Under the pieces are notes generated by a model, which ran no database searches, was not told where the DNA came from, and saw only the letters and a program-made list of their open reading frames with translations. The translations under genes were made by a program, and so were the position numbers. From Corallococcus sp. NCRR (GTDB lineage: Bacteria > Myxococcota > Myxococcia > Myxococcales > Myxococcaceae), in NCBI RefSeq assembly GCF_026965535.1, contig NZ_CP114039.1:372001-436000 (forward strand): DNA of 64,000 bases, in the 5' to 3' direction. This document shows, one piece after another, positions 1-64,000 of the stretch; position 1 is the first letter of the stretch; every line of letters begins with the position of its first letter.

Positions 1-176
1 TCCTCCGCTCAAGTTCGTGTTGGCAGGCCTTGTCCGCCAGCGTCATGCAGGGGACGGGCGGTCGGCCGGACGGTTGCCCTGCGTGCGCCGGGCATGAACC
101 GGGCGTCGGACGGTGCACATCCGTCCCTGGCGGAATCGGCCCGGGCATGGAGCGCGGGTGGTTAGATGGGTGGGCG

Positions 177-1289
177 ATGAAGGAACTCGATGACCTGCTG
201 CGGGCATGCGGGCGTGCCTCCGGTCCGATGGTGTTGGCGACGGTGGTGGCGGTGTCCGGTTCGTCGTACCGGCGCCCGGGCGCACGCATGTTGATGGGCG
301 CGGACGGCTGGCTCGCGGGCGGGGTGAGCGGCGGGTGTCTGGAGGGAGACCTCGTGCGCAAGGCCTTCTTCTGGACGTCGGACGGGCCGCGCGTGCTGCG
401 CTACGACACCACCGGCGACGCGGCGGAGGACGAGGGCGGCCTGTCGTTCGCGCTCGGGTGCAACGGCGTGGTGGACATCCTGCTGGAGCGCTGGGCGCCC
501 GGCCCGGGTGATGCCCTCGGCTTCGCGGCCGAGGCGCGCAAGCAGTCGCTGCGCGCGGTGGTGGCCACCGTGTACCGGGGCCCCGCGGACGCGGTGGGTG
601 CGCGGCTGATGCTGCGCGAGGACGGCGTGTCGGAGGGGAACCTCACCGGCGCATTGCTCGAGCCGGTGCGCGCGGCGGCGACGGAAGCGCTGGTGCGCGG
701 CGTGCCCTGGAGCGGCGCGTGCGGGGGCGCGGAGGTGCTGGTGGAGGTGGTGGAGCCGGCGCCGCCGGTGGTGGTGTTCGGCGGCGGCTTCGACGTCGCG
801 CCGGTGGTGGCGCGCGCGCAGGGGCTGGGGTGGCACCTCACGGTCGTGGCGGACCGGCCCGTGGAGATGCTGCGCCGCAGGTTCCCGGGGGCCCAGGCGC
901 ACGTCGCGTCGCGGTCCAGCGAGGTGCTGGACAAGGTGCCGCTGTCCGCGCGCAGCGTGGTGCTGGTGATGACGCACAGCCTGCCGCAGGACCGGGAGCT
1001 GCTGGAGCGGCTGGTGCCGCTGCCGGTGCGTTACCTGGGCGTGCTCGGGCCTCGCGCGAGGACGGAGCGCATCCTGCGGGAGCTGGCGCGTCCGCCCACC
1101 GCCGCGCAGTTGGAGAAGCTGCACGCGCCCATGGGGTTGGACCTGGGCGCGGAGGGCGCGGACGAGATCGCCCTGTCCATCATCGCGGAGGTGCAGGCGG
1201 TGCTGGCCGGACGCGACGGAGGCCGGCTGCGCGAGCGGCAGGCCCCCATCCACGCGGATGCCATCGCACCGGAGCGCAGGTCGGCGTGA
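177..1289 (+). CDS. XdhC/CoxI family molybdo-hydroxylase maturation protein
   Basis: Predicted 370-residue XdhC/CoxI family protein. Members act in the cytoplasm to insert or sulfurate the molybdenum cofactor of xanthine or CO dehydrogenase type enzymes. The N-terminal XdhC_CoxI domain shows GSSYRRPGARM and GGVSGGCLEGDL. The C-terminal Rossmann-like XdhC_C domain shows VVVFGGGFDVAPVV and YLGVLGPRARTERIL. I place the start at the ATG at 177, just before MKELDDLL; the 49 upstream in-frame codons look non-coding. The next gene, 82 bases downstream, is a MocA/MobA-like nucleotidyltransferase, a classic partner. No molybdo-hydroxylase subunits lie in the window, so the client enzyme is unknown. 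Confidence 0.88.
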   Translation: MKELDDLLRACGRASGPMVLATVVAVSGSSYRRPGARMLMGADGWLAGGVSGGCLEGDLVRKAFFWTSDGPRVLRYDTTGDAAEDEGGLSFALGCNGVVDILLERWAPGPGDALGFAAEARKQSLRAVVATVYRGPADAVGARLMLREDGVSEGNLTGALLEPVRAAATEALVRGVPWSGACGGAEVLVEVVEPAPPVVVFGGGFDVAPVVARAQGLGWHLTVVADRPVEMLRRRFPGAQAHVASRSSEVLDKVPLSARSVVLVMTHSLPQDRELLERLVPLPVRYLGVLGPRARTERILRELARPPTAAQLEKLHAPMGLDLGAEGADEIALSIIAEVQAVLAGRDGGRLRERQAPIHADAIAPERRSA

Positions 1290-1371
1290 GGGAGCGCGGC
1301 AGACAGATGCACGCGACCGACAGATTCGGAACGCGCAGGGCGCATGCGCCCGCCCATGGATGGAAGCGCGC

Positions 1372-1959
1372 ATGACCGTCGCCATCGTGCTGCTCGCCGC
1401 GGGTGGCTCTTCGCGGCTGGGACAGCCCAAGCAGCTGTTGCGCCATGAAGGCACGTCGCTGGTGCGGCGCGCGGCGGAGCGGGCCCTGGCCGCGAGCCCG
1501 GTGGTGGCCGTGGTGCTTGGCGCTCGGCGTGACGACGTCGCCTTGGAGCTGGACGGGCTCTCCGTGCGGTGCGTGGACAATCCGGACTGGGCGCTGGGCC
1601 AGGGCTCCTCGTTGCACGCGGGCCTGCGGGCGCTTCCTCCGGACGTGGACGGCGCCGTCCTGATGCTGTGCGACCAGCTTCGCGTGGACGCGGCCCACCT
1701 GCGCTCGCTCATCGCCACCTTCGAACGCACGCGCGCGCCCATCGTCGCGTCCGCCTACGCGGGCACCCGGGGCGTCCCCGCCCTCTTCTCTCGCGCCCTC
1801 TTCTCCGAACTGGAGGCCCTTCCCCCCACGGGCGGCGCGCGTGGGCTCATCGCCCGCGACCCTTCGCGCGTCGTGGAGGTGCCGCTGCCCGGCGGGGAGG
1901 AGGACGTGGACACCGCCGAGGACGCCCTGCGCCTTACGCGCCCCGGACGCGGTGGGTGA
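1372..1959 (+). CDS. MobA/MocA-like NTP transferase (molybdenum cofactor cytidylyltransferase-like)
   Basis: A 195-residue nucleotidyltransferase of the MobA-like NTP transferase family, which attaches CMP or GMP to molybdopterin. The N-terminal motif [18 protein letters not shown] is the nucleotide-binding loop. [13 protein letters not shown] supplies the metal-binding Asp region, and [10 protein letters not shown] is typical of MocA. The start is set at ATG 1372, immediately before the first beta strand. It follows xdhC in the same direction and is probably co-transcribed. Its last 26 bases overlap the 3' end of rpiA on the opposite strand. MocA (CTP) is more likely than MobA (GTP) given the xdhC neighbour, but specificity cannot be read with certainty. 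Confidence 0.85.
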
Positions 1960-2641
1960 TTCCCTCGGGCCCGGCCACCAGCAGGTCGGTGGTCAGGTTC
2001 AGGAACAGGCCGTGCGCCATCACCCCGGCGCGCGCCTCCAGCTTCGTGGCCAGCGACGCCGGATCGCTGATGGGACCGAAGTCGCAGTCCAACACCACGT
2101 TGCCCTGATCCGTGTGGTACGGCGCCCCGTCCAGCGCGAGCCGCGCCACCACGCGCGCGCCCAGCGACTCCAGGAACAGCGCCTGCGAGCGCCAACCGAA
2201 GGGCAGCACCTCCACCGGCACCGGCCACTTCGTGCCCAGCCGGGGTGACAGCTTGGCCGCGTCCACGACGATGATTTCCCGGCGGCTGGCCTGCGCCACC
2301 ACCTTCTCGCGCAGGAGCGCCCCACCCCCGCCCTTGATGAGCGACAGGTCCGGCGCCACCTCGTCCGCGCCGTCGATGGTGAGGTCCACCACCGGGTGCA
2401 CGTCCAGCGTGGTGAGCGGTACACCCAGCGACGCGGCCAGGGTCTCGGTCGCGTGCGACGTGGGGATGCCCACCACGTCCTTCAACGTCCCGGCGGAGAG
2501 CAGCGCGCCCAACCGCCGCACCGCGTACGCGGCCGTGCTGCCCGTGCCCAGCCCCACCACCATGCCCGGCTGGATGAAGTCCACCGCGCGCTCCGCCGCC
2601 GCGCGCTTGAAGGAAGCCGAAACATTCTCGTCGGAAGTCAT
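1934..2641 (-). CDS. rpiA: Ribose-5-phosphate isomerase A
   Basis: A 235-residue RpiA that interconverts ribose 5-phosphate and ribulose 5-phosphate in the non-oxidative pentose phosphate pathway. Diagnostic motifs are [16 protein letters not shown] near the N-terminus (phosphate-binding loop), [20 protein letters not shown] with the catalytic acidic residues, and [10 protein letters not shown] with the conserved Lys. The length matches the family. The start was put at the ATG at 2641 ([13 protein letters not shown]); upstream in-frame codons would run into the preceding gene's 3' end. It sits 25 bases downstream of the PerM-family gene on the same strand. Its end overlaps the convergent mocA-like gene. 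Confidence 0.95.
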
Positions 2642-2666
2642 CGCGGGCTCTGGGAAGGAGACGGCT

Positions 2667-3854
2667 TCAGTGCGGCGTCCCAGGATGCCCGGAGTCGGCC
2701 GGGGGTGCACGCCGCGCTTCACTTCGCGGCGGCGCGAGTGGACCCGCCAACAGTGCCTCGTCCGCGTTCCCCAGTCCGGAAGGCAAAGCCGCCGCCTGGC
2801 GCCGTTCCCGCTTCCACATCTTGCGGCGCTCGCGCTGTACTTCCGTGAGCAACACCTGCCCCGCCGCCGCCGCCGGCACCGCGAGGATGACGCCCAAGAG
2901 CCCCGCGACGGTGCCGCCCACCAGCGCCACCAGCGAGATGAGCAGCGGGTTCATCTTGATGGCGCGCCGCTGCACCAGGGGGCTGAGCAGGTGGGCCTCG
3001 AACTGCTGGTAGATCATGAACAGCGCCAGCGCGAGCAGCGCCCGCTTCGAGCCCACCGACGCCAGCGTGGTCACGCTCACCAACAGCGCCGTGATGACGC
3101 TGCCGATGTACGGGATGAGCCCCAACACCATCGCCACCAGACCGAGCGGCAGGAAGTACGGCACACCCAGCGCCAGCGACATGCCCGCCGTGAACGCGCC
3201 ACCCACGGAGACGATGAGCAGCGTGCCGACGAGGTAGTTGCCCACCGCCTCGCGCATCCGGCCCACCACGCGGCGCACGCGGGGACGGCTGCGCGGACGC
3301 ACCCAGCCCAGGATGCTCGCGTAGAGGTCGTGCCCGAAGAGCAGGCCGAACACGGCCAGCGCCAACACGGTGACGCCCGCGCCCAGCAGCTCCACCGTGG
3401 ACGACAGCACGGTGATGAGCGGCCTGGCCAGGATGCCGGGCTCCACGTTGAACGCGTCCTGCGGATGCGACAGCACGCCGAAGTGCTCGTCCAGCTTGCG
3501 CACCCACGGGGCCTGGGTCAGCTCCGTGAGGAAGACCGGCGCCGCCTCCACCAGGTGCTGGAGCTGCTCCACGAGCAGCGGCACCAACGTGAGGATGAGC
3601 AGGCCGATGACTCCCAACAGCGTCAGCGCGATGAGCGCCACGCCCAGCCCCCGGCGCAGCCCCCACGACTGCAACCGGCGGACGACCGGCTCCGCCGCCA
3701 GTCCCAGCAGCAGCGCCGCCGCCAGCAGCGTGAGCACGGGCCCCAGGCTCCGCATCGCCGAGCCCAGCAGCACGAGCAACACCACCTGGGCACCGACCGA
3801 CCACACCGTCCGGGGCGGCACGTAGACCGGGAGTCCCTTGCGCGAAGCCTTCAT
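2667..3854 (-). CDS. AI-2E/PerM family transporter
   Basis: A 395-residue polytopic membrane protein of the AI-2E transporter (PerM/TqsA) superfamily. Several hydrophobic segments flank the signature regions [17 protein letters not shown] and [26 protein letters not shown], typical of the C-terminal half of this family. The C-terminal 50 residues are charged and proline-rich and probably cytosolic. Family members have been linked to autoinducer-2 export, Na+/H+ exchange and stress tolerance, so the substrate here is open. It is followed closely by rpiA on the same strand. Codon use and GC resemble the neighbours. Confidence 0.88.
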
Positions 3855-3966
3855 GCCCCCAAGTTAGGGAGCACCTTCCAGGCAGGCGACGGGCCTGCAC
3901 ATGGCATTCCGGGTGGACTCCACGTGAGGATGGCGCCCGGCTGGTGGGCAGGCGGGCAGCCAGTGG

Positions 3967-5109
3967 CTACCAGGAGTCGCTGCCACCACCTCCGCCAGAG
4001 TCTCCGCCGCCTCCGCCCCAGTCCGAGGACGAGCTGGACGAGTCGCTGCTGGAGGACGACGAGGAGTCGTAGCTCGACGACGAGTCGTAGCTCGAGGACG
4101 TGCTGCTGACGGTCCAATCCGACGATGAGCCACCGCCTCCCGAACTGGAGCCGCTCCAGGTCCCGCGGCGTTCCGGGAGCCACACGCTCCAGAAGAGAAG
4201 ACTGCCCATGGCCACGGGAAGCGAGAAGAGCGAGCCGAGCACCAGCCAGCGGAGGAGGCCCGCCAGGTCGAGGACAGGGTCGTGCTTCACCACCTGGCTG
4301 TAGGCGAGGACCAACATGGGCATGCAGAGCAGCACCAGTCCCAAGAGCGATGTCTTGAGCCCCTCGAACAGCTTCCATCCGCCGAAGAACACCCCCATCA
4401 GCACGCCATACGCGACGAGGATGAACAGCGGGGACCGGGGCCCGGACCACCCGACGGAGACGAGCGCCGCTGCCGGCAGCACCACCAGCAGCGCCGCCAT
4501 CGTGAGCATCCTCAAGCCCCGGAAGCCCGCGACCTGGACCTGGAGCAGCAGCCGCGCCATCACGCACGCCGTGATGAACAGCGCCACGAGGAACCCGGCC
4601 GACTCGTCCGAGGTCCAGGGCGGTGCCGTGGCGCTGCCTCCCTCGAAGGTCCCCGCGAGCACCTGCGCGTCCACGCCCGCGATGATGGCGAGCAGCGCCA
4701 GTTCGAACCGGCCCTCGCGCAAGAGCGGCCCCTGCGCGTGCAGCAGGGCCGTCGCCTCGCCATCCGTCAGCCAGGACTCCAGCCCGTAGCCCACCTCCAG
4801 CCGCGAGCGGCGGTCCGCACGCGCGATGACGAGCAGCAAGCCATTGTTCTGTCCCGCCGCACCGCCCTTCCATCGACGGAAGACCTCCGCCGCGTAGTCC
4901 TCGATGGGCTGGCCCTCCGTGGAGTCCACGAGCAGCACCGCCATGTGGACCTGCTTCGCGGCGCGCAGGTCCACCAGGGCCTTGGAGACCGTCTCCGTCT
5001 CGCGCGAGGTCAGCATCCCTCGCGGATCCGTCACCGGCCGCACGATGGCGGGGACCTCGGACAGGGCCAGCACGGGCAACAGCAACGTCAGCAGGACGGT
5101 CTTCACCAT
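3967..5109 (-). CDS. TPM-domain membrane protein with Ser/Asp/Gly-rich tail
   Basis: A 380-residue protein with a signal peptide (MVKTVLLTLLLPVLALS) and a TPM domain, the TLP18.3/Psb32/MOLO-1 fold. Support comes from LLVIARADRRSRLEVGYGLE and DGEATALLHAQGPLLREG. Several membrane segments follow (roughly residues 170-300). The last 60 residues are an extreme low-complexity tail of Ser, Asp and Tyr ending in glycine runs; such Gly/Ser tails are common at the end of bacterial TPM proteins. Its start overlaps the LemA-like gene by seven bases, so the two form an operon, the usual LemA-TPM pairing. The exact biochemical role is not established. Confidence 0.85.
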   Translation of the reverse strand: MVKTVLLTLLLPVLALSEVPAIVRPVTDPRGMLTSRETETVSKALVDLRAAKQVHMAVLLVDSTEGQPIEDYAAEVFRRWKGGAAGQNNGLLLVIARADRRSRLEVGYGLESWLTDGEATALLHAQGPLLREGRFELALLAIIAGVDAQVLAGTFEGGSATAPPWTSDESAGFLVALFITACVMARLLLQVQVAGFRGLRMLTMAALLVVLPAAALVSVGWSGPRSPLFILVAYGVLMGVFFGGWKLFEGLKTSLLGLVLLCMPMLVLAYSQVVKHDPVLDLAGLLRWLVLGSLFSLPVAMGSLLFWSVWLPERRGTWSGSSSGGGGSSSDWTVSSTSSSYDSSSSYDSSSSSSSDSSSSSSDWGGGGGDSGGGGGSDSW

Positions 5110-5729
5110 GAAGAGACCTCCGAGGACAGCGGCAGCGAAGAGGGCAGCCCGCTCAAGCGGACCACCCAGCTCGTGGGAAAGGAGGCGGCGGAGGCGTTGT
5201 ACGCGGCGGCGCGTTCGTCATAGCGGCGCTGCTCCACCGCCACGCGGTTGTCCGCGCCCGCCACCTCCGCGTCGCGGTTCAAACCGGGCGTGAGCTGATC
5301 CAGGCGCGCATGCAGGGCCTCACGGCGCTCCAGCACGTTGCGCACCTGGGCCCGCTTCTGCGCCACCTCCGCCAGCGTGGTGGTGAGCCCGTTGCGCACC
5401 ACGAGCCCCGACACGGCCAGCACGCCCGCGAGCGCCACGCCCGCCCACGCTCCCTGCTTGAGCCTCGCGCGGCGCAGTCGCGACAGACGCTCACGGGCCT
5501 GGGCCTCGCGGGCCTGCTCCTCGCGGCGGCGGGCCAGCGCATCCAGCGCCTGGTCCACGTAGCGCGAGGGGATGTCCAGCTCCTCCCCGATGCGCCGCAA
5601 GTCGTCCGGGGTGAGCGTGTCCGGCGCGGCGTCCTTCTGCATCAGCCGAGTGGCGGTGGCGATGAGCTCGTTGACGTCGTCATAGGCGACGGCCCCGGGA
5701 GCCTGCCGCGTCCGTGTCCCGTCACCCAT
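5103..5729 (-). CDS. LemA-like C-terminal region fused to a helical N-terminal domain
   Basis: A 208-residue protein. Residues about 10-75 form a helical module with LTPDDLRRIGEELDIPSRYV followed by an Ala/Arg/Glu-rich coiled coil. A single membrane helix (WAGVALAGVLAVSGLVV) comes next. The tail has ADNRVAVEQRRYDERAAAYN and the ending SFPTSW, which resembles the LemA repeat region (NRxAVxRxRYNEAVxxYN...FP). The start is ATG 5729, preceded by AAGGGGA; codons further upstream lie in the divergent promoter region. It overlaps the TPM gene by seven bases. LemA plus TPM is a recurrent pair. The N-terminal fusion is unlike standard LemA, so this is at best a degenerate or lineage-specific LemA relative. 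Confidence 0.6.
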   Translation of the reverse strand: MGDGTRTRQAPGAVAYDDVNELIATATRLMQKDAAPDTLTPDDLRRIGEELDIPSRYVDQALDALARRREEQAREAQARERLSRLRRARLKQGAWAGVALAGVLAVSGLVVRNGLTTTLAEVAQKRAQVRNVLERREALHARLDQLTPGLNRDAEVAGADNRVAVEQRRYDERAAAYNASAASFPTSWVVRLSGLPSSLPLSSEVSSW

Positions 5730-5864
5730 GAAACCATCCCCTTGTCGCTTCGGCCCGGTCCCACCCGGATCCGCGCCCGACGATACGTCAGTTCCGTCCC
5801 CGGCCCGATACTGGCCCTCGTGTGCGTGGCGCCCGTCCATCGGTCCGGGCAGACTGCCGCGCCC

Positions 5865-6236
5865 ATGGACAAGCCCCAGACAATGCGGTCGTTCGTGAAG
5901 CTGCTGGTGACGGATGCGCAAGCGTCCGTGCGCTTCTATGAGGGCCTCGGCTTCGAACGCATCGCGTCGGACCCTCCCATCCTCCGCCTCCAGTGGGGCG
6001 GAGAGTCGGACGTGTACCTCGTGAGCCCTCCTTCAAGCCTGAAGCTGGAGGGACGAAAGGGCATGGGCGTGCTCGTGGGCTTCCGCGCGGGCTCGGACGG
6101 CGTGGACGCGGTGGCCGCGAAGGCGGCGGCGCTGGGCGCGCACGTGGAGGGCCCCACGACGCAGCCCTGGTACACCCGCGAAATCGTCGTCACGGACCCG
6201 GACGGCTACCGGCTCAACTTCATCGAACCCGCCTGA
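5865..6236 (+). CDS. VOC/glyoxalase-fold protein
   Basis: A 123-residue single-domain vicinal oxygen chelate protein. The N-terminal strand-helix VKLLVTDAQASVRFYEGLGF and the C-terminal VVTDPDGYRLNFIEP are characteristic of the glyoxalase/bleomycin-resistance/dioxygenase family; the Glu near the end is a usual metal ligand. The chosen start is ATG 5865; a second possible ATG lies at 5883. It is transcribed divergently from the LemA-like/TPM operon and is followed by a hairpin at 6248-6273. The substrate cannot be inferred. Confidence 0.8.
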   Translation: MDKPQTMRSFVKLLVTDAQASVRFYEGLGFERIASDPPILRLQWGGESDVYLVSPPSSLKLEGRKGMGVLVGFRAGSDGVDAVAAKAAALGAHVEGPTTQPWYTREIVVTDPDGYRLNFIEPA

Positions 6237-6247
6237 CGCTTTCTTTC

Positions 6248-6273
6248 CACGCCCCGTCCCCTTAAGGGGCGTG
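6248..6273 (+). terminator. GC-rich hairpin after the VOC gene
   Basis: Eight-base arms CACGCCCC (6248-6255) and GGGGCGTG (6266-6273) surround a 10-base loop, 12 bases after the VOC stop codon. There is no T-run after it, so termination is uncertain. It could instead act in the leader of the next gene, whose proposed ATG is 10 bases further on. Confidence 0.4.
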
Positions 6274-6282
6274 GAACGAACG

Positions 6283-7689
6283 ATGGAATCCACGCCGTTG
6301 CGCGGACCCGGGGACGCCGCCCCGACACTTGATTGCCCCAGCCGCTTGCGCGAGCCTGTCGCGGCCTCCGTGAGCACGCCCCGCTACTTCGTTCCCCACG
6401 CCGCCAGCCCGGTCGAACCGGTGCCGTGCGATGCCTCGGAGGTCGTCCACGTCCTGGACGCCTTCCGGCTGGAGCCCGCGTACCTGGGTGAGCCCGAGTG
6501 GTTCGTCTGCACCGACGTCGTGGGCCAGCTCCAGCTCATCCCCGGCAGCGAGCGCGCGCGGCTGCCCGCGTCCGTGCAGGCGCAGCTCGCGCACCATGAA
6601 GTCGCCTCCGGCAAGCCGCCGCGCCGCCTGGCCGCGACGGAGCTGTTCTTCTTCGCTCCGGAGGTGGTGGAGCACCCCTCCAACACGGACGGCTTCAACG
6701 ACCCCGTCTATCTCTACGGCACGCTCACGGGCCCGTGGCCAGGCAACGCCGTAACGCGCGTGAACGGGCAGCTCACCGTCACCCGGGGCGACGTGCTCGC
6801 TGGCTTCGCGCACGGCGCGCAGGACGCCTTCCACTACGTGAAGGACGCGGAGAGCCGCGACGTGCCCCGCGCCTACCACGCGCTGCTGCCGGGCGACCGT
6901 GCGGATCAGCTCGCGCAGGGGCGCGGGCTCGTCCTCACCTACCCCGCGGTGCCCGCGGAGCTGCAGGCCCACCACGCCGCCAACGGCGCGCAGGTCGCGA
7001 GCGTGCTGCACGCGGTGCTCTCCCAGCTCCAGGACGACGCGCGCACGAACCAGGGTCCCCAGGACATCGCCTCGCTGGAGCTACCCGTGCCGAGCCGCGC
7101 GATGGCCATCGCGGACCTGGAGCTGCGCGGCTACGAGGTGAAGGGCGACCTCGCGACGCCGCGTCCCACGAAGGGCGGGCTGGTGGGGAAGCTCGCCGGG
7201 TGGCTCCAGGACGAGTCCGTGCGCGTGCCCCGCGAAGCGCCGCCGCCGGAGTTCCTGGAGCTCGCGCGCCGCGTGCTGCCGCTCCTGCCGGGCTGGCCCA
7301 CGGAGACGGAGCGCACGCTGCGCGCCCACGTGCACGCGGGCACGCTGCCCCCGGGCACGCCGATGACGCGCCCCCCGGTGCCTCGCGCGCCCATGCCGCC
7401 CGCGTCCATCCCGCCGCGCCTGCCCACGCCGCCCGTGCGCTCCAGCGAGTGGATGCAGGACTTCATCGGTGCGCACGGCAAGCCGGGCGGCGCGAAGCCG
7501 CGCCTCACGCAGCTGCAACCGAAGCCCGCGCCCCGCCCGCCTCCCGCGAAGCCTTCATCCCCTGCCTCATGGCAGGCGGACTTCGCTCCGGCTCCGGCCG
7601 CGCCCGCCCGTCCGGCCAGCAAGCAGCAGGAGAAGGCGCCCGCCCCGCCCGGCAAGAAGCCGGACTGGATGCGCGACTTTGACGACTGA
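6283..7689 (+). CDS. Unknown protein with Pro-rich tail and three W-x-x-D-F motifs
   Basis: A 468-residue protein I do not recognise. The first ~340 residues look globular (PEWFVCTDVVGQLQLIPGS, FNDPVYLYGTLTGPWPGNAV). The last ~120 residues are disordered Pro/Ala-rich sequence carrying three evenly scattered copies of W-x-x-D-F: WMQDF at W390, WQADF at W430 and WMRDF at W462, five residues from the end. Such repeats suggest short linear docking motifs. The start is ATG 6283, with a purine-rich stretch around 6264-6275; a GTG at 6370 is an alternative that would remove a poorly conserved-looking leader. It lies 63 bases upstream of the vWA/vWA/ATPase operon on the same strand and may belong to it. 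Confidence 0.65.
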   Translation: MESTPLRGPGDAAPTLDCPSRLREPVAASVSTPRYFVPHAASPVEPVPCDASEVVHVLDAFRLEPAYLGEPEWFVCTDVVGQLQLIPGSERARLPASVQAQLAHHEVASGKPPRRLAATELFFFAPEVVEHPSNTDGFNDPVYLYGTLTGPWPGNAVTRVNGQLTVTRGDVLAGFAHGAQDAFHYVKDAESRDVPRAYHALLPGDRADQLAQGRGLVLTYPAVPAELQAHHAANGAQVASVLHAVLSQLQDDARTNQGPQDIASLELPVPSRAMAIADLELRGYEVKGDLATPRPTKGGLVGKLAGWLQDESVRVPREAPPPEFLELARRVLPLLPGWPTETERTLRAHVHAGTLPPGTPMTRPPVPRAPMPPASIPPRLPTPPVRSSEWMQDFIGAHGKPGGAKPRLTQLQPKPAPRPPPAKPSSPASWQADFAPAPAAPARPASKQQEKAPAPPGKKPDWMRDFDD

Positions 7690-7752
7690 CCCCGTCCGTT
7701 GCGGTGCTCGCACACCGGGCGATAGCGTTTTCAACCTCCAGAAAGGCAGACC

Positions 7753-8694
7753 ATGGGACACGAGAAGCCGATCGAGCCGTTTTCGGACCTGCACCGCGAA
7801 GGGGACCGCGTGCGCGCGGTGCTGCTGCACGACCCCACGGTGGAGGGCCTGGACATGGCCATCTACATGGACGCTTCCGGCAGCATGCGCGAGGAGTACG
7901 CCTACAAGGCGCAGCAGCGCACCTTCCTGGAGTGGCTGCGCGGCGCGCCCATGAAGGAGGCCTCCAACGACGTGGAGCCGCAGGTGCGCTGGATGCTGGA
8001 GTATCTGGCCACCAAGGACCGCAACGGCCTTTTGCGCGTGGCCTACTGGGCCTGTGGCACCAACGGCCGCCAGGTGGAGCCCGTGGGTGAGCTCAAGGGC
8101 ACCGACGTGAAGCAGTACAAGTTCCCCGGCGCGAAGCAGCTGGGCGGCTTCACGTACCTGGAGCCCGCGCTGCGCGACTACGTGAAGTACCTGGAGGAGC
8201 AGGTGAAGGTGGGCGCCAAGCGCGGCTGCGCCATCATCGTCACCGACGGCCGCCTCCACGACGCCGAAGCGGTGGAGAAGTTCTCCGCGGAGGTGGCGAA
8301 GAAGATCGCCTCCGGGCGCCTGCCGCGCATCAACTTCGTGCTGGTGGGCGTGGGCGACGACATCGACGAGGAGCAGCTGGAGCACATCGCCCACGCGGAG
8401 TTCCCGGGCGTGGGCCACCTCTGGTGCCACCGCATCGCGAAGGAGATCACCCAGGTCGCGGAGCTGGTCGCCGTGCTGGTGGACGAGACCATGACGGTCG
8501 CCGCCGGCGGCACCATCTACGACGACAAGGGCACGGTGCTGAAGACGTATGAGGGCCGCCTGCCCGCGGTGCTGGAGTTCGAGGTGCCCGAGGACGCGAA
8601 GAGCTTCACGCTGGAGGTGAACGGCCAGCGCTACACCCAGCCGCTCCCCGACGAAGAGCACCACGACGAGGACGAAGACGAGGACCACCACTGA
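7753..8694 (+). CDS. vWA-domain protein with His/acidic C-terminal tail (first of tandem pair)
   Basis: A 313-residue protein with a von Willebrand factor A fold. The MIDAS motif D-x-S-x-S is intact (YMDASGSMREE, D40/S42/S44). Later segments GCAIIVTDGRLHDAEAV and RLPRINFVLVGVGDDID fit the other MIDAS strands. LWCHRIAKEITQVAELVAVL resembles TerF/TerY-type vWA proteins. The C-terminus ends in an acidic/His tail (EEHHDEDEDEDHH) that could bind divalent metal. It has no signal peptide, so it is probably cytoplasmic. The start ATG 7753 is preceded by AGAAAGG. It shares a TGATG junction with the next, paralogous gene, implying coupled translation. The specific function is unknown; metal or tellurite stress is an inference from family and neighbours. 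Confidence 0.8.
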   Translation: MGHEKPIEPFSDLHREGDRVRAVLLHDPTVEGLDMAIYMDASGSMREEYAYKAQQRTFLEWLRGAPMKEASNDVEPQVRWMLEYLATKDRNGLLRVAYWACGTNGRQVEPVGELKGTDVKQYKFPGAKQLGGFTYLEPALRDYVKYLEEQVKVGAKRGCAIIVTDGRLHDAEAVEKFSAEVAKKIASGRLPRINFVLVGVGDDIDEEQLEHIAHAEFPGVGHLWCHRIAKEITQVAELVAVLVDETMTVAAGGTIYDDKGTVLKTYEGRLPAVLEFEVPEDAKSFTLEVNGQRYTQPLPDEEHHDEDEDEDHH

Positions 8695-9674
8695 TGGCCG
8701 GCCACGAAGTCATCAACCGCCCCTTCTCCGACGTCCACCGGATGGGCAACAAGGTCGTCGCGACGCTCTTGCACGACCCCACCGTGGAGGGCCTGGACGT
8801 GGCCCTCTACATGGACGGCTCCGCGAGCATGGAGAACGCGTACGGGCCGCGCGGAATCCTGGCGAAGCTCGCCCCGGTGAAGAACCAGGTCGAGCCGCAG
8901 ATGCAGTGGATGCTGGAGTACCTGGCCAACAAGGACCGGGACGGCAAGGTGCGCGTCACCTACTGGGCCTGCGGCGACGGCACCCAGCTGGAGATGGTGG
9001 GCGACCTCACCGGCCCGCAGGCCAAGGGCTACCGCTTCCCCGGGCCGAAGTCCTACGGCAAGGCCACGGTGATGCTGCCGGTGCTGCGCGACTTCGTGGC
9101 GCACATCAAGCAGCAGGTGGGCGAAGGCGCCAAGCGGGGCCTGGCCGTCATCATCACGGACTCGCAGATCAACGACGCCCATGACGTGACGGCCTACGCC
9201 ACGCAGGTGGCCAAGGAGATCGCCTCCGGCCGCCTGCCTCGCATCAACTTCGTCTTCATGGGCGTGGGCGAGCACGTGGACGAGGAGCAGATGGAGGAGA
9301 TCTCCCATACGACCTACCCGGGCGTGGGCCACCTCTGGTGCCACCGCCACGCGGACCGCATGGAGGAGATGGCGGAGCTCGTGGCCGTGCTCGTGGACGA
9401 GACGATGACCGTCGCCGCGGGCGGCACCGTCTACGACGAGCAGGGCAAGGTCCTGAAGGTCTACGAGGGCCGCCTGCCCGCGGTGCTGGAGTTCGACATC
9501 CCCCCGACGTGCAAGCAGTTCACGCTGGAGGTCGCCGGCCAGCGCTTCGACCAGCCCGTCCCGGAAGAGCACGAGGACGAGGACCACCACGACGAGGATG
9601 AGGACGAGAAGCCCCAGGCGGCAGCGCCTCCGGCCGCAGCGCCCTCGCACTCACGCCGCGGACACCGCCACTAG
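8694..9674 (+). CDS. vWA-domain protein with His/acidic C-terminal tail (second of tandem pair)
   Basis: A 326-residue paralog of the preceding gene, alignable over its full length (both have HDPTVEGLD near the N-terminus, then ASGRLPRINFV, HLWCHR and ELVAVLVDETMTVAAGG). The MIDAS site reads YMDGSASMEN (D41/S43/S45), so the D-x-S-x-S pattern is kept. The C-terminal tail is again acidic and His-rich (EEHEDEDHHDEDEDE) and ends in RRGHRH. It starts on the last base of the previous stop codon and ends 21 bases before the P-type ATPase gene. The tandem copies probably arose by duplication and may form a heteromer. Role unknown. Confidence 0.8.
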   Translation: MAGHEVINRPFSDVHRMGNKVVATLLHDPTVEGLDVALYMDGSASMENAYGPRGILAKLAPVKNQVEPQMQWMLEYLANKDRDGKVRVTYWACGDGTQLEMVGDLTGPQAKGYRFPGPKSYGKATVMLPVLRDFVAHIKQQVGEGAKRGLAVIITDSQINDAHDVTAYATQVAKEIASGRLPRINFVFMGVGEHVDEEQMEEISHTTYPGVGHLWCHRHADRMEEMAELVAVLVDETMTVAAGGTVYDEQGKVLKVYEGRLPAVLEFDIPPTCKQFTLEVAGQRFDQPVPEEHEDEDHHDEDEDEKPQAAAPPAAAPSHSRRGHRH

Positions 9675-9695
9675 GGCGACAGGAAGAGCCAAGCC

Positions 9696-12398
9696 ATGTC
9701 GGAGCAGAAGAAGAGCGGGTCGCGGTTCGGTGCGTTGAACATCAAGGGCCTCAAGGAAGCACAGCCCGGCGGCAACGCCGTGCAGCGCCATGTCCACGGC
9801 CCGGGGTGCGACCACGACCATGGCCATGATGGCCACGACCACCACGGTCATGACCACGGGCACGCGCATGCGCACGGCGAGCCCCACGTGCACGGCCCTT
9901 CCTGCTCCCATGGCCACGACCACGGACATGACCACCACGGCCATGCCCACTCCCAGCGCGTCATCCGTCCGCCGGCCCACCGTCCGGCGGAGGGAGGCGG
10001 CGCCGCGCTCCAGTTGGATCTGGAGGGCACGCTGCCGGGAGAGACGGACGACCAGGGCCGCTTCGCGCGGCTGGAGGCGGCCCTGGAGTCGCAGCACGGC
10101 ATCACCGACGTGCACCTGCGCCGCGACGCGGGCCACGCGGAGGTGTGCATCCACTACCAGCCGTCGCTGGTGAGCGTGTCTCAGTTGCTGACGCTCGCTC
10201 GGAAGACGGGCGCGCAGGTGGCCGCGCGCTATCCGCATCACACCTGGTTCGTGCGCGGGATGGACTCCGCGGACGCGGCCCAGGTCATCGAGCACGCGGT
10301 CTCCAAGATGAAGGGCGTGCTCACCGCCAGCGTCGCGTACGCCAGCGAGCGCTTGGTCATTGAATACGACAAGCAGGAGCTGAAGCTGCCGGACGTGGAG
10401 GCCCGGGTGAAGTCGCTCGGGTACGGGCTGGAAGTGCCCATGGCGGGCCACGCCTGTTCGCACCACGCGCACGGTGGCGGTCTGGCGCCGCTGTTGGAGC
10501 TGCCCCTGGTGGTCGCGTCCGGCGTGCTGCTGGCGGCGGGCTTCGTGGTGGAGCACTTCGCGCTGGCGCCACCGCTGGTGGCCACGGTGCTCTGGGCGCT
10601 GTCCATGGCGAGCGGCGGCTTCTTCGCCATCCGGGGCTCGGTGCAGTCCATCGCGCAGCTGCGCATCGACATCGAGACGATGATGGTGGTGGCGGCGCTG
10701 GGCGCGGCGGTGCTCGGCGCGTGGTTCGAGGGCGCGTTCCTGCTCTTCCTCTTCAGCGCGGGCCACGCGCTGGAGCACCGGGCCATGGAGAAGGCGCGCC
10801 GCTCCATCGAGGCGCTGGGCCAGCTGCGTCCGGAGGTGGCGCGCGTGCGCCGGGGCTCCGACGTCGTGGAGGTGCCGGTGGCGGACGTGAAGCGCGGGGA
10901 GCGCATCGTCGTGCGCCCGGGCGACCGCGTCCCGCTGGACGGCGTCATCCTGGAGGGCAAGAGCTCCCTGGACCAGGCGGCCATCACCGGCGAGTCCATG
11001 CCGGTGGCGCGCAAGCCGGGCGACGAAGTGTTCTCCGGCACCATCAACTGCGAGGCGGCGCTGGAGGTGGAGGTGACGCGCCTGTCGTCGGAGTCCGTGC
11101 TGGCGCGCGTGGTGGACATGGTGGCGCAGGCGGAGGCGCAGAAGGGCAAGCGGCAGCGCTTCGCCCAGCGCCTGGAGCGCACCGTGGCGCCGCTCGTGAT
11201 GGCGTCCGCGGTGGTGTTCCCGGTGGTGCTGGTGCTGACGGGCACGCCGATGAAGGAGGCGGTGCTGCGCGCGGTGGGGCTGCTGGTGGCCGCGTCTCCG
11301 TGCGCGCTCGCCATCTCCACGCCGTCCGCCGTGCTCTCCGCGGTGGCGTCAGCCGCGCGCGGGGGCGTGCTGATCAAGGGCGGCATCTACCTGGAGCTGC
11401 TCAGCGGCATCCGCGCCATCGCCTTCGACAAGACGGGCACGCTCACCGTGGGCCGCCCCCGGCTGCTCACCACGTGGGCCGCGCCGGGCGTGACGCGCGA
11501 GGAGCTGTTGGGCACCGCCGCGGGCGTGGAGGCGCTGTCCGCGCACCCGCTGGCCAAGGCGGTGGTGGACGGCGCCGCCGAGGCGCGCATCGCCGTGCCC
11601 GTGGGCCGCGACCTGGAGGCCATCCACGGCCAGGGCATCCGCGCGAAGGTGGGCGACGACGCGGTGGAGGTGGGCAGCACGGCCCTCTTCGCGGGCGAGG
11701 CGATTCCCCCGGAGGTCACCGCCGAGGTGGCGCGGCTGGAGGAGGCGGGCCAGACGACGATGGTGGTGCGCCGCGCGGGCCGCTACCTGGGCGTGCTGGG
11801 CGTGGCGGACACGCTGCGCGGCGGCGCCCGCCAGGTGGTGCAGGCGCTGAAGGCGGGCGGCATCGAGCGCACGGTGATGCTGTCCGGCGACAACGCGCTC
11901 GTGGCCCGCTCCATCGCGCAGCAGGTGGGCCTGGACGAGGCGAAGGCCCCGCTGATGCCCGTGGACAAGGTGACGGCGGTGAAGGAGCTGGGCCGCACGC
12001 ACCCGGTGGCCATGGTGGGCGATGGCGTCAACGACGCGCCCGCGCTCGCCGCGGCGGCGGTCGGCGTGGCCATGGGCGGCGCCGGCAGCGACGCGGCGCT
12101 GGAGACGGCGGACGTGGTACTGATGAGCGACGACCTGGCGAAGCTGCCCTTCGCGCTGGAGCTGTCCAGGCGCGCCACGGCCGTGATGAAGCAGAACCTG
12201 GTCATCGCGCTGGGCGTGAGCGCGGTGCTCGTGGTGGCCGCCGTGCTGGGCCTCACGCGCATCAGCCAGGCCGTGGTGCTCCACGAGGGCAGCACGCTGC
12301 TCGTCGTCTTCAACGGCCTGCGCCTGCTCGCCTTCCGGCCGAAGGCGCCCGCCTCGCCGCCGCAGCCCGCCACGGGCCCGCAGCCCGCCGCCGGTTAG
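9696..12398 (+). CDS. P1B-4-type heavy-metal-translocating ATPase with His-rich N-terminus
   Basis: A 900-residue P-type ATPase. Residues 32-85 contain 23 histidines in HDHGH-like runs plus two Cys. Two ferredoxin-like domains follow without CxxC (GMDSADAA occupies the usual metal site). The catalytic core has DKTGT at D578, GDGVNDAPALA, and TGES in the actuator domain. The intramembrane motifs are SPC (534-536) and HEGST (863-867) rather than CPC, which places it in the P1B-4 group (CoaT/CtpD/CzcP-like) that exports Co2+, Zn2+ or Fe2+ from the cytoplasm. It is the third gene of an operon with the two vWA proteins and has an upstream AGGAAGAG ribosome-binding site. The metal specificity is inferred. 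Confidence 0.93.
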   Translation: MSEQKKSGSRFGALNIKGLKEAQPGGNAVQRHVHGPGCDHDHGHDGHDHHGHDHGHAHAHGEPHVHGPSCSHGHDHGHDHHGHAHSQRVIRPPAHRPAEGGGAALQLDLEGTLPGETDDQGRFARLEAALESQHGITDVHLRRDAGHAEVCIHYQPSLVSVSQLLTLARKTGAQVAARYPHHTWFVRGMDSADAAQVIEHAVSKMKGVLTASVAYASERLVIEYDKQELKLPDVEARVKSLGYGLEVPMAGHACSHHAHGGGLAPLLELPLVVASGVLLAAGFVVEHFALAPPLVATVLWALSMASGGFFAIRGSVQSIAQLRIDIETMMVVAALGAAVLGAWFEGAFLLFLFSAGHALEHRAMEKARRSIEALGQLRPEVARVRRGSDVVEVPVADVKRGERIVVRPGDRVPLDGVILEGKSSLDQAAITGESMPVARKPGDEVFSGTINCEAALEVEVTRLSSESVLARVVDMVAQAEAQKGKRQRFAQRLERTVAPLVMASAVVFPVVLVLTGTPMKEAVLRAVGLLVAASPCALAISTPSAVLSAVASAARGGVLIKGGIYLELLSGIRAIAFDKTGTLTVGRPRLLTTWAAPGVTREELLGTAAGVEALSAHPLAKAVVDGAAEARIAVPVGRDLEAIHGQGIRAKVGDDAVEVGSTALFAGEAIPPEVTAEVARLEEAGQTTMVVRRAGRYLGVLGVADTLRGGARQVVQALKAGGIERTVMLSGDNALVARSIAQQVGLDEAKAPLMPVDKVTAVKELGRTHPVAMVGDGVNDAPALAAAAVGVAMGGAGSDAALETADVVLMSDDLAKLPFALELSRRATAVMKQNLVIALGVSAVLVVAAVLGLTRISQAVVLHEGSTLLVVFNGLRLLAFRPKAPASPPQPATGPQPAAG

Positions 12399-12421
12399 CC
12401 CGTGCGCGTCATGCTTGGCGT

Positions 12422-12471
12422 GACAACTTCCCCCACGCCCGGAGGAGCGGGCGCACGCGGGAGGTGTTGTC
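12422..12471 (+). terminator. Large stem-loop after the metal ATPase gene
   Basis: An inner perfect stem CGCCCG (12436-12441) and CGGGCG (12448-12453) with a six-base loop sits inside an outer pair GACAAC (12422-12427) and GTTGTC (12466-12471). It is followed only by a short CTTGC, so termination is possible but not typical. It may also be a leader structure of sdaA. Confidence 0.35.
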
Positions 12472-12566
12472 TTGCAGGCGGCATGACTTGAAGTGGATGC
12501 ACGCAGCGCGTCGTGAGCGGGGTGTCACAGGCGGCGCGTGTTGAACGTGGCATGGTGGGAGCTCCC

Positions 12567-13979
12567 ATGCCTGTCAGCGTCTTCGACCTCTTCAAGATTG
12601 GAATTGGACCCTCCAGCTCGCACACGGTGGGGCCCATGCGCGCGGCCCGCACGTTCGTGGTGGGGCTGTCGGACGCGGGGCTCCTGGAGCGCGTGACGCG
12701 GCTCAAGGTGGAGCTGTTCGGTTCGCTGGGCGCGACGGGCAAGGGGCACGGCAGCGACAAGGCGGTGCTGCTGGGCCTGCGCGGCGACACGCCCGAGGAC
12801 GTGGACGTGGAGCTGGTGCCGTCCATCGTCGCGCACTGGCGCGCGGAGGGGCGCGTGTCGCTGCTCCAGCGGCTGGTGCTCCCCTTCCGCGACGGCGAGC
12901 ACCTGGTGATGCACAAGCGCAAGGTGCTGCCCTACCACCCCAACGGCATGCGCTTCACCGCGTTCGGCGAGGGCGGGGAGACGCTGGCCTGTCGCATCTA
13001 CTACTCGGTGGGCGGAGGCTTCGTGGTGGACGAGCACGCGGCGGCGGGCGCGGATCCGCTGCGCGCGGAGAACGCGTCGGTGCCGCTGCCGTTCAGGTCC
13101 GCGGAGGAGCTGCTCCAGCACTGCGAGCGGGAGCGGCTGCCCATCAGCTCGGTGATGCTGCGCAACGAGCTGACGTCCCGGAGCGAGGAGGACATCCGCG
13201 CGGGGCTCTTGCGCATCTGGACGGTGATGCAGGCGTGCGTGACGCGCGGGTGCACCACGGGGGGCATCCTGCCCGGCGGGTTGAAGGTGGAGCGGCGCGC
13301 GGCGGCGATGTACCAGCGGCTCATCAGCCGGCCGGAGGCGGGGCTCACCAATCCGCTGACGGTGCTGGACTGGGTGAACCTGTACGCGCTCGCGGTGAAC
13401 GAGGAGAACGCGGCGGGCGGGCGCGTTGTCACGGCGCCCACGAATGGCGCGGCGGGCATCATCCCGGCGGTGCTGCACTACTACTGGCGCTTCGTGCCGG
13501 GGGCGAACGCGGACGGCGTGGTGCGCTTCCTCCTCACGGCGGGCGCCATTGGAGCGCTCTACAAGGAGAACGCGTCCATCAGCGGCGCGGAGGTGGGCTG
13601 CCAGGGCGAGGTGGGCAGCGCGTGCTCCATGGCGGCGGGAGGGCTCGCGGAGGTGCTGGGCGGCACGCCGCTGCAGGTGGAGAACGCGGCGGAGATCGCC
13701 ATGGAGCACAACCTGGGGCTCACCTGCGACCCGATTGGCGGGCTGGTGCAGGTGCCCTGCATCGAGCGCAACGCGATGGCCTCCGTGAAGGCCATCAACG
13801 CGGTGCGCATGGCGCTGTCCGGCGACGGGAAGCACTTCGTCAGCCTGGACAAGGTCATCAAGACGATGCGCGACACCGGCCGCGACATGAAGGACAAGTA
13901 CAAGGAGACCGCGCGCGGCGGCCTCGCGGTCAACGTCCTGGAGGTCGCGAACCTCAGCGTCGGCCTGCCGGAGTGCTGA
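12567..13979 (+). CDS. sdaA: L-serine ammonia-lyase, iron-sulfur dependent, single chain
   Basis: A 470-residue L-serine dehydratase that converts L-serine to pyruvate and ammonia using a [4Fe-4S] cluster. The N-terminal beta domain begins [21 protein letters not shown], the family signature. The alpha domain has [37 protein letters not shown] and [20 protein letters not shown], which together carry the cluster cysteines. Length and order match the single-chain type. The ATG at 12567 is chosen because it directly precedes the conserved start; an ATG at 12552 is possible. The gene is followed by a gap containing palindromic repeats and is convergent with a kinase gene. Confidence 0.95.
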
Positions 13980-13985
13980 CGGTTC

Positions 13986-14180
13986 CAGCGGCTTGAAGTC
14001 CAACCGTCCAGCAAGGCCCACCTCCCTGCCCGACGCGGCCTGAACCTGTCCGACAGTCGGACAGGTTTCCCGGCCCCCGGCCTCCAAACCTGTCCAACCG
14101 CGGAACTGGATTCCGCGTCGCCGACGGAGCAGCAGCCCTCGACCACGGCGGTCTGAACCTGTCCGACTGTCGGACAAGTT
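13986..14180. repeat. Degenerate cluster of the GTCCGAC palindromic repeat
   Basis: This gap between convergent sdaA and the kinase gene holds two full palindromic cores. The one at 14043-14067 is perfect, with arms AACCTGTCCGAC and GTCGGACAGGTT around a single A. The one at 14156-14180 has one mismatch. A half-site (AACCTGTCC) lies at 14087-14095, and a CGCGGAA/TTCCGCG hairpin at 14099-14117. The flank GCTTGAAGTCC at 13991 resembles the spacer start of the larger array at 42 kb. Because each core is a symmetrical stem, it could act as a bidirectional terminator. Confidence 0.8.
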
Positions 14181-14248
14181 CGCGAGCCGCACCGCCGGAG
14201 GCGAAGGCCCCGCTGGGCCCCTCCTCGGACTCACCTCGGCCCAAAGGC

Positions 14249-17068
14249 CTACCGCCGACGCTTGCCGCCGCGCCCGGCGGACACGGGCACCGCCTTCACC
14301 ACCGGGGCGGGCCGGACGGAGAGCCACGCCTCCACCTCCTTCGACTGCGCGGTGCGCCCCGCAGACCTGAAGCGCGCGAGCGCCTGTGACGCCGCGTCGC
14401 GCGCCTCCGCCTCCTCGCCGTCCTTCCACAGCGCCTGGGCCAGCGCGAAGCCGGACTCGCCCAGCGAGTCCTCCTGCACGTCCTTGAAGGACAGCGCCTG
14501 CTTCAGTGACGCAATCGCGTCGCGCGTGCGCCCCAGGCCCAGCTGCGCTTGCCCCACTCCGTCCAGCGAGTAGTAGACCAGCTCGTCCTCGGGCCCCAGC
14601 TTCGCCTCCTTCACCTTCCGCGCTTCCTCGTAGTCCCGCAGCGCGTCCTCGTAGCGCTTGAGCGCGAGCAGGCTCATGCCCTCCTCGTCCAGCGCCTCCG
14701 CCAGCTTCACGCTCTGGTTCCCCAGCAACGTGCGGTGCAGCGACACCGACACCCGCGCGTGCTCCAGCGCCCCGGTGAAGTCCCGCTGCTCGCGCAGCGC
14801 CATGGACAGCGCCTGGTGCCGGCGCGCCGTGTCCAGGTGCACGGGCCCCATCGCCTTCTCCGTCTGCGCCAGCGCGTCCTTCAACACCGTCACCGCCTGC
14901 GCGCTCTTGCCCGTCTCCAGCAGCGTGCGCCCCAGCGTGAACGCCACCCGCGCCCGCTTGGGGTGCCCCTCCGGCAGCGCCGTCGCCAGCAGCCCCGACG
15001 CCTGCTCCAGCAGCTTCAGCGCGTCGTCCGGGCGCTCCTGCATCAGCGCGAGGTTCGCCGCGTTCACCTTCAGGTCGCTCTCCAGCACCGCGTCGCCGCC
15101 CACGCGCTTGAGCGTCGCCTCACCCAAGCGGCCCCAGCGCTGCGCGAGCGCGAACTGCTCCTGCTCGCCGTCCACGAAGAGCAGCTTGTTCATCACCGCC
15201 ACCGCGAGCCGGTCCGCGCGGCCCGCCTCCGCGTCGTAGACGGCCTGCTCCAGCACCGCGCCGCCCGCGGCCTTGTCGCCCAGCACCGCCTGCGCCCAGC
15301 CCAGGTGGAACCGCAGCTCCGCCATCAGCGGCAGATAGCCCGTGGCCATCACGCGCGCCTCCGCGGCCTTCGCCAGCTCCAGCGCCTTGGGCATCCGGCT
15401 CAGGTCCACGCGGGCCTTCACGTCCGCCAGCGTCCCCTCCAGCGCCTCCAACTCCGCGCGCTTCGCGGGATCCGCGGGCCGGGGCTGAAGCTCCGTCAGC
15501 GACTCCACGTCCGCGCAGTCCCCCGGCGAGGGCAGCGCGTACGCCGCGTCCAGCGACTTGTCCACCAGCGCCACGTCCGCCGTCTGAAGCGTGGCCACCA
15601 GCGCGCCCAGGTCCTTGCGCCGCCGCTCCAGGCACACGAAGCGCTGGGACAGCAGCTCCTCCGTCTGCACCTCGCGCACGCGCGTGTCCTCGCACGCCGC
15701 CGTGTGCTGCTTCGCCCACTCCGCGCCGTAGCCGTCCAGCACCGCGCCCACCCGGCGCGCCATGTCCTGCGCCACCGGGCTCTTCGTCGCGAGGAACGAC
15801 TGCGTCACCTTCTCGCGAGCGTCCGGCCCCCAGCGCTCCGCCACCAGGGCCGGCGCCCCCTCGCACACCTGCGAGCGCGACCACGCCACCCCGCCCGCCA
15901 CGCCCAGCACCACCGTGGCCGCCACCGCCGCACCCGCGCGGCGCTGGAGCAGGGCCCGCCGCTCCCGCTGCCCCAGCACCGTCAACAGCTCCGCCATGGA
16001 GCGGAACCGGTCGCGAGGCTCCAGCGACAACCCCTTCATCAACGCGCGGCGCACCCACGCTGGCACCTTCGACTCGCGCGGCGGCTCCAGGATGGGCGAC
16101 GGCGGCAGCACCTGCACCACCGCGGCCCTTGTCACACCGGGCTCGTCCTCCGCGCCGCCCTGAGGCCGCAGCTGGGACGCCACCCGCGACAGCTCGTCCG
16201 GGTCGAACGGGCGGATGCCATACAGCGCGCGGTACAGCGCCGCGCAGAAGCTGAATTGATCCGACCGCGAGTCCAGGAGCTCCCCCCGGAACTGCTCCGG
16301 GGACATGTACGCGGGCGTGCCCATCACCAGGCCCGCCTGCGTGAGCTGCGAGTTCAGCGGCGAGTCGTCCCCCACCGGCCGCGTGCGCTCGCCGTCCTCG
16401 TCGTCGTCGTCCGCCTCGCCCATGGGCCGCGCCAGCCCGAAGTCCGTGACGTAGACGCGCCCGTCCTTGCCCACCAGCACGTTGGCCGGCTTGAAGTCCC
16501 GGTGCACCAGCCCCGCCGCGTGCGCCGCCTCCAGGCCCCGCCCCGCCGCCAGGTACTTGTCCAGCAGCTCCTGCCACGTCCGGGGCTTCGCCTTCGTCCA
16601 GTCGCGCAGCGTGCCGCCGTCCACCAGCGCCATCGCCACGTAGACCTGCGAATCCCACTGCCCCACCTCGAAGACGGGGATGACGTTGGGATGGGAGATG
16701 CGCGCCATGGCCTGCGCCTCGCGCAACAGCCGCGCCCGTCCCTGCTCCAGGTCCTCGTGGCCGCCCTTCACCCGCAGCAGCTTCAGCGCCACCTTGCGGT
16801 CCAGGTCCGGATCATAGGCGGCGTACACCACCCCCATGCCCCCCTGCCCCAGCACCTTCAATGGAACGAACCGGCCCACCTGCCGCGAGGACAGCCGCTG
16901 CGACTCGCCGCCTCCCGCCCCTCGCGAGGGCACCGAGGCCTCCGCCCCACCCCGCCCCGTCGCGGGCGCGCTGGCTCTACCCGTACCGTAGGTTTCTCGC
17001 GACGTCGAAACGCGAGGCGCGGAGCCGGGCGCGGAAGGCCCGTCGTCCCTGTCATGCCGGTTCGCCAT
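14249..17068 (-). CDS. Membrane-anchored Ser/Thr protein kinase with TPR-rich sensor region
   Basis: A 939-residue Hanks-type kinase. Residues 1-65 are a disordered, Ser/Arg-rich leader. The kinase domain spans roughly 67-365, with GQGGMGVVYAAYD, invariant Lys K96, catalytic HRDFKPANVL (D191), DFGLA (209-213) and GTPAYMSPEQF. A single membrane helix follows at about 379-396. The remaining ~530 residues, likely extracytoplasmic, contain helical repeats with TPR character (for example EEGMSLLALKRYEDALRDYE and DGVGQAQLGLGRTRDAIASL). The start is ATG 17068, because upstream codons look non-coding. Myxobacteria carry many such kinases. Its signal and substrates are unknown. It is divergent from the C39-like gene. 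Confidence 0.92.
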   Translation of the reverse strand: MANRHDRDDGPSAPGSAPRVSTSRETYGTGRASAPATGRGGAEASVPSRGAGGGESQRLSSRQVGRFVPLKVLGQGGMGVVYAAYDPDLDRKVALKLLRVKGGHEDLEQGRARLLREAQAMARISHPNVIPVFEVGQWDSQVYVAMALVDGGTLRDWTKAKPRTWQELLDKYLAAGRGLEAAHAAGLVHRDFKPANVLVGKDGRVYVTDFGLARPMGEADDDDEDGERTRPVGDDSPLNSQLTQAGLVMGTPAYMSPEQFRGELLDSRSDQFSFCAALYRALYGIRPFDPDELSRVASQLRPQGGAEDEPGVTRAAVVQVLPPSPILEPPRESKVPAWVRRALMKGLSLEPRDRFRSMAELLTVLGQRERRALLQRRAGAAVAATVVLGVAGGVAWSRSQVCEGAPALVAERWGPDAREKVTQSFLATKSPVAQDMARRVGAVLDGYGAEWAKQHTAACEDTRVREVQTEELLSQRFVCLERRRKDLGALVATLQTADVALVDKSLDAAYALPSPGDCADVESLTELQPRPADPAKRAELEALEGTLADVKARVDLSRMPKALELAKAAEARVMATGYLPLMAELRFHLGWAQAVLGDKAAGGAVLEQAVYDAEAGRADRLAVAVMNKLLFVDGEQEQFALAQRWGRLGEATLKRVGGDAVLESDLKVNAANLALMQERPDDALKLLEQASGLLATALPEGHPKRARVAFTLGRTLLETGKSAQAVTVLKDALAQTEKAMGPVHLDTARRHQALSMALREQRDFTGALEHARVSVSLHRTLLGNQSVKLAEALDEEGMSLLALKRYEDALRDYEEARKVKEAKLGPEDELVYYSLDGVGQAQLGLGRTRDAIASLKQALSFKDVQEDSLGESGFALAQALWKDGEEAEARDAASQALARFRSAGRTAQSKEVEAWLSVRPAPVVKAVPVSAGRGGKRRR

Positions 17069-17240
17069 GGGTCCAGTGTACCCCTCATTCCAGGATTCCA
17101 TGGTTCTTCGGCCGGGCCGCCTGCCCGGTTGCGTCTGAAATCGCGCCCTTCCCTCAAAAGCCGTGATCCGGAAGCAACCTCCAAAGTCCTGCGCGGATAA
17201 TGGGGGAGGAAAAAGACCCGGTAGCGACAGGAGACGCCCT

Positions 17241-18224
17241 ATGGCCCTCGGTATTGGCTCCAAGCTCGATTCGGTCATGGCGCGCATCCGCCAGGCCGCG
17301 GCGGAACGCGCGGCGGCTGCCCAGTCCGTGAAGGAGCCCCTGCCGGACGCCCCTGACGCCAAGGCGGTGAACCCCGCGGAGGGCCGCTACCTGGACTCCT
17401 TCGAGGAGGAGCGGGCCAAGAAGATGGGCATGCCCGACCTGGCCGCGCCCCCGCCTCCGGGCACGGACCCGGCGACGGCCAGCGCGGTCCCCACCAATGA
17501 AGCGACGCAGGCCCAGAAGGAGCAGGGCTGGAACGCGCCGCAGACGACCGTGGCGCAGACGAGCAAGAAGGGCTGCGCGGAGGCCACCCTCACCTACCTG
17601 GAGCAGTCCAGCGCCGAGGAGGCAGTCCCACTGACGCAGCAGGAGGCTCGCGAGAAGGTCCGCAACAAGGCGGACACGCTGAGCACGTCCGTGCGCGACC
17701 GCGTGAACGTGAACCTGGATGACGGCGCGACCCCGGACGAGATGGGCGCCATGCTCGGCTCCATGGGCATCAAGGTCACCAACGGCTTCGACGAGTGCAA
17801 CACGGACGCGCTGAGCGGCGCGCTGAAGCACGGGCAGATGGCCCTGGCGATGGTGGACTCCGGCGCCCTGCTCAACACGACCCTGGCCGAAGGCGAGAAG
17901 GGCCCGGAGAGCGGCGAGCTGCACTGGCTCACCATCGACGGCGTGAACCCGGGCAAGAGCAAGAGCACGGATGACGACCTCTACCGCGTGCGCGACCCCA
18001 TCAACGGCGCGTACTGGGTGAAGGCCAGCGACCTGAAGAAGAGCATCGAACAGGCCCAGGCGAAGCACGGCAGCGGCGGCGTGATGACGGTGCAGAAGGA
18101 CGGCACCGCGAAGACGACCGAGCAGCGCGAGGCCCTGGCCCAATCCAACCTGGAGCGCACCCAGCCCCTGGGCAAGGGCAACGGCGGCGCCAGCCGGCGC
18201 CTGAGCGTGGGCGAGTCCAGCTAG
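17241..18224 (+). CDS. Papain/C39-like cysteine peptidase-fold protein
   Basis: A 327-residue protein with no signal peptide. The first ~100 residues are Ala/Pro-rich and probably disordered. A papain-like core follows with candidate catalytic Cys in KKGCAEATLTYL (C112), His in GELHWLTIDGVN (H228) and Asp in YRVRDPINGAYW (D252). That order and spacing matches C39-like and papain-like peptidases. The ATG at 17241 has a good AGGAGA ribosome-binding site at 17229-17234. A strong terminator follows at 18245. It could be a protease or a secreted effector; substrate and export route are not evident. Its 3' end and terminator are partly duplicated 604 bases downstream. Confidence 0.72.
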   Translation: MALGIGSKLDSVMARIRQAAAERAAAAQSVKEPLPDAPDAKAVNPAEGRYLDSFEEERAKKMGMPDLAAPPPPGTDPATASAVPTNEATQAQKEQGWNAPQTTVAQTSKKGCAEATLTYLEQSSAEEAVPLTQQEAREKVRNKADTLSTSVRDRVNVNLDDGATPDEMGAMLGSMGIKVTNGFDECNTDALSGALKHGQMALAMVDSGALLNTTLAEGEKGPESGELHWLTIDGVNPGKSKSTDDDLYRVRDPINGAYWVKASDLKKSIEQAQAKHGSGGVMTVQKDGTAKTTEQREALAQSNLERTQPLGKGNGGASRRLSVGESS

Positions 18225-18244
18225 CGTCCCGCCACGCAGCCCCC

Positions 18245-18282
18245 AACGCCTTCCCCAGCCTCGCGCCGGGGAAGGCGTTTTT
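18245..18282 (+). terminator. Rho-independent terminator of the C39-like gene
   Basis: A perfect 12-base stem AACGCCTTCCCC (18245-18256) and GGGGAAGGCGTT (18268-18279) with an 11-base loop is followed by five T's (18278-18282). It lies 20 bases after the stop codon. Confidence 0.9.
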
Positions 18283-18485
18283 GCGGGCATCTCATCGAGG
18301 AGATCCACCGGAGGCGCAGTGGAAGCGGCTGAATCCATGCTTCCAGAAAAGCCGTCCGAGGATGACATCGCCTGGGGACCGAGCATGGTGCCGATAGCGC
18401 GACATGCATTGAGCACCTGCGCGTCGCGAGAGTGACGGTCCCGCTCCCGAAGAAGTAGGGCGTCAAGGGCAAGACCGAGACCCGT

Positions 18486-18731
18486 TCACGACTTCCGCAG
18501 GGCCTGTAGCTCGCGCATCAGTCGGTGATAGTCTTGGGGGTCGTCGCGTTTACGTACTTCGCGAGCAAGCTCACGCCGGGTCCTGTGGAAGTGGTCCCAG
18601 TCCCAGGATGTCGGACCAAGACCTTTGTAGCGCGTTGGTTGGAAGAGGCATTTCCCGTCGGAATGCTCGGCTTCTCGCCTCTCGCAGTTGAAGCACCTCA
18701 AGAAGTCCTGCAGCCGACGCGGTGTAGACAT
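18486..18731 (-). CDS. Small Cys-containing protein of unknown function
   Basis: An 81-residue basic protein (start MSTPRRLQDFLRCFNCERRE). It has C13 and C16 followed by His23 and C28 (AEHSDGKCLFQPTRYK), a possible small zinc site, then a charged helical tail with W-D-W and R-x-x-R-E-L-A-R-E. The base composition is visibly less GC-rich than the neighbours. It sits between two copies of the same gene tail plus terminator, which suggests acquired or rearranged DNA. No family was recognised. Codon use is plausible but the gene could be a chance frame. Confidence 0.45.
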   Translation of the reverse strand: MSTPRRLQDFLRCFNCERREAEHSDGKCLFQPTRYKGLGPTSWDWDHFHRTRRELAREVRKRDDPQDYHRLMRELQALRKS

Positions 18732-18787
18732 GAGCGGCCTTTGAGGAAGAGTGCAACGGTGGAGAGGCAACAGTACGGCGCTCGCTG

Positions 18788-18890
18788 TCCAGGGGATGGG
18801 GCGCACGAGCGTGGGCGAGTCTAGCCAGAGGTCCCGCTCCCGCATGCTCCCTAACGCCTTCCCCCGCATCGCGCAGGGGAAGGCGTTTTC
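18788..18890 (+). repeat. Duplicated 3' tail and terminator of the C39-like gene
   Basis: Positions 18807-18890 repeat 18203-18289, namely the last codons (SVGESS), the stop region and the terminator stem of the C39-like gene. The substituted copy reads GAGCGTGGGCGAGTCTAGCC. The intervening segment carries the small minus-strand gene. No intact upstream copy of the gene remains, so this is a remnant of a second paralog or a recombination scar. Confidence 0.75.
18853..18889 (+). terminator. Second copy of the AACGCCTTCCCC terminator
   Basis: Identical arms AACGCCTTCCCC (18853-18864) and GGGGAAGGCGTT (18876-18887) with a different 11-base loop, then TTTT ending at 18889. It lies just beyond the 3' end of the minus-strand alginate-lyase-like gene and may serve that region from the plus strand. 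Confidence 0.75.
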
Positions 18891-18902
18891 ACCTCCGGAG
18901 GA

Positions 18903-20258
18903 CTACAGCGGCTCGCCCACCACCAACGTCACGGGGCCGATGCTCTGGACGATGTACTGGTTGCGCGTGCCCACCTGGATGACGCTCTTCAGCCGCGCCT
19001 CCGGCCACTGCGCGTAGCCCAGCTCGTACAGCCACCGGTAGTCCTTCGGCGGGCCTTCGGAGGCCTGGGGCGAGGCGCGCTCCCCCAGGATGAAGGCCGC
19101 GTAGCGCGTGTAGGCCTTGTGGATGCTGCCGCCGCCCGTGCCCGCGTAGTCCCAGAAGCCCGGCCGCGCGTAGTTCACCTCCGCGTTGCGCGCGACGAGC
19201 GACATGGCCCACAGGTGGAACAGCGAGTAGCCGATGGGCGGTTCGCGGAGGATCTTCTCCTCGTAGACGCGGCCCTCGTTGGCGGTGCCCGTGCCGGACT
19301 CGATGGCGCGGTTGATGACGTCCTTGATGAAGGACGGGTTCGCGTACGCGCCGTTGCGGCGGTCCATCCACGACGTACCATCCAGCACGTAGCCCGCGAG
19401 CGCGCTGTCCTGCAGCGCCACGGATGCGGCCAGCAGGCCCGCTAGTCCCCAGGAGAGGTGGTTGTCCGAGCGATATCGGGTGAAGGCGCTGGAGCTGGGA
19501 TGCGTGTCCGCCCAGCGCGTCCAGGCCTGGAAGCTGGAGTTGACCGCCTCCGCTGACTTGCGCAGCCACTCGCGCACGGCGGCGTCGTCCGCGGCCGGGA
19601 GCGGGTAGCCGTTGCGCTTGAGCAGCACATACGCGTCGCTGGCGTTTATCAGGCCATACACCTGGAACAGGCCATCCAGCGCGAAGTTCCACGGGCGGTC
19701 GGAACAGTAGTCCGTCGTCTGGCCATCGAGCTTCGCCGCCGCGTAGTCCACGTGCAGGTCATGCATGTTCACGGGCGTGTGCTGCGACGCCCACGTCTTC
19801 AGGAACAGCGCCGCGTGCGCCGCGTACTTCGTGTCCCCGCTGACGGCGTACTGGAGCGCCAGCGTGCGCATCCGGTCTCCGTCATCCGTGAACTTGCTCG
19901 TCGCGTCCGCCAGCGAGTTGTCCACACCGTCCGTGTCCGGCGAGCACCAGTGGTAGGTGATGGTGGAGATGTTCGTCATCCGGAACGGCCTGGGCGTCGC
20001 GGTCAGCGCCCCATCCGCGCGGCCCTTCAAGATGCGCGCGTTCTCCGCGTAGGGCTCCGTCGTGGCGGAGGCCCGCGTCCGTGCGCGCGTGAGCTCCGCG
20101 GCCGTGATGAAGATGCCGCCGCCCGCCGCGGGCAGCACCGTGGCCGCGGCCTCCGTCTGGGTTAGCCCCGACTCCGTCGCGTCTTCCTGTCCGCAGGCCG
20201 TGCCGCCCAAAACCACCCCCACCACCAGCGTCCGCAACCACCGTGTGTTCAAGGTCAT
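18903..20258 (-). CDS. Alginate-lyase-family secreted (lipo)protein
   Basis: A 451-residue protein with an N-terminal signal sequence (LRTLVVGVVLGGTACGQ; Cys after GTA suggests a lipoprotein, although the lipobox is atypical). The rest matches the alginate lyase superfamily with an alpha/alpha toroid. Supporting segments are FRMTNISTITYHWCSPDTDG, AHAALFLKTWA, RPWNFALDGLFQVYG, and RSDNHLSWGLAGLLA carrying a catalytic-type His. Such enzymes cleave uronate polysaccharides by beta-elimination at the cell surface or outside the cell. The start ATG 20258 is preceded by GGAATGA. It lies 34 bases downstream of the GH6 cellulase gene on the same strand, so the two are probably co-transcribed. The polymer cut is not certain. 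Confidence 0.8.
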   Translation of the reverse strand: MTLNTRWLRTLVVGVVLGGTACGQEDATESGLTQTEAAATVLPAAGGGIFITAAELTRARTRASATTEPYAENARILKGRADGALTATPRPFRMTNISTITYHWCSPDTDGVDNSLADATSKFTDDGDRMRTLALQYAVSGDTKYAAHAALFLKTWASQHTPVNMHDLHVDYAAAKLDGQTTDYCSDRPWNFALDGLFQVYGLINASDAYVLLKRNGYPLPAADDAAVREWLRKSAEAVNSSFQAWTRWADTHPSSSAFTRYRSDNHLSWGLAGLLAASVALQDSALAGYVLDGTSWMDRRNGAYANPSFIKDVINRAIESGTGTANEGRVYEEKILREPPIGYSLFHLWAMSLVARNAEVNYARPGFWDYAGTGGGSIHKAYTRYAAFILGERASPQASEGPPKDYRWLYELGYAQWPEARLKSVIQVGTRNQYIVQSIGPVTLVVGEPL

Positions 20259-20292
20259 GTCGTCATTCCTTTCGGTCGCGGGTGCGAAGGGC

Positions 20293-21753
20293 TCAGGTGC
20301 CGTCGATGAGGCGGTTCGCCAGGTCCGGGCTGAACTGCCCGGCGGGCGTGCCCGGGGCGATGCCGCACTGGCCATCCGAGTCCCCCGGCGTCTTCACCCA
20401 CAGGAGCATCTCCGCGCCGCCGCCCGTCTGCGACGTCGCGCCCAGCTTGCGGCCCGCGGGGTTGCACCACTCGCCGTTGGAGCCGTTGCCGTTGCGGCTG
20501 GTGTCGATGACGTACTGCCGCGTGTAGCCGTAGCGGCTGTTGAGCGCGGCGTTCACCGCGTTGCCGTACGTGGTGGACTGCGCGGTGGGGTAGAAGTTGG
20601 AGACGTTGAGGGAGAAGCCGCGCACGTTGCGCACGCCCGCGGACTCCAGGCGCTGCGCCATGGTGTCGGCGGCGATCCAGCTCGCGTTGCCGCCGTCCAA
20701 GTACGTCCAGGTGTTGGGCGCGCGGTCGCGCAGTTGCTCGGAGGCGTAGCGGATGAGGCTCAGCCGCGTGGCGCGCTCCGTGTCGTTGGGGAGGCAGTCC
20801 AGCTGCGCGACGCCGTCCGGCTCCACGATGACCACCGCCGGCCGGTTGCCAATGGCCGTCGCGAAGGCGGCAATCCAGGCGCGGTACGCGTCCGCGCTGC
20901 CCGCCCCGCCGCCGGAGTGGCTGCCGCAGTCGCGACCGGGGATGTTGTAGGCCACCAGCACGGGCAGCTTGTCCGCCGCGTCCGCCGCGGCCACGAAGTT
21001 GGACACGTCCTGGGAGATGTTGCTGTTCCAGTTGCCGAACCAGCGCGCCATCGGCTTCGAGGCGATGGACGCGTTGATGCGCGACGCGCGGCCATCCCCG
21101 CTGTTGTTGCGCACCCACACCGCGGGGTTGGAGTTGGGGTCCACGTAGAAGCCGCTGGTCATCGCCACCGGGCCGGAGCCGGTGCCGCTCTCCGTGGTGA
21201 GCGAGATGTCATCCAGCCGCACCGTGACGGCGTTGGCGCGGCCGCCCAGTTGGAACGTCACCTGCCCCTGACCGGACGAGAACGACGACGTGAAGGGAAA
21301 GGAGAACCGGCGCGACGTGCCGTCCAGCGTAAAGGACCGCGTGAGCGTGGACGTGTAAGGCGCCACCTCCTGCTGCACGGTGGCTTGCGCGGTGATGGTC
21401 GCCGTGGCGGTGGCGGTGAACGCGAGCGTGTACGTCTTCCCGGCGGTGAGCGTCAGGCCGCTCTGTCCCACGATGGCGTCCCAAGGGTTCGCCGTGTTCG
21501 CCGCGACATCCACGCGCCACTTGCCGCTCTCCACATACGACTGCGTGCTGGCGTTGTTCCACCACGGCGCCACCGTGCCGGAGCTGAAGGAGCCATTGGT
21601 GAGCAGCTCGGTGAGCGCGGCCTCCTGAGTCGTCAGCGCCGGAGCATCGACCGGAGCATCAGGAGCAACGGGCTCGGCCGGACCACAGGCCGCGAGCGCG
21701 AACAGCGGCACGAACGACAGCGACAACCGACGCACGGAACGAGGGGTACGCAT
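20293..21753 (-). CDS. GH6 cellulase/cellobiohydrolase lipoprotein with N-terminal carbohydrate-binding module
   Basis: A 486-residue secreted enzyme. The signal peptide ends in a canonical lipobox (LFALAACGPAE). Residues about 45-190 resemble a CBM4/9-type beta-sandwich (NGSFSSGTVAPWW and QVTFQLGGRANAVTVRLDDI). The remainder is a glycoside hydrolase family 6 domain: PMARWFGNW, LPVLVAYNIPGRDCGSHSGG, VVIVEPDGVAQLDCL with the catalytic acid region, NVSNFYPT, and GEWCNPAGRKLG. GH6 enzymes hydrolyse cellulose beta-1,4 bonds with inversion. The start ATG 21753 was taken so that the signal peptide begins MRTPRSVRR. It is upstream of, and probably in an operon with, the alginate-lyase-like gene. Confidence 0.92.
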   Translation of the reverse strand: MRTPRSVRRLSLSFVPLFALAACGPAEPVAPDAPVDAPALTTQEAALTELLTNGSFSSGTVAPWWNNASTQSYVESGKWRVDVAANTANPWDAIVGQSGLTLTAGKTYTLAFTATATATITAQATVQQEVAPYTSTLTRSFTLDGTSRRFSFPFTSSFSSGQGQVTFQLGGRANAVTVRLDDISLTTESGTGSGPVAMTSGFYVDPNSNPAVWVRNNSGDGRASRINASIASKPMARWFGNWNSNISQDVSNFVAAADAADKLPVLVAYNIPGRDCGSHSGGGAGSADAYRAWIAAFATAIGNRPAVVIVEPDGVAQLDCLPNDTERATRLSLIRYASEQLRDRAPNTWTYLDGGNASWIAADTMAQRLESAGVRNVRGFSLNVSNFYPTAQSTTYGNAVNAALNSRYGYTRQYVIDTSRNGNGSNGEWCNPAGRKLGATSQTGGGAEMLLWVKTPGDSDGQCGIAPGTPAGQFSPDLANRLIDGT

Positions 21754-21952
21754 GAAGGGGGAACTCCTCACCACGGGGGAGCTCCCTTCTTGCGGCGGCC
21801 CAGTCCGGAATACAAGACTAAGCAGTTATTTCAGCTCTTGGCGGAATATTGCTGAACCCTTCACGCCAAGGGGCCAACCACGACATCGCGGGCATGTACA
21901 CCCCGGATCCACGGCCCTAACCTGGCGCTCCCGCGACCGGGACAGGGAGCCC

Positions 21953-22840
21953 ATGACGAAGGCTGTCTTCACCACCTCGGAAGGCTCGGCGTATGACGAC
22001 CAGCCCGAGGTGCGTTACCACTTCCCGCGCACCTATCTGCGGCAGGTGGAGGCCGCCGTCGATGAGCTGATCGTCTACTACGAGCCCCGCAGGGCCAGTG
22101 GACCGACGAGCAGGAACGGGCGGCAGGCGTACTTCGCCGTAGCGAAGGTCCACGGCGTGGAAGAGGACAGGACGCAGCCCGATCACTTCTACGCGCTCAT
22201 CGAGGACTTCCTCGAGTTCGACCACCCCGTGCCCTTCCGGGAGGGTGACCACTACTACGAGGAGGCCCTGCGCAAGGCGGATGGCAGCACGAACAGGGGC
22301 GCCTTCCAACGGTCCGTCCGGCCCATTAAGGACTCGGAGTTCGAGCTCATCACACGTCTGGGTTTCCGCCGGGACTACGCCCCCTGGGAGATGCCCGTCC
22401 CTGGTGTCGCGGAACCACCTCCTGTCTACCCGGAGCGTCCGCTGGAGCAACTGGTCGTCTCACGGCCATTCCGGGACGACGCCTTCCGACACAACGTGCG
22501 CCGCGCCTACTCCCAGACCTGCGCGATCTCCGGCTTGCGGCTCATCAACGGCGGCGGGCGGCCAGAGGTCCAGGCGGCGCACATCCAGCCCGTGGCGTCC
22601 CATGGCCCCGACTCCGTCCGCAACGGACTGGCACTAACGGGCACCGTGCATTGGATGTTCGACCGGGGCCTCATCTCCATCGACGACGACCACCGCGTCC
22701 TGATTGCGACCCGTGGCATCCCCGAAGACCTCGGCCGGCTCGTCCAGCCGCACCGCCAGCTGCGGCTGCCGGAGCGCCCGGAATGGCGGCCCCACCCCAG
22801 CTATCTGAGGTGGCACCGAGAACACGTCTTCAAGGGATGA
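21953..22840 (+). CDS. HNH endonuclease with N-terminal PUA-like domain (putative restriction nuclease)
   Basis: A 295-residue protein. The N-terminal half (EVRYHFPRTYLRQVEAAVDE, IVYYEPRR, AYFAVAKVHGVEED) resembles PUA-like/SRA-like domains found next to HNH nucleases. The C-terminal half is an HNH_2-type nuclease: CAISGLRLING, EVQAAHIQPVASHGPDSVRN with the catalytic His, and NGLALTGTVHWMFDRGLISI. This layout fits putative restriction endonucleases that may recognise modified bases. The gene stands alone without a methyltransferase. ATG 21953 is preceded by GGGAG. It is divergent from the cellulase gene. A defence role is an inference. Confidence 0.75.
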   Translation: MTKAVFTTSEGSAYDDQPEVRYHFPRTYLRQVEAAVDELIVYYEPRRASGPTSRNGRQAYFAVAKVHGVEEDRTQPDHFYALIEDFLEFDHPVPFREGDHYYEEALRKADGSTNRGAFQRSVRPIKDSEFELITRLGFRRDYAPWEMPVPGVAEPPPVYPERPLEQLVVSRPFRDDAFRHNVRRAYSQTCAISGLRLINGGGRPEVQAAHIQPVASHGPDSVRNGLALTGTVHWMFDRGLISIDDDHRVLIATRGIPEDLGRLVQPHRQLRLPERPEWRPHPSYLRWHREHVFKG

Positions 22841-22849
22841 CAGCGAACC

Positions 22850-23815
22850 TCACGGCCCCTGCGGTCCAGGGCTCGCGTTGCCGCCGTCGGTGACGTAGCG
22901 CCACTGGCCGTCGGCCTGCCGGCGCCAGACGGTGAGGTACTTCACGTGGTCCACTTCGGGCTGGCCCTTCTCGTCCTTGCCCGTGGCGATGGCGCGGCCC
23001 ACCGTGTACGCGAGGTCGCCGGAGCCCGCCGCGTCACCCAGCACCGGCTCCCAGCGCAGGTCGATGGTCTCCAGCGTGAACGGCGCGTACGCCTTCGCGA
23101 CGGCCTCATGGCCGAAGATGCCGGCGGATCCGAGCGGCATCACCGCGTCCTCCGCGGCCCAGGCGGCGAAGGCCTTGCCCATGCCCTCGGTCGTGGACAT
23201 GGCGGAGAACGCGCTGTCCGCGGCCTTCGCCTCCTCCAGCACCTTCGCGGGCGCCAGCGCGCGCGGCTCCGGCGCCGGCAGCGTGGAGGACGGCGCGAAG
23301 CCCGCGGGCGGCGTCATCGGCGTCTTGGCGGCGTTGAGCACCGCCACCGCCACGCGCCACTGCCCGTCCGGCTGGCGCTTCCACGCGGTGATGTAGCGCG
23401 CGATCGGCCGCACCGACGTGCCCCCCGACTCCACGGACACGTTGCCCACCGCGTACCCCAGCGTCCCATCCGCGCTCACGTCCCAGCGCACGGGCGCCCA
23501 GCGCACCTTGCCCTCCGCCTCCAGCGGATGCGCGGCCAGCCACGCGCGGATGGCCTCCCTGCCCTTCTGCGCGTACACGCCGTCCACCAGCAGCACCGCG
23601 TCGTCCGCGACGAAGTCCGCGAACGCCTGCGCCGAACCGGCCTTCTGCGCCGCGTCCGACATGGCCTGGTCCGCCGCACGCAACCCCGCGCGCTGGTCCT
23701 CCAACGACTGCCGCGCCGCCACCGCCTGCGCCCCCGGCCCGGAGGCCTTCGCCCCCCCACACCCCAGGGTCCCCAACGCCGCGAAGACGAGCGCGCCCGC
23801 GAACATCCGTTTCAT
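22850..23815 (-). CDS. Lipoprotein with two SnoaL/DUF4440-like domains
   Basis: A 321-residue lipoprotein (signal peptide ending FAALGTLGCGG). It contains two repeated cone-shaped NTF2-like domains: residues about 40-160 (AFADFVADDAVLLVDGVYAQKGREAI, ending ITAWKRQPDGQWRVAVAVLN) and about 190-310 (AFAAWAAEDAVMPLGSAGIFGHEAV, ending LTVWRRQADGQWRYVTDGG). Such SnoaL/DUF4440 domains bind small ligands or act as enzymes; no catalytic set can be assigned. The ATG at 23815 follows AAAGGAAG. It ends 10 bases from the convergent HNH gene and is divergent from the acylase gene. Confidence 0.82.
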   Translation of the reverse strand: MKRMFAGALVFAALGTLGCGGAKASGPGAQAVAARQSLEDQRAGLRAADQAMSDAAQKAGSAQAFADFVADDAVLLVDGVYAQKGREAIRAWLAAHPLEAEGKVRWAPVRWDVSADGTLGYAVGNVSVESGGTSVRPIARYITAWKRQPDGQWRVAVAVLNAAKTPMTPPAGFAPSSTLPAPEPRALAPAKVLEEAKAADSAFSAMSTTEGMGKAFAAWAAEDAVMPLGSAGIFGHEAVAKAYAPFTLETIDLRWEPVLGDAAGSGDLAYTVGRAIATGKDEKGQPEVDHVKYLTVWRRQADGQWRYVTDGGNASPGPQGP

Positions 23816-23913
23816 GTGCTGGCTTCCTTTCGTGAAACACCGGGCCCGCGCCATACACGTAAACACGGGATTCCGCTCGCCTCGTGTCCCGGGGCGATCC
23901 AGGAATGATGCGT

Positions 23914-23927
23914 TTCTACAATTAGAA
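23914..23927. promoter_or_regulatory. Inverted repeat in the SnoaL/acylase divergent promoter
   Basis: TTCTA and TAGAA arms separated by CAAT lie in the AT-richest part of the gap, 36 bases before the acylase start. This could be an operator; there is no regulator gene beside it. Confidence 0.3.
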
Positions 23928-23962
23928 GGGAATTTCTCCTCACCGTGAAAGGAATCCCTCGA

Positions 23963-26416
23963 ATGGATGGACGTAACGGAAGGACCGGCGGCGCCCGGCT
24001 GCTGCCGCTGACGGCGCTGCTGCTGGCCACCGGGTGTGAGCCGCGCACCGCGACGCCTCCGGCGCCGGAAGGCCCCACCACGTCAGTGAAGAAGCTGGGG
24101 GCGGGCAGCCTCTCCGCCACCGTGCGCAGGACGGCGCACGGCATCCCCCACGTGCTGGCGGACGACTTCGCGGGCGTGGGCTACGGCTACGGCTACGCGT
24201 TCGCGCAGGACAACCTCTGCGCGCTGATGGACGCGCTGGTGACGGTGAACGCCGAGCGCTCGCGCTACTTCGGGCCGGACGGCACGTACCTGGCCGCGCT
24301 GGGCAGCCAGTACAACAACCTGAAGAGTGACTTCTTCTACCAGGCCATCAACGACGACGGCACGGTGGAGGCGCTGCTGGCGAAGCCGCCGCCCCTGGGC
24401 CCGTCCCAGGACGTGCGCGAGCTGGTGCGCGGCTACACGGCGGGCATCAACCGCTACCTGGCGGACACCGGCGTGGACGCGCTGCCGGACCCGCGCTGCA
24501 AGGGCGCGGCCTGGGTGCGCCCCATCACCGAGCGCGACCTGTACCGGCGCTACTACCAGCTCAGCCTCTTCGCCAGCTCGCTCTTCTTCCTGGACGCGCT
24601 GGTGGACGCGAAGCCCCCGTCCCTGCTGCCGGACGGCACGCTGCCCCTGCCGCTGCCCGCGCCCGCCACGCTGGACCGCAAGGTGTTCCCCAGTTCGGAG
24701 ACGCTGGGCCTGGGCAGCAACGCCTTCGGCCTGGGCAGTCAGGCCACGCGCAACGGCAAGGGCATGCTGCTGGCCAACCCGCACTTCCCCTGGGAGGGCT
24801 CGGAGCGCTTCTACGAGGCCCACCTCACGGTGCCGGGCAAGCTCAACGTCTCCGGCGTGAGCCTGCTGGGCGTACCCGCCATCCTCATCGGCCACAACGA
24901 GACGCTGGCCTGGAGCCACACCGTCTCCACCGCGTACCGCTTCACCCCCTTCGAGCTGAAGCTCATCCCGGGCTTCCCCACGAAGTACCTGTACGACGGC
25001 CAGATTCGCGAGATGACGACCCGCACCGTCACGGTGCAGGCGAAGGCAGCGGACGGGTCGCTCACGGCGCGCCAGCACACCTTCTACCGTTCGCACCTGG
25101 GCCCGATGCTGGAGTACCCGTCCGGCCTGATGACCTGGAACGGCCTCACCGCCTACGCGTTCCATGACGCCAACGCCTCCAACCTGCGCCTCCTGGACGC
25201 CTTCTTCGCCATGGACCGCGCAGCGAACGTGGACGAACTGCGCACGGCGCAGAACACCTGGCAGGGCATCCCGTGGGTGAACACCATCGCCACGGACGCG
25301 CAGGGCCGCGCGTACTACGCGGACATGAGCGTGGTGCCGCACGTCACGGACGCGAAGCTCGCGCGCTGCGTGCTGTCCCCCATCCCGCTGCTGGTGCTCG
25401 CGAGCGCGGGGCTGCCGGTGCTGGACGGCTCGCGCTCCGACTGCGCGCTGGGCAGCGACGCGGACGCGGTGGAGCCGGGCATCTTCGGCCCGGGCAGCCT
25501 GCCGCGCCTCACCCGCGCCGACTACGTCACCAACTCCAACGACAGCTACTGGCTGCCCAACCCCGCCCAGCCGCTCACCGGCTTCCCGCGCATCCTCGGC
25601 GGTGAGAAGAACGTGCGCAGCCTGCGCACCCGCCTGGGCCTGAAGATGGTGCAGGGCCGCATCGCGGGCACGGACGGCCTGGAGGGACAGGGCTTCACGC
25701 TGGAGCAGCTCCAGACGGTGATGTTCAACAACCGCAACTACTCCGGAGAGCTGCTGCGCGACGCCGCGGTGGCGCTGTGCCGCCGCACGCCCTTCGTGCT
25801 GATGCCGGACCTCACCTTCGAGGACCTGCGCCCCGCCTGCCCCGTGCTGGCCGCGTGGGACCTGAAGGGCGACCTGGACAGCCGGGGCGAACTGCTCTGG
25901 CGCGTGTTCCTCTTCACCGCGGTGGGTGTCACGGGCGGACCGTACGTGGTGCCCTTCAACGCGAACGACCCCGTCAACACGCCGCGCACGCTCAACACGC
26001 TGAACCCGCAGGTGGCCCAGGCACTGGGCACCGCCATCCGCACGCTGCGCGAGCGCGGCATCGCCCTGGACGCGACGACGGGCTCCGTGCAGGGCAAGCG
26101 CAAGAACGGCATCTTCTACCCGGTGCACGGCTGCGCCCACGACGAGGGCTGCTTCAATCAAATCGCCAACCAGCTCCTGCCGGACGGCACGTATGAGCCT
26201 GTCCTGGGCTCCAGCTTCGTCATGGCCGTGTCCTTCACGGACGCAGGGCCCGTGGCGAAGTCCGTGCTCACGTACTCCCAGTCCACCAACCCGGCCTCGC
26301 CCTATTACGCGGACCAGACGGCCATGTTCTCCCAGAAGCAGTGGGTGGACCGCCGCTACACGGAGGCGGAGATCGCCGCGGACCCGGCGCTGACCGTCAC
26401 GCACCTCCAGGAATAG
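23963..26416 (+). CDS. Penicillin-acylase-family (Ntn hydrolase) lipoprotein
   Basis: An 817-residue member of the penicillin acylase family, which hydrolyses amides such as acyl-homoserine lactones, aculeacin or beta-lactam side chains in the periplasm or outside. The signal peptide ends with lipobox LLLATGCEP. The alpha region has HGIPHVLADDFAGVGYGYGYAFAQDNLC. The probable autocleavage and nucleophile Ser lies in GLGSNAFGLGSQATRNGKGM. The beta chain has LLANPHFPW, LLGVPAILIGHNETLAWSHT and VTNSNDSYWLPNP. The start is ATG 23963, eight bases after GGA; a GTG at 23945 is an alternative. Chain order and length fit the family. Quorum quenching is possible but the substrate is not visible in the sequence. 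Confidence 0.88.
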   Translation: MDGRNGRTGGARLLPLTALLLATGCEPRTATPPAPEGPTTSVKKLGAGSLSATVRRTAHGIPHVLADDFAGVGYGYGYAFAQDNLCALMDALVTVNAERSRYFGPDGTYLAALGSQYNNLKSDFFYQAINDDGTVEALLAKPPPLGPSQDVRELVRGYTAGINRYLADTGVDALPDPRCKGAAWVRPITERDLYRRYYQLSLFASSLFFLDALVDAKPPSLLPDGTLPLPLPAPATLDRKVFPSSETLGLGSNAFGLGSQATRNGKGMLLANPHFPWEGSERFYEAHLTVPGKLNVSGVSLLGVPAILIGHNETLAWSHTVSTAYRFTPFELKLIPGFPTKYLYDGQIREMTTRTVTVQAKAADGSLTARQHTFYRSHLGPMLEYPSGLMTWNGLTAYAFHDANASNLRLLDAFFAMDRAANVDELRTAQNTWQGIPWVNTIATDAQGRAYYADMSVVPHVTDAKLARCVLSPIPLLVLASAGLPVLDGSRSDCALGSDADAVEPGIFGPGSLPRLTRADYVTNSNDSYWLPNPAQPLTGFPRILGGEKNVRSLRTRLGLKMVQGRIAGTDGLEGQGFTLEQLQTVMFNNRNYSGELLRDAAVALCRRTPFVLMPDLTFEDLRPACPVLAAWDLKGDLDSRGELLWRVFLFTAVGVTGGPYVVPFNANDPVNTPRTLNTLNPQVAQALGTAIRTLRERGIALDATTGSVQGKRKNGIFYPVHGCAHDEGCFNQIANQLLPDGTYEPVLGSSFVMAVSFTDAGPVAKSVLTYSQSTNPASPYYADQTAMFSQKQWVDRRYTEAEIAADPALTVTHLQE

Positions 26417-26446
26417 TCAAAGCCAGACAGCGGGGCTTTCGCGGCC

Positions 26447-26483
26447 CGGTGCCCCTTCCCGTGAAACACGGGGAGAGGCGCCG
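26447..26483. terminator. Long hairpin between acylase and YceI genes
   Basis: CGGTGCC (26447-26453) pairs with GGCGCCG (26477-26483), and inner CCCGTG pairs with CACGGG around an AAA loop, with mostly paired bases between. It lies between convergent genes and could terminate either. There is no clear T-run. Confidence 0.4.
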
Positions 26484-26496
26484 AGCCGCGGTGTTT

Positions 26497-27033
26497 TCAG
26501 CCCTTCGCGGGCGTGGCCTGGATGTCCAGCTCGATGTCCACCTTCTCGCCAATGAGCCAGCCGCCGTTGTCCAGCGCCCGGTTCCACTGGATGCCGAAGT
26601 CGGAGCGCTGCAGCGACGTGCGCGCCGAGTACAGCAGCCGCGACTGGCCCCAGGGGTCCTGCGTGGTGGCCAGGTGGCGCACCTCCAGGAGCAGCGGGCG
26701 CGTCACCCGGCGCAGCGTCAGCTCTCCCTGGAGCTGGAAGGCGGTGCCGCCCGTGGCGTGCGACTGGCTGGCCCGGAAGGTGATGAGCGGGGCGGCCTCC
26801 GCGTCCAGGAACTCCGGCGAGCGCAGGTGCGCGTCCCGCTCCGGGTTCCCCGTGTAGATGCTCGCGGCCTCCACCCGCACGTCCACCTCGCCCTGCAGCG
26901 GGGACTGAGGATCCGCCTTCAGCGTGCCGGACACGCGTTCGAAGCGGCCGTGCACGCGGGCGACCACCATGTGACGGGCAATGAAGAGCACGGCCGAATG
27001 GGCCGGATCGATGTTCCACGACGGAAGGGACAT
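26497..27033 (-). CDS. YceI-family lipid-binding protein
   Basis: A 178-residue YceI-like protein. The fold is an extended lipocalin-type barrel that binds polyisoprenoid or other lipids. Motifs include SWNIDPAHSAVLFIARHMVVARVHGRF at the N-terminus, RDAHLRSPEFLDAEAAPLITF, LTLRRVTRPLLLEV and SDFGIQWNRALDNGGWLIGEKVDI at the C-terminus. I chose ATG 27033. A start at 27093 would add a short hydrophobic leader (MALLLSGASILHAS) that could be a signal peptide, so periplasmic location is possible. It is convergent with the acylase gene and divergent from a lipoprotein gene. Confidence 0.88.
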   Translation of the reverse strand: MSLPSWNIDPAHSAVLFIARHMVVARVHGRFERVSGTLKADPQSPLQGEVDVRVEAASIYTGNPERDAHLRSPEFLDAEAAPLITFRASQSHATGGTAFQLQGELTLRRVTRPLLLEVRHLATTQDPWGQSRLLYSARTSLQRSDFGIQWNRALDNGGWLIGEKVDIELDIQATPAKG

Positions 27034-27317
27034 GGGAGGGGGCTCGCGGGGGGACGCGTGAAGAATGCTCGCGCCGGAAAGTAGCAATGCCATCACAAAT
27101 CCGCAGCGCTCAGTGCATGCCCAGACGCGCGGTGCGACCCGAAAACGCGTCTGTTCAACGCACTTTCCGAGGTCTCAAGAGTCCCCATTATTCGCATTTG
27201 ATAAAGTTTGTCAGGCCAATCCCCGAAAGGCAGCATTCACTATGGGTGAAATATGGATTCCCTCCAGGCGGCGCACTCCCGCGCCCCTTTCCGGGATTCC
27301 CACCCGAGGAGCTCCTC

Positions 27318-28067
27318 GTGAAGATGCTTCGTTGGAGTGCGGCGGCGCTGGCGCTGTTCGTCGTGGGCTGCGGTCCCGTGGAGGAGCAGCCGCTGACGCC
27401 CGAGCCCGCTGCGCTGGAGACGCAGGAGGCGGAGCTGGCGACCCGGACCTGCACGAACAGCCTGGGCTGCCGGGAGGCGTGTACCTGCCAGGGCGGCTAC
27501 TGCGTTCCGGACGGGTTCGGTCCGCCGCCGCCCGCCGGTTACTGTGACCAGGCGCCCGTGCGCGCCTGCTCCACGGGCTCGGACTGCGCGTCCGGGTGCA
27601 ACTGCGTGGGCAACGTCTGCGTCAATGGCGGCTTCAGCCCGCCCGCCAACTGCCTGCTGGCGCCTCCGGATTCATACGAGAGCGACAACACGCACACCTC
27701 CGCGTCCTCGTACCTGGGCACGCCGCAGCTCGACCACTCCTTCCACCGCCAGAACGACGTGGACTGGGTGCTGGTCGCCACGCCCATCAACCAGGTGATG
27801 ACGGTGGAGACCTACAACCTGCGCAACGGCCCGTGGATGCGCATCGACATCTACGCGTACAACTACGCCACCCGCACGCTGGGCTCGCTCGTGGGCAGCA
27901 CGTCCAGCACCGTCTGCTCGCAGCTCACCCCGTCCTGCTTCGTCTACCGCGCGACGGCGAACGTCGTGGCGAATGGCGTCTACGCGGTGAAGATCACCGA
28001 CGCGCGCAACCGGCCGTCGGGCGACGACTACACGCCCACCGCGAAGTACGACCTGAAGATGTACTGA
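27318..28067 (+). CDS. Cys-rich lipoprotein with PPC-like C-terminal domain
   Basis: A 249-residue lipoprotein (LALFVVGCGPVEEQ lipobox). Residues about 45-110 contain two similar Cys-rich units, CTNSLGCREACTCQGGYCV and CSTGSDCASGCNCVGNVCV, each with five cysteines that could form disulfides. The C-terminal half (SYESDNTHTSASSYLGTPQL, DVDWVLVATPINQVMTVETY) resembles bacterial pre-peptidase C-terminal beta-sandwich domains. The GTG start at 27318 is preferred over ATG 27324 because GAGGAG lies six bases upstream. The role is unknown; it is presumably surface or periplasmic. The upstream gap (27034-27317) is relatively AT-rich and likely contains its promoter. Confidence 0.75.
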   Translation: MKMLRWSAAALALFVVGCGPVEEQPLTPEPAALETQEAELATRTCTNSLGCREACTCQGGYCVPDGFGPPPPAGYCDQAPVRACSTGSDCASGCNCVGNVCVNGGFSPPANCLLAPPDSYESDNTHTSASSYLGTPQLDHSFHRQNDVDWVLVATPINQVMTVETYNLRNGPWMRIDIYAYNYATRTLGSLVGSTSSTVCSQLTPSCFVYRATANVVANGVYAVKITDARNRPSGDDYTPTAKYDLKMY

Positions 28068-28079
28068 GCCCCAGCGCCT

Positions 28080-28667
28080 TCAGTCGCGGGGCGGCAGGTC
28101 GTCCGCCGTCCCGTCGATGACGCGCTTCGCGATGGCGAAGGAGAAGCCCGCGCGGGCGAGCGCCGCCAGGTCCTTCCTGCGGTTCTCCACGCGCGTGCTC
28201 GGGTCGCGCCGGAAGGGGCCCAGCCGCTTCTTGCGCGCCCAGATGCGGGCGGCGGCGTCTTCCGGCACGTCCTGGGTGGCCTCCGCCAGCTTCTCCTGCA
28301 CCAGCTCCGGCGCCACGCCCTTCATGCGCAGCTTCTGGGTGATGACGCGCGCGCTGCGGCCGGACGCGCGCAGCGAGTGCACGCGCGTCTCCGCGTAGGT
28401 CCGGTCGTTGATGAGGCCGTTGCGGATGAGCTTCTCCGCCAGCGTGTCCACCCAGCCCACGGCCTCCGCGCGGTCGGTGCCGTGGAACTTCACGGAGCGG
28501 TCCACCCGGCGCATCAGCACGCGCTTGAGCTGGCTCACCGTGGCCGCGTACCGCTTGAGGTAGTGCAGCGCCGCGTTCTCCAGGTAGCGCGGCGACACCT
28601 TCCGGGGCGGCTTCGGCTTGCGAGGCTCCCGGCGGCGCTCCGAGTCCCTGTCGGTGGGGTCATCCAT
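28080..28667 (-). CDS. recX: RecX-family regulatory protein
   Basis: A 195-residue RecX, which modulates RecA filament activity. The first ~25 residues are charged and disordered. Then come the typical three-helix repeats: NAALHYLKRYAATVSQLKRVL, LAEKLIRNGLINDRTYAETRV, SGRSARVITQKLRMKGVAPEL and DLAALARAGFSFAIAKRVID. The length is at the upper end of normal. recA is not adjacent in the window. It is convergent with the Cys-rich lipoprotein gene, 12 bases apart. Confidence 0.9.
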   Translation of the reverse strand: MDDPTDRDSERRREPRKPKPPRKVSPRYLENAALHYLKRYAATVSQLKRVLMRRVDRSVKFHGTDRAEAVGWVDTLAEKLIRNGLINDRTYAETRVHSLRASGRSARVITQKLRMKGVAPELVQEKLAEATQDVPEDAAARIWARKKRLGPFRRDPSTRVENRRKDLAALARAGFSFAIAKRVIDGTADDLPPRD

Positions 28668-28774
28668 GGCGGGACAGCTCTACCACCGGGGTCCGACGCT
28701 GGGGGACGCGTCCGCCGCCCCTCCGGGTGGGCCGCCCGGGGCCCGTCCGCCCGGCGGGCCTCCACGAAGGCCCG

Positions 28775-29680
28775 TCATGACGCCGCCTGCTCCCGCGCGT
28801 AGTGCGTGGGGGGCAGGCCGACGTGGCGGGTGAAGGCCACGCTGAAGGTGCTCGCGGAGCTGTAGCCGACCTGCTCCGCGACCTCGGCGACGGTGACCTC
28901 CTTCTTGCGCCGCAGCAGGTCCTTCGCCTGGGCCATGCGCCAGCCGAGCAGGTACTCCATCGGGGCCATGCCCACCGCGCGGCTGAAGCGCTCGAAGAAC
29001 GCGGAGCGGGACAGCGCGGCCTCCTTCGCCAGCTGCGCCACGGTCCATGCGTGGGTCGGGTGCTCGTGCATCCGGCGGATGGCCACGGACAGGCGCTCGT
29101 CGGAGAGGCCGCGCAGGAGGCCCGGCGACGCCTCGACGCCCGCCGTGGAGCGGAGCGCTTCGATGAGCAGCACCTCCATGAGGCGGGCGAGGATGACGTC
29201 GCGCGCGGGCCGCCGTTCACGCGATTCCTCCCGCAACAGCTCCACGAGGGTGGTGAGCCGCTGCTCGCCGCGGACGTGCACGAACTGCGGAAGGAGCGAC
29301 ACGAGCAGGCTCGCGTCCGGAGAGGCGAAGGTGCAGTACCCCACCATCAACCGGACATCGGGCGGGCCATGGTGGACGCCGTTCCGGATTTCACCATCGG
29401 GCAACACGATGCGCGGGGTCTCATGTCTTCCCTTCGGCGGCTCGATGCTCGTCGTCGTGAAGTTGAACGCCGCGGGAACCAGGACGAAGTCTCCCTTCTC
29501 GAGGATGACCGGCTCGCGCCCTTCGATGGCGAGGCGGCTGCTCCCCATGAGGACCGCGCAATAGAAGGGCCGCCCATTCTCCGCGCGCCGGACCCTCCAC
29601 TTGCCCGCGCCGCTGACGAACTTCGAGAACGGAGCGCCCGGCTGGAGCAGCGAGACCACTTCCGCGAGGGGATCGACCAT
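28775..29680 (-). CDS. AraC-family regulator with cupin sensor domain
   Basis: A 301-residue regulator. The N-terminal cupin_6-type domain (RRAENGRPFYCAVLMGSSRL, VILEKGDFVLVPAAFNF) is followed by a C-terminal double helix-turn-helix of the AraC type. Key segments are TVAQLAKEAALSRSAFFERF and TVAEVAEQVGYSSASTFSVAFTRHVGLPPTHY. It is divergent from an SDR gene, a pattern typical for AraC regulators that control a neighbouring reductase. Two GGACTC direct repeats 21 bases apart lie just before its start codon. Confidence 0.9.
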   Translation of the reverse strand: MVDPLAEVVSLLQPGAPFSKFVSGAGKWRVRRAENGRPFYCAVLMGSSRLAIEGREPVILEKGDFVLVPAAFNFTTTSIEPPKGRHETPRIVLPDGEIRNGVHHGPPDVRLMVGYCTFASPDASLLVSLLPQFVHVRGEQRLTTLVELLREESRERRPARDVILARLMEVLLIEALRSTAGVEASPGLLRGLSDERLSVAIRRMHEHPTHAWTVAQLAKEAALSRSAFFERFSRAVGMAPMEYLLGWRMAQAKDLLRRKKEVTVAEVAEQVGYSSASTFSVAFTRHVGLPPTHYAREQAAS

Positions 29681-29684
29681 GACC

Positions 29685-29715
29685 GGACTCCTGCGAATGA
29701 AATCTGGACTCCCTG
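29685..29715. promoter_or_regulatory. Candidate AraC operator: direct repeats 21 bp apart
   Basis: GGACTCCTG at 29685 and GGACTCCCTG at 29706 start exactly 21 bases apart, two helical turns, in the same orientation, as expected for AraC-family binding. They overlap the 5' leader of the AraC gene and lie about 65-95 bases upstream of the divergent SDR start. Confidence 0.5.
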
Positions 29716-29778
29716 TTGTAGCAGGTCCGGTTCCCGCTCCGTATATCCGTCACCGAAGCCACCCTGCCAGGAGACGCC

Positions 29779-30540
29779 ATGAAGACGATTCTGATCACCG
29801 GATGCTCGTCCGGATTCGGCCTCGACACCGCCCGCCACTTCCTCGAACACGGCTGGAAGGTCATCGCCACGATGCGCAAGCCCCGCGAGGACGTGCTGCC
29901 CCGCTCCGAGCACCTGCGCGTGCTCCCGCTGGATGTCACCGACCCGGCGAGCATCCGCAAGCTGGTGGAGGATGCCGGCCCCATCGACGTGCTGGTCAAC
30001 AACGCGGGCGTGGGCCTGATGGGCGTCTTCGAGGGCACGTCCATGGAGACGGTCCGCGGCACCTTCGAAACGAACCTGTTTGGAGCGATGACCGTGACCC
30101 AGGCGTTCCTGCCTCAATTCCGGCAGCAGAAGTCGGGGGTCATCGTGAACGTCTCGTCGGGGACGACGCTGAGGCCGCTCCCGCTGCTCTCCGTCTACAG
30201 CGCGAGCAAGGCGGCGCTCAACACGTTCACGGAGTCCCTCGCGCTGGAGCTCCAGCCCTTCGGCGTGCGGGTGGGCCTGGTGATTCCGGGTCGCTCGCCG
30301 GAGACACCCTTCGCCCAGAACGCCCAGTCCCGGGGGCAGGACCAGGGCGTCACCGTCCCCGAAGCCTACGCCGGCTTCGTGCGGAGCATCTTCGAGCAGA
30401 GGACGGCGCACGCCTCGGGACCGGTCACCCGGTCCGCGGACGTGGTGGAGGCCATCTGGCGCGTGGTGAACGACCCGTCCGCCCCGCTCCGCCTGCCCGC
30501 GGGTGCGGACGCCGTGGAGATGGCCAGGACACGCCCCTAG
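29779..30540 (+). CDS. SDR-family oxidoreductase
   Basis: A 253-residue classical short-chain dehydrogenase/reductase. The NAD(P)-binding motif is TGCSSGFGLDTARHF. NNAGVGLMGVFEG, the catalytic Ser region VNVSSGTTLRPLPL and YSASKAALNTFTE (Y-x-x-x-K) follow. The basic residues after strand 2 (MRKPRED) hint at NADP preference. A strong CAGGAGACGCC sequence precedes the ATG. It is divergent from the AraC regulator and probably its target. The substrate is unknown. Confidence 0.9.
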   Translation: MKTILITGCSSGFGLDTARHFLEHGWKVIATMRKPREDVLPRSEHLRVLPLDVTDPASIRKLVEDAGPIDVLVNNAGVGLMGVFEGTSMETVRGTFETNLFGAMTVTQAFLPQFRQQKSGVIVNVSSGTTLRPLPLLSVYSASKAALNTFTESLALELQPFGVRVGLVIPGRSPETPFAQNAQSRGQDQGVTVPEAYAGFVRSIFEQRTAHASGPVTRSADVVEAIWRVVNDPSAPLRLPAGADAVEMARTRP

Positions 30541-30624
30541 AATGGCGGCATGCGCGTCTCCTTTGTCGATCTGCCGCGCGGCCATTCGTCGTGCGGTCAG
30601 AACCCCGATATCAGGAGCCCCCCC

Positions 30625-31050
30625 ATGCGCTTCATGCTCATCCCCCGCCCCTCCACCCTCGAGCCCACGCACTCGGACGCACCCTTCGACGAGGCCGTCT
30701 TCATCGCGCAGATGAAGTTCAACGAGGAGATGCACAAGGCCGGCGTGCTCGTCGCCTCGGAAGGCCTCAGCCCTTCCCCGGGCGCGCACGTCGTCTTCAA
30801 GGACGGCAAGTCCACCGTGAAGGATGGCCCCTTCGCGGAGACCAAGGAGCTCATCGGCGGCTTCTACGTGCTGGAGGTGAAGTCGAAGGAGGAGGCCATC
30901 GAGTGGGCCCGCCGCTATCCGGGCGGCATGGGCAATGACGACGTGATGGAGGTCCGCCCCCTCACCGGCGCGGGAGACATCCCGCCGGAGCTGGTGAAGC
31001 TCATCGAGAAGGTGGCGCCCACCTGGAGCCAGACCTTCAAGTCGTCGTGA
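30625..31050 (+). CDS. YCII-related (DGPF-type) protein
   Basis: A 141-residue protein of the YCII-related family with the signature KDGPFAETKELIGGFYVLEV, characteristic of DGPF proteins. The typical strand MRFMLIPRP opens it, and WARRYPGGMGNDDVMEVRPL closes the fold. The ATG at 30625 has AGGAG at 30613. Members are often encoded near ECF sigma factors, but none is present here. It follows the SDR gene in the same orientation after 84 bases. Enzymatic activity is not established for the family. Confidence 0.88.
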   Translation: MRFMLIPRPSTLEPTHSDAPFDEAVFIAQMKFNEEMHKAGVLVASEGLSPSPGAHVVFKDGKSTVKDGPFAETKELIGGFYVLEVKSKEEAIEWARRYPGGMGNDDVMEVRPLTGAGDIPPELVKLIEKVAPTWSQTFKSS

Positions 31051-31074
31051 TGAACGGCGGCTAGAGTCCGGGCC

Positions 31075-31680
31075 ATGACCTCCGCCACGCCTTCACTGGT
31101 CTCGTCCGCTCCGTGGGCCCAACGTGCGCTGAGGCGCTTCGTTCCGGTGGTGGGGGTCCTCGGGCTGCTGTCGCTGGTCACCTACTACCGGATGCACCCG
31201 GACCTGCCGTTCATCCGGTCGGACGGCTACGGCTACCACCTCTACCTCACGGCCGCCTTCGTCCAGCACGACCTGTCCTTCCGCACCGAGGCCGCCGAGT
31301 GGGGCGCGGACCTGGACTACAACATGGGTCTCACGCGGGACGAGACCACCGGCCGCTACCTGAACCGCTTCCCTCCGGGTCAGGCCCTGTTGATGCTGCC
31401 CGCCTTCCTGGCCGCGCACTTCAGCGCGCCGCTGCTGGGGTTCCGCCAGGACGGCTTCTCGCTGCCCTACCACTTCGCGGCGGCGCTCAACGGACTGTGC
31501 GCGCTGCTCATCGGGCTGACGCTGCTGAAGAGGGCCCTGGAAGCGCTCTTCCCCGCCGGGGTGGTGCTGGCGCTGCTCGTCGCGTACGAGCTCTTCCTGA
31601 TGGTGCGCTACTGGCAGGACCGGCTGCCGGGAGACCGGACCACGTGGGCCCAGTACCGGAGCCTCTTCACGCTCCCGTAG
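31075..31680 (+). CDS. Short membrane protein resembling an internally deleted glycosyltransferase (GT39/ArnT-like)
   Basis: A 201-residue protein. Residues 20-160 look like the start of a polytopic GT-C glycosyltransferase: FIRSDGYGYHLYLTAAFVQH, GRYLNRFPPGQALLMLPAFL and a hydrophobic LNGLCALLIGLTLL helix. The end (LLVAYELFLMVRYWQDRLPG, TTWAQYRSLF) looks like the C-terminus of the same family. The normal ~300-residue middle is missing. The frame is intact, so an in-frame deletion is more likely than a frameshift. It may be non-functional or a repurposed small membrane protein. The family assignment is from memory of similar N-termini and is moderate. Confidence 0.55.
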   Translation: MTSATPSLVSSAPWAQRALRRFVPVVGVLGLLSLVTYYRMHPDLPFIRSDGYGYHLYLTAAFVQHDLSFRTEAAEWGADLDYNMGLTRDETTGRYLNRFPPGQALLMLPAFLAAHFSAPLLGFRQDGFSLPYHFAAALNGLCALLIGLTLLKRALEALFPAGVVLALLVAYELFLMVRYWQDRLPGDRTTWAQYRSLFTLP

Positions 31681-31762
31681 AGCGCCTCCCCGCCCGCCCT
31701 GCATGGGAGGAGGAGGCCCACCGGACCCTCCCCGTCCCACACACGTCTATACTGCGGCGCGC

Positions 31763-32929
31763 ATGTCCACCCTGCCCGCCCCCGCCCTCGAAGCGTCCTC
31801 GGCCCCGGCGTCCGTGCGCTTCCAGGGGCTGTGGCTCTTCTCGCCCCGGGCGGACCTGAGCATCCTCGTGCTGCCCACGCTGGTGATGCTCTTCTCCGTG
31901 TGGCTCGCGAGCCTCACCGGCGAGGACTCGCAGGGGTTCGCCCAGAGCATTGGCCGGTGGACGTCGCAGTACGTCTTCTTCAACGGCACGCACGTCATCC
32001 TCACCTTCCTGCTGGTGGGCACGCGGCGCGAGTTGCTGCACACCACGCCCAACCAATCCCGGCTGCTTGTGGGCGGAGGGGCGGCGGTGTTCGTGCTCAC
32101 CACCGGGCTGCTCTGGTACGGAGACGCGCACGCGCCGCTCCTCGCGCTGCTGCTGGGCGGGAGCATCCACGTCCTCGCCGCGCACCACACGCTGTCGCAG
32201 GTGAAGGGGCTGTGGGCGCTGCACGGCCTGAGGGCCCGCGCCGCGGGCGCCCCGCCCCTCTCCGAAGCCGAGCGCACGCTCCAGCGCCAGTTCGTCCCCA
32301 TCGCGCTGACGCTGATGATGATCCGCTCGCTGGCCCTGCCCCTCACCAGCGCCCTGGGCTCGCGGCCGATGATCAACATCGGGCAGGCGGAAGGCGGCTC
32401 GCTGCCATACGGCCTCACCTGGGTGCTGCTCGCGGTCTGGGGCGTCTTCGCCGTGAAGCTGCTGCTCGCGCTGCGCGGACCTCCGGGACAGAGCGGGCCC
32501 CGGTGCGTGTACGTCCTGGCGCACGTGGCGGTGGTGGCGGTGTACCTCGTGTGGCCGCGGTGGGGCACCATCCTGACCGCGGGCATCCACGGCCTGGAGT
32601 ACTTCTTCCTCACCGGCCGCATGCTCCAGCCCACGCCCGCGGAGACCACGACCCGCCTGCGCGGCCCACGCGTGTGGGCGGCGATGCTGGCCGTGATGGC
32701 CCCCAGCATCCTGGTGGGCGTGGCCAACAGCCCCTTCGTCACCCTGGTGGACGGCGTCACGCAGGGCGCGGCCACGGCCTTCTTCCTGAGCCAGCAGCCG
32801 CTGTGGTCGCTGGGGCTCATGGCCACCAACGGGGTGGTGCTGGCGCACTACTTCGCGGACGCGTTCCTCTACCGCTTCCGCATCCCCCGCGTGCGCGAGG
32901 TGACGCTCCCCCGCCTGGGCCTGGGCTGA
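31763..32929 (+). CDS. Polytopic membrane protein of unknown function
   Basis: A 388-residue protein with about nine or ten predicted membrane helices (for example LSILVLPTLVMLFSVWLASL, VFVLTTGLLWYGDAHAPLLA, VWAAMLAVMAPSILVGVAN). Histidines inside or next to the helices recur: NGTHVILTF, GGSIHVLAAHHTLSQ, GIHGLEYFFL and VLAHYFADAFLYRF. Such His-rich intramembrane positions can bind metal or haem, as in fatty-acid desaturase-like proteins, but no full motif set was recognised. The ATG at 31763 is the only sensible start. It follows the short glycosyltransferase-like gene and precedes the zinc-ribbon SDR gene on the same strand. Confidence 0.7.
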   Translation: MSTLPAPALEASSAPASVRFQGLWLFSPRADLSILVLPTLVMLFSVWLASLTGEDSQGFAQSIGRWTSQYVFFNGTHVILTFLLVGTRRELLHTTPNQSRLLVGGGAAVFVLTTGLLWYGDAHAPLLALLLGGSIHVLAAHHTLSQVKGLWALHGLRARAAGAPPLSEAERTLQRQFVPIALTLMMIRSLALPLTSALGSRPMINIGQAEGGSLPYGLTWVLLAVWGVFAVKLLLALRGPPGQSGPRCVYVLAHVAVVAVYLVWPRWGTILTAGIHGLEYFFLTGRMLQPTPAETTTRLRGPRVWAAMLAVMAPSILVGVANSPFVTLVDGVTQGAATAFFLSQQPLWSLGLMATNGVVLAHYFADAFLYRFRIPRVREVTLPRLGLG

Positions 32930-33006
32930 AGCCTCCCCGCCCGCCCTCCAGGCATCGCCCAAGCCGCGCCTTTCCCCCAGCCGCCCGGGAGGGTAAGCAC
33001 CAGGGC

Positions 33007-34584
33007 GTGAAGAACCCGGCCGTCGAAAACCTCCCGCCCCCGTCCGACACCGACACGGCTCCGCCGCCCGACGTCTCCGTGGAGGACGTGCGCCGCGCCA
33101 CGGCGCTCCTGAGCACGCTCGCCGAGCACCGCGTGCTCCTGCACCACCTGCCCCCGGAGGACCACCACGCGCTGATGGCCGCCGCGGGCCGGCTCATCCA
33201 CCCCGACAAGGCCACGAAGTCGCGGATGGTGAACGCGCTCCGCAAGGAGAAGAAGGACGTGCTGCGCGCCAACGACCGCGCGGTGCGCTCCAGCACGGAG
33301 ATCCGCGTGCTGCGCAAGGCGCCGGTGCTCTCCCTGCCCGCGCTGCCCCCGCCGCCTCCGGAGGCCACGCCGGAGCGCCTGCTGGAGGTGCCGCGCAAGT
33401 GCTACGTGTGCAAGGTGGAGTTCCGCAAGGTCCACTTCTTCTACGACGCCATGTGCATCCCGTGCGGGGACCTGAACTACGCCCGGCGCACGCAGCGCGC
33501 GGACCTCACCGGCCAGGTGGCGCTCATCACCGGCGCGCGGGTGAAGATTGGCTTCCAGGCGTCGCTGATGCTGCTGCGCTCGGGGGCCACGGTCATCGCC
33601 ACCACGCGCTTCCCCCAGGACGCGGTGCACCGCTACGCGCGCGAGCCGGACTTCGCGGACTGGGCCCACCGGCTCCACGTGCACGGGCTGGACCTGCGTC
33701 ACGCTCCCAGCGTGGAGCTGTTCGCGCGCCACATCGAACAGACGCACGAGCGGCTGGACATCCTCATCAACAACGCCGCGCAGACCGTGCGCCGTCCGCC
33801 GGGCTTCTACCAGCACCTGTTGGACGGAGAGCTGCGCGGCGTGGACCCACGGCTGCGCCCGCTGCTCGCGGGGCATGAGGCCTGCGTCGCCGCGCTCCGG
33901 CCCGCGCTGGGCCCCGGTGACATGGGGAACACGTCACTGCCCGTGGCGACCTGGCGCAGCAGCGACCCGGCGCTGGGCATCCACTCCTCCGCCGCGCTGT
34001 CGCTGCTCCCCTACGCCATGGAGCAGGAGGGCGACACGCAAGCCCTCTTCCCGGAAGGCAGGCTGGACGCGGACCTCCAGCAGGTGGACCTGCGCGCCAC
34101 GAACTCCTGGCGCCTCAAGCTGTCGGAGGTGCGCACCGCGGAGATGCTGGAGGTGCACCTGGTGAACGCGGTGGCGCCCTTCATCCTGTGCGGCAAGCTG
34201 AAGCCGCTGATGCTCAAGGACCGCTCGAAGCCGGGCCACATCGTCAACGTGTCCGCCATGGAGGGCAGCTTCAGCCGCTGGACGAAGACGGACCGGCACC
34301 CGCACACCAACATGGCCAAGGCCGCGCTGAACATGATGACGCTCACCTCCGCACCGGACTACGCGCGGGACAACATCTTCATGAACGCGGCGGACACCGG
34401 CTGGGTGACGGACGAAGACCCCGCGCAGCACGCCGAGCGCAAGGTGCAGGAGCTGGACTTCCAGCCCCCGCTGGACATCGTGGACGGGGCCGCGCGCGTG
34501 GTGGACCCCATCATCACCGCCGTGAACACCGGCGAATACGTCTGGGGCAACTTCTTCAAGGACTACCGCCCCACGGACTGGTGA
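33007..34584 (+). CDS. SDR-fold protein with N-terminal zinc ribbon and altered active site
   Basis: A 525-residue protein. Residues 1-125 are helical, with a Pro-rich linker. A four-Cys zinc ribbon follows at C132-x2-C135 and C150-x2-C153 (KCYVCKVEFRK, MCIPCGDLNY). A Rossmann SDR domain then begins VALITGARVKIGFQASLMLL, with NNAAQ and VNVSAMEGSFSRW. The usual catalytic Y-x-x-x-K is T434-N-M-A-K438, so the Tyr is missing. The GTG at 33007 is preceded by GGAGG at 32989-32993. A long insertion (about 310-400) separates the halves of the SDR fold. The function is unknown; it may bind nucleotide without classical reductase chemistry. Confidence 0.75.
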   Translation: MKNPAVENLPPPSDTDTAPPPDVSVEDVRRATALLSTLAEHRVLLHHLPPEDHHALMAAAGRLIHPDKATKSRMVNALRKEKKDVLRANDRAVRSSTEIRVLRKAPVLSLPALPPPPPEATPERLLEVPRKCYVCKVEFRKVHFFYDAMCIPCGDLNYARRTQRADLTGQVALITGARVKIGFQASLMLLRSGATVIATTRFPQDAVHRYAREPDFADWAHRLHVHGLDLRHAPSVELFARHIEQTHERLDILINNAAQTVRRPPGFYQHLLDGELRGVDPRLRPLLAGHEACVAALRPALGPGDMGNTSLPVATWRSSDPALGIHSSAALSLLPYAMEQEGDTQALFPEGRLDADLQQVDLRATNSWRLKLSEVRTAEMLEVHLVNAVAPFILCGKLKPLMLKDRSKPGHIVNVSAMEGSFSRWTKTDRHPHTNMAKAALNMMTLTSAPDYARDNIFMNAADTGWVTDEDPAQHAERKVQELDFQPPLDIVDGAARVVDPIITAVNTGEYVWGNFFKDYRPTDW

Positions 34585-34597
34585 GCCTCCGAGCCTT

Positions 34598-35770
34598 TCA
34601 GCGCAGCGCGCCCCAGTTGTAGGTCGCGTTGCTCCCGCCGGTCAGCACGCGCCAGTACGTGCTGTAATACCCATACGTGTCCTTGATGGCCTTGTAGTTG
34701 CTGGACACGTTCCAGTCGTTGGGGCTCGTCGTGCCCAGGTTGTAGACGAGCGAGTCGCCCCAGATGGAGTAGAGGGCCCACGGGCGCGCGTCCAACTCGG
34801 ACACCGTGCCGTAGCGGCTGTCACCCCAGCGCACCGGCAGCTTGTCCGTCTCCGCCAGCATGCGCGGTTTGTTGTAGCCCCCGAGCCCCGTGTAGAACTG
34901 CGCCGGGAAGTAGGGATTGCCGTGGTAGATGTCCACGCCCACCACGTCCACGCGGTCGTTGCCCGGGTAGTAGTTCCACGGGTCCCCGCCGTAGGTGCCG
35001 TCCCACTCGTACGGCGACCAGACGAAGATGAGGTTCTTCAGACCGCGCGTCTTCACCAGGTAGTCGTGCGTGATGTTCCAGAGCTGCTTGTACTGGGCCG
35101 GGTCCTGGTTCGCCCACCAGAACGGTGACGCGCTCCCCTTCTTGTTCATCTCGTGGAAGGGGCGGTACAGCACCGGCACGCCCTGCTGCTGGAGGTACGC
35201 GAGCTTGTCCGCCGCGAAGGACAAGTCCCTCAGCAGCGCCTGGTACTCCGCCGTGTTGGCCTGCCAGTTGATGACCCGGCCGAACCAGTTGGAGTCCATC
35301 CACGACTGCCGGAAGTTGTTCGGCCAGCTCTTCACCGGCGCGCCCGGATAGGACATGTGGAAGCTGAACCCCACGATGCCCTCGCCGTAGATGAAGCGGT
35401 CGCGCGCGAAGCCCACCGCGTAGTCCACGTAGGCTTCCGCGTAGGTGTCGCGGTAGTTGCCCGGCCCGAAGTCGAACTCCACGAAGCCCGGGCGGCGGCC
35501 GGAGAGGTCCCCCACCTTCACCCAGTACTCGCCCGCGTAGGCCTCCTTCTGGGCCTCGCAGTGCTGGCCCATGATGGTCTGCTTCGTCCCGCCGTTGCGG
35601 CTGTTGTTCTCCAGGTCCGTCAGCAGGTTGTAGACCTTCTGCGCCTGCGCCGAGGGGCCCGGCGTGCTCAGCGTCCGGGACACCTGGGCGCTCGCGCTGC
35701 CCGCGACCAGGCACAACACCAGCGCCGCCAGCAGGTGAAAGAGGGATGGCTTCGGGGGGATGTGCATCAC
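34598..35770 (-). CDS. Secreted GH26 endo-beta-mannanase
   Basis: A 390-residue enzyme with a Sec signal peptide (LLAALVLCLVAGSASAQ). The glycoside hydrolase family 26 barrel shows the acid/base Glu in LYRPFHEMNKKGS and the nucleophile Glu in PRMLAETDKLPVRWG, with FVWSPYEWDG and VDVVGVDIYHG between. GH26 enzymes mainly cut beta-1,4-mannan, with some beta-1,3/1,4-glucanases. The start is GTG 35770, seven bases after GGAGG; ATG 35767 is equally possible. It is divergent from ileS. A second GH26 gene occurs at 47.6 kb. Confidence 0.92.
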   Translation of the reverse strand: MMHIPPKPSLFHLLAALVLCLVAGSASAQVSRTLSTPGPSAQAQKVYNLLTDLENNSRNGGTKQTIMGQHCEAQKEAYAGEYWVKVGDLSGRRPGFVEFDFGPGNYRDTYAEAYVDYAVGFARDRFIYGEGIVGFSFHMSYPGAPVKSWPNNFRQSWMDSNWFGRVINWQANTAEYQALLRDLSFAADKLAYLQQQGVPVLYRPFHEMNKKGSASPFWWANQDPAQYKQLWNITHDYLVKTRGLKNLIFVWSPYEWDGTYGGDPWNYYPGNDRVDVVGVDIYHGNPYFPAQFYTGLGGYNKPRMLAETDKLPVRWGDSRYGTVSELDARPWALYSIWGDSLVYNLGTTSPNDWNVSSNYKAIKDTYGYYSTYWRVLTGGSNATYNWGALR

Positions 35771-35936
35771 GCGGGGACCTCCAGTGGCTGTCCGGGGAGC
35801 GGCCAGGGTGCCACCGCCCGCGCATGAATTGCACGGATTTCAGCTTAGGCAAATCTGTCCACCGGCGTGCGGGCGGGTTCGCAAGGCCCTGGATTCACTG
35901 CCAAAGGGCCGGGCCGGTGGTATCAAGCACGCCACC

Positions 35937-38900
35937 ATGCCTGAAACGCCTTCGCCCCTGTTCAACGCGGTCCCCGTGGAGATGGACTTCCCGGCCGAGG
36001 AGCGCCGCATCCTGGCCTTCTGGAAGGAGCGCGGCATCTTCGAGAAATCGCTCAAGGCGAACGAAGGCAAGCCTCCCTTCGTCTTCTACGAAGGCCCGCC
36101 CACCGCGAACGGCCTGCCCCACAACGGCCACGTCCTCACGCGCGTCATCAAGGACCTGTTCCCGCGCTACCAGACCATGCGGGGCCACTACGTGCCGCGC
36201 AAGGCGGGCTGGGACACGCACGGCCTGCCGGTGGAGGTGGAGGTGGAGAAGGAGCTCCGCATCCACGGCAAGGCGGAGATTGAAAAGTACGGCGTGGAGC
36301 CCTTCACGGAGCGCTGCATCGAGTCCGTGTTCCGCTACACCTCCGAGTGGGAGCGGCTGACCCAGCGCATCGGCTTCTGGGTGGACCTCAACGAGGCCTA
36401 CGTCACCTATCACCGCGGCTTCGTGCAGAGCGTGTGGTGGGCGCTCTCCGAGCTCTACAAGAAGGGCCTGCTGTACCAGGGCCACAAGGTGGTCTGGTGG
36501 TGGCCACGCGGCGGCACCGCGCTGTCCGCGGCCGAGGTGGGCCTGGGCTACAAGACGGTGGACGACCCCAGCGTCTACGTGGCCTTCCCGCTGCGCGATG
36601 CGCCGGACACGTCGCTGCTCATCTGGACGACGACGCCCTGGACGCTGCCGTCCAACATGTACGCGGCCGTGAACCCGAACGTGGACTACGTCACGGTGGA
36701 CGCGGGCGACCGCAAGCTCATCCTCGCCGCCGCGCTGCGCGAGGAGCTGGCCAAGAAGCTGAAGAAGGACCTGCCCGTGCTGTCCACGCAGAAGGGCAGC
36801 GACCTGGTCGGCAAGCGTTACACGCCGCCCTTCGACACGTACTTCGCGAAGGAGGCGGACGCCACGCTGCCCCTGAAGGACGGCGGGCAGGACACGGTGG
36901 GCTGGCGCGTGATTCCGGCGGACTTCGTCACGCTGGACAGCGGCACGGGCATCGTCCACACGGCGCCCGCTTTCGGCGAGGACGACTACAAGGCCTACCG
37001 CAAGGACGCCACGCGCTTCGCGGATCCGGAAGCGCTGCAGATGCGCTGCGCGGTGAAGCCGGACGGCACGTTCTCCGAGGAGGTGCCGCTCGTCACCGGC
37101 AAGTTCGTGAAGGACGCGGACAAGGACCTGCAGCGCAACCTGAAGGAGCGCGGGCTGCTCATCCACACGGAGCAGTACCGCCACGAGTACCCCTTCTGCT
37201 GGCGCGCGGACGAAGACCCGCTCATCCAGTACGCCCGCCCCGCCTGGTACATCCGCACCACCTCCGTCATCGAGCAGGCCAAGGCGAACAACCAGCAGGT
37301 CAACTGGGTCCCGGAGAACATCAAGGACGGCCGCTTCGGCGACTTCCTCGCCAACAACGTGGACTGGGCCCTGTCGCGCGAGCGCTACTGGGGCACGCCG
37401 CTGCCCTTGTGGATCCACTCCGAAACGGGTGAGACGGAGGCGGTCTCCTCCATCGCGGAGCTGCGCCAGAAGCCGGGCAACAACGTGGCCGCCGTGGAGG
37501 CGGAGCTGAAGGCGTTCCTCGCCGGCAAGCCGCATGAGGCCAACGCGGAGCACCTGCTGGTCCACAAGCCGTGGATCGACAAGGTCACGTACGAGAAGGC
37601 CGGCGCCAGCGGGAAGTTCCAGCGCGTCCCCGAAGTGGTGGACGTGTGGTTCGACTCCGGCTGCATGCCCTTCGCGCAGTGGGGCTTCCCGCACGCGGAA
37701 GGCAGCAAGGAGACCTTCAACCGCGCGTTCCCGGCGGACTTCATCTCGGAGGCCATCGACCAGACGCGCGGCTGGTTCTACTCGCTGCTGATGGTCAGCA
37801 CGCTCCTCTTCGACGAGGAGACGCAGAAGCGCATGGGCCTGACGCCGAAGCGTGAGTGGCCCATGCCGTACAAGAGCTGCATCGTGCTCGGCCACGTCTC
37901 CGACAAGGAGGGCAAGAAGGAGTCCAAGTCCAAGGGCAACTACACCCCGCCGGAGATCATCCTGGACGAGGTGCGCATGGACTTCGCCGTGCTCACCGCC
38001 ACGGAGGCCGGCGTCCCCGCTGAAGCTGGCGTGGCGCTCATCGCGCGTGAGGACCTGGAGGGCCTGGACACGCAGGAGGGCGCCAAGGTGCAGCTCTTCC
38101 GCCCGGACCGGCCCCAGCAGCCCGTCACGGTGACGGTGAAGGTGCACAAGAAGCTCAAGCGCCGCGTGGTGCTGCTGGCGCCGCAGGAGCTCCAGCAACT
38201 GGACGTGAAGCCCTCCGCGCGCGGCGTGGACGTGATGCCGGTGGAGGTGCCCCGGCTGGCGGCCACCGAGCGCGTGGTGCTCAAGGACCCCGCCACCAAG
38301 GCGCCGGGCGCGGACGCGTTCCGGTGGTTCTTCTACGCGGCGAGCCCCACCTGGTCCAACACGCGCCACTCGCTGGCGAACGTGCGGCTGTTGCAGAAGG
38401 ACTTCCAGGTCAAGCTGCGCAACGTCTACTCGTTCTTCACCATCTACGCGAACATCGACGGGTTCAACCCGGCGAAGGGCACCGCCAGCAGCACGGAGGC
38501 CCCGTGGCTGGCCATCCGCAAGAGCCAGGGCTGGCGCGAGGTGAAGGCCCGGCCGGTGCTGGACCGGTGGATCCTCTCCGAGGTGCAGCTCACCCTGCGC
38601 GACGTGGCCAAGGCGCTGGACACGTACCAGGTCTACGACGCGGCCCAGCGGATGGTGGCGCTGGTGGACGCGCTGTCCAACTGGTACCTGCGCCGCAGCC
38701 GCGAGCGCTTCTGGGCGCCGGGCTTCGAGCAGGACAAGCAGGACGCGTACTTCACGCTCTACGAAGCCCTGACGACCATCACCGCCATGTCCGCCCCGTT
38801 CATCCCGTTCTTCGCGGACGAGATGTGGGGCAACCTGGTGGGCAAGCCGTGGGGCGCGGCGCAGCCGGAGAGCGTGCACCTGGCGAGCTTCCCGGACGTG

Positions 38901-39680
38901 GACTCGAGCCTCATCGACGAGGGGCTGGCCGCGGAGATGGGCGCCGTGCGCGAGCTGGTGTCGCTGGGCCTCAAGGTCCGCACGGACAACCGGCTCAAGG
39001 TGCGCCAGCCGCTGTCGCGCGCGGACGTCATCCTGTCGCGCCGCGAGCTGACGGAGCGCGTGGCGGTGTACCAGGCGCTCATCAGCGACGAGCTGAACGT
39101 GCACACCGTGAAGCTGGTGGAGCCGGGCAGCCCGGAGGCGGACGTGGTGCGCTACCGCGTGCGTCCCAACCTGCGCGCCATGGGCAGCCGGCTGGGCCCC
39201 AAGCTCGCGCCGGTGCGCAAGGCGTTCGACGCGGGCGACGGCCGCGCCCTGCACCAGGAGCTGCTGACGACGGGCAAGGTGGCCCTGAACGTGGGCGGCG
39301 AGGACATGGTCTTCCCCGCCGAGGAGCTGGAGACCCTGGTCGAGGCGCAGCCGGGCTACGCCGCCGCGGGCGGGAACGTGGGCGTGGTGGTGATGCACAC
39401 GCAGCTCACCGAGGCCCTGGTGGACGAAGGCCTGGTGCGCGAGCTGCTGGCGCGCGTGCAGGGTTCCCGCAAGGACATGAACCTGGGCTACACCGACCGC
39501 ATCCGCCTGTGGGTGGACGGCGATGACCGCGTGAAGCGCGTCGTCGACGCCGCCCGCGATGAGATCGCCCGCGAGACGCTCGCCTCCGAGATCCACGTGG
39601 GCCCCGAGGGGCTCACCGGCTCGGAGGAGGAGGCCAGCCTCAACGGCCTTCCGGCGAAGCTCCGCGTCGAGCGCGCCTGA
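35937..39680 (+). CDS. ileS: Isoleucyl-tRNA synthetase with extra domain after KMSKS
   Basis: A 1247-residue class I synthetase that charges tRNA-Ile. The HIGH-type motif is PHNGH (61-65). The CP1 editing domain includes TTTPWTLPSNMY and GIVHTAPAFGEDDY. The KMSKS motif is KESKSKGNY (661-669). The sequence then has about 110 extra residues before GADAFRWFFY (791), where normally only about a dozen lie. The C-terminal region ends in a eukaryote-like/IleS2-type extension without an obvious zinc finger. IleS2-type enzymes are often naturally mupirocin-tolerant. The ATG at 35937 gives a normal N-terminus. It is divergent from the mannanase gene and followed by a hairpin. Confidence 0.97.
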   Translation: MPETPSPLFNAVPVEMDFPAEERRILAFWKERGIFEKSLKANEGKPPFVFYEGPPTANGLPHNGHVLTRVIKDLFPRYQTMRGHYVPRKAGWDTHGLPVEVEVEKELRIHGKAEIEKYGVEPFTERCIESVFRYTSEWERLTQRIGFWVDLNEAYVTYHRGFVQSVWWALSELYKKGLLYQGHKVVWWWPRGGTALSAAEVGLGYKTVDDPSVYVAFPLRDAPDTSLLIWTTTPWTLPSNMYAAVNPNVDYVTVDAGDRKLILAAALREELAKKLKKDLPVLSTQKGSDLVGKRYTPPFDTYFAKEADATLPLKDGGQDTVGWRVIPADFVTLDSGTGIVHTAPAFGEDDYKAYRKDATRFADPEALQMRCAVKPDGTFSEEVPLVTGKFVKDADKDLQRNLKERGLLIHTEQYRHEYPFCWRADEDPLIQYARPAWYIRTTSVIEQAKANNQQVNWVPENIKDGRFGDFLANNVDWALSRERYWGTPLPLWIHSETGETEAVSSIAELRQKPGNNVAAVEAELKAFLAGKPHEANAEHLLVHKPWIDKVTYEKAGASGKFQRVPEVVDVWFDSGCMPFAQWGFPHAEGSKETFNRAFPADFISEAIDQTRGWFYSLLMVSTLLFDEETQKRMGLTPKREWPMPYKSCIVLGHVSDKEGKKESKSKGNYTPPEIILDEVRMDFAVLTATEAGVPAEAGVALIAREDLEGLDTQEGAKVQLFRPDRPQQPVTVTVKVHKKLKRRVVLLAPQELQQLDVKPSARGVDVMPVEVPRLAATERVVLKDPATKAPGADAFRWFFYAASPTWSNTRHSLANVRLLQKDFQVKLRNVYSFFTIYANIDGFNPAKGTASSTEAPWLAIRKSQGWREVKARPVLDRWILSEVQLTLRDVAKALDTYQVYDAAQRMVALVDALSNWYLRRSRERFWAPGFEQDKQDAYFTLYEALTTITAMSAPFIPFFADEMWGNLVGKPWGAAQPESVHLASFPDVDSSLIDEGLAAEMGAVRELVSLGLKVRTDNRLKVRQPLSRADVILSRRELTERVAVYQALISDELNVHTVKLVEPGSPEADVVRYRVRPNLRAMGSRLGPKLAPVRKAFDAGDGRALHQELLTTGKVALNVGGEDMVFPAEELETLVEAQPGYAAAGGNVGVVVMHTQLTEALVDEGLVRELLARVQGSRKDMNLGYTDRIRLWVDGDDRVKRVVDAARDEIARETLASEIHVGPEGLTGSEEEASLNGLPAKLRVERA

Positions 39681-39709
39681 CCCCGGACCTCCGGAGAGCA
39701 AGGCAAGAA

Positions 39710-39737
39710 GGCTCCGGGTAGACACCTACCCGGGGCC
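39710..39737 (+). terminator. Hairpin after ileS
   Basis: GGCTCCGGGTAG (39710-39721) and CTACCCGGGGCC (39726-39737) form a 12-base stem with one G-T wobble and a four-base loop, 29 bases after the ileS stop. It is followed by TTG rather than a T-run. Confidence 0.6.
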
Positions 39738-39840
39738 TTGAAGGCAGACATCGGGTGTGGCGCGGCGAGGACCGGGAGGGCGTGGGCGACTCCCGGCTTG
39801 CCGCCTCAGGGGGCGGATGTTACGAGACGGGCATCCCCCT

Positions 39841-39859
39841 GATTTCGCAAATCATTCTC
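39841..39859 (+). promoter_or_regulatory. Candidate Fur box upstream of the TonB receptor gene
   Basis: The 19 bases here match the classical Fur box at about 13 of 19 positions by hand alignment. The site ends three bases before the ATG, so bound Fur-Fe2+ would also block ribosome access. The stretch GCAAATCATT and the following TCAACATG are repeated upstream of the PepSY operon (44994-45012, minus strand). Confidence 0.5.
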
Positions 39860-39862
39860 AAC

Positions 39863-42052
39863 ATGCCCACTTCGTTCCGCAGCCGTCCGCGCCTCGTCCC
39901 GGGGGCGCTGCTTGGCGCCTCCCTCTCCCTTTTCGCCTCCCCTGCCCTGGCGCAGGAGCCCGTCGCGCCCCAGGAGGCGCCGGCCCCGGAGTCTCCGGCG
40001 CCCATGGACGACGGCGTCTACGACCTGCCCACGGTGGTGGTGGAGAGCGAGCGCGCCAACGGCCCGGTGCAGGGCTACACCGCGCGCCGCAGCGGCAGCG
40101 GCACGAAGACGGACACGGCGATTGGCGACACGCCGCAGTCGGTGTCGGTGGTGGGCAGGGCGCAGATGGACGCGCAGCAGGTGCAGTCCGTGACGGAGGC
40201 CACGCGCTACACGCCGGGCGTGCGCTCGGACACGTTTGGCGCGGATCCTCGCAATGACTGGTTCCTGATTCGCGGCTTCACGTCCCAGGAGGGTGGCTAC
40301 TTCCTGGACGGGCTCCAGCTGTACTCCAGCAGCTTCGCCACCTGGCGCCTGGAGACCTTCGGCCTGGAGCGTGTGGAGACCGTGCGCGGTCCCTCCTCCG
40401 TGCTGTACGGAGGCACGTCTCCGGGCGGCCTGCTCAACATGGTGGGCAAGCGTCCGCCAGTGGAGGGGCACATCCGGCACGTGGAGCTGGGCGGAAACAC
40501 GTTCGCCAACGGCCACGCGGGCGTGGACCTGGGCGGCGCCATCGACTCGGGCAACCACTGGCGCTACCGGGTGACGGCGCTGGCGCGCGGCGGCGGGACG
40601 CAGGTGGAGGAGACGGACAATAACCGGCTCTTCATCGCGCCGGCCCTCACCTGGGCGCCGACGGAGAGCACGGCGCTGACGGTGCACGGCAGCTTCCTGG
40701 CGGACCGCACGCAGGGGCAGAACTTCCTGCCGTACGTGGGCACCGTGGTGGACGCGCCCTATGGCCGCATCCCCACGGACCTCTTCACCAGCGACAAGAG
40801 CCTGGACCACTTCCAGCGCAACCAGTCCTGGGCGGGCTACGAGTTCTCCCACCGCTTCAACAACACCTTCACGCTGCGGCAGAACCTGCGCTACGCGCAC
40901 CTGGACCTGGACTTCCAGACGCTCTACGGCGTGGGCTACGCGGGTGAGCCGGCGGACGCGCAGCTGTCGCGCGGCAACTTCGTCACCCGGCCGACCGCGA
41001 ACCTCTTCACGGTGGACACGCAGGGAGACGTGCGCTTCAGCACCGGCCCCGTGCGCCACCTGGTGCTCGCGGGCGTGGACTTCAAGAACTACGTGCTGAA
41101 CGACGAGCAGGGCTACGAGGCGGGCGCCCCGCTGGACCTGCTCGACCCCGTGCGCGGTGACTACACGCCCACGGAGTCGCGCTACACGCTGAACCAGTCC
41201 ACGCTGAACCAGCTGGGCGTCTACCTCCAGGACCAGCTGCGCATCGGCGACCGGCTGGGCCTGACGCTGAGCGGGCGTCATGACTGGGTGGGCATGGACG
41301 TGGACAACGAGCTCCTGCCCACGTCCAGCTACGACGGCAGCGAGAGCGCGTTCAGTGGCCGCGCGGGTCTGCTCTACCGCTTCGACGTCGGCGTCGCGCC
41401 GTACGTGAGCTTCTCCAAGTCGTTCAACCCGGTGGCAGGGACGAAGTCGGACGGCTCGCTGTTCGAGCCGGAGAAGGGCCAGCAGCTGGAAGCAGGCGTG
41501 AAGTACCAGCCGGATGCGTTCCCGGTGCTGGTGGGCCTGTCGGTGTTCGAATTGAAGCGCCAGAACTTCGTGACGACGGACGGAGCGTTCAACCAGCTGC
41601 AGATTGGCGAGGTCCGCTCGCGAGGCTTCGAGGTGGAGGCCAACGCCACGCTGTTGCGAGGGCTGAGCCTGATTGGCTCCGCGTCGCTGTACTCGTTGGA
41701 GATCACGGAAGGCGCGGACCTGGAGCTGGGCAAGCGTCCGGTGGGTGTGCCGGAGGTGCTGGCGTCGCTGTGGCTGGACTACACGTTCCAGGACGGAGCC
41801 CTGCGAGGCTTCGGAGCGGCGGCGGGGGTGCGCGGAGTGGGCAGCTCCTACGCGGACCGGGAGAACACGCTGGAAGTGCCAGGCTTCACGCTGGTGGACG
41901 CGAGCGTGCACTACGAGCGAGGCCCGTGGCGCGCGGCCATCAACGCCTCCAACCTAGCGGACAAGACCTACGTGTCCTCCTGCAGTTCCGCGTCGGCCTG
42001 CTTCTACGGAGAGCGCCGCCGCGCGTCCGCCACGGTCGGCTACACCTGGTAG
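39863..42052 (+). CDS. TonB-dependent siderophore receptor
   Basis: A 729-residue outer-membrane receptor. The signal peptide (GASLSLFASPALAQ) is followed by a short TonB-box-like region DLPTVVVESE. The plug domain has DTPQSVSVVGRAQM, FLIRGFTSQEGGYFLDGLQ and VRGPSSVLYGGTSPGGLLNMVGKRP, characteristic of ferric-siderophore receptors of the FpvA/FhuE/FoxA class. The 22-strand barrel ends in the aromatic C-terminal strand (RASATVGYTW). The ATG at 39863 directly follows a Fur-box-like site. It is convergent with the PepSY operon, which is probably its inner-membrane partner. The siderophore is unknown. Confidence 0.95.
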   Translation: MPTSFRSRPRLVPGALLGASLSLFASPALAQEPVAPQEAPAPESPAPMDDGVYDLPTVVVESERANGPVQGYTARRSGSGTKTDTAIGDTPQSVSVVGRAQMDAQQVQSVTEATRYTPGVRSDTFGADPRNDWFLIRGFTSQEGGYFLDGLQLYSSSFATWRLETFGLERVETVRGPSSVLYGGTSPGGLLNMVGKRPPVEGHIRHVELGGNTFANGHAGVDLGGAIDSGNHWRYRVTALARGGGTQVEETDNNRLFIAPALTWAPTESTALTVHGSFLADRTQGQNFLPYVGTVVDAPYGRIPTDLFTSDKSLDHFQRNQSWAGYEFSHRFNNTFTLRQNLRYAHLDLDFQTLYGVGYAGEPADAQLSRGNFVTRPTANLFTVDTQGDVRFSTGPVRHLVLAGVDFKNYVLNDEQGYEAGAPLDLLDPVRGDYTPTESRYTLNQSTLNQLGVYLQDQLRIGDRLGLTLSGRHDWVGMDVDNELLPTSSYDGSESAFSGRAGLLYRFDVGVAPYVSFSKSFNPVAGTKSDGSLFEPEKGQQLEAGVKYQPDAFPVLVGLSVFELKRQNFVTTDGAFNQLQIGEVRSRGFEVEANATLLRGLSLIGSASLYSLEITEGADLELGKRPVGVPEVLASLWLDYTFQDGALRGFGAAAGVRGVGSSYADRENTLEVPGFTLVDASVHYERGPWRAAINASNLADKTYVSSCSSASACFYGERRRASATVGYTW

Positions 42053-42075
42053 CCGTCACGCACTGACGCATCCAT

Positions 42076-42114
42076 GGGGCCCTTGCCTGGCACGTCACCG
42101 CCAGCAAGGGCCCC
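42076..42114 (+). terminator. Stem-loop after the TonB receptor gene
   Basis: GGGGCCCTTGCCTGGC (42076-42091) pairs with GCCAGCAAGGGCCCC (42100-42114) with one bulged base and an eight-base loop, 23 bases after the stop codon. There is no T-run. Confidence 0.55.
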
Positions 42115-42188
42115 CGTCGTTCCCGACGCAGGAAGCACTACGGTCACGCATTGACGGGACTGCTCCTCCGTCAGCGGCGCACTGAAAA

Positions 42189-42612
42189 AACCTGTCCGAC
42201 AGTCGGACAGTTTTGGAAGTCCCTCCGGGCAGCACGAACCTGTCCGACTGTCCGACTGTCCGACAAGTCTTGAAGTCCGTGGCCCGGGGGCTCCGGTTCC
42301 GCCCGGGCAGCACGAACCTGTCCGACAGTCCGACCGGTTTGGAACTCGGTGGCGCACGGGCTTCGCTCCGCCCGGGCAGCACGACCCCGTCCGACTGTCC
42401 GACAAGTTTTGAAGTCCGTGGTGTGGGGGCCGCTCCATGCTCCGAGCAGCACGAACCTGTCCGACTGTCCGACCGGTTCGGAGCTGCGTGGCCCGGAGCC
42501 CTTCCGCCCGGGCAGTGAGAACCTGTCCGACTGTCGGACAAGTTTTGAAGTCCGAGCCAGCGAGGGCCGCCCCCACCAGCAGCGGGAAACCTGTCCGACT
42601 GTCGGACAGGTT
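42189..42612. repeat. Seven-unit array of a palindromic GTCCGAC repeat in a convergent-gene gap
   Basis: Cores of about 25 bases start at 42189, 42237, 42315, 42384, 42454, 42520 and 42588, giving a period near 68 bases (range 48-78). Units 1, 6 and 7 are near-perfect inverted repeats with arms AACCTGTCCGAC and GTCGGACAGGTT (unit 7), followed by TTTT. Units 2-5 instead carry two or three direct TGTCCGAC blocks. The spacers are related to one another (TTTTGAAGTCCGTGGCCC near the start, CGCCCGGGCAGCACG near the end), so this is not CRISPR. The array fills most of the 701-base gap (42053-42753) between the convergent TonB receptor and PepSY genes; no gene is seen in the gap. The rest of the gap (42613-42753) holds nothing I can name. 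Confidence 0.9.
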
Positions 42613-42753
42613 TTGGAAGAGCGCGTCCAGGGGCCGCCTCGGATGCGAGGTGGACCGCATAGGTGCTTGGGGGCTTGGCGCGCATCGTGCACTTCGGACT
42701 GCACTGCCGCGCGCTGCTGGGAAGTCCCGCTGGGCTTCGCGGACTCTCGGGCC

Positions 42754-44310
42754 TCACGCCTTGACGAGGGGTCCTTCGGGCGCGGCGCTCCCGGACACGG
42801 GCACCGCTGTCTTCCGCTTGCGCAGGCCCCACGCGAGCCCGCCGCAGCCCAGCGCCATCGCGGCAAGGAAGGACTCCGCCATGAACACCGGGGGCAGACC
42901 GCGTGACAGCGCCGTGAACAGGTTCGCGTCCTGCGTCAGGACGTCGCCCACCACCACCGCTCCGAACAGCACCGCCGCCACGGCGCACAGCACACTGCCC
43001 ACCTGGCGCGTCGAACCGCGCGGCACGAGCGCGATGACGACTCCGAGCACCCATGCTCCCAGGAACAGACCGAACTCCCAGTCCGCTCGCCGTGCCATGG
43101 CCCATGGCAGCACCCGGTTCGCGGCGCAGTACACCGCCGTGCCGAACGTGAGCCCCGCGGACACGCCCACCGTCAGCCGCTCCAGCACGCGGTTGCCCCT
43201 GCGCGTGCGAAGTGGATCCCGGCGCTCCAGCCAGATGAGGTTTCCCGTCACGAGCACCGCGCACATCGCCAGCGCGAGCAGCGCGTAGAGCGGCTTCATC
43301 AGCGCCTCCGCGAACCGGCCCGCGTGCAAGTCGAAGAGCAGCCGCTCGAAGGTGAAGTTCGGCGTGCTGGACTCCACGCTCGACCCGAACGTCTCACCGC
43401 TCACGCTGTCCACGTGCGCGAAGTGGTCCGGTCCCAGCGGGGACAGCTGGAAGTACACGCCCGCCCAGGCGCGCGCGTCTCCGTAGTCGTGCAACTCCAC
43501 GTAGCGGGGCGTGCCCTCCGCGCCGGGCACCGACGCTCGCGCCCGGTCCACCACCGTGTCCAGCGACAGCATGGGCGCGTCCTTCCCCGCCGCCTCCCGC
43601 ACTGGCACGCTGTAGCCGCGCAGCTTCGTCACCCGGTCCGCCTGCCCCCGGTACACCGTGCTCCCGAAGCCCTGCGCCGCCAGCCCCGCCAGACACAGCA
43701 CCGCCCCCGTCCATGCCAGCATCGCGGTGAACGGCAGCCCGAAGACGCCCAACACCTTGTGCGCGTCCGACGCGGAGAAGCGCGGTTTCGCCGTGGGCCG
43801 GAAGCGCCACCACTGCACGCGCAGGTCCTTCAGGTGGATCCACAGGCCGCTGACCAGCGCCACCAGCAGGGCCACCGACACCACCCCCGAGAACTCCATC
43901 CCCCAGGGCACCCGGTAGAAGAAGTGCATCCAGTACAGCTCGCTCGCCAGCCGGCTGCGCTCCGGCAACGCGGTGCCGGTGAGCGGGTCCAGCCACAACA
44001 CGCGCATCCCCGTGGGCTCGAAGAGGTACGCGGTGATGAACCGCGTCTCCTCGTGGGTGAGCATCCCCACATGCGCGCCTCGCGGCAGCGGCCCCTGCTC
44101 CCGCACCCGTTCGAGCATCAGATCGAACGACGGCGGTGACTCCGAGGGTGGCGCGACGTGGAGCGCGGGCTCCTGCCACACTTCCAGCTCCTCGCGGAAC
44201 ATCGCGAAGACGCCACAGAAGAAGATGACGAACAGGAACAGGCTGGCGATGACGCCCGCCCACGCATGCAGGTCGAACTGGATGCGGAACGTCCGGGGCG
44301 ACAGCTTCAT
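42754..44310 (-). CDS. PepSY-domain membrane protein (siderophore iron reductase type)
   Basis: A 518-residue protein of the PepSY-associated TM family. Its start SPRTFRIQFDLHAWAGVIASLFLFVIFFCGVFAMF contains the typical His and first membrane helix. VLGVFGLPFTAMLAWTGAVL, YWMHFFYRVPWGMEFSGVV and FDLHAGRFAEALMKPLYALL continue the pattern, with paired membrane helices flanking periplasmic PepSY regions. Relatives beside TonB receptors are thought to reduce or release iron from siderophores. The start ATG 44310 overlaps the preceding DUF3649-like stop by four bases (ATGA), showing an operon. A Fur-box-like site lies upstream of the first gene of the operon. Confidence 0.9.
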   Translation of the reverse strand: MKLSPRTFRIQFDLHAWAGVIASLFLFVIFFCGVFAMFREELEVWQEPALHVAPPSESPPSFDLMLERVREQGPLPRGAHVGMLTHEETRFITAYLFEPTGMRVLWLDPLTGTALPERSRLASELYWMHFFYRVPWGMEFSGVVSVALLVALVSGLWIHLKDLRVQWWRFRPTAKPRFSASDAHKVLGVFGLPFTAMLAWTGAVLCLAGLAAQGFGSTVYRGQADRVTKLRGYSVPVREAAGKDAPMLSLDTVVDRARASVPGAEGTPRYVELHDYGDARAWAGVYFQLSPLGPDHFAHVDSVSGETFGSSVESSTPNFTFERLLFDLHAGRFAEALMKPLYALLALAMCAVLVTGNLIWLERRDPLRTRRGNRVLERLTVGVSAGLTFGTAVYCAANRVLPWAMARRADWEFGLFLGAWVLGVVIALVPRGSTRQVGSVLCAVAAVLFGAVVVGDVLTQDANLFTALSRGLPPVFMAESFLAAMALGCGGLAWGLRKRKTAVPVSGSAAPEGPLVKA

Positions 44311-44594
44311 CGCGGCCCCCGCACGAGCAGCGCGACGGCCACCGGCGCCACCACCGCCAGACACACGCCCCACGCCACCCGGCCATTGCGCGCCAGCGGC
44401 AGCGCGCACGCGAGCCCCACCCACACCGGCAGCACCACATGGAAGCCCAGCGCGAAGGCCCACGTCCCCGACACCGGCAGGAACGCCATCACCGCCGCGC
44501 CCACCGCGAACGCCGCGAGCGGAGCCCCCAGCACGGCCGCCAGCGTCCGCGCCACGGAATGGTTCGCCGCCTTGTCACCGCGTCCCGTGCTCAT
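44307..44594 (-). CDS. DUF3649-like small membrane protein
   Basis: A 95-residue protein with three hydrophobic segments (VLGAPLAAFAVGAAVMAFLP, WAFALGFHVVLPVWVGLACAL, VCLAVVAPVAVALLV). It resembles DUF3649 proteins, which occur between TonB receptors and PepSY proteins in iron-uptake operons of Proteobacteria. I set the start at ATG 44594, where it overlaps the stop of a 26-codon mini-ORF as ATGA; a TTG at 44627 is possible. It is followed by PepSY with an ATGA overlap. Confidence 0.6.
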   Translation of the reverse strand: MSTGRGDKAANHSVARTLAAVLGAPLAAFAVGAAVMAFLPVSGTWAFALGFHVVLPVWVGLACALPLARNGRVAWGVCLAVVAPVAVALLVRGPR

Positions 44595-44697
44595 TGACCC
44601 ACGCCCATCAGCGCCACCAGCGCCCAAATGACAGAGTGACTCGCCGCACTGTCACCGCGTCCCGCGCTCATCGGCCCACGCCCATCAGCGCCACCGG
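44574..44697. repeat. Tandem duplication at the DUF3325/DUF3649 junction
   Basis: About 47 bases at 44574-44620 are nearly repeated at 44651-44697 (both contain GTCACCGCGTCCCG and CCCACGCCCATCAGCGCCAC), a spacing of 77 bases. The copies cover the end of the DUF3325-like gene and the start of the DUF3649-like gene. Confidence 0.8.
44591..44671 (-). CDS. 26-codon chimeric mini-ORF, possibly translationally coupled
   Basis: The reading frame MSAGRGDSAASHSVIWALVA (then LMGVGQ) starts on an ATGA shared with the DUF3325-like stop and ends on an ATGA shared with the DUF3649-like start. Its first half copies the DUF3649-like N-terminus (MSTGRGDKAANHSV) and its end copies the DUF3325-like C-terminus (VALMGVGR). 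It exists because of the tandem duplication here. It may only pass ribosomes along, or it may be an unexpressed by-product. Confidence 0.4.
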   Translation of the reverse strand: MSAGRGDSAASHSVIWALVALMGVGQ

Positions 44698-44955
44698 CAC
44701 CAGCCCCGCCACCCCACTCACCCACGCGAACGCGCGCGCACGTGAAGGCCGGGGCGAGAGCACCAGCACCAGCGCCGAGGCCGCCGTCATCGCCAGCACC
44801 AACAGCACCAACAGCCCCGCCACCCACCCGAAGTCGCCCACGCAGCATCCCAGCGACGCGAGCCCCGGCACGGCCGCGAGCCACCGCGCGCGGCCCCCCA
44901 CGCCCATCCACGACACCGCCGACACGCAGAAGCACAGCGCGGCGAGGCTCAACAT
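44668..44955 (-). CDS. DUF3325-like small membrane protein
   Basis: A 95-residue membrane protein with about three helices (LSLAALCFCVSAVSWMGVG, VAGLLVLLVLAMTAASALVL, AFAWVSGVAGLVPVALM), first gene of the PepSY operon. Size, topology and position match DUF3325 proteins that accompany PepSY and DUF3649 in siderophore-uptake operons. The start is ATG 44955. A Fur-box-like site lies 39 bases upstream. Its exact job is unknown; it is probably an inner-membrane helper for iron acquisition. Confidence 0.6.
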   Translation of the reverse strand: MLSLAALCFCVSAVSWMGVGGRARWLAAVPGLASLGCCVGDFGWVAGLLVLLVLAMTAASALVLVLSPRPSRARAFAWVSGVAGLVPVALMGVGR

Positions 44956-44993
44956 CGCGTCCACCGCGCGACCCCGTCTCTTGGTTCCATGTT

Positions 44994-45012
44994 GATAATG
45001 ATTTGCATCCTC
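44994..45012 (-). promoter_or_regulatory. Candidate Fur box upstream of the PepSY operon
   Basis: On the minus strand the 19-mer here matches the Fur consensus at about 15 of 19 positions by hand. It shares GCAAATCATT and TCAACATG with the site before the TonB receptor gene, pointing to joint iron control of the two convergent units. Confidence 0.6.
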
Positions 45013-45137
45013 ACGACTGCCCCCAGGCCTGTCAAGGCAGGCGGAAAGGCACCCGCGCTCACGGTGCGAGCGTCGACGCACGAACACCGTGCGCGCACCG
45101 CGCTTCCAGGCAATGCGGCGCTCCGGATGATGGCGGG

Positions 45138-45512
45138 ATGAGCGAAGCCGGGACGCTGAAGGGAAGCTGTCACTGCGGCGCGACGCGGTTCGAAGTGACC
45201 GCGCCGCCGAAGGACGTCACCCGCTGCAACTGCACGTTCTGCTCCAAGCGCGGCGTGCTCTGGGCCTACTACGCGCCCGAGCAGGTGACGTTCACGAGTC
45301 GGGATCAGGCGAGCGCGTACGACCGCAACGCGCCCGTCGTGCACCACCACTGCCAGCGGTGTGGCTGCGGGACGTGGTCGGACATTCCCGTCTGGGAGGA
45401 CAACGCGCCCGTGCCGGGCCAGTTCAAGGTGGGCCTCAACGCGCGCCTGTTCGACGACTTCAATCTGGACGCGGTGCGCGTGAAGTTCGTGGACGGCCGC
45501 AACCTCTGGTAG
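45138..45512 (+). CDS. GFA/CENP-V family zinc protein
   Basis: A 124-residue protein of the GFA (glutathione-dependent formaldehyde-activating/CENP-V) family. Zinc ligands appear in GSCHCGATRFEV, CNCTFCSKRG and CQRCGCGTWSD, giving the two-zinc beta-tent fold. Despite the family name, most members have no proven formaldehyde activity. ATG 45138 was chosen because it directly precedes the first zinc motif. It is divergent from the PepSY operon and convergent with the SDR gene, with three bases between stops. Confidence 0.9.
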   Translation: MSEAGTLKGSCHCGATRFEVTAPPKDVTRCNCTFCSKRGVLWAYYAPEQVTFTSRDQASAYDRNAPVVHHHCQRCGCGTWSDIPVWEDNAPVPGQFKVGLNARLFDDFNLDAVRVKFVDGRNLW

Positions 45513-45515
45513 CCG

Positions 45516-46388
45516 TCACAGGCGCGGGGCCGGGCCTCGGGCCTCCGGGAAGTCGGTGGACAGCGACAGGTCCTTCCACTTCTGGTCCTCGGCCTTGAGC
45601 CGGTCCAGCTTCTCCTGGGTCAGCTCGAACGCGTCGCTGCCCAGCACCAGGTGCAGCGGCGGCGACTCCATCGCGGCCACCTGGAGCAGCACCTGCGCCG
45701 CGCGGTCCGGATCCCCCGGCTCCTTGCCCGTTCGCGCCCGCATGTGCCGCGCCACCACGCCCACCGTGGGCGCGTACTCCGGCCGGAAGTCCGGGATGGT
45801 CATGGACGCTCCCGCCCAGTCCGTGCGGAAGCCGCCCGGCTCCAGCACCGTCACCTTCACGCCGAAGGGCGCGGTCTCCTTGGCCAGCACCTCGGAGAAG
45901 CCCCCCACCGCCCACTTCGCGGCCTGGTACGCGCCCAGCCCCGGCGTGGCCAGGCGGCCTCCCACGGACGACACCTGGATGATGTGCCCGGAGCGCTGCT
46001 CGCGGAGCACCGGCAGCGCGGCCCTCGTGACGTTCATGACGCCGAAGAGGTTGGTGTCCAGCTGCGAGCGGAAGTCCTCGTCCGTCACCTGCTCGATGGG
46101 CGCGAGGCTGCCGTAGCCCGCGTTGTTCACCACCACGTCCAGGCGGCCAAAGGCCTCCACCGCGGTCCGCACCGCCACCCTCGCCTGCTCGGGGTTCGTC
46201 ACGTCCAGCGCCACCGCGCGGACCCGGTCCCCATAGCGCTCCACGAATGACGACAGCTGCTCCGGCTTGCGCGCCGTGGCCACCAGCCGGTGCCCGGCCG
46301 CCAGCACGGCCTCCGCGAAGCCGCGGCCCAGGCCTCGGGAGGAGCCGGTGATGAGCCAGACGCGGGACGTCTCAGGGGATGCACTCAT
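45516..46388 (-). CDS. SDR-family oxidoreductase, TetR-linked
   Basis: A 290-residue SDR with WLITGSSRGLGRGFAEAVL, VVVNNAGYGSLAPIEQV, IIQVSSVGGRLATPGL and YQAAKWAVGGFSEVLA (Y-x-x-x-K intact). ARKPEQL suggests NADP binding. The start ATG 46388 is preceded by AAAGGA. A perfect six-base-arm palindrome (TAACCA, TGGTTA) lies 19 bases upstream, between it and the divergent TetR gene, so repression by that regulator is likely. The substrate is unknown. Confidence 0.92.
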   Translation of the reverse strand: MSASPETSRVWLITGSSRGLGRGFAEAVLAAGHRLVATARKPEQLSSFVERYGDRVRAVALDVTNPEQARVAVRTAVEAFGRLDVVVNNAGYGSLAPIEQVTDEDFRSQLDTNLFGVMNVTRAALPVLREQRSGHIIQVSSVGGRLATPGLGAYQAAKWAVGGFSEVLAKETAPFGVKVTVLEPGGFRTDWAGASMTIPDFRPEYAPTVGVVARHMRARTGKEPGDPDRAAQVLLQVAAMESPPLHLVLGSDAFELTQEKLDRLKAEDQKWKDLSLSTDFPEARGPAPRL

Positions 46389-46407
46389 GGCGGGGAATCC
46401 TTTCAAC

Positions 46408-46421
46408 TAACCAGTTGGTTA
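46408..46421. promoter_or_regulatory. Candidate TetR operator
   Basis: TAACCA and TGGTTA flank a two-base centre (GT) in the 97-base divergent promoter between the SDR and TetR genes. Size and position suit a TetR dimer controlling both promoters. Confidence 0.6.
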
Positions 46422-46485
46422 CATGGATATATTGGGCCCCCGGACAGGGTGCAACCCGGAATGGGCTGGGGCATGGTGGACGGGC

Positions 46486-47073
46486 ATGGCTGGAGACGCG
46501 CGGAAGACCCGGCAGCGCCTGTTGGAGGCGGCCGTGGCGGAGTTCTCGGAGAAGGGCATCGCGGGCGCGCGCGTGGACCGCATCGCGGCGGCGGCCGGCT
46601 GCAACAAGGCGCTCATCTATTCGTACTTCGGCAGCAAGGAGCAGCTGTTCGACGCGGTCTTCGAAGCGCACGTGGCGGAGGTGGCGCGCGAGACGCCCAT
46701 CGACGCGGCGGACCTGCCGGCCTACGCGGGGCGGCTGTTCGACGGCTTCCAGGCCCGGCCGCAGGTGCTGCGCCTGGCCACCTGGTACGAGCTGGAGCAC
46801 GGCCCCTCCGTGGACATCCCGGAGCCTGTCGCGCGCAACAACCAGCACAAGGCAGCCGCCATCGCGAAGGCCCAGAAGGAGGGGCTGGTGTCGAAGCACT
46901 TCGCGGCGGACGAGCTGCTGGCGCTGGTGCTGGCGCTGTCCAAGGCGTGGGCCTTCCCGCTGTCGTACTGCGGCTCGGACACCCCGCCCTCGCCCGCGGA
47001 GATCCGCCGGCGACGCCGCTCCGTAGTGGAGGCCGTCCGGCTGCTGGTGTCGCCCGTCAGCTCCACTTCGTGA
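46486..47073 (+). CDS. TetR-family transcriptional regulator
   Basis: A 195-residue TetR-type repressor. The DNA-binding helix-turn-helix is in RQRLLEAAVAEFSEKGIAGARVDRIAAAAGCNKALIYSYFGSKEQLFDAVF. The remaining helices form the ligand-binding and dimer domain. ATG 46486 is taken as the start; an upstream in-frame leader looks non-coding. It is divergent from the SDR gene, with a palindromic operator candidate between them. Confidence 0.9.
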   Translation: MAGDARKTRQRLLEAAVAEFSEKGIAGARVDRIAAAAGCNKALIYSYFGSKEQLFDAVFEAHVAEVARETPIDAADLPAYAGRLFDGFQARPQVLRLATWYELEHGPSVDIPEPVARNNQHKAAAIAKAQKEGLVSKHFAADELLALVLALSKAWAFPLSYCGSDTPPSPAEIRRRRRSVVEAVRLLVSPVSSTS

Positions 47074-47098
47074 ACCACGTCAGGGCGCGGGCTTGAAC

Positions 47099-47566
47099 AT
47101 GAACTTCCGCCTTCCCTCGAACGCTGGCTACGACATGCTGGAAGGGAAGGTCCGAAAGGCCATGTCCCTGGACGGCGAACCCTGCCTCCTCCTGGAGCTG
47201 CGCATCACCGGGACCGGCTTCCGCAGGGACGTCCACCCCATCACCGGAGAGGTCGTGGACGACTTCGCCATCCGGTTGCCTCAGGTCGTGGTGCTGCGCG
47301 CCCACTTCGATTCCCTGCGGCGGGCGCTCCGGCAGTGGCAGTCCACGCAGGAGCCGTTCAGCCTGGACCTGGACACCGGACGCGACATCACCTGCACCGT
47401 CGAGGTCCGTCCCCGCTCGGACTCCGCCATCGACCGGTGGAAGCCGGACTTCCTCCTCGTCCACGCGAGCGGGACGGCGCGCGTCGAGGTCTCGTTCGAG
47501 GTGGACGCCTCCTGCCTGCTGGAGTGGTCCGAGGGCCTGGAGCAGGCCGTGGCCGTTCCCCACTGA
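47099..47566 (+). CDS. Hypothetical protein, 155 residues
   Basis: A 155-residue soluble protein, mixed alpha/beta, not recognised. It begins MNFRLPSNAGYDMLEGKVRK and contains an unusually regular strand-rich end (VRPRSDSAIDRWKPDFLLVH, VEVSFEVDASCLLEW). There is no signal peptide or membrane helix. A general resemblance to small immunity-type proteins is possible but I cannot support it. It follows the TetR gene by 25 bases. A hairpin at 47568-47598 ends it. Confidence 0.6.
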   Translation: MNFRLPSNAGYDMLEGKVRKAMSLDGEPCLLLELRITGTGFRRDVHPITGEVVDDFAIRLPQVVVLRAHFDSLRRALRQWQSTQEPFSLDLDTGRDITCTVEVRPRSDSAIDRWKPDFLLVHASGTARVEVSFEVDASCLLEWSEGLEQAVAVPH

Positions 47567-47567
47567 G

Positions 47568-47598
47568 GGCCGCCGGAGGACGCATGCCTCCAGCGGCC
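47568..47598. terminator. Hairpin between convergent hypothetical and GH26 genes
   Basis: GGCCGCCGGAGG (47568-47579) and CCTCCAGCGGCC (47587-47598) form a stem with one mismatch and a seven-base loop. It lies right after one stop codon and 24 bases from the other. No T-run follows on either side. Confidence 0.5.
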
Positions 47599-47621
47599 GT
47601 GTGACGGAAGAAAGCCGCGCC

Positions 47622-48989
47622 TCAGTTCACGGTGAACGTCGTGTCGTTGCGGTACAGCAGCGTCTGCGACCAGTCCGCCGTGTAGACGAGCGTGTCCACG
47701 CGGTAGGTGCCCGCGCTCAGCGACGTGGGAATGGTGAACGCGGACGTGTACGTGCGCGTCTGGCCCGCGGTGAAGACCTGGTTCGTGTACTGCGCGGACG
47801 TCACCAGCGCGGAGTTGCTCGCGTTGCGGATCTCATACTTCATCACCAGCGTGCGCGCCGTGGACGACGTCACCGTGCCCGTCACGTTGAAGGACTGGCC
47901 GCGCGTCACCGTCGCAGGGCTCACCGTGGCCTTCGTGGTGGAGAGCTGCGCGGGCTGCGGGTTCTGGTTCGCGTAGAAGGCCTTGAAGGCCGCCGCGGCG
48001 TTGGGGAACTCGGTGACGAAGGTGTTGCCTCCGTTGGCGTCCGCGCTGGACAGCTGGTGGTGGCCATCGCCGGCCTGGACGTCGAAGTACGAGTGGTAGC
48101 CCACGTTGTTCGCCGGGTCGAAGATGAACGCCAGCATCTGCTGCACGTAGTACGTGTCATCCCCGCCGCCGTGCGTGGCCGCGTCGTTGACGCCCCACTC
48201 CGGCACGGACAGCCGCTTGTTGTGGGACTGGGCGAAGCTCTTGAACTTCGTCAGCGCCGGACCGAACTGCGCGTTCCACACCGACTGCCACCGCGTGAGC
48301 GCGCACGACCCCGTGCAGCCCGCCGGAATCGGATAGGCGCCGTTCCAACCCTGGTCGTACATGTCCAGGCCGATGTAGTCGACGTACGCGTCGCCCGGGT
48401 ACGTGGCGCTCAGGTCCGCGGCGGAGATGTCGTAGTTCGGGTTCCAGTCGAACTCGAAGCCCGCGTTCGGCTGCTGCGTGCGCATGGCCGTCACGATGCG
48501 GCGGAAGCACGCGGCGAAGTTCGCCTGATTGCCATTGCCGGAGTACCAGGGCATCCAGTTGCCGCTGAACTCCCAGCCTGGCCGGATGATGGTGCCCTGG
48601 AGCTCATAGGCCACCAGGTTGGTCGCCAGGTTCTTGAAGCGCTGATCATACGCCCCGGACGCGCACGCCCCGAGCGTCCCCTGCCCGCTGGGGAACATCG
48701 CCACCGAGTAGTTGAAGCGCCGGCCTGCCTTGGCCTTCACCCACGTGCGCCACGCCCCCAGCTGCCAGCCCGGGTTCTCGATGTTTCCCCACGAGTCCTT
48801 CGCCTGGTGCCCCTGCCCCATCTTCACGTCGAAGCCCAGCCAGGTGGAGTACGCGTTCACCGCGTTCGGCTGCGAGTACACCTCGCCCCGGTACACTCCC
48901 GTCAGCGGATCCGCCGAAGCAGTCAGCCCGGCGCACAACGTGGACACCACGGCCAGGGAGGAGAACAAGCGCTGGAGGCGCGAAGGCAT
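47622..48989 (-). CDS. Secreted GH26-type glycoside hydrolase with C-terminal beta-sandwich
   Basis: A 455-residue enzyme with a Sec signal peptide (FSSLAVVSTLCAGLTASA). The glycoside hydrolase family 26 barrel covers roughly 30-330. The acid/base Glu is in TIIRPGWEFSGNWMPW and the nucleophile Glu is in KRLSVPEWGVNDA, with YVDYIGLDMYDQGW between. Residues about 345-455 form an Ig-like or carbohydrate-binding beta-sandwich (TVTRGQSFNVTGTVTSS, AGTYRVDTLVYTADWSQTLL). The subfamily differs clearly from the GH26 enzyme at 34.6 kb, so substrates may differ (mannan, beta-1,3/1,4-glucan or xylan). Confidence 0.85.
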   Translation of the reverse strand: MPSRLQRLFSSLAVVSTLCAGLTASADPLTGVYRGEVYSQPNAVNAYSTWLGFDVKMGQGHQAKDSWGNIENPGWQLGAWRTWVKAKAGRRFNYSVAMFPSGQGTLGACASGAYDQRFKNLATNLVAYELQGTIIRPGWEFSGNWMPWYSGNGNQANFAACFRRIVTAMRTQQPNAGFEFDWNPNYDISAADLSATYPGDAYVDYIGLDMYDQGWNGAYPIPAGCTGSCALTRWQSVWNAQFGPALTKFKSFAQSHNKRLSVPEWGVNDAATHGGGDDTYYVQQMLAFIFDPANNVGYHSYFDVQAGDGHHQLSSADANGGNTFVTEFPNAAAAFKAFYANQNPQPAQLSTTKATVSPATVTRGQSFNVTGTVTSSTARTLVMKYEIRNASNSALVTSAQYTNQVFTAGQTRTYTSAFTIPTSLSAGTYRVDTLVYTADWSQTLLYRNDTTFTVN

Positions 48990-49045
48990 GAGGGAAGCTC
49001 CTGGAGGGGGAAGTGAGACTTTACAGACTCTCCAGGCATTACAGC

Positions 49046-50047
49046 TTATGTGTCAACGCGGAGCGGCGCGGCTTCACTGTCCGTGGGAGCGCGCCGATAC
49101 GCGCCGGGCCCGATGCCCCAGCGGCGCTTGAAGGCCTTGCTGAAGGCGGGCGCGCTTTCGTAGCCAGCGCGCTCGGCGATGGTGTCCAGGCTGTCGGTGG
49201 ATTCGCGCAGCCAGCGCGCGGCGCGGATCATCCGCCAGTTGGCCAGGTAGTGCAGCGGCGTCTCACCCACCAGCGCGTGGAAGCGCGCCGCGAAGCCGGA
49301 GCGGGACACGCCCACCGACCGGGCCAGCCGCTCCACCGTCCACGGAGTGCCGGGCTGTTCATGCATCAGCGAGAGCGCGTTCCCGACAGCGGGATCCGCC
49401 AGCGCCTTCCATCCCGCCTGCTTCGCGCCCGCGAGCGCCGTCTGGGCCCGCAGCGCATGGACGAGCAGCACGTCCGCCAGCCGCCCCAGCACCAGCGCGC
49501 TCCCCGCTCCGGGCGTGGCGGTCTCCGCGGTGATGAGCTGCACGGTCGCGGCGAGCGAGGGCGTCCCCTGCCCGTCCTGCGTGGACAGACGGATGACGGA
49601 GGGAAACGCCCGCAGCAGCGGATGCGCGGGGTCCGCGCCAAACTGGAAGCAGCCGGTGACCAGCGTGGTGACCTGCCCGGGCCCGCCCAGCGGCGCGGTG
49701 GAGGGACGGAGCAGTTGCGGCGGCACGAAGTCGCTGGCGGCGGGGGTGCGGCGGCTGCCGTCATCCAGCGTGTGCGCGGGGGCTCGGGGCAGGAGCACCA
49801 CGTCTCCGGCGGACAGGAACACCGGCTTCGCCAGGCCGTCCACCTGCAGGCGCAGGCTTCCGCGCGCGACCACGTAGAAGGACGCGTTGGCCTTGCGGGG
49901 CATGCGCACGGCCCAGGGGGCGCCCAGCTCGATACGGCCGAAGAGCAACGTCTTGAAGCGCAGCGTCTCCAGCACATCGGAGACCACGTCGGTCTCCAGC
50001 TCCGGAGGCGTTGGACGGAAAGACAGTTCTTTTGGACGCAGCGGCAT
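49046..50047 (-). CDS. AraC-family regulator with cupin sensor domain
   Basis: A 333-residue AraC/cupin_6 regulator. The sensor half shows PRKANASFYVVARGSLRLQV and AGDVVLLPRAPAHTLDDG. The C-terminal helix-turn-helix pair shows TVERLARSVGVSRSGFAARF and LDTIAERAGYESAPAFSKAFKRRWGIGPGAYRR. It is divergent from a two-gene cassette of an NTF2-like protein and an NmrA-like protein, its likely targets. The 59-base gap has a CGTCC/GGACG inverted repeat at 50052-50066. Confidence 0.9.
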   Translation of the reverse strand: MPLRPKELSFRPTPPELETDVVSDVLETLRFKTLLFGRIELGAPWAVRMPRKANASFYVVARGSLRLQVDGLAKPVFLSAGDVVLLPRAPAHTLDDGSRRTPAASDFVPPQLLRPSTAPLGGPGQVTTLVTGCFQFGADPAHPLLRAFPSVIRLSTQDGQGTPSLAATVQLITAETATPGAGSALVLGRLADVLLVHALRAQTALAGAKQAGWKALADPAVGNALSLMHEQPGTPWTVERLARSVGVSRSGFAARFHALVGETPLHYLANWRMIRAARWLRESTDSLDTIAERAGYESAPAFSKAFKRRWGIGPGAYRRAPTDSEAAPLRVDT

Positions 50048-50051
50048 GGAG

Positions 50052-50066
50052 CGTCCATAACGGACG
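50052..50066. promoter_or_regulatory. Inverted repeat in AraC/NTF2 divergent promoter
   Basis: CGTCC and GGACG are separated by ATAAC, immediately upstream of the AraC start and 41 bases before the NTF2-like start. This is a possible operator. Confidence 0.3.
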
Positions 50067-50106
50067 GCCTATTTCAGGTCCATCACCTCTTCTCTGGAGG
50101 CCGCAC

Positions 50107-50538
50107 ATGGACCGCACTTCCGCTGACCTGACCCGGCTGATGGACGCGCACCTGACGCTCATCGCCACGGACGTCGAACGCTGGCTTGCCCTCTTCGCGG
50201 AGGACGCCGTCGTCGAGTTCCCCTACGCCCCGTCGCTCGGCAGCCCTGACCGGCTGGAGGGCAGCCAGGCCATCCGCGCCTACTTCGCGCCCATCACGAA
50301 GCACTTCCGGGACCTCACCTTCACGAACGTCCGGCGCTACCCGGGCGAAGACTCCACGACCGGCTGGTTGGAGGTGCACGGCTCCGCGACGCTGCAGCCC
50401 GGCAACATCCCCTACGAACAGGATTACGTGATGCGCGTGCAGGTGCGCGACGGCCGCATCGTGCACTACCGGGAATACTGGAACCCGCTGGCCGCGCCCC
50501 GGGGCACCTTCGAGTCCTTCACGCAGGAGCGCGCATGA
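50107..50538 (+). CDS. SnoaL/PhzA-like NTF2-fold protein
   Basis: A 143-residue NTF2-like protein (SnoaL/PhzA-B type). MDAHLTLIATDVERWLALFAEDAVVEFPYAP and the ending VQVRDGRIVHYREYWNPLAA are characteristic of the group that includes PhzA/PhzB-like and ketosteroid-isomerase-like proteins. ATG 50107 has GGAGG at 50096. It ends in an ATGA overlap with the NmrA-like gene, so they form an operon. Confidence 0.88.
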   Translation: MDRTSADLTRLMDAHLTLIATDVERWLALFAEDAVVEFPYAPSLGSPDRLEGSQAIRAYFAPITKHFRDLTFTNVRRYPGEDSTTGWLEVHGSATLQPGNIPYEQDYVMRVQVRDGRIVHYREYWNPLAAPRGTFESFTQERA

Positions 50539-51371
50539 CCCGCATCCTCGTCATCGGAGCCGCCGGCAACACGGGCCGTCCCATCGCGCAGGGGCTCACG
50601 GCGGAGGGCTTCACGGTGCGCACCGCCACGCGCGACACGCGCCCGCCCGTCGCCGCCGCCGAGCACGTGCGCTTCGACTGGGCGGATCCCTCCACGCACG
50701 GGGCCGCGCTGGAGGGCGTGGACCGCATGTACATCCTGGCGCCCGCGCTGGTGGAGGACCCGTCCAGCCTCATGACGTCCGTGCTGGAGCGCGCGCTGTC
50801 CCGCGGCGTGCGGCGGGTCGTGCTGCTCTCCGCGTCCGTCGTTCCGGAAGGAGGCCCGGGGCTGGGACAGGTGCACCACTTCCTGCGCACGCGGGCGCCG
50901 GAGTGGAGCGTGCTCCAACCCTCGTGGTTCATGCAGAACTTCGTCCTTCCGGGCCACCACCACGCGGACAGCCTCCAGCGCGACGGCACGCTGGTGACGG
51001 CCACGGGCCAGGGACGCGTGGGCTTCGTGGCCGCGGAGGACATCGCGGCGGTGGGCGTCCGGGCGCTCGCGGACGCGCGCGCTCACGACACCGCGCACGT
51101 CATCACCGGCCCCCAGGCGCTGAGCTACGACGACCTCGCGGCCATCCTGTCCCGGGTGACGGGCCGTCCCATCCGGCACGTGCACGCGACGCCAGAGGAG
51201 GCGCAGCGGCACCTCCAGGCGTCTGGCATGCCGGAGGTCTACGCGAGGTTCCTCACGATGCTCGACACGCTCATCCGCGACGGCGCCGAGGACCGCGTGA
51301 CGGACACGGTGCTCCGGGTCACCGGCCGCGCGCCGCGCGACTTCGAGTCATTCGTTCGCGCCCGGCGTTGA
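50535..51371 (+). CDS. NmrA-like NAD(P)-binding atypical SDR
   Basis: A 278-residue Rossmann protein of the NmrA/NAD(P)H-azoreductase-like group. It has the extended glycine motif ILVIGAAGNTGRPIAQGL, VLLSASVVPEG in place of the classical Ser-Tyr triad, WFMQNFVLPGHH, and GFVAAEDIAAVGVRAL. Such proteins act as NADP-dependent reductases or redox sensors. It is co-transcribed with the NTF2-like gene and probably AraC-controlled. Its last 24 bases overlap a convergent membrane-protein gene. Confidence 0.88.
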   Translation: MTRILVIGAAGNTGRPIAQGLTAEGFTVRTATRDTRPPVAAAEHVRFDWADPSTHGAALEGVDRMYILAPALVEDPSSLMTSVLERALSRGVRRVVLLSASVVPEGGPGLGQVHHFLRTRAPEWSVLQPSWFMQNFVLPGHHHADSLQRDGTLVTATGQGRVGFVAAEDIAAVGVRALADARAHDTAHVITGPQALSYDDLAAILSRVTGRPIRHVHATPEEAQRHLQASGMPEVYARFLTMLDTLIRDGAEDRVTDTVLRVTGRAPRDFESFVRARR

Positions 51372-51809
51372 GACCGTGTCCGAGCGCAGGGCCTGCGCGC
51401 CCACGATGTTGATGGCGATGCCGGCCGTGAGGACCAGGACGCCACCGATGATCATCATCGGCAGCTTCACCCAGAAGGGCGTGCGGTCCCACGGGCGCCC
51501 CGTCAGCAGCCCTGTTAGCCCCGCGACGACATAGGCGGCGCCCATGAAGTACGTGGGCGCCACCAGGAGCATGGGCAGGGCGCCGTCGCCTCCAAGGCCC
51601 ACCCAGACGAGGCCCGCCATGATGGCGGCGCCCAGCAGCACCAACCCCGAGCCCTTCGCCAGGGTCCCCAGCGCGCGCAGCCGCACGGCGCCCGGCGTGA
51701 GGGGCGCACCGGCGCTGCCCGTCTCCTCGGACAGCCGCTCCACTCCGTCCAGCAGGAGCCGGTCTTCGAGGCCCGGCTCGCGGGAGGGGGACTTCGTCTT
51801 GGGGCGCAT
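51348..51809 (-). CDS. Small membrane protein of unknown function
   Basis: A 153-residue protein with a charged N-terminal half and about three membrane helices (LVLLGAAIMAGLVWVGLG, LLVAPTYFMGAAYVVAGLTGL, LPMMIIGGVLVLTAGIAINI). The chosen ATG is 51809, because upstream codons lie in the divergent gap before the deiminase gene. No family recognised. It overlaps the NmrA-like gene tail-to-tail by 24 bases. Confidence 0.65.
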   Translation of the reverse strand: MRPKTKSPSREPGLEDRLLLDGVERLSEETGSAGAPLTPGAVRLRALGTLAKGSGLVLLGAAIMAGLVWVGLGGDGALPMLLVAPTYFMGAAYVVAGLTGLLTGRPWDRTPFWVKLPMMIIGGVLVLTAGIAINIVGAQALRSDTVSTPGANE

Positions 51810-52034
51810 GCCCGCGAATCTACCGTCCCCTCGCGGCCCTCCGCCAACGCGGGTCCTCCGCGCGAACGCCTCCGGTGCCCGGCCATATCGCGCCAGGGGC
51901 GGATGCTTGCGCCCGGGAACCATCTTCCGCCGGGAGGACCGGACCGGTCGTCCCGCTCCGGAGTCATTTCGCGAGGCGCCCCCGAACCCATCCAGGGATA
52001 CGGGCCGCGCGCCTCGCGGGAAGCGGGCCGGAAC

Positions 52035-53303
52035 GTGACAAGGCGGCTGCTGTGGATGGGCTTCGCGGCGTGGAGCCTCGGCTGTGGACAGGTGGTGGAA
52101 GAGGAGCCCATGCGGGCTCCGAGCAACCGCTACGAACGGCAGCAGGCCCAGGCACTGCCCCGGCTGTACCAATGGGAGTGCGACCCCGCGACCTACGGCT
52201 TCACGCCATCCCCCGACGGCGTGAGGTTCCCGGCGGAGCATGAGTCCAACGGCGGGCTGCTGCTCGCCTGGCCCGACCGGGGATGCAACTACCCGGAGCA
52301 GACGGCGCTGGCGCTCACCGCGGCGGGGCATGTCCCCGTGCACGTGCTCGCGGCCGCGTCGCTCCATCCCCAGGTGCGCGAGTGCCTGACGCTGGCCGGC
52401 GCGACGGAGGAGCAGCAACGGGGCATCAACCTGGTGGACGTGGAGGTGGAGGACGTATGGGTCCGCGACTTCGGGCCGGACGTCGTGGAGGGGCCCCGGG
52501 GGGAGCGCCGGTTCGTGGACATGGTCTACTTCCCCCTGCCCGTCCCCTTCTGCTCCGCGCTGGACGGCATCGACCACCTGGACCGCGTGCCGGACGACCT
52601 GGGGAAACACTGGGGCGTCCCCATGGACCGGCCCGCGGTGATCCTCTCCGGAGGCAACCTGCTGACGGACGGCGCCGGCCGCTGCTTCCGCGCCCGCAAC
52701 GCCACCAACCGGCAGAACTGCTTCGCGGGCTGGTGCTACACCGAAGCGCAGACGGACGCGGTCATCGGCCGCGCGCACGGCTGCGAAGTCGTCACCCTGG
52801 AGTCGATGCAGGACCGCGTCATCGACCACATCGACATGTGGATGACGGTGCTGTCCCCCAAGACGGTGCTCGTGGGCCGCTACGACGTGAACGACGACGC
52901 CATCAACGCCGCCATCCTGGACCGCAACGCGCGGCGGCTGTCGGACCTGGGCTACGACGTCGTGCGCATCCCCATGCCCACCCCCTACTGCCAGGACACG
53001 AACGGAACCTGCGTGGGAGCGCCCGAGCGCATCGCCGAATGTGACGGCACCAACACGCGCGTCTGGGCCACGTACCTCAACTCCATCCGCCTGGGCGACG
53101 TGATGGCCGTGCCCGTCTACCGCTGGGTGCCACCCTCCCTGGCCTGGCGGCACCACGGCCAGGAACGGGAGGCCCTGGCCACCTACCAGTGGGCGCTGGA
53201 CCGCGAGTTCGGCGCGGGCGCGGTGAAGGTCGTGCCCATCCCCTCGGACACCCTCATCCCCTGCCAGGGCTCACTGCACTGCATCACGAAGACCTTCCGC
53301 TGA
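52035..53303 (+). CDS. Secreted agmatine/peptidyl-arginine deiminase-family lipoprotein
   Basis: A 422-residue member of the porphyromonas-type peptidyl-arginine deiminase/agmatine deiminase family, which releases ammonia from a guanidino group. The signal sequence ends in lipobox WSLGCGQ. Conserved sites are EDVWVRDFGPDVVEG, PAVILSGGNLLTDG, RVIDHIDMWMTVLSPK with the catalytic His, and the C-terminal catalytic Cys in CQGSLHCITKTF. Unlike cytosolic agmatine deiminases it is predicted to be exported. The GTG at 52035 is used because it gives the signal peptide VTRRLLWMGFAAWSLGC; ATG 52056 is an alternative. It lies upstream of mutA on the same strand, 66 bases away, but is probably a separate unit. 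Confidence 0.85.
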   Translation: MTRRLLWMGFAAWSLGCGQVVEEEPMRAPSNRYERQQAQALPRLYQWECDPATYGFTPSPDGVRFPAEHESNGGLLLAWPDRGCNYPEQTALALTAAGHVPVHVLAAASLHPQVRECLTLAGATEEQQRGINLVDVEVEDVWVRDFGPDVVEGPRGERRFVDMVYFPLPVPFCSALDGIDHLDRVPDDLGKHWGVPMDRPAVILSGGNLLTDGAGRCFRARNATNRQNCFAGWCYTEAQTDAVIGRAHGCEVVTLESMQDRVIDHIDMWMTVLSPKTVLVGRYDVNDDAINAAILDRNARRLSDLGYDVVRIPMPTPYCQDTNGTCVGAPERIAECDGTNTRVWATYLNSIRLGDVMAVPVYRWVPPSLAWRHHGQEREALATYQWALDREFGAGAVKVVPIPSDTLIPCQGSLHCITKTFR

Positions 53304-53332
53304 CGCATGGGGGCGGGGGGCGTCACCATCCC

Positions 53333-53352
53333 ATTGCCCCGGGTAGGGCAAT
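53333..53352 (+). promoter_or_regulatory. Inverted repeat in the mutA leader
   Basis: ATTGCCC (53333-53339) and GGGCAAT (53346-53352) with a six-base spacer lie 17 bases before the mutA ATG. This could be an operator or a leader hairpin controlling the mutase operon. Confidence 0.35.
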
Positions 53353-53369
53353 GCGCCTATGGGAGGGGC

Positions 53370-55250
53370 ATGGCTGACGTGCCTCTTACCGCAGCGGACT
53401 TCGCGCCCCCTTCCGTCGAGGAGTGGCGCCGGCTGGTGGACAAGGACCTCAAGGGCAAGCCCTTCACGGTGCTCCAGTCGCCCCTGGAGGGCGGCCTGTC
53501 CCTCCAGCCCCTCTACACGCCCCAGGACGCCCCGGCGCCCTCGGAGCCGCCCGGCGTCGCACCCTACGTGCGTGGCACCCAGCCCCTGGGCCACACCGAG
53601 GGCGGATGGCTCTTGTGCCAGGAGTACGCGGGCCCGGACGTGGCCGCGACCGCCGACGCGCTCCGCGAGGACCTGGAGCGCGGCACGCAGGGCGTGTGGC
53701 TGCTGCTGGACGCGCCCCACGGCCTGGACGTGAAGGACGAGTCCACGCTGGCGAAGCTGCTGGAGCACGTGCCGCTGGAGCGCACGCCGGTGCACCTGGA
53801 GCCGACCGCGGACGTGCTGCGGCCCGCGTCCCTGCTGCTGGAGGTGCTGGCGAAGAAGGCCGGCGCCGCGAAGCAGTCCCTGCGCGGCAGCCTGGGCATC
53901 GACCCCATCGCGGCGCTCGCGCGCCACGGCGCCGCGAAGGTGGACGTGGCCCGCACGCTGACGGAGGCCGCGCCCCTCGTCACGTCGCTGCTCAAGGACG
54001 CGCCCGGCCTGCGCGCGCTGCTCGTGTCGTCGCGCCCCTGGGCGGACGCGGGCGCCACGTCCGTGCATGAGCTGGCGTGGAGCATCGCCACCGGCGTGGA
54101 GTATCTGCGCGAGCTGGAGCGCGCGGGCGTGTCCCCGGGTGACGCCGCACGGTCCATGCAGTTCGCCCTGTCCGTGGGCGGGCAGTTCTTCCCCGAAATC
54201 GCGAAGCTGCGCGCGGCGCGGCTGCTCTGGTCCAAGGTCGTCGCCGCTTCGGGCGGCGCGCCGGAGTCGCAGGCCATGGCGCTGCACGCGCGCACGGCCA
54301 GCGCCACCAAGACGCGGCGCGACCCGTGGGTGAACATCCTGCGCGGCACCGCGGAGTCCTTCGCCGCCGTCGTCGCGGGCGCGGACAGCGTGAGCACCGC
54401 CCCCTTCGACGAGCCCCTGGGCACGCCCGACGAGCAGAGCCGGCGGCTCGCGCGCAACACGCAGCTCATCCTGCGCGACGAGTCCAGCCTCAACCGCGTC
54501 GCGGACCCCGCGGGCGGCAGCTACTACCTGGAGCAGCTCACCGGCGAGTTCGCCCGCGCGGCGTGGACGGAGCTCCAGCGCATCGAAGCGCTGGGCGGCA
54601 TCAGCAAGGCCATCGCGCAGGGCGACGTGGCCCGCGTCCTCACGGAGACGCGCACCGCGCGCGACAAGGCCGTGCGCACGCGCAAGCTCCCCATCGTGGG
54701 CGTCAGCGAGTTCCCCCACCTCCACGAGGCCCCCGTGCAGCGCGAGGCCCGCGCCGCGGCGCCCGTGCAGGGTGAAGGCATCACCCCGCCCCAGCCCGTG
54801 CGCGTGGCGGAGGCCTTCGAGTCCCTGCGCGATGCGAGCGACCGCTACCACGCGGCGCACGGCGTGCGTCCCCGCGCCTTCATGGCCAACCTGGGCACCG
54901 TGGCCGAGCACACCGCGCGCGCCACGTGGATCGCCAACGTGCTCGCCGTGGGCGGCATCGAGCCCAGCGAGCACCACGGCTTCGCGGACGCGAACGCCGC
55001 CGCGGAGCTGTTCGCGAAGGCGGGCACGACGCTCGCCGTCATCTCCGGTCCGGATGCCCTCTACCCGGAGGTCCTGCCCGCCTACGTCTCCGCCCTCAAG
55101 GCGAAGGGCGCCCGCACGGTCGCCGTCGCGGGCCGCCCCGGTGAACACGAGGCCGCCTTCCGCGCGGCCGGCGTGGACCTGTTCCTCTACGCGGGAGCGG
55201 ACCTGTTCCAGCTCCTGAAGACGCTGCACACGCACCTGGGAGTGGCCTGA
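53370..55250 (+). CDS. mutA: Methylmalonyl-CoA mutase small (beta) subunit
   Basis: A 626-residue small subunit of the heterodimeric methylmalonyl-CoA mutase. It is related to MutB but lacks the cobalamin-binding D-x-H-x-x-G motif (its C-terminal domain has [19 protein letters not shown] instead), so it is the structural, non-catalytic chain. [19 protein letters not shown] and [15 protein letters not shown] are family regions. The ATG at 53370 follows a strong GGGAGG. Its stop overlaps the mutB start (TGATG), consistent with 1:1 production. With mutB it interconverts methylmalonyl-CoA and succinyl-CoA for propionate and branched-chain metabolism. Confidence 0.95.
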
Positions 55251-57436
55251 TGCGCCCCACCGTTCCGGACTTCTCCCGCGTCGCCTTCGACGCCCCTGAA
55301 ACCCAGACGCCCGCGTCCGTGCTGGAGCAGCAGCGCGCGAAGGCGACCCAAGCCACGGCCGCCGCCGAGCGCTGGGACACGCCCGAGGGCATCCCCGTCA
55401 AGCCGCTCTACACCCGCGAGGACCTGGAGGGCATGGCGCACCTGGGCTCGCTGCCGGGCCTGCCGCCCTTCGTGCGCGGCCCGTACTCCACCATGTACGT
55501 GCAGCAGCCGTGGACGGTGCGCCAGTACGCGGGCTTCTCCACGGCGGAGGCGTCCAACGCCTTCTACCGCCGCAACCTCGCGGCCGGTCAGAAGGGCCTG
55601 TCCATCGCGTTCGACCTGGCCACGCACCGGGGCTACGACAGCGACCACCCGCGCGTCGCGGGCGACGTGGGCATGGCGGGCGTCGCCATCGACTCCATCA
55701 AGGACATGCGCATCCTGTTCGACCGCATCCCGCTCGACCAGATGAGCGTGTCGATGACGATGAACGGCGCCGTCCTCCCCGTGCTCGCGCTCTACGTGGT
55801 CGCGGCCGAGGAACAGGGCGTGAAGCCCGAGCAGCTCAGCGGGACCATCCAGAACGACATCCTCAAGGAGTTCATGGTCCGCAACACGTACATCTATCCG
55901 CCCGGCCCCTCGATGCGCATCATCGGGGACATCTTCAAGTTCACGGCGGAGCGGATGCCGCGCTTCAACAGCATCAGCATCAGCGGCTACCACATGCAGG
56001 AGGCCGGCGCGACGCAGGACCTGGAGCTGGGCTACACGCTGGCGGACGGCGTGGAGTACGTGAGAGCGGGCCTCGCCGCCGGCCTGGGCGTGGACGCGTT
56101 CGCCCCGCGCCTGTCGTTCTTCTGGGCCATCGGGATGAACTTCTTCATGGAGGTGGCCAAGATGCGCGCGGCCCGCCTCCTCTGGGCCCGCCTCATCAAG
56201 GGCTTCAACCCCAAGAGCGACAAGAGCCTGGCGCTGCGCACCCACTGCCAGACGTCCGGCTGGAGCCTCACCGCGCAGGACGTCTACAACAACGTCGTGC
56301 GCACCTGCGTGGAGGCCATGGCCGCGACGCAGGGCCACACGCAGAGCCTGCACACCAACTCGCTGGATGAAGCCATCGCGCTGCCCACGGACTTCAGCGC
56401 GCGCATCGCCCGCAACACGCAGCTGTACCTCCAGCTGGAGAGCGGCACCACGCGCGTCATCGACCCGTGGGGCGGCAGCTACTACGTGGAGCGCCTCACC
56501 CACGAATTGGCCCAGAAGGCCTGGGGCCACATCCAGGAGGTCGAGGCGCTGGGCGGCATGACCAAGGCCATTGAAGCCGGCCTGCCCAAGCTGCGCATCG
56601 AGGAGGCCGCCGCGCGCACGCAGGCGCGCATCGACTCCGGGCGCCAGGCCATCATCGGCGTGAACAAGTACCCGCCGGAGCGCCCGGACAACATCGAGAT
56701 CCTCAAGGTGGACAACTCCGCCGTGCGCGAGGCGCAGATTGCCCGCCTGCGGGAGCTGCGCGCGGAGCGCAACGGCGAAGAGGTCCGCCGCCGCCTGGAC
56801 GCGCTCACGGAGGCGGGCCGCCGCAACGAGGGCAACCTGCTGGCGCTGGCCATCGACGCGGCGCGGGCGAAGGCCACCGTGGGGGAAATCAGCGACGCCC
56901 TGGAGAAGGTCTTCGGGCGCTACGAGGCCACCGTGCGCGGGGTGACGGGCGTGTACTCAGCGGAAGCAGGACAGGCGCAGGGCATCGCGGAGGCTCGGGC
57001 GAAGGCGGATGACTTCCTGGAGCGCTTCGGCCGCCGGCCGCGCATCCTCATCGCGAAGATGGGCCAGGACGGCCACGACCGCGGACAGAAGGTCATCGCC
57101 ACCGCGTTCGCGGACCTGGGCTTCGACGTGGACATCGGCCCGCTGTTCCAGACGCCGGAGGAGTCCGCGCGCCAGGCGGTGGAGAACGACGTGCACGTGG
57201 TGGGCGCGTCGTCGCTCGCCGCGGGCCACCTCACGCTGGTGCCGCAGCTCAAGCACGCCCTCAAGGCCCTGGGCCGCGAGGACATCATGGTCGTGGTGGG
57301 CGGCGTCATCCCGCCGCAGGACTACGACGCGCTCCGCGCCGCCGGTGCCGCCGCCATCTTCGGCCCGGGCACCGTCATCGCGAAGGCTGCCATCGAGCTG
57401 CTCGACAAGCTGGCCGCCGAGCAGGAGGCGGCGTGA
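55250..57436 (+). CDS. mutB: Methylmalonyl-CoA mutase large (alpha, catalytic) subunit
   Basis: A 728-residue catalytic subunit of adenosylcobalamin-dependent methylmalonyl-CoA mutase. The TIM-barrel half has [42 protein letters not shown] and [15 protein letters not shown]. The C-terminal B12 domain has D607-x-H609-x-x-G612 ([10 protein letters not shown]), with His609 as the cobalt ligand. GASSLAAGH and [11 protein letters not shown] complete the B12 fold. The gene starts on the mutA stop (TGATG) and its stop overlaps the GTG start of meaB, so mutA-mutB-meaB is one operon. Confidence 0.97.
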
Positions 57437-58416
57437 AGCCGCTTTCCGCGGACACCTACGTGGACGGCGTGCGCGCGGGCGACAGGGCGGTGCTCGCGCG
57501 CGCCATCACCCTGGTGGAGAGCGAGCACCCGAAGCACGCCGCGCTCGCGCAGGAGGTCCTCACGCGGCTGCTGCCCCACACCGGCAAGAGCCGCCGCGTG
57601 GGCATCAGCGGCGTGCCCGGCGTGGGCAAGAGCACCTTCATCGACGCGCTGGGCATGCACCTGGTGGGCGGCGGCCACAAAGTCGCGGTGCTCGCCATCG
57701 ACCCGTCCAGCACCGTGACGGGCGGCAGCATCCTGGGCGACAAGACGCGCATGTACCGGCTGGCGCGCGAGATGGCCGCGTACATCCGCCCCAGCCCCTC
57801 CAGCGGCACGCTGGGCGGCGTCGCGCGCAAGACGCGGGAGACGCTGCTGCTCTGCGAGGCCGCCGGCTTCGACGTGGTGCTGGTGGAGACGGTGGGCGTG
57901 GGCCAGTCCGAGACCGTGGTCGCGGACCTGGTGGACTTCTACCTGGTGCTGATGCTCGCGGGCGCCGGTGACGAGCTCCAGGGCATCAAGCGCGGCATCC
58001 TGGAAGTCGCGGACATGGTGGCCATCAACAAGGCGGACGGCGACAACCTGCCGCGCGCCACGCGGGCCCGCGCGGAGTACCGCGCCGCCCTGCACCTGAT
58101 GCGCCCCGGCGCGGAGCCGGTGGTCACCACGTGCAGCGCCATGGAGGGCACCGGCATCGACACGCTGTGGGCCTCCGTGGTGGACGTCATCGCGAAGCGC
58201 GAGTCCTCCGGCGAGCTGTCGCACCGGCGCACCCAGCAGCAGGTGGGCTGGATGTGGGCCATGGTGAACGACGGCCTGCGAGCGGCCCTGCGGGCGCACC
58301 CCGAGGTGGCCGCCCTGGTGCCGGTCCTGGAGCAGGCCGTACGCGAAGGACGCGCGACGCCCACCTCCGCCGCACTGCGTGTGCTGGGCGCATTCCTGCC
58401 GCAATCGCAGGTCTGA
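57433..58416 (+). CDS. meaB: Methylmalonyl-CoA mutase-associated GTPase (MeaB/ArgK)
   Basis: A 327-residue G-protein chaperone that gates cobalamin loading and protects methylmalonyl-CoA mutase. It has Walker [16 protein letters not shown] (K66), the switch region [31 protein letters not shown], and base-recognition NKADGDN. It starts at a GTG that overlaps the mutB stop (GTGA). It differs from the GTPase domain fused inside the downstream icmF, so the cell has two such modules here. Confidence 0.95.
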
Positions 58417-58456
58417 CAAAGCGCGTCGTCCAACGGGCAACGCCTGTCTCAATCGC

Positions 58457-58485
58457 TTGCCGGGCCTGCACCGCACTCCTAGTGT
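58457..58485 (+). promoter_or_regulatory. Candidate promoter giving a leaderless icmF transcript
   Basis: TTGCCG (58457-58462) and TAGTGT (58480-58485) are 17 bases apart. The second hexamer ends six bases before the GTG of icmF, so transcription would start at about the start codon itself. No Shine-Dalgarno sequence precedes the GTG. Confidence 0.35.
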
Positions 58486-58491
58486 ACGCCC

Positions 58492-61400
58492 GTGCGACAC
58501 CCCCAACCGAACACCGCTCCCCAGCCGTACCGGCCCCGCCACCACGTCCGCATCGTCACGGCCGCCAGCCTCTTCGACGGACACGACGCGGCCATCAACG
58601 TGATGCGCCGCCTGATGCAGTCCTCCGGCGCGGAGATCATCCACCTGGGCCACAACCGGTCCGTGGCTGAAATCGTGGACTGCGCCATCCAGGAGGACGC
58701 CCAGGGCATCGCCCTCACGTCCTACCAGGGCGGCCACGTCGAGTACTTCAAGTACATGATTGATTTGCTGCGCGAGCGCGGTGCGAACATCAAGGTGTTC
58801 GGCGGCGGCGGCGGCACCATCCTCCCCACGGAAATCGAGGAGCTGCACAAGTACGGCGTCGCGCGCATCTATTCCCCGGACGACGGCCGCGCCATGGGCC
58901 TCCAGGGGATGATCGACGACCTCATCTCCCAATGTGACTTCGAAAAGCGCCCCTCCGACTTCAAGGGCCTGCTCAAGGCCCCGCTGCCCCGCGAGCCGGA
59001 GCGCATCGCGTCGCTCATCACCATCGCGGAGAACTTCGCGGACGCGGGAGAGGAGCTGCGAAGCGCGCTGAAGACCACGGGCACGGACGCGCCCCGGGTG
59101 CCCGTGCTGGGCATCACCGGCACGGGCGGCGCCGGCAAGTCCAGCCTGGTGGACGAGCTGGTGCGCCGCTTCCTGGCGGACTTCCCGGACAAGACGCTGG
59201 CCGTGCTCTCCGTGGACCCGTCCAAGCGCAAGTCCGGCGGCGCGCTCCTGGGCGACCGCATCCGCATGAACGCCATCGACAACCCGCGCGTCTACATGCG
59301 CTCGATGGCCACCCGCCAGAGCAACCTGGCCCTGTCCCGTCACGTCGCCCACTCGATTGAAGTCTGCAAGGCGGCGGGCTTCGACCTCATCGTGGTGGAG
59401 ACCTCCGGCATCGGGCAGTCGGACACCGAAATCACCGAGCACTCGGACGTGGCGCTCTACGTGATGACGGCCGAGTACGGCGCGGCGACGCAGCTCGAGA
59501 AGATCGACATGCTCGACTTCGCGGACGTCATCGCCATCAACAAGTTCGACAAGCGCGGGTCGCTGGACGCGCTGCGCGACGTGAAGAAGCAGTGGAAGCG
59601 CAACCACAACGCCTTCACCCTGGCGGATGACGCGGTGCCCGTGTACGGCACCATCGCGTCGCAGTTCAACGACCCGGGCATGAACACGCTCTACCGGGCC
59701 ATCATCGACGCGCTGGTGAAGAAGACGGGCGCGAAGCTGGACAGCCGCTTCCAGCTCACGCCCGGCATGAGCGAAAAGAAGTGGATCATCCCCCCGGAGC
59801 GCACGCGCTACCTGGCGGAGATCGTCGACGCCTGCGAGGACTACGACGGCTTCGCGCGCGCCCAGGCCGCCATCGCCCGGCGCATGTACCAGTTGCACGG
59901 CACCATCCAGGCCCTGCGCCAGAACGTGGGGAAGAAGAAGCTGGAGATCGTCGAGCCGAAGAGCGCGGACGACGTGGTGCAGGTGACGGAGCGCGTGGAG
60001 GGCGAGCCCGCGTACCTGGGCGACCTGGTGGCGCTGTACCAGGACCTGGAGAGCCGCCTGCACGCGGACTGCCGGCGCCTGCTGGCCGAGTGGCCCGCGA
60101 CGAAGAAGCGCTACGCCGCGTCCAAGTACCAGTTCCAGGTGCGCGACAAGGTCATCGAGCTGGACCTCATCAGCGAGACGCTGTCGCACCTGCGCGTGCC
60201 CAAGATCGCCCTGCCCAAGTATGAGGACTGGGGCGACATCCTGACGTGGCTCCTGCGGGAGAACGCGCCGGGCGCCTTCCCGTTCACCGCGGGCGTCTTC
60301 CCGCTCAAGCGCGAGGGCGAGGACCCCGCGCGCATGTTCGCGGGCGAGGGCGGCCCGGAGCGCACCAACAAGCGCTTCCACTACGTGTCACGCGGCCTGC
60401 CGGCGAAGCGCCTGTCCACGGCGTTCGACTCGGTGACGCTGTACGGAGAGGACCCGGACCACCGGCCGGACATCTACGGCAAGGTGGGCAACTCGGGTGT
60501 TTCCATCGCGAACGTGGACGACGCGAAGAAGCTCTACTCCGGCTTCGACCTGGCGGACCCGTCCACGTCCGTGTCCATGACCATCAACGGCCCGGCGCCC
60601 ATGCTGCTGGGCTTCTTCCTCAACGCCGCGGTGGATCAGCAGTGCGAGAAGTGGATCCGCGCCAACGGCAAGGTGGAGGAGGTCGAGAAGAAGATCGAAG
60701 CGCTCTACCAGGAGCGCGGCCTGCCGCGTCCGCGCTACCAGGGCGAGCTGCCCCAGGGCAACGACGGGCTGGGCCTGCTGCTCCTGGGCGTGTCCGGTGA
60801 CGAGGTGCTGCCGGCGGACGTCTACGCGAAGATCCGTGCGTCCACGCTCCAGGCGGTGCGCGGCACGGTGCAGGCGGACATCCTCAAGGAGGACCAGGCG
60901 CAGAACACCTGCATCTTCTCCACGGAGTTCGCCCTGCGCGTGATGGGCGACATCCAGCAGTACTTCATCGACCAGAAGGTGCGGAACTTCTACTCGGTGT
61001 CCATTTCCGGGTACCACATCGCGGAGGCCGGGGCGAACCCCATCTCCCAGCTGGCCTTCACGCTGGCCAACGGCTTCACCTTCGTCGAGTACTACCTGTC
61101 GCGCGGGATGCACATCGACGACTTCGCGCCCAACCTGTCGTTCTTCTTCTCCAACGGCATGGACCCGGAGTACGCGGTGCTGGGGCGCGTGGCCCGCCGC
61201 ATCTGGGCCAAGGCCATCCGGGACAAGTACGGCGGCAACGACCGGTCGCAGAAGCTGAAGTATCACATCCAGACGTCCGGCCGTTCCCTGCACGCGCAGG
61301 AGATTGCCTTCAACGACATCCGCACCACGTTGCAGGCATTGCTGGCGCTCAACGACAACTGCAATTCGTTGCACACGAACGCCTACGACGAGGCCATCAC

Positions 61401-61959
61401 CACGCCCACGGAGGAGAGCGTCCGGCGCGCGCTGGCCATCCAACTGGTCATCAACAAGGAGTTCGGCCTGTCGAAGAACGAGAACCCCAACCAGGGCTCG
61501 TTCATCATCGAGGAGCTGACGGACCTGGTGGAGGCGGCGGTGCTCAACGAGTTCCGCGCCATCTCCGAGCGCGGCGGCGTGCTGGGCGCCATGGAGCGCA
61601 TGTACCAGCGCTCCAAGATTCAAGAGGAGTCGCTCTACTACGAGATGCAGAAGCACGACGGGACGCTGCCCATCATCGGCGTGAACACCTTCCTGGACCC
61701 CAAGGGTTCCCCCACGGTGACGCCGCCGGAGGTTATTCGCGCGACGAAGGAGGAGAAGGACTACGCCATCACCGCGCGTGACGCCTTCTGGAAGCGCAAC
61801 GCGAAGACGGCGCCCGCGGCCCTGGAGGCGGTGCGCCGCGCGGCCCTGGACAACGGCAACGTGTTCGGCGCGCTGATGGACGCCTGCAAGGTGTGCACGC
61901 TGGGCCAGCTGTCCCGCGCGCTGTACGAGGTGGGCGGCCAGTACCGGCGCAACATGTGA
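58492..61959 (+). CDS. icmF: Fused isobutyryl-CoA mutase (IcmF)
   Basis: A 1155-residue fusion. An N-terminal B12 domain ([17 protein letters not shown], His31; [14 protein letters not shown]) comes first. A MeaB-like G domain follows, with Walker A at 210-217 (GTGGAGKS), [19 protein letters not shown] and INKFDKRGS. The C-terminal mutase barrel has [44 protein letters not shown] and [15 protein letters not shown]. IcmF interconverts isobutyryl-CoA and n-butyryl-CoA and can act on isovaleryl-CoA, which fits the branched-chain fatty acid metabolism of myxobacteria. It is slightly longer than common IcmF proteins. The GTG start lacks a clear ribosome-binding site. A strong terminator follows. 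Confidence 0.95.
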
Positions 61960-61964
61960 CGCGA

Positions 61965-62007
61965 GCGCCGCAGTCCCGGGCGGATGTCCCGGGACCGCGG
62001 CGCTTTT
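61965..62007 (+). terminator. Rho-independent terminator of icmF
   Basis: The left arm at 61965-61980 and right arm at 61988-62003 pair over 16 bases with one mismatch around a seven-base loop, followed by TTTT (62004-62007). It starts six bases after the icmF stop and lies just before the convergent lipoprotein stop. Confidence 0.88.
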
Positions 62008-62010
62008 GAA

Positions 62011-63561
62011 TCAGGGGGCCAGGACTTCGAACTGGCAGGTGGAGTCCTCCAGGGCCTGGAACGTGGAGTCCATTCCCACATCGATGCCGTAGGTGCCGGA
62101 GTGGGCTGCCGTGAAGGCAAACACCCAGCGCGCGCCCACGTGCTCGCGGAGAGGCTCGAAGCGGCTGCCCTGGGCGTCGTAGAAGAACGGGTAGAGCTGA
62201 ACCTGGCCCGGGCTGTCCTTCCAATCACAGCCGAACTGGTAGCGCTGCCCGGCGGCGGCCTGGAAGGAGAACCAGTCGCGGTCGGCCGCGTCCGGGATGC
62301 GGACGGGCACGGTCTGCGCCGGCCCCGTCAGCGGCGTCGCCGTGGCCAGGGTGTCGCCGTGGTCATCCTCGCCCAGGTCCTCGAACTGGAGGGTGTAGTG
62401 GCCCTCCTCCCACCCCGTCGCGAGGCCGGCCTCACTGTGCATGCGCACGAAGTGCGTGCCCTGGGATGCCTTGAAGGCCGTGCGCTTCCGGTCCATTGGA
62501 TTCGAGGAGTGGAAGGCAGCCCCGGGGGCGGCGGCGGAGAGGTCACACAGCCGCAGGCCATCCATGGTGCAGGTGGCGCGGTAGTGATGGCCGGGCTGGA
62601 CCACGAGGGAGAAGACGTCGTCGTCCGTCAGCGTTTCGACCTTCCCGGACACGGAGGAGGTGCCCCGCGGGAGCGCCGTGGCGGTCTCCACGGTGTCCCC
62701 GTGGTCCTCCGCGCCCAGGTCGTTCAGGGTGCAGCGGTAGGGCTGTGACGCACCGGCCTCTCCCTGGTCCTTGATCTCCGCGTAGGCCAGGCCCCCCAGG
62801 CCCTTGATGGTGATGCGTCCCCGCGAACCCGGCTCGATGCCGCCGTTCTCGGCGTACGCGTGGACCTTCCCCTTGGAGGTGAGGAAGGCCTGGTACCAGA
62901 ACTGCGTGGGGAAGGTGCAATCGAGCACGTAGATGTTGCCCGCCACCGACTGGAAGGAGAGCAGATCCCGCTCTCCCCAGTGCTCACCGCTCCCCACCAG
63001 GACCTGCGCCGACGGCGTGTAGGGCGTCGCCGTGGCGAGCAGGTCGCCGTGGTCGTCCAGGCCCATGTCCATGAAGCGGAAGGAGAAGGGCGCCACGGGG
63101 GCCTCGGAGTACTCGGAGTACCACTGGACCTCCACCGTATGGACGGCGCCCGCCGTGAGCCCGGACCAATGCCACGCATGGGGGGATGAGCTGACGCCCC
63201 GGTTCGGCATGCCGTAGTCGAGCGACGTCCCTGCTGCGTCCCGCAGCCGAAGGGTGTGGCCATCGGAGCCGGTCTCGACGATGAGGTCGTAGTGGTGCCC
63301 CGCCTTGGGCACGAAGGCGAGCCGGAGCGGCGTCTCCACGCTGGCCCAGGTCATGGAATGGACCTCCGTCGCGGACGGCGTCAGGAGCGTATGGCCCTCT
63401 GGAATGACGACCGTCGAGCCGGCGTCGGTCCCGGCGTCCGAGCCGGCGTCGACGGTGGCGCCCGCGTCAGGGGTGGGCTCGTCGTTGGAATCACAGGCGC
63501 CCAGCGTGAAGAGACAGACGCCGAGCATGAAGGCAGACAGGGAACGTTTCAGGATGGGCAT
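62011..63561 (-). CDS. Lipoprotein with repeated beta-sandwich (PPC-like) domains
   Basis: A 516-residue lipoprotein with lipobox LFTLGACDSN and an Asp/Ala/Gly-rich linker (DAGSDAGTDAGS), typical of myxobacterial surface lipoproteins. Four or so similar beta-sandwich units follow. The boundary motif recurs as MGLDDHGDLLATATP, LGAEDHGDTVETATALP and LGEDDHGDTLATATPL. Each is followed by a strand such as DRDWFSFQAAAGQRYQFGCDW or DVFSLVVQPGHHYRATC. These resemble pre-peptidase C-terminal domains, which bind ligands or aid secretion. No enzyme domain is present, so it may be a binding or adhesion protein. It is convergent with icmF. Confidence 0.8.
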   Translation of the reverse strand: MPILKRSLSAFMLGVCLFTLGACDSNDEPTPDAGATVDAGSDAGTDAGSTVVIPEGHTLLTPSATEVHSMTWASVETPLRLAFVPKAGHHYDLIVETGSDGHTLRLRDAAGTSLDYGMPNRGVSSSPHAWHWSGLTAGAVHTVEVQWYSEYSEAPVAPFSFRFMDMGLDDHGDLLATATPYTPSAQVLVGSGEHWGERDLLSFQSVAGNIYVLDCTFPTQFWYQAFLTSKGKVHAYAENGGIEPGSRGRITIKGLGGLAYAEIKDQGEAGASQPYRCTLNDLGAEDHGDTVETATALPRGTSSVSGKVETLTDDDVFSLVVQPGHHYRATCTMDGLRLCDLSAAAPGAAFHSSNPMDRKRTAFKASQGTHFVRMHSEAGLATGWEEGHYTLQFEDLGEDDHGDTLATATPLTGPAQTVPVRIPDAADRDWFSFQAAAGQRYQFGCDWKDSPGQVQLYPFFYDAQGSRFEPLREHVGARWVFAFTAAHSGTYGIDVGMDSTFQALEDSTCQFEVLAP

Positions 63562-63615
63562 ACCTCGGAAGGGACGCCCACCCTATTCGACGCCTGACGC
63601 CCCGCCAATCTCCTC

Positions 63616-64000
63616 TCAGTACGGACTCGACGTGGGGCGGATGATGATCTCACTCACGTCCACGTCCGCCGGCTGGCTGATGGCGTAGCGGATGGCGCGG
63701 GCGATGGCGTCCGCCGGGATGGCGTCCTTGCGGAACTCGCGCATGTACTCGCGAGACGCCGGGTCGCTGATGCTGTCCGCCAGCTCCGACTGGGTGACTC
63801 CGGGCGAAATCACCGTCACCCGGATGTCCGCGCCCACCTCCTGGCGCAGCCCTTCGGAGAGGGCCATCACCGCGAACTTCGTGGCGCAGTACACCGCCGC
63901 CGTCGGGCTCACCGAGTGCCCGCCAATGGAAGACAGATTGATGAACTGCCCTGACTTCTGGCGCTTCATCACCGGCAGCCCCGCCGCGATGCCGTGCAGC
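63616..64000 (-). CDS. SDR-family oxidoreductase (C-terminal part, cut by window end)
   Basis: The last ~128 residues of a short-chain dehydrogenase whose 5' part lies beyond the window. It shows the catalytic Ser region QFINLSSIGGHS, Y-x-x-x-K in AVYCATKFAVMALSEGL, VTVISPGVTQSELADSI, and the end VDVSEIIIRPTSSPY, typical of SDRs related to YdfG/SDR family oxidoreductases of myxobacteria. It lies 54 bases from the lipoprotein gene on the same strand. Full length and start cannot be judged. Confidence 0.88.
   Translation of the reverse strand, partial: LHGIAAGLPVMKRQKSGQFINLSSIGGHSVSPTAAVYCATKFAVMALSEGLRQEVGADIRVTVISPGVTQSELADSISDPASREYMREFRKDAIPADAIARAIRYAISQPADVDVSEIIIRPTSSPY

Follow-up and report, generated by a model that had tools for sequence, protein, structure and literature searches.

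What does an array of seven closely similar palindromes do in the gap between two convergent genes? The question is raised by positions 42187-42613 of the window, the 64,000-nucleotide stretch analysed here, which corresponds to 372001-436000 of the 9.79 Mb single-contig genome of Corallococcus sp. NCRR. Direct inspection of the window sequence located all seven cores that the preliminary description had claimed for this array, with starts at 42189, 42237, 42315, 42384, 42454, 42520 and 42588. The relevant features are given below, the polarity of a core being read from the strand that carries its A-centred form; the leading strand of replication is here the minus strand.

39755..42052, plus strand: TonB-dependent receptor, convergent neighbour of the array; start uncertain.
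42076..42114, plus strand: separate strong hairpin (predicted) outside the array, about 23 nt past the receptor stop codon, with no T-run behind it.
42187..42613, plus strand: whole array; flanks, which give the unit orientation, are plus at all 8 exact sites, and core polarity is mixed (+--+----).
42189..42213, plus strand: unit 1 core, a near-perfect palindrome at the array end; A-centre on the plus strand, opposing the leading strand.
42237..42269, minus strand: unit 2 core, extended by a third copy of an 8-bp repeat (TGTCCGAC three times on the plus strand); two overlapping A-centred sites on the minus strand, which is leading.
42315..42339, plus strand: unit 3 core, of the rare CAC class (GTCCGACAGTCCGAC on the plus strand); opposes the leading strand.
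42384..42408, minus strand: unit 4 core, GAG class; leading polarity.
42454..42478, minus strand: unit 5 core, GAG class; leading polarity.
42520..42544, minus strand: unit 6 core, a CAG-class palindrome; leading polarity.
42588..42612, minus strand: unit 7 core, a perfect palindrome with the inverted-repeat stem AAACCTGTCCGAC/GTCGGACAGGTTT; leading polarity.
42754..44310, minus strand: PepSY_TM protein, convergent neighbour of the array.

The neighbours are indeed convergent, as had been described, but the array does not fill the space between them, covering about 430 of the 701 bp. Core-to-core spacings are 48, 78, 69, 70, 66 and 68, so that only the last four agree with a period near 68. 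The spacers are alike (TRF period 70, score 314), which bears out the earlier view that this is not a CRISPR, where spacers are unique. The layout of A-rich stretch, palindrome and TTTT ascribed to units 1, 6 and 7 is present in units 1 and 7, whereas unit 6 has the TTTT on one side and merely two A's on the other. In units 2-5 the stem is imperfect, with a C.C mismatch. Rfam returned nothing at gathering score in the window, and a protein-coding reading was rejected after two long minus-strand ORFs overlapping the array were tested and gave no Pfam match.

The array belongs to a large family. The pattern GTCSGACNGTCSGAC occurs at 149 sites in the NCRR genome and the same pattern reversed at none, indicating that the repeat is not a product of chance. 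Of these, 142 are A-centred cores distributed over 52 loci, either arrays or single copies; the other seven have a C or G at the centre or lie outside the regions sampled. The core, GTC(C/G)GAC-A-GTCGGAC, is a near-palindrome with a slight asymmetry, flanked by CCT/AGG and A/T tracts, and in the A-centred orientation the consensus of the 142 sites is AAAACCT-GTC(C 61%/G 39%)GAC-A-GTC(G 98%)GAC-AGGTTTT. By class there are 84 CAG, 55 GAG and 3 CAC cores, and with 139 of 142 falling in the first two classes the motif is intrinsically polar and has a definite direction. The GAG class is a direct repeat of GTCGGACA. As DNA hairpins, CAG cores with either A or T at the centre are predicted to fold at -13.6 kcal/mol, GAG cores at -9.9 and their complement at -8.2. 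Decayed units of one array mostly retain the centre A, which would be expected under simple copying as well as under selection. Between neighbouring exact cores of a locus the commonest distance is 67-72 bp (97 of 248 in the NCRR genome and a second complete genome of the genus, G059, together), followed by about twice that. The family is one of mostly intergenic, REP-like palindromic repeats growing into tandem arrays of approximately 70-bp units.

A pattern search with GTCSGACAGTCGGAC recovered the repeat in 26 of 145 genomes of the order: in 16/16 Corallococcus genomes (7-235 sites each), in 5/6 genomes of one sister genus (1-19 sites) and in five elsewhere. The array is therefore not unique to one genome, a point that the preliminary description had proposed to check. 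Within the genus, five genomes (G062 and G064-G067) have 7 to 10 copies each and the others 19 to 235, several of these assemblies being fragmented drafts; the counts suggest an expansion of the family in some members of the genus. With the flanks included, 75 of the 80 named contig stretches among the matches listed are from Corallococcus. Judged by titles and abstract openings, the open-access literature yielded no description of this repeat or of a replication-polar REP family, and a search with four 11-mers returned nothing myxobacterial by title.

With gene positions taken from our own unvalidated gene caller, 47 of the 52 NCRR loci are intergenic: 14 in convergent, 27 in co-directional and 6 in divergent gaps. 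As a baseline, the same regions contain 482 gaps of 60 bp or more, array-bearing ones included: 48 convergent, 281 co-directional and 153 divergent. Scoring of flanking-gene orientation, likewise proposed earlier, thus reveals a non-random placement. Convergent gaps are enriched both here (14/47 intergenic loci against 48/482 gaps, p=3.6e-4) and, among the matches listed, in G059 (17/56 against 31/252, p=1.8e-3), and divergent gaps are depleted (p=0.007 and, for the listed G059 matches, p=9e-4), array-bearing gaps again counting towards the baselines. Five NCRR loci were called in-gene, one of which merely touches a stop codon. Three of the five lie in frame within giant NRPS-like ORFs (C1:6373340, 6890459, with 5 units of 57 bp, and 6928400), ahead of the A3 motif: they read VGQSDRF and stand just before NLAYVIYTSGSTG, which we take to be that motif. 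At two of these three loci the unit number is unlike that of the G059 orthologue. At C1:4604093 four in-frame units in a 2269-aa ORF yield repeated NLSDSRTGL peptides, and the orthologous place in G059 has two exact cores. The copies in the NRPS-like ORFs are similar in spirit to the Rickettsia palindromic elements found in ORFs.

The central observation is that the direction of the core is in phase with replication. Origins were placed with what we take to be the parS pattern, of which sixteen sites mark a region at 2.00 Mb in the NCRR genome; in G059 parS lies at 10.053 of 10.081 Mb. GC skew changes sign at the NCRR origin, being positive in 24/29 right-arm and 6/32 left-arm regions sampled, with the window counted together with two regions overlapping it. 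The A-centred core strand is mostly minus to the left of this origin and plus to its right. Since polarity passes to units by duplication, loci rather than units count as independent, and for these counts degenerate units were excluded and ties kept apart. In the NCRR genome the A strand is leading at 39 loci, lagging at 10 and tied at 3 (39/49 untied, p=3.8e-5; 117/142 sites leading). In G059, for which at least 72 loci were recovered and some single copies may be missing, the corresponding figures among the matches listed are 52, 14 and 6 (52/66 untied, p=2.8e-6; 187/230 sites leading). A rotation scan placed the best flip point at 2.04-2.13 Mb in the NCRR genome and at 0.02-0.03 Mb in G059, in each case no more than about 130 kb from parS. 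The G059 peak had stood at 7.63 Mb while 8.4-10.05 Mb was sampled only at parS, and moved beside parS once that arm was added. The score of parS itself is slightly below that of the best flip (29 against 31 and 38 against 42, respectively), and 2.7% of rotations in the NCRR genome and 3.1% in G059 reach it.

This polarity grows with array size in both genomes. Every locus of at least 5 units is leading (12/12 in the NCRR genome and 16/16 among the G059 matches listed), and single copies are not significantly polar (16/23 and, among the listed matches, 16/25). It is also strongest near the origin: within 2.5 Mb of it 28/31 NCRR loci and 35/40 of the listed G059 loci are leading, and at 2.5 Mb or more 11/18 and, among the matches listed, 17/26, neither significant. 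Locus counts by megabase from the origin are 15, 11, 12, 7 and 7. Loci in convergent gaps are leading at 12/12 in the NCRR genome and at 15/16 among the listed G059 matches. Four of the five in-gene NCRR loci disagree and one is leading, and at 10,055,957, nearer to parS than any other G059 locus, the polarity is opposite. GAG and CAG cores are equally polar in the NCRR genome (46/55 and 70/84 leading); in a 193-site set of the listed G059 matches GAG is leading at 63/65 and CAG at 90/123. A third genome, G069, displays a weaker trend, with 5/7 loci of at least 5 units leading and 7/9 untied ones leading among 10 loci sampled; a hand reading of its site lists for two sub-patterns gives 23/31 untied loci. 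In the sister genus, where all exact cores are single, a hand count with origins from parS and rounded genome lengths revealed no clear polarity (9/19, 7/12 and 9/13, or 25/44).

Two ordinary causes were considered and set aside. Gene direction does not account for the polarity: the leading strand carries 556 of 1000 called genes (a total in which about 30 window genes appear twice), and the core does not track the gene strand. In co-directional gaps the two strands agree at just 15/26 NCRR loci and at 25/38 of the listed G059 loci, and beside lagging-strand genes in such gaps the core tracks replication at 9/11 and, among the matches listed, 10/15 loci. General GC/AT skew is only about 0.02, and the leading strand is slightly T-rich, so that the AT part has the wrong sign.

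Further, the polarity resides in the core alone. With unit orientation derived by EM on the flanks, ignoring the core, units are random with respect to replication (23 leading and 28 lagging in the NCRR genome; 38 and 29 among the listed G059 matches). The flanks of an array mostly run in one direction, being mixed in 6/29 multi-unit NCRR loci and 12/47 of those listed for G059. Among arrays with mixed cores, 6/9 in the NCRR genome and 16/20 of the listed G059 ones nevertheless have uniform flanks; mixed cores within uniform flanks, as in the window array, indicate that the core flips inside units that stay put. Core polarity is hence independent both of the direction of the genes and of how the surrounding unit is oriented. 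That unit orientation is random while the core is polar strongly argues against insertion bias as the cause.

In G059 the same gene pair encloses, at 8387835, a counterpart of the window array with seven exact cores, and 41 of the 62 G059 loci first examined match sampled NCRR regions, most of them at or beside an array and often with different unit numbers (8 against 7, 10 against 3, 11 against 5, 1 against 8 and 7 against 1). Even the centre base can differ between single orthologous copies (G059 4482174 and NCRR 6440918). Two of the 32 G059 loci with both flanks collinear are empty in the NCRR genome, in a comparison covering mainly NCRR regions chosen for holding sites plus nine others. 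For 27 of the 72 G059 loci among the matches listed, the NCRR genome has no orthologous locus with an exact core, indicating that gain and loss are common. Of these 27, again among the listed matches, 18/23 untied loci and 8/8 with at least 3 units are leading; shared ancestry alone is therefore insufficient to explain the polarity. At G059 C1:2080088-2080926 there is an array of nine exact cores, and the collinear NCRR site is without them.

As the best explanation of these observations we tentatively favour, at somewhat less than even chances, a polar protein-binding site that is met from one side by a machine travelling from ori to ter. A candidate sequence-specific DNA-binding protein would occupy the units, and the machine would be the replisome in the first place, or else SMC or another translocase. 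Given a bound protein and ori-to-ter travel, the machine would meet every array from the same side, and the opposite core orientation would be counter-selected, more strongly as an array grows. The cell might use this direction as a signpost, or might merely tolerate it, the arrays then being polar roadblocks kept in their permissive orientation. The dependence on array size fits purifying selection against a wrong-way obstacle or a signal that is more effective when arrays are large; it fits orientation-dependent amplification too. A bolder form, which we regard as doubtful, casts the arrays as protein-bound one-way signposts whose core polarity would guide an origin-leaving machine, an SMC loop extruder or the replisome, in passing gene boundaries or pausing at them, in a logic like that of polar eukaryotic loop boundaries; selection would then phase the core alone and leave the rest of the repeat free.

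The main rival, unlikely on balance though to be taken seriously, is a functionless footprint of replication: hairpins forming on the lagging-strand template would bias array growth, loss or template switching in favour of cores that face the fork in one way, so that large arrays become polar with no one reading the direction. It would account for the climb of polarity with array size and for the variable unit numbers at orthologous sites noted above. It also gains from the strong DNA hairpins predicted for the cores and from the position of wrong-way units, which in lead-majority arrays of at least 3 units are commoner at the ends (13/92) than inside (10/164; p=0.04). Mechanisms of this kind have precedents, as template switching inverts the spacers of inverted repeats in yeast (PMC8604942) and quasipalindrome mutation has a strand bias in E. 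coli (PMC7202029), as far as the accessible text of these two reports goes. However, CAG sites have the same predicted hairpin energy whether A or T is at the centre and are polar all the same (70 leading, 14 lagging). Spacer inversion itself would appear to be symmetric, so that the bias would have to come from elsewhere, and the pairing of A with GG, almost never with CC, is left unexplained.

That the cores are bidirectional intrinsic terminators or mRNA 3'-end elements, the idea advanced in the preliminary description, appears improbable as their main role. The enrichment in convergent gaps and depletion in divergent ones speak for it, as do the many cores that start 20-60 nt past a stop codon and the perfect units, which as RNA are predicted to fold at -18.7 kcal/mol between A/U edges. 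Where an array lies at least 60 nt downstream, moreover, predicted structure in the 60 nt past the stop is slightly weaker than in genes without an array (median -22.4, n=73, against -23.5, n=437; p=0.05), as if the array could substitute. Yet a simple terminator scan of the window array passed one of the seven units, 1 hit against 0.7 expected, and the layout of stem and U-tract is good only in units 1 and 7, the stems of units 2-5 being mismatched. The receptor gene has a hairpin of its own at 42076-42114, whose surrounding 73 nt are predicted to fold at about -36.6 kcal/mol and which is a better terminator candidate for this gene than the array. Across the NCRR genome the GAG units with mismatched stems make up 55 of 142 and share fully in the polarity, and termination does not predict a core that tracks replication even beside lagging-strand genes (9/11 loci). 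Termination, at best secondary, may hold for some units, and a polar protein-binding site could coexist with a role at gene 3' ends.

We give little credence to a mobile REPIN/MITE family whose HUH-type transposase inserts with a bias into the lagging-strand template. HUH transposases do target that template in the accessible text of PMC6006769, the copies are many and dispersed, and the G059 loci without an orthologous exact core (27 of 72 among the matches listed), two of them at clearly empty collinear sites, could be read as insertions. Insertion bias, however, would lead one to expect the reverse of a random unit with a polar core. A RAYT (Y1_Tnp) gene was found in 0/16 genomes of the genus by a search that was positive in 5/14 control genomes. 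The GTAG/CGTC tag beside the stem is not above shuffled flanks, with 2/142 and 8/142 in the NCRR genome (3 and 12 when shuffled) and, among the matches listed, 1 and 14 of 230 in G059 (4 and 13). The earlier suggestion of an undescribed REP/BIME-like family is supported: no description of the repeat was found, and it resembles such families in being palindromic, mostly intergenic, enriched in convergent gaps and variable in unit number between species, but it is without their tetranucleotide tag and RAYT transposase.

Finally, that the core is an FtsK-orienting KOPS or AIMS octamer is scarcely credible: the polarity does run along the leading strand from ori to ter, but outside the arrays GTCGGACA is unskewed (63:78 in 1.8 Mb sampled from the NCRR genome and G059) and, unlike in AIMS, density and polarity drop towards ter. 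In the same 1.8 Mb the most leading-skewed of 14048 octamer pairs is GGGCAGGG (238:85), which we take to be a KOPS-type sequence; its skew suggests that Corallococcus may use a KOPS-type signal like that of E. coli.

REP-like repeats have so far mostly been interpreted as 3'-end, supercoiling or transposon elements. Here an asymmetric heart is phased with replication and the rest of the repeat is not, by which the history of insertion can be separated, inside a single element, from selection or turnover that came later, and the function of such repeats becomes directly testable. If the polarity is selected, as the favoured polar protein-binding site would have it, it points, in a large social bacterium, to a new protein that binds DNA in a polar manner and to a code that organises the chromosome; if it is mutational, the arrays are a natural record of strand-specific palindrome processing. 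Instead of serving as simple terminators of genes, the arrays of this predatory soil bacterium may mark direction or be a footprint left by replication.

Among known systems, the Tus-Ter replication barriers come close in logic, as a polar site with its permissive side towards the oncoming fork would yield the observed pattern; Ter sites, however, are single and located around ter, and the present arrays occur all along the arms. Polar loop boundaries of the CTCF type in eukaryotes would share, purely by analogy, a motif polarity set against a travelling loop extruder. REP and tagged REP families (Di Nocera et al. 2013, PMC3733652) and BIMEs (PMC2817692) are, in the accessible text of these accounts, high-copy palindromes of 20-40 bp situated mostly downstream of or between co-directional and convergent genes, some of them in genes. 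The Corallococcus repeat is likewise a short, high-copy, intergenic palindrome (142 sites, 47/52 loci intergenic). It differs from REPs and BIMEs as there described in being without the GTAG/CGTC tag and without a RAYT found in the genus, in its direct tandem units and in its replication-aligned polar core. In BIMEs the REPs are regularly spaced in alternating orientation, whereas here the units are direct, with flanks mixed in only the 6/29 NCRR loci and 12/47 listed G059 loci mentioned above. BoxC, the intrastrand triplex motif of E. coli, is also a repeated intergenic palindrome, but the accessible text of its report (PMC4666352) describes it as free of strand-orientation bias, with 13 plus and 10 minus copies in counts that do not give replication arms. 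With KOPS and AIMS (PMC5993296, PMC2680272), the repeat shares short polar sequences on the leading strand running from ori to ter. As far as the accessible text of these two sources goes, those are octamers dispersed genome-wide, AIMS growing denser and more biased towards ter (PMC5993296) and being strongest near it, whereas the Corallococcus elements are palindrome-centred arrays, mostly intergenic and most polar near ori.
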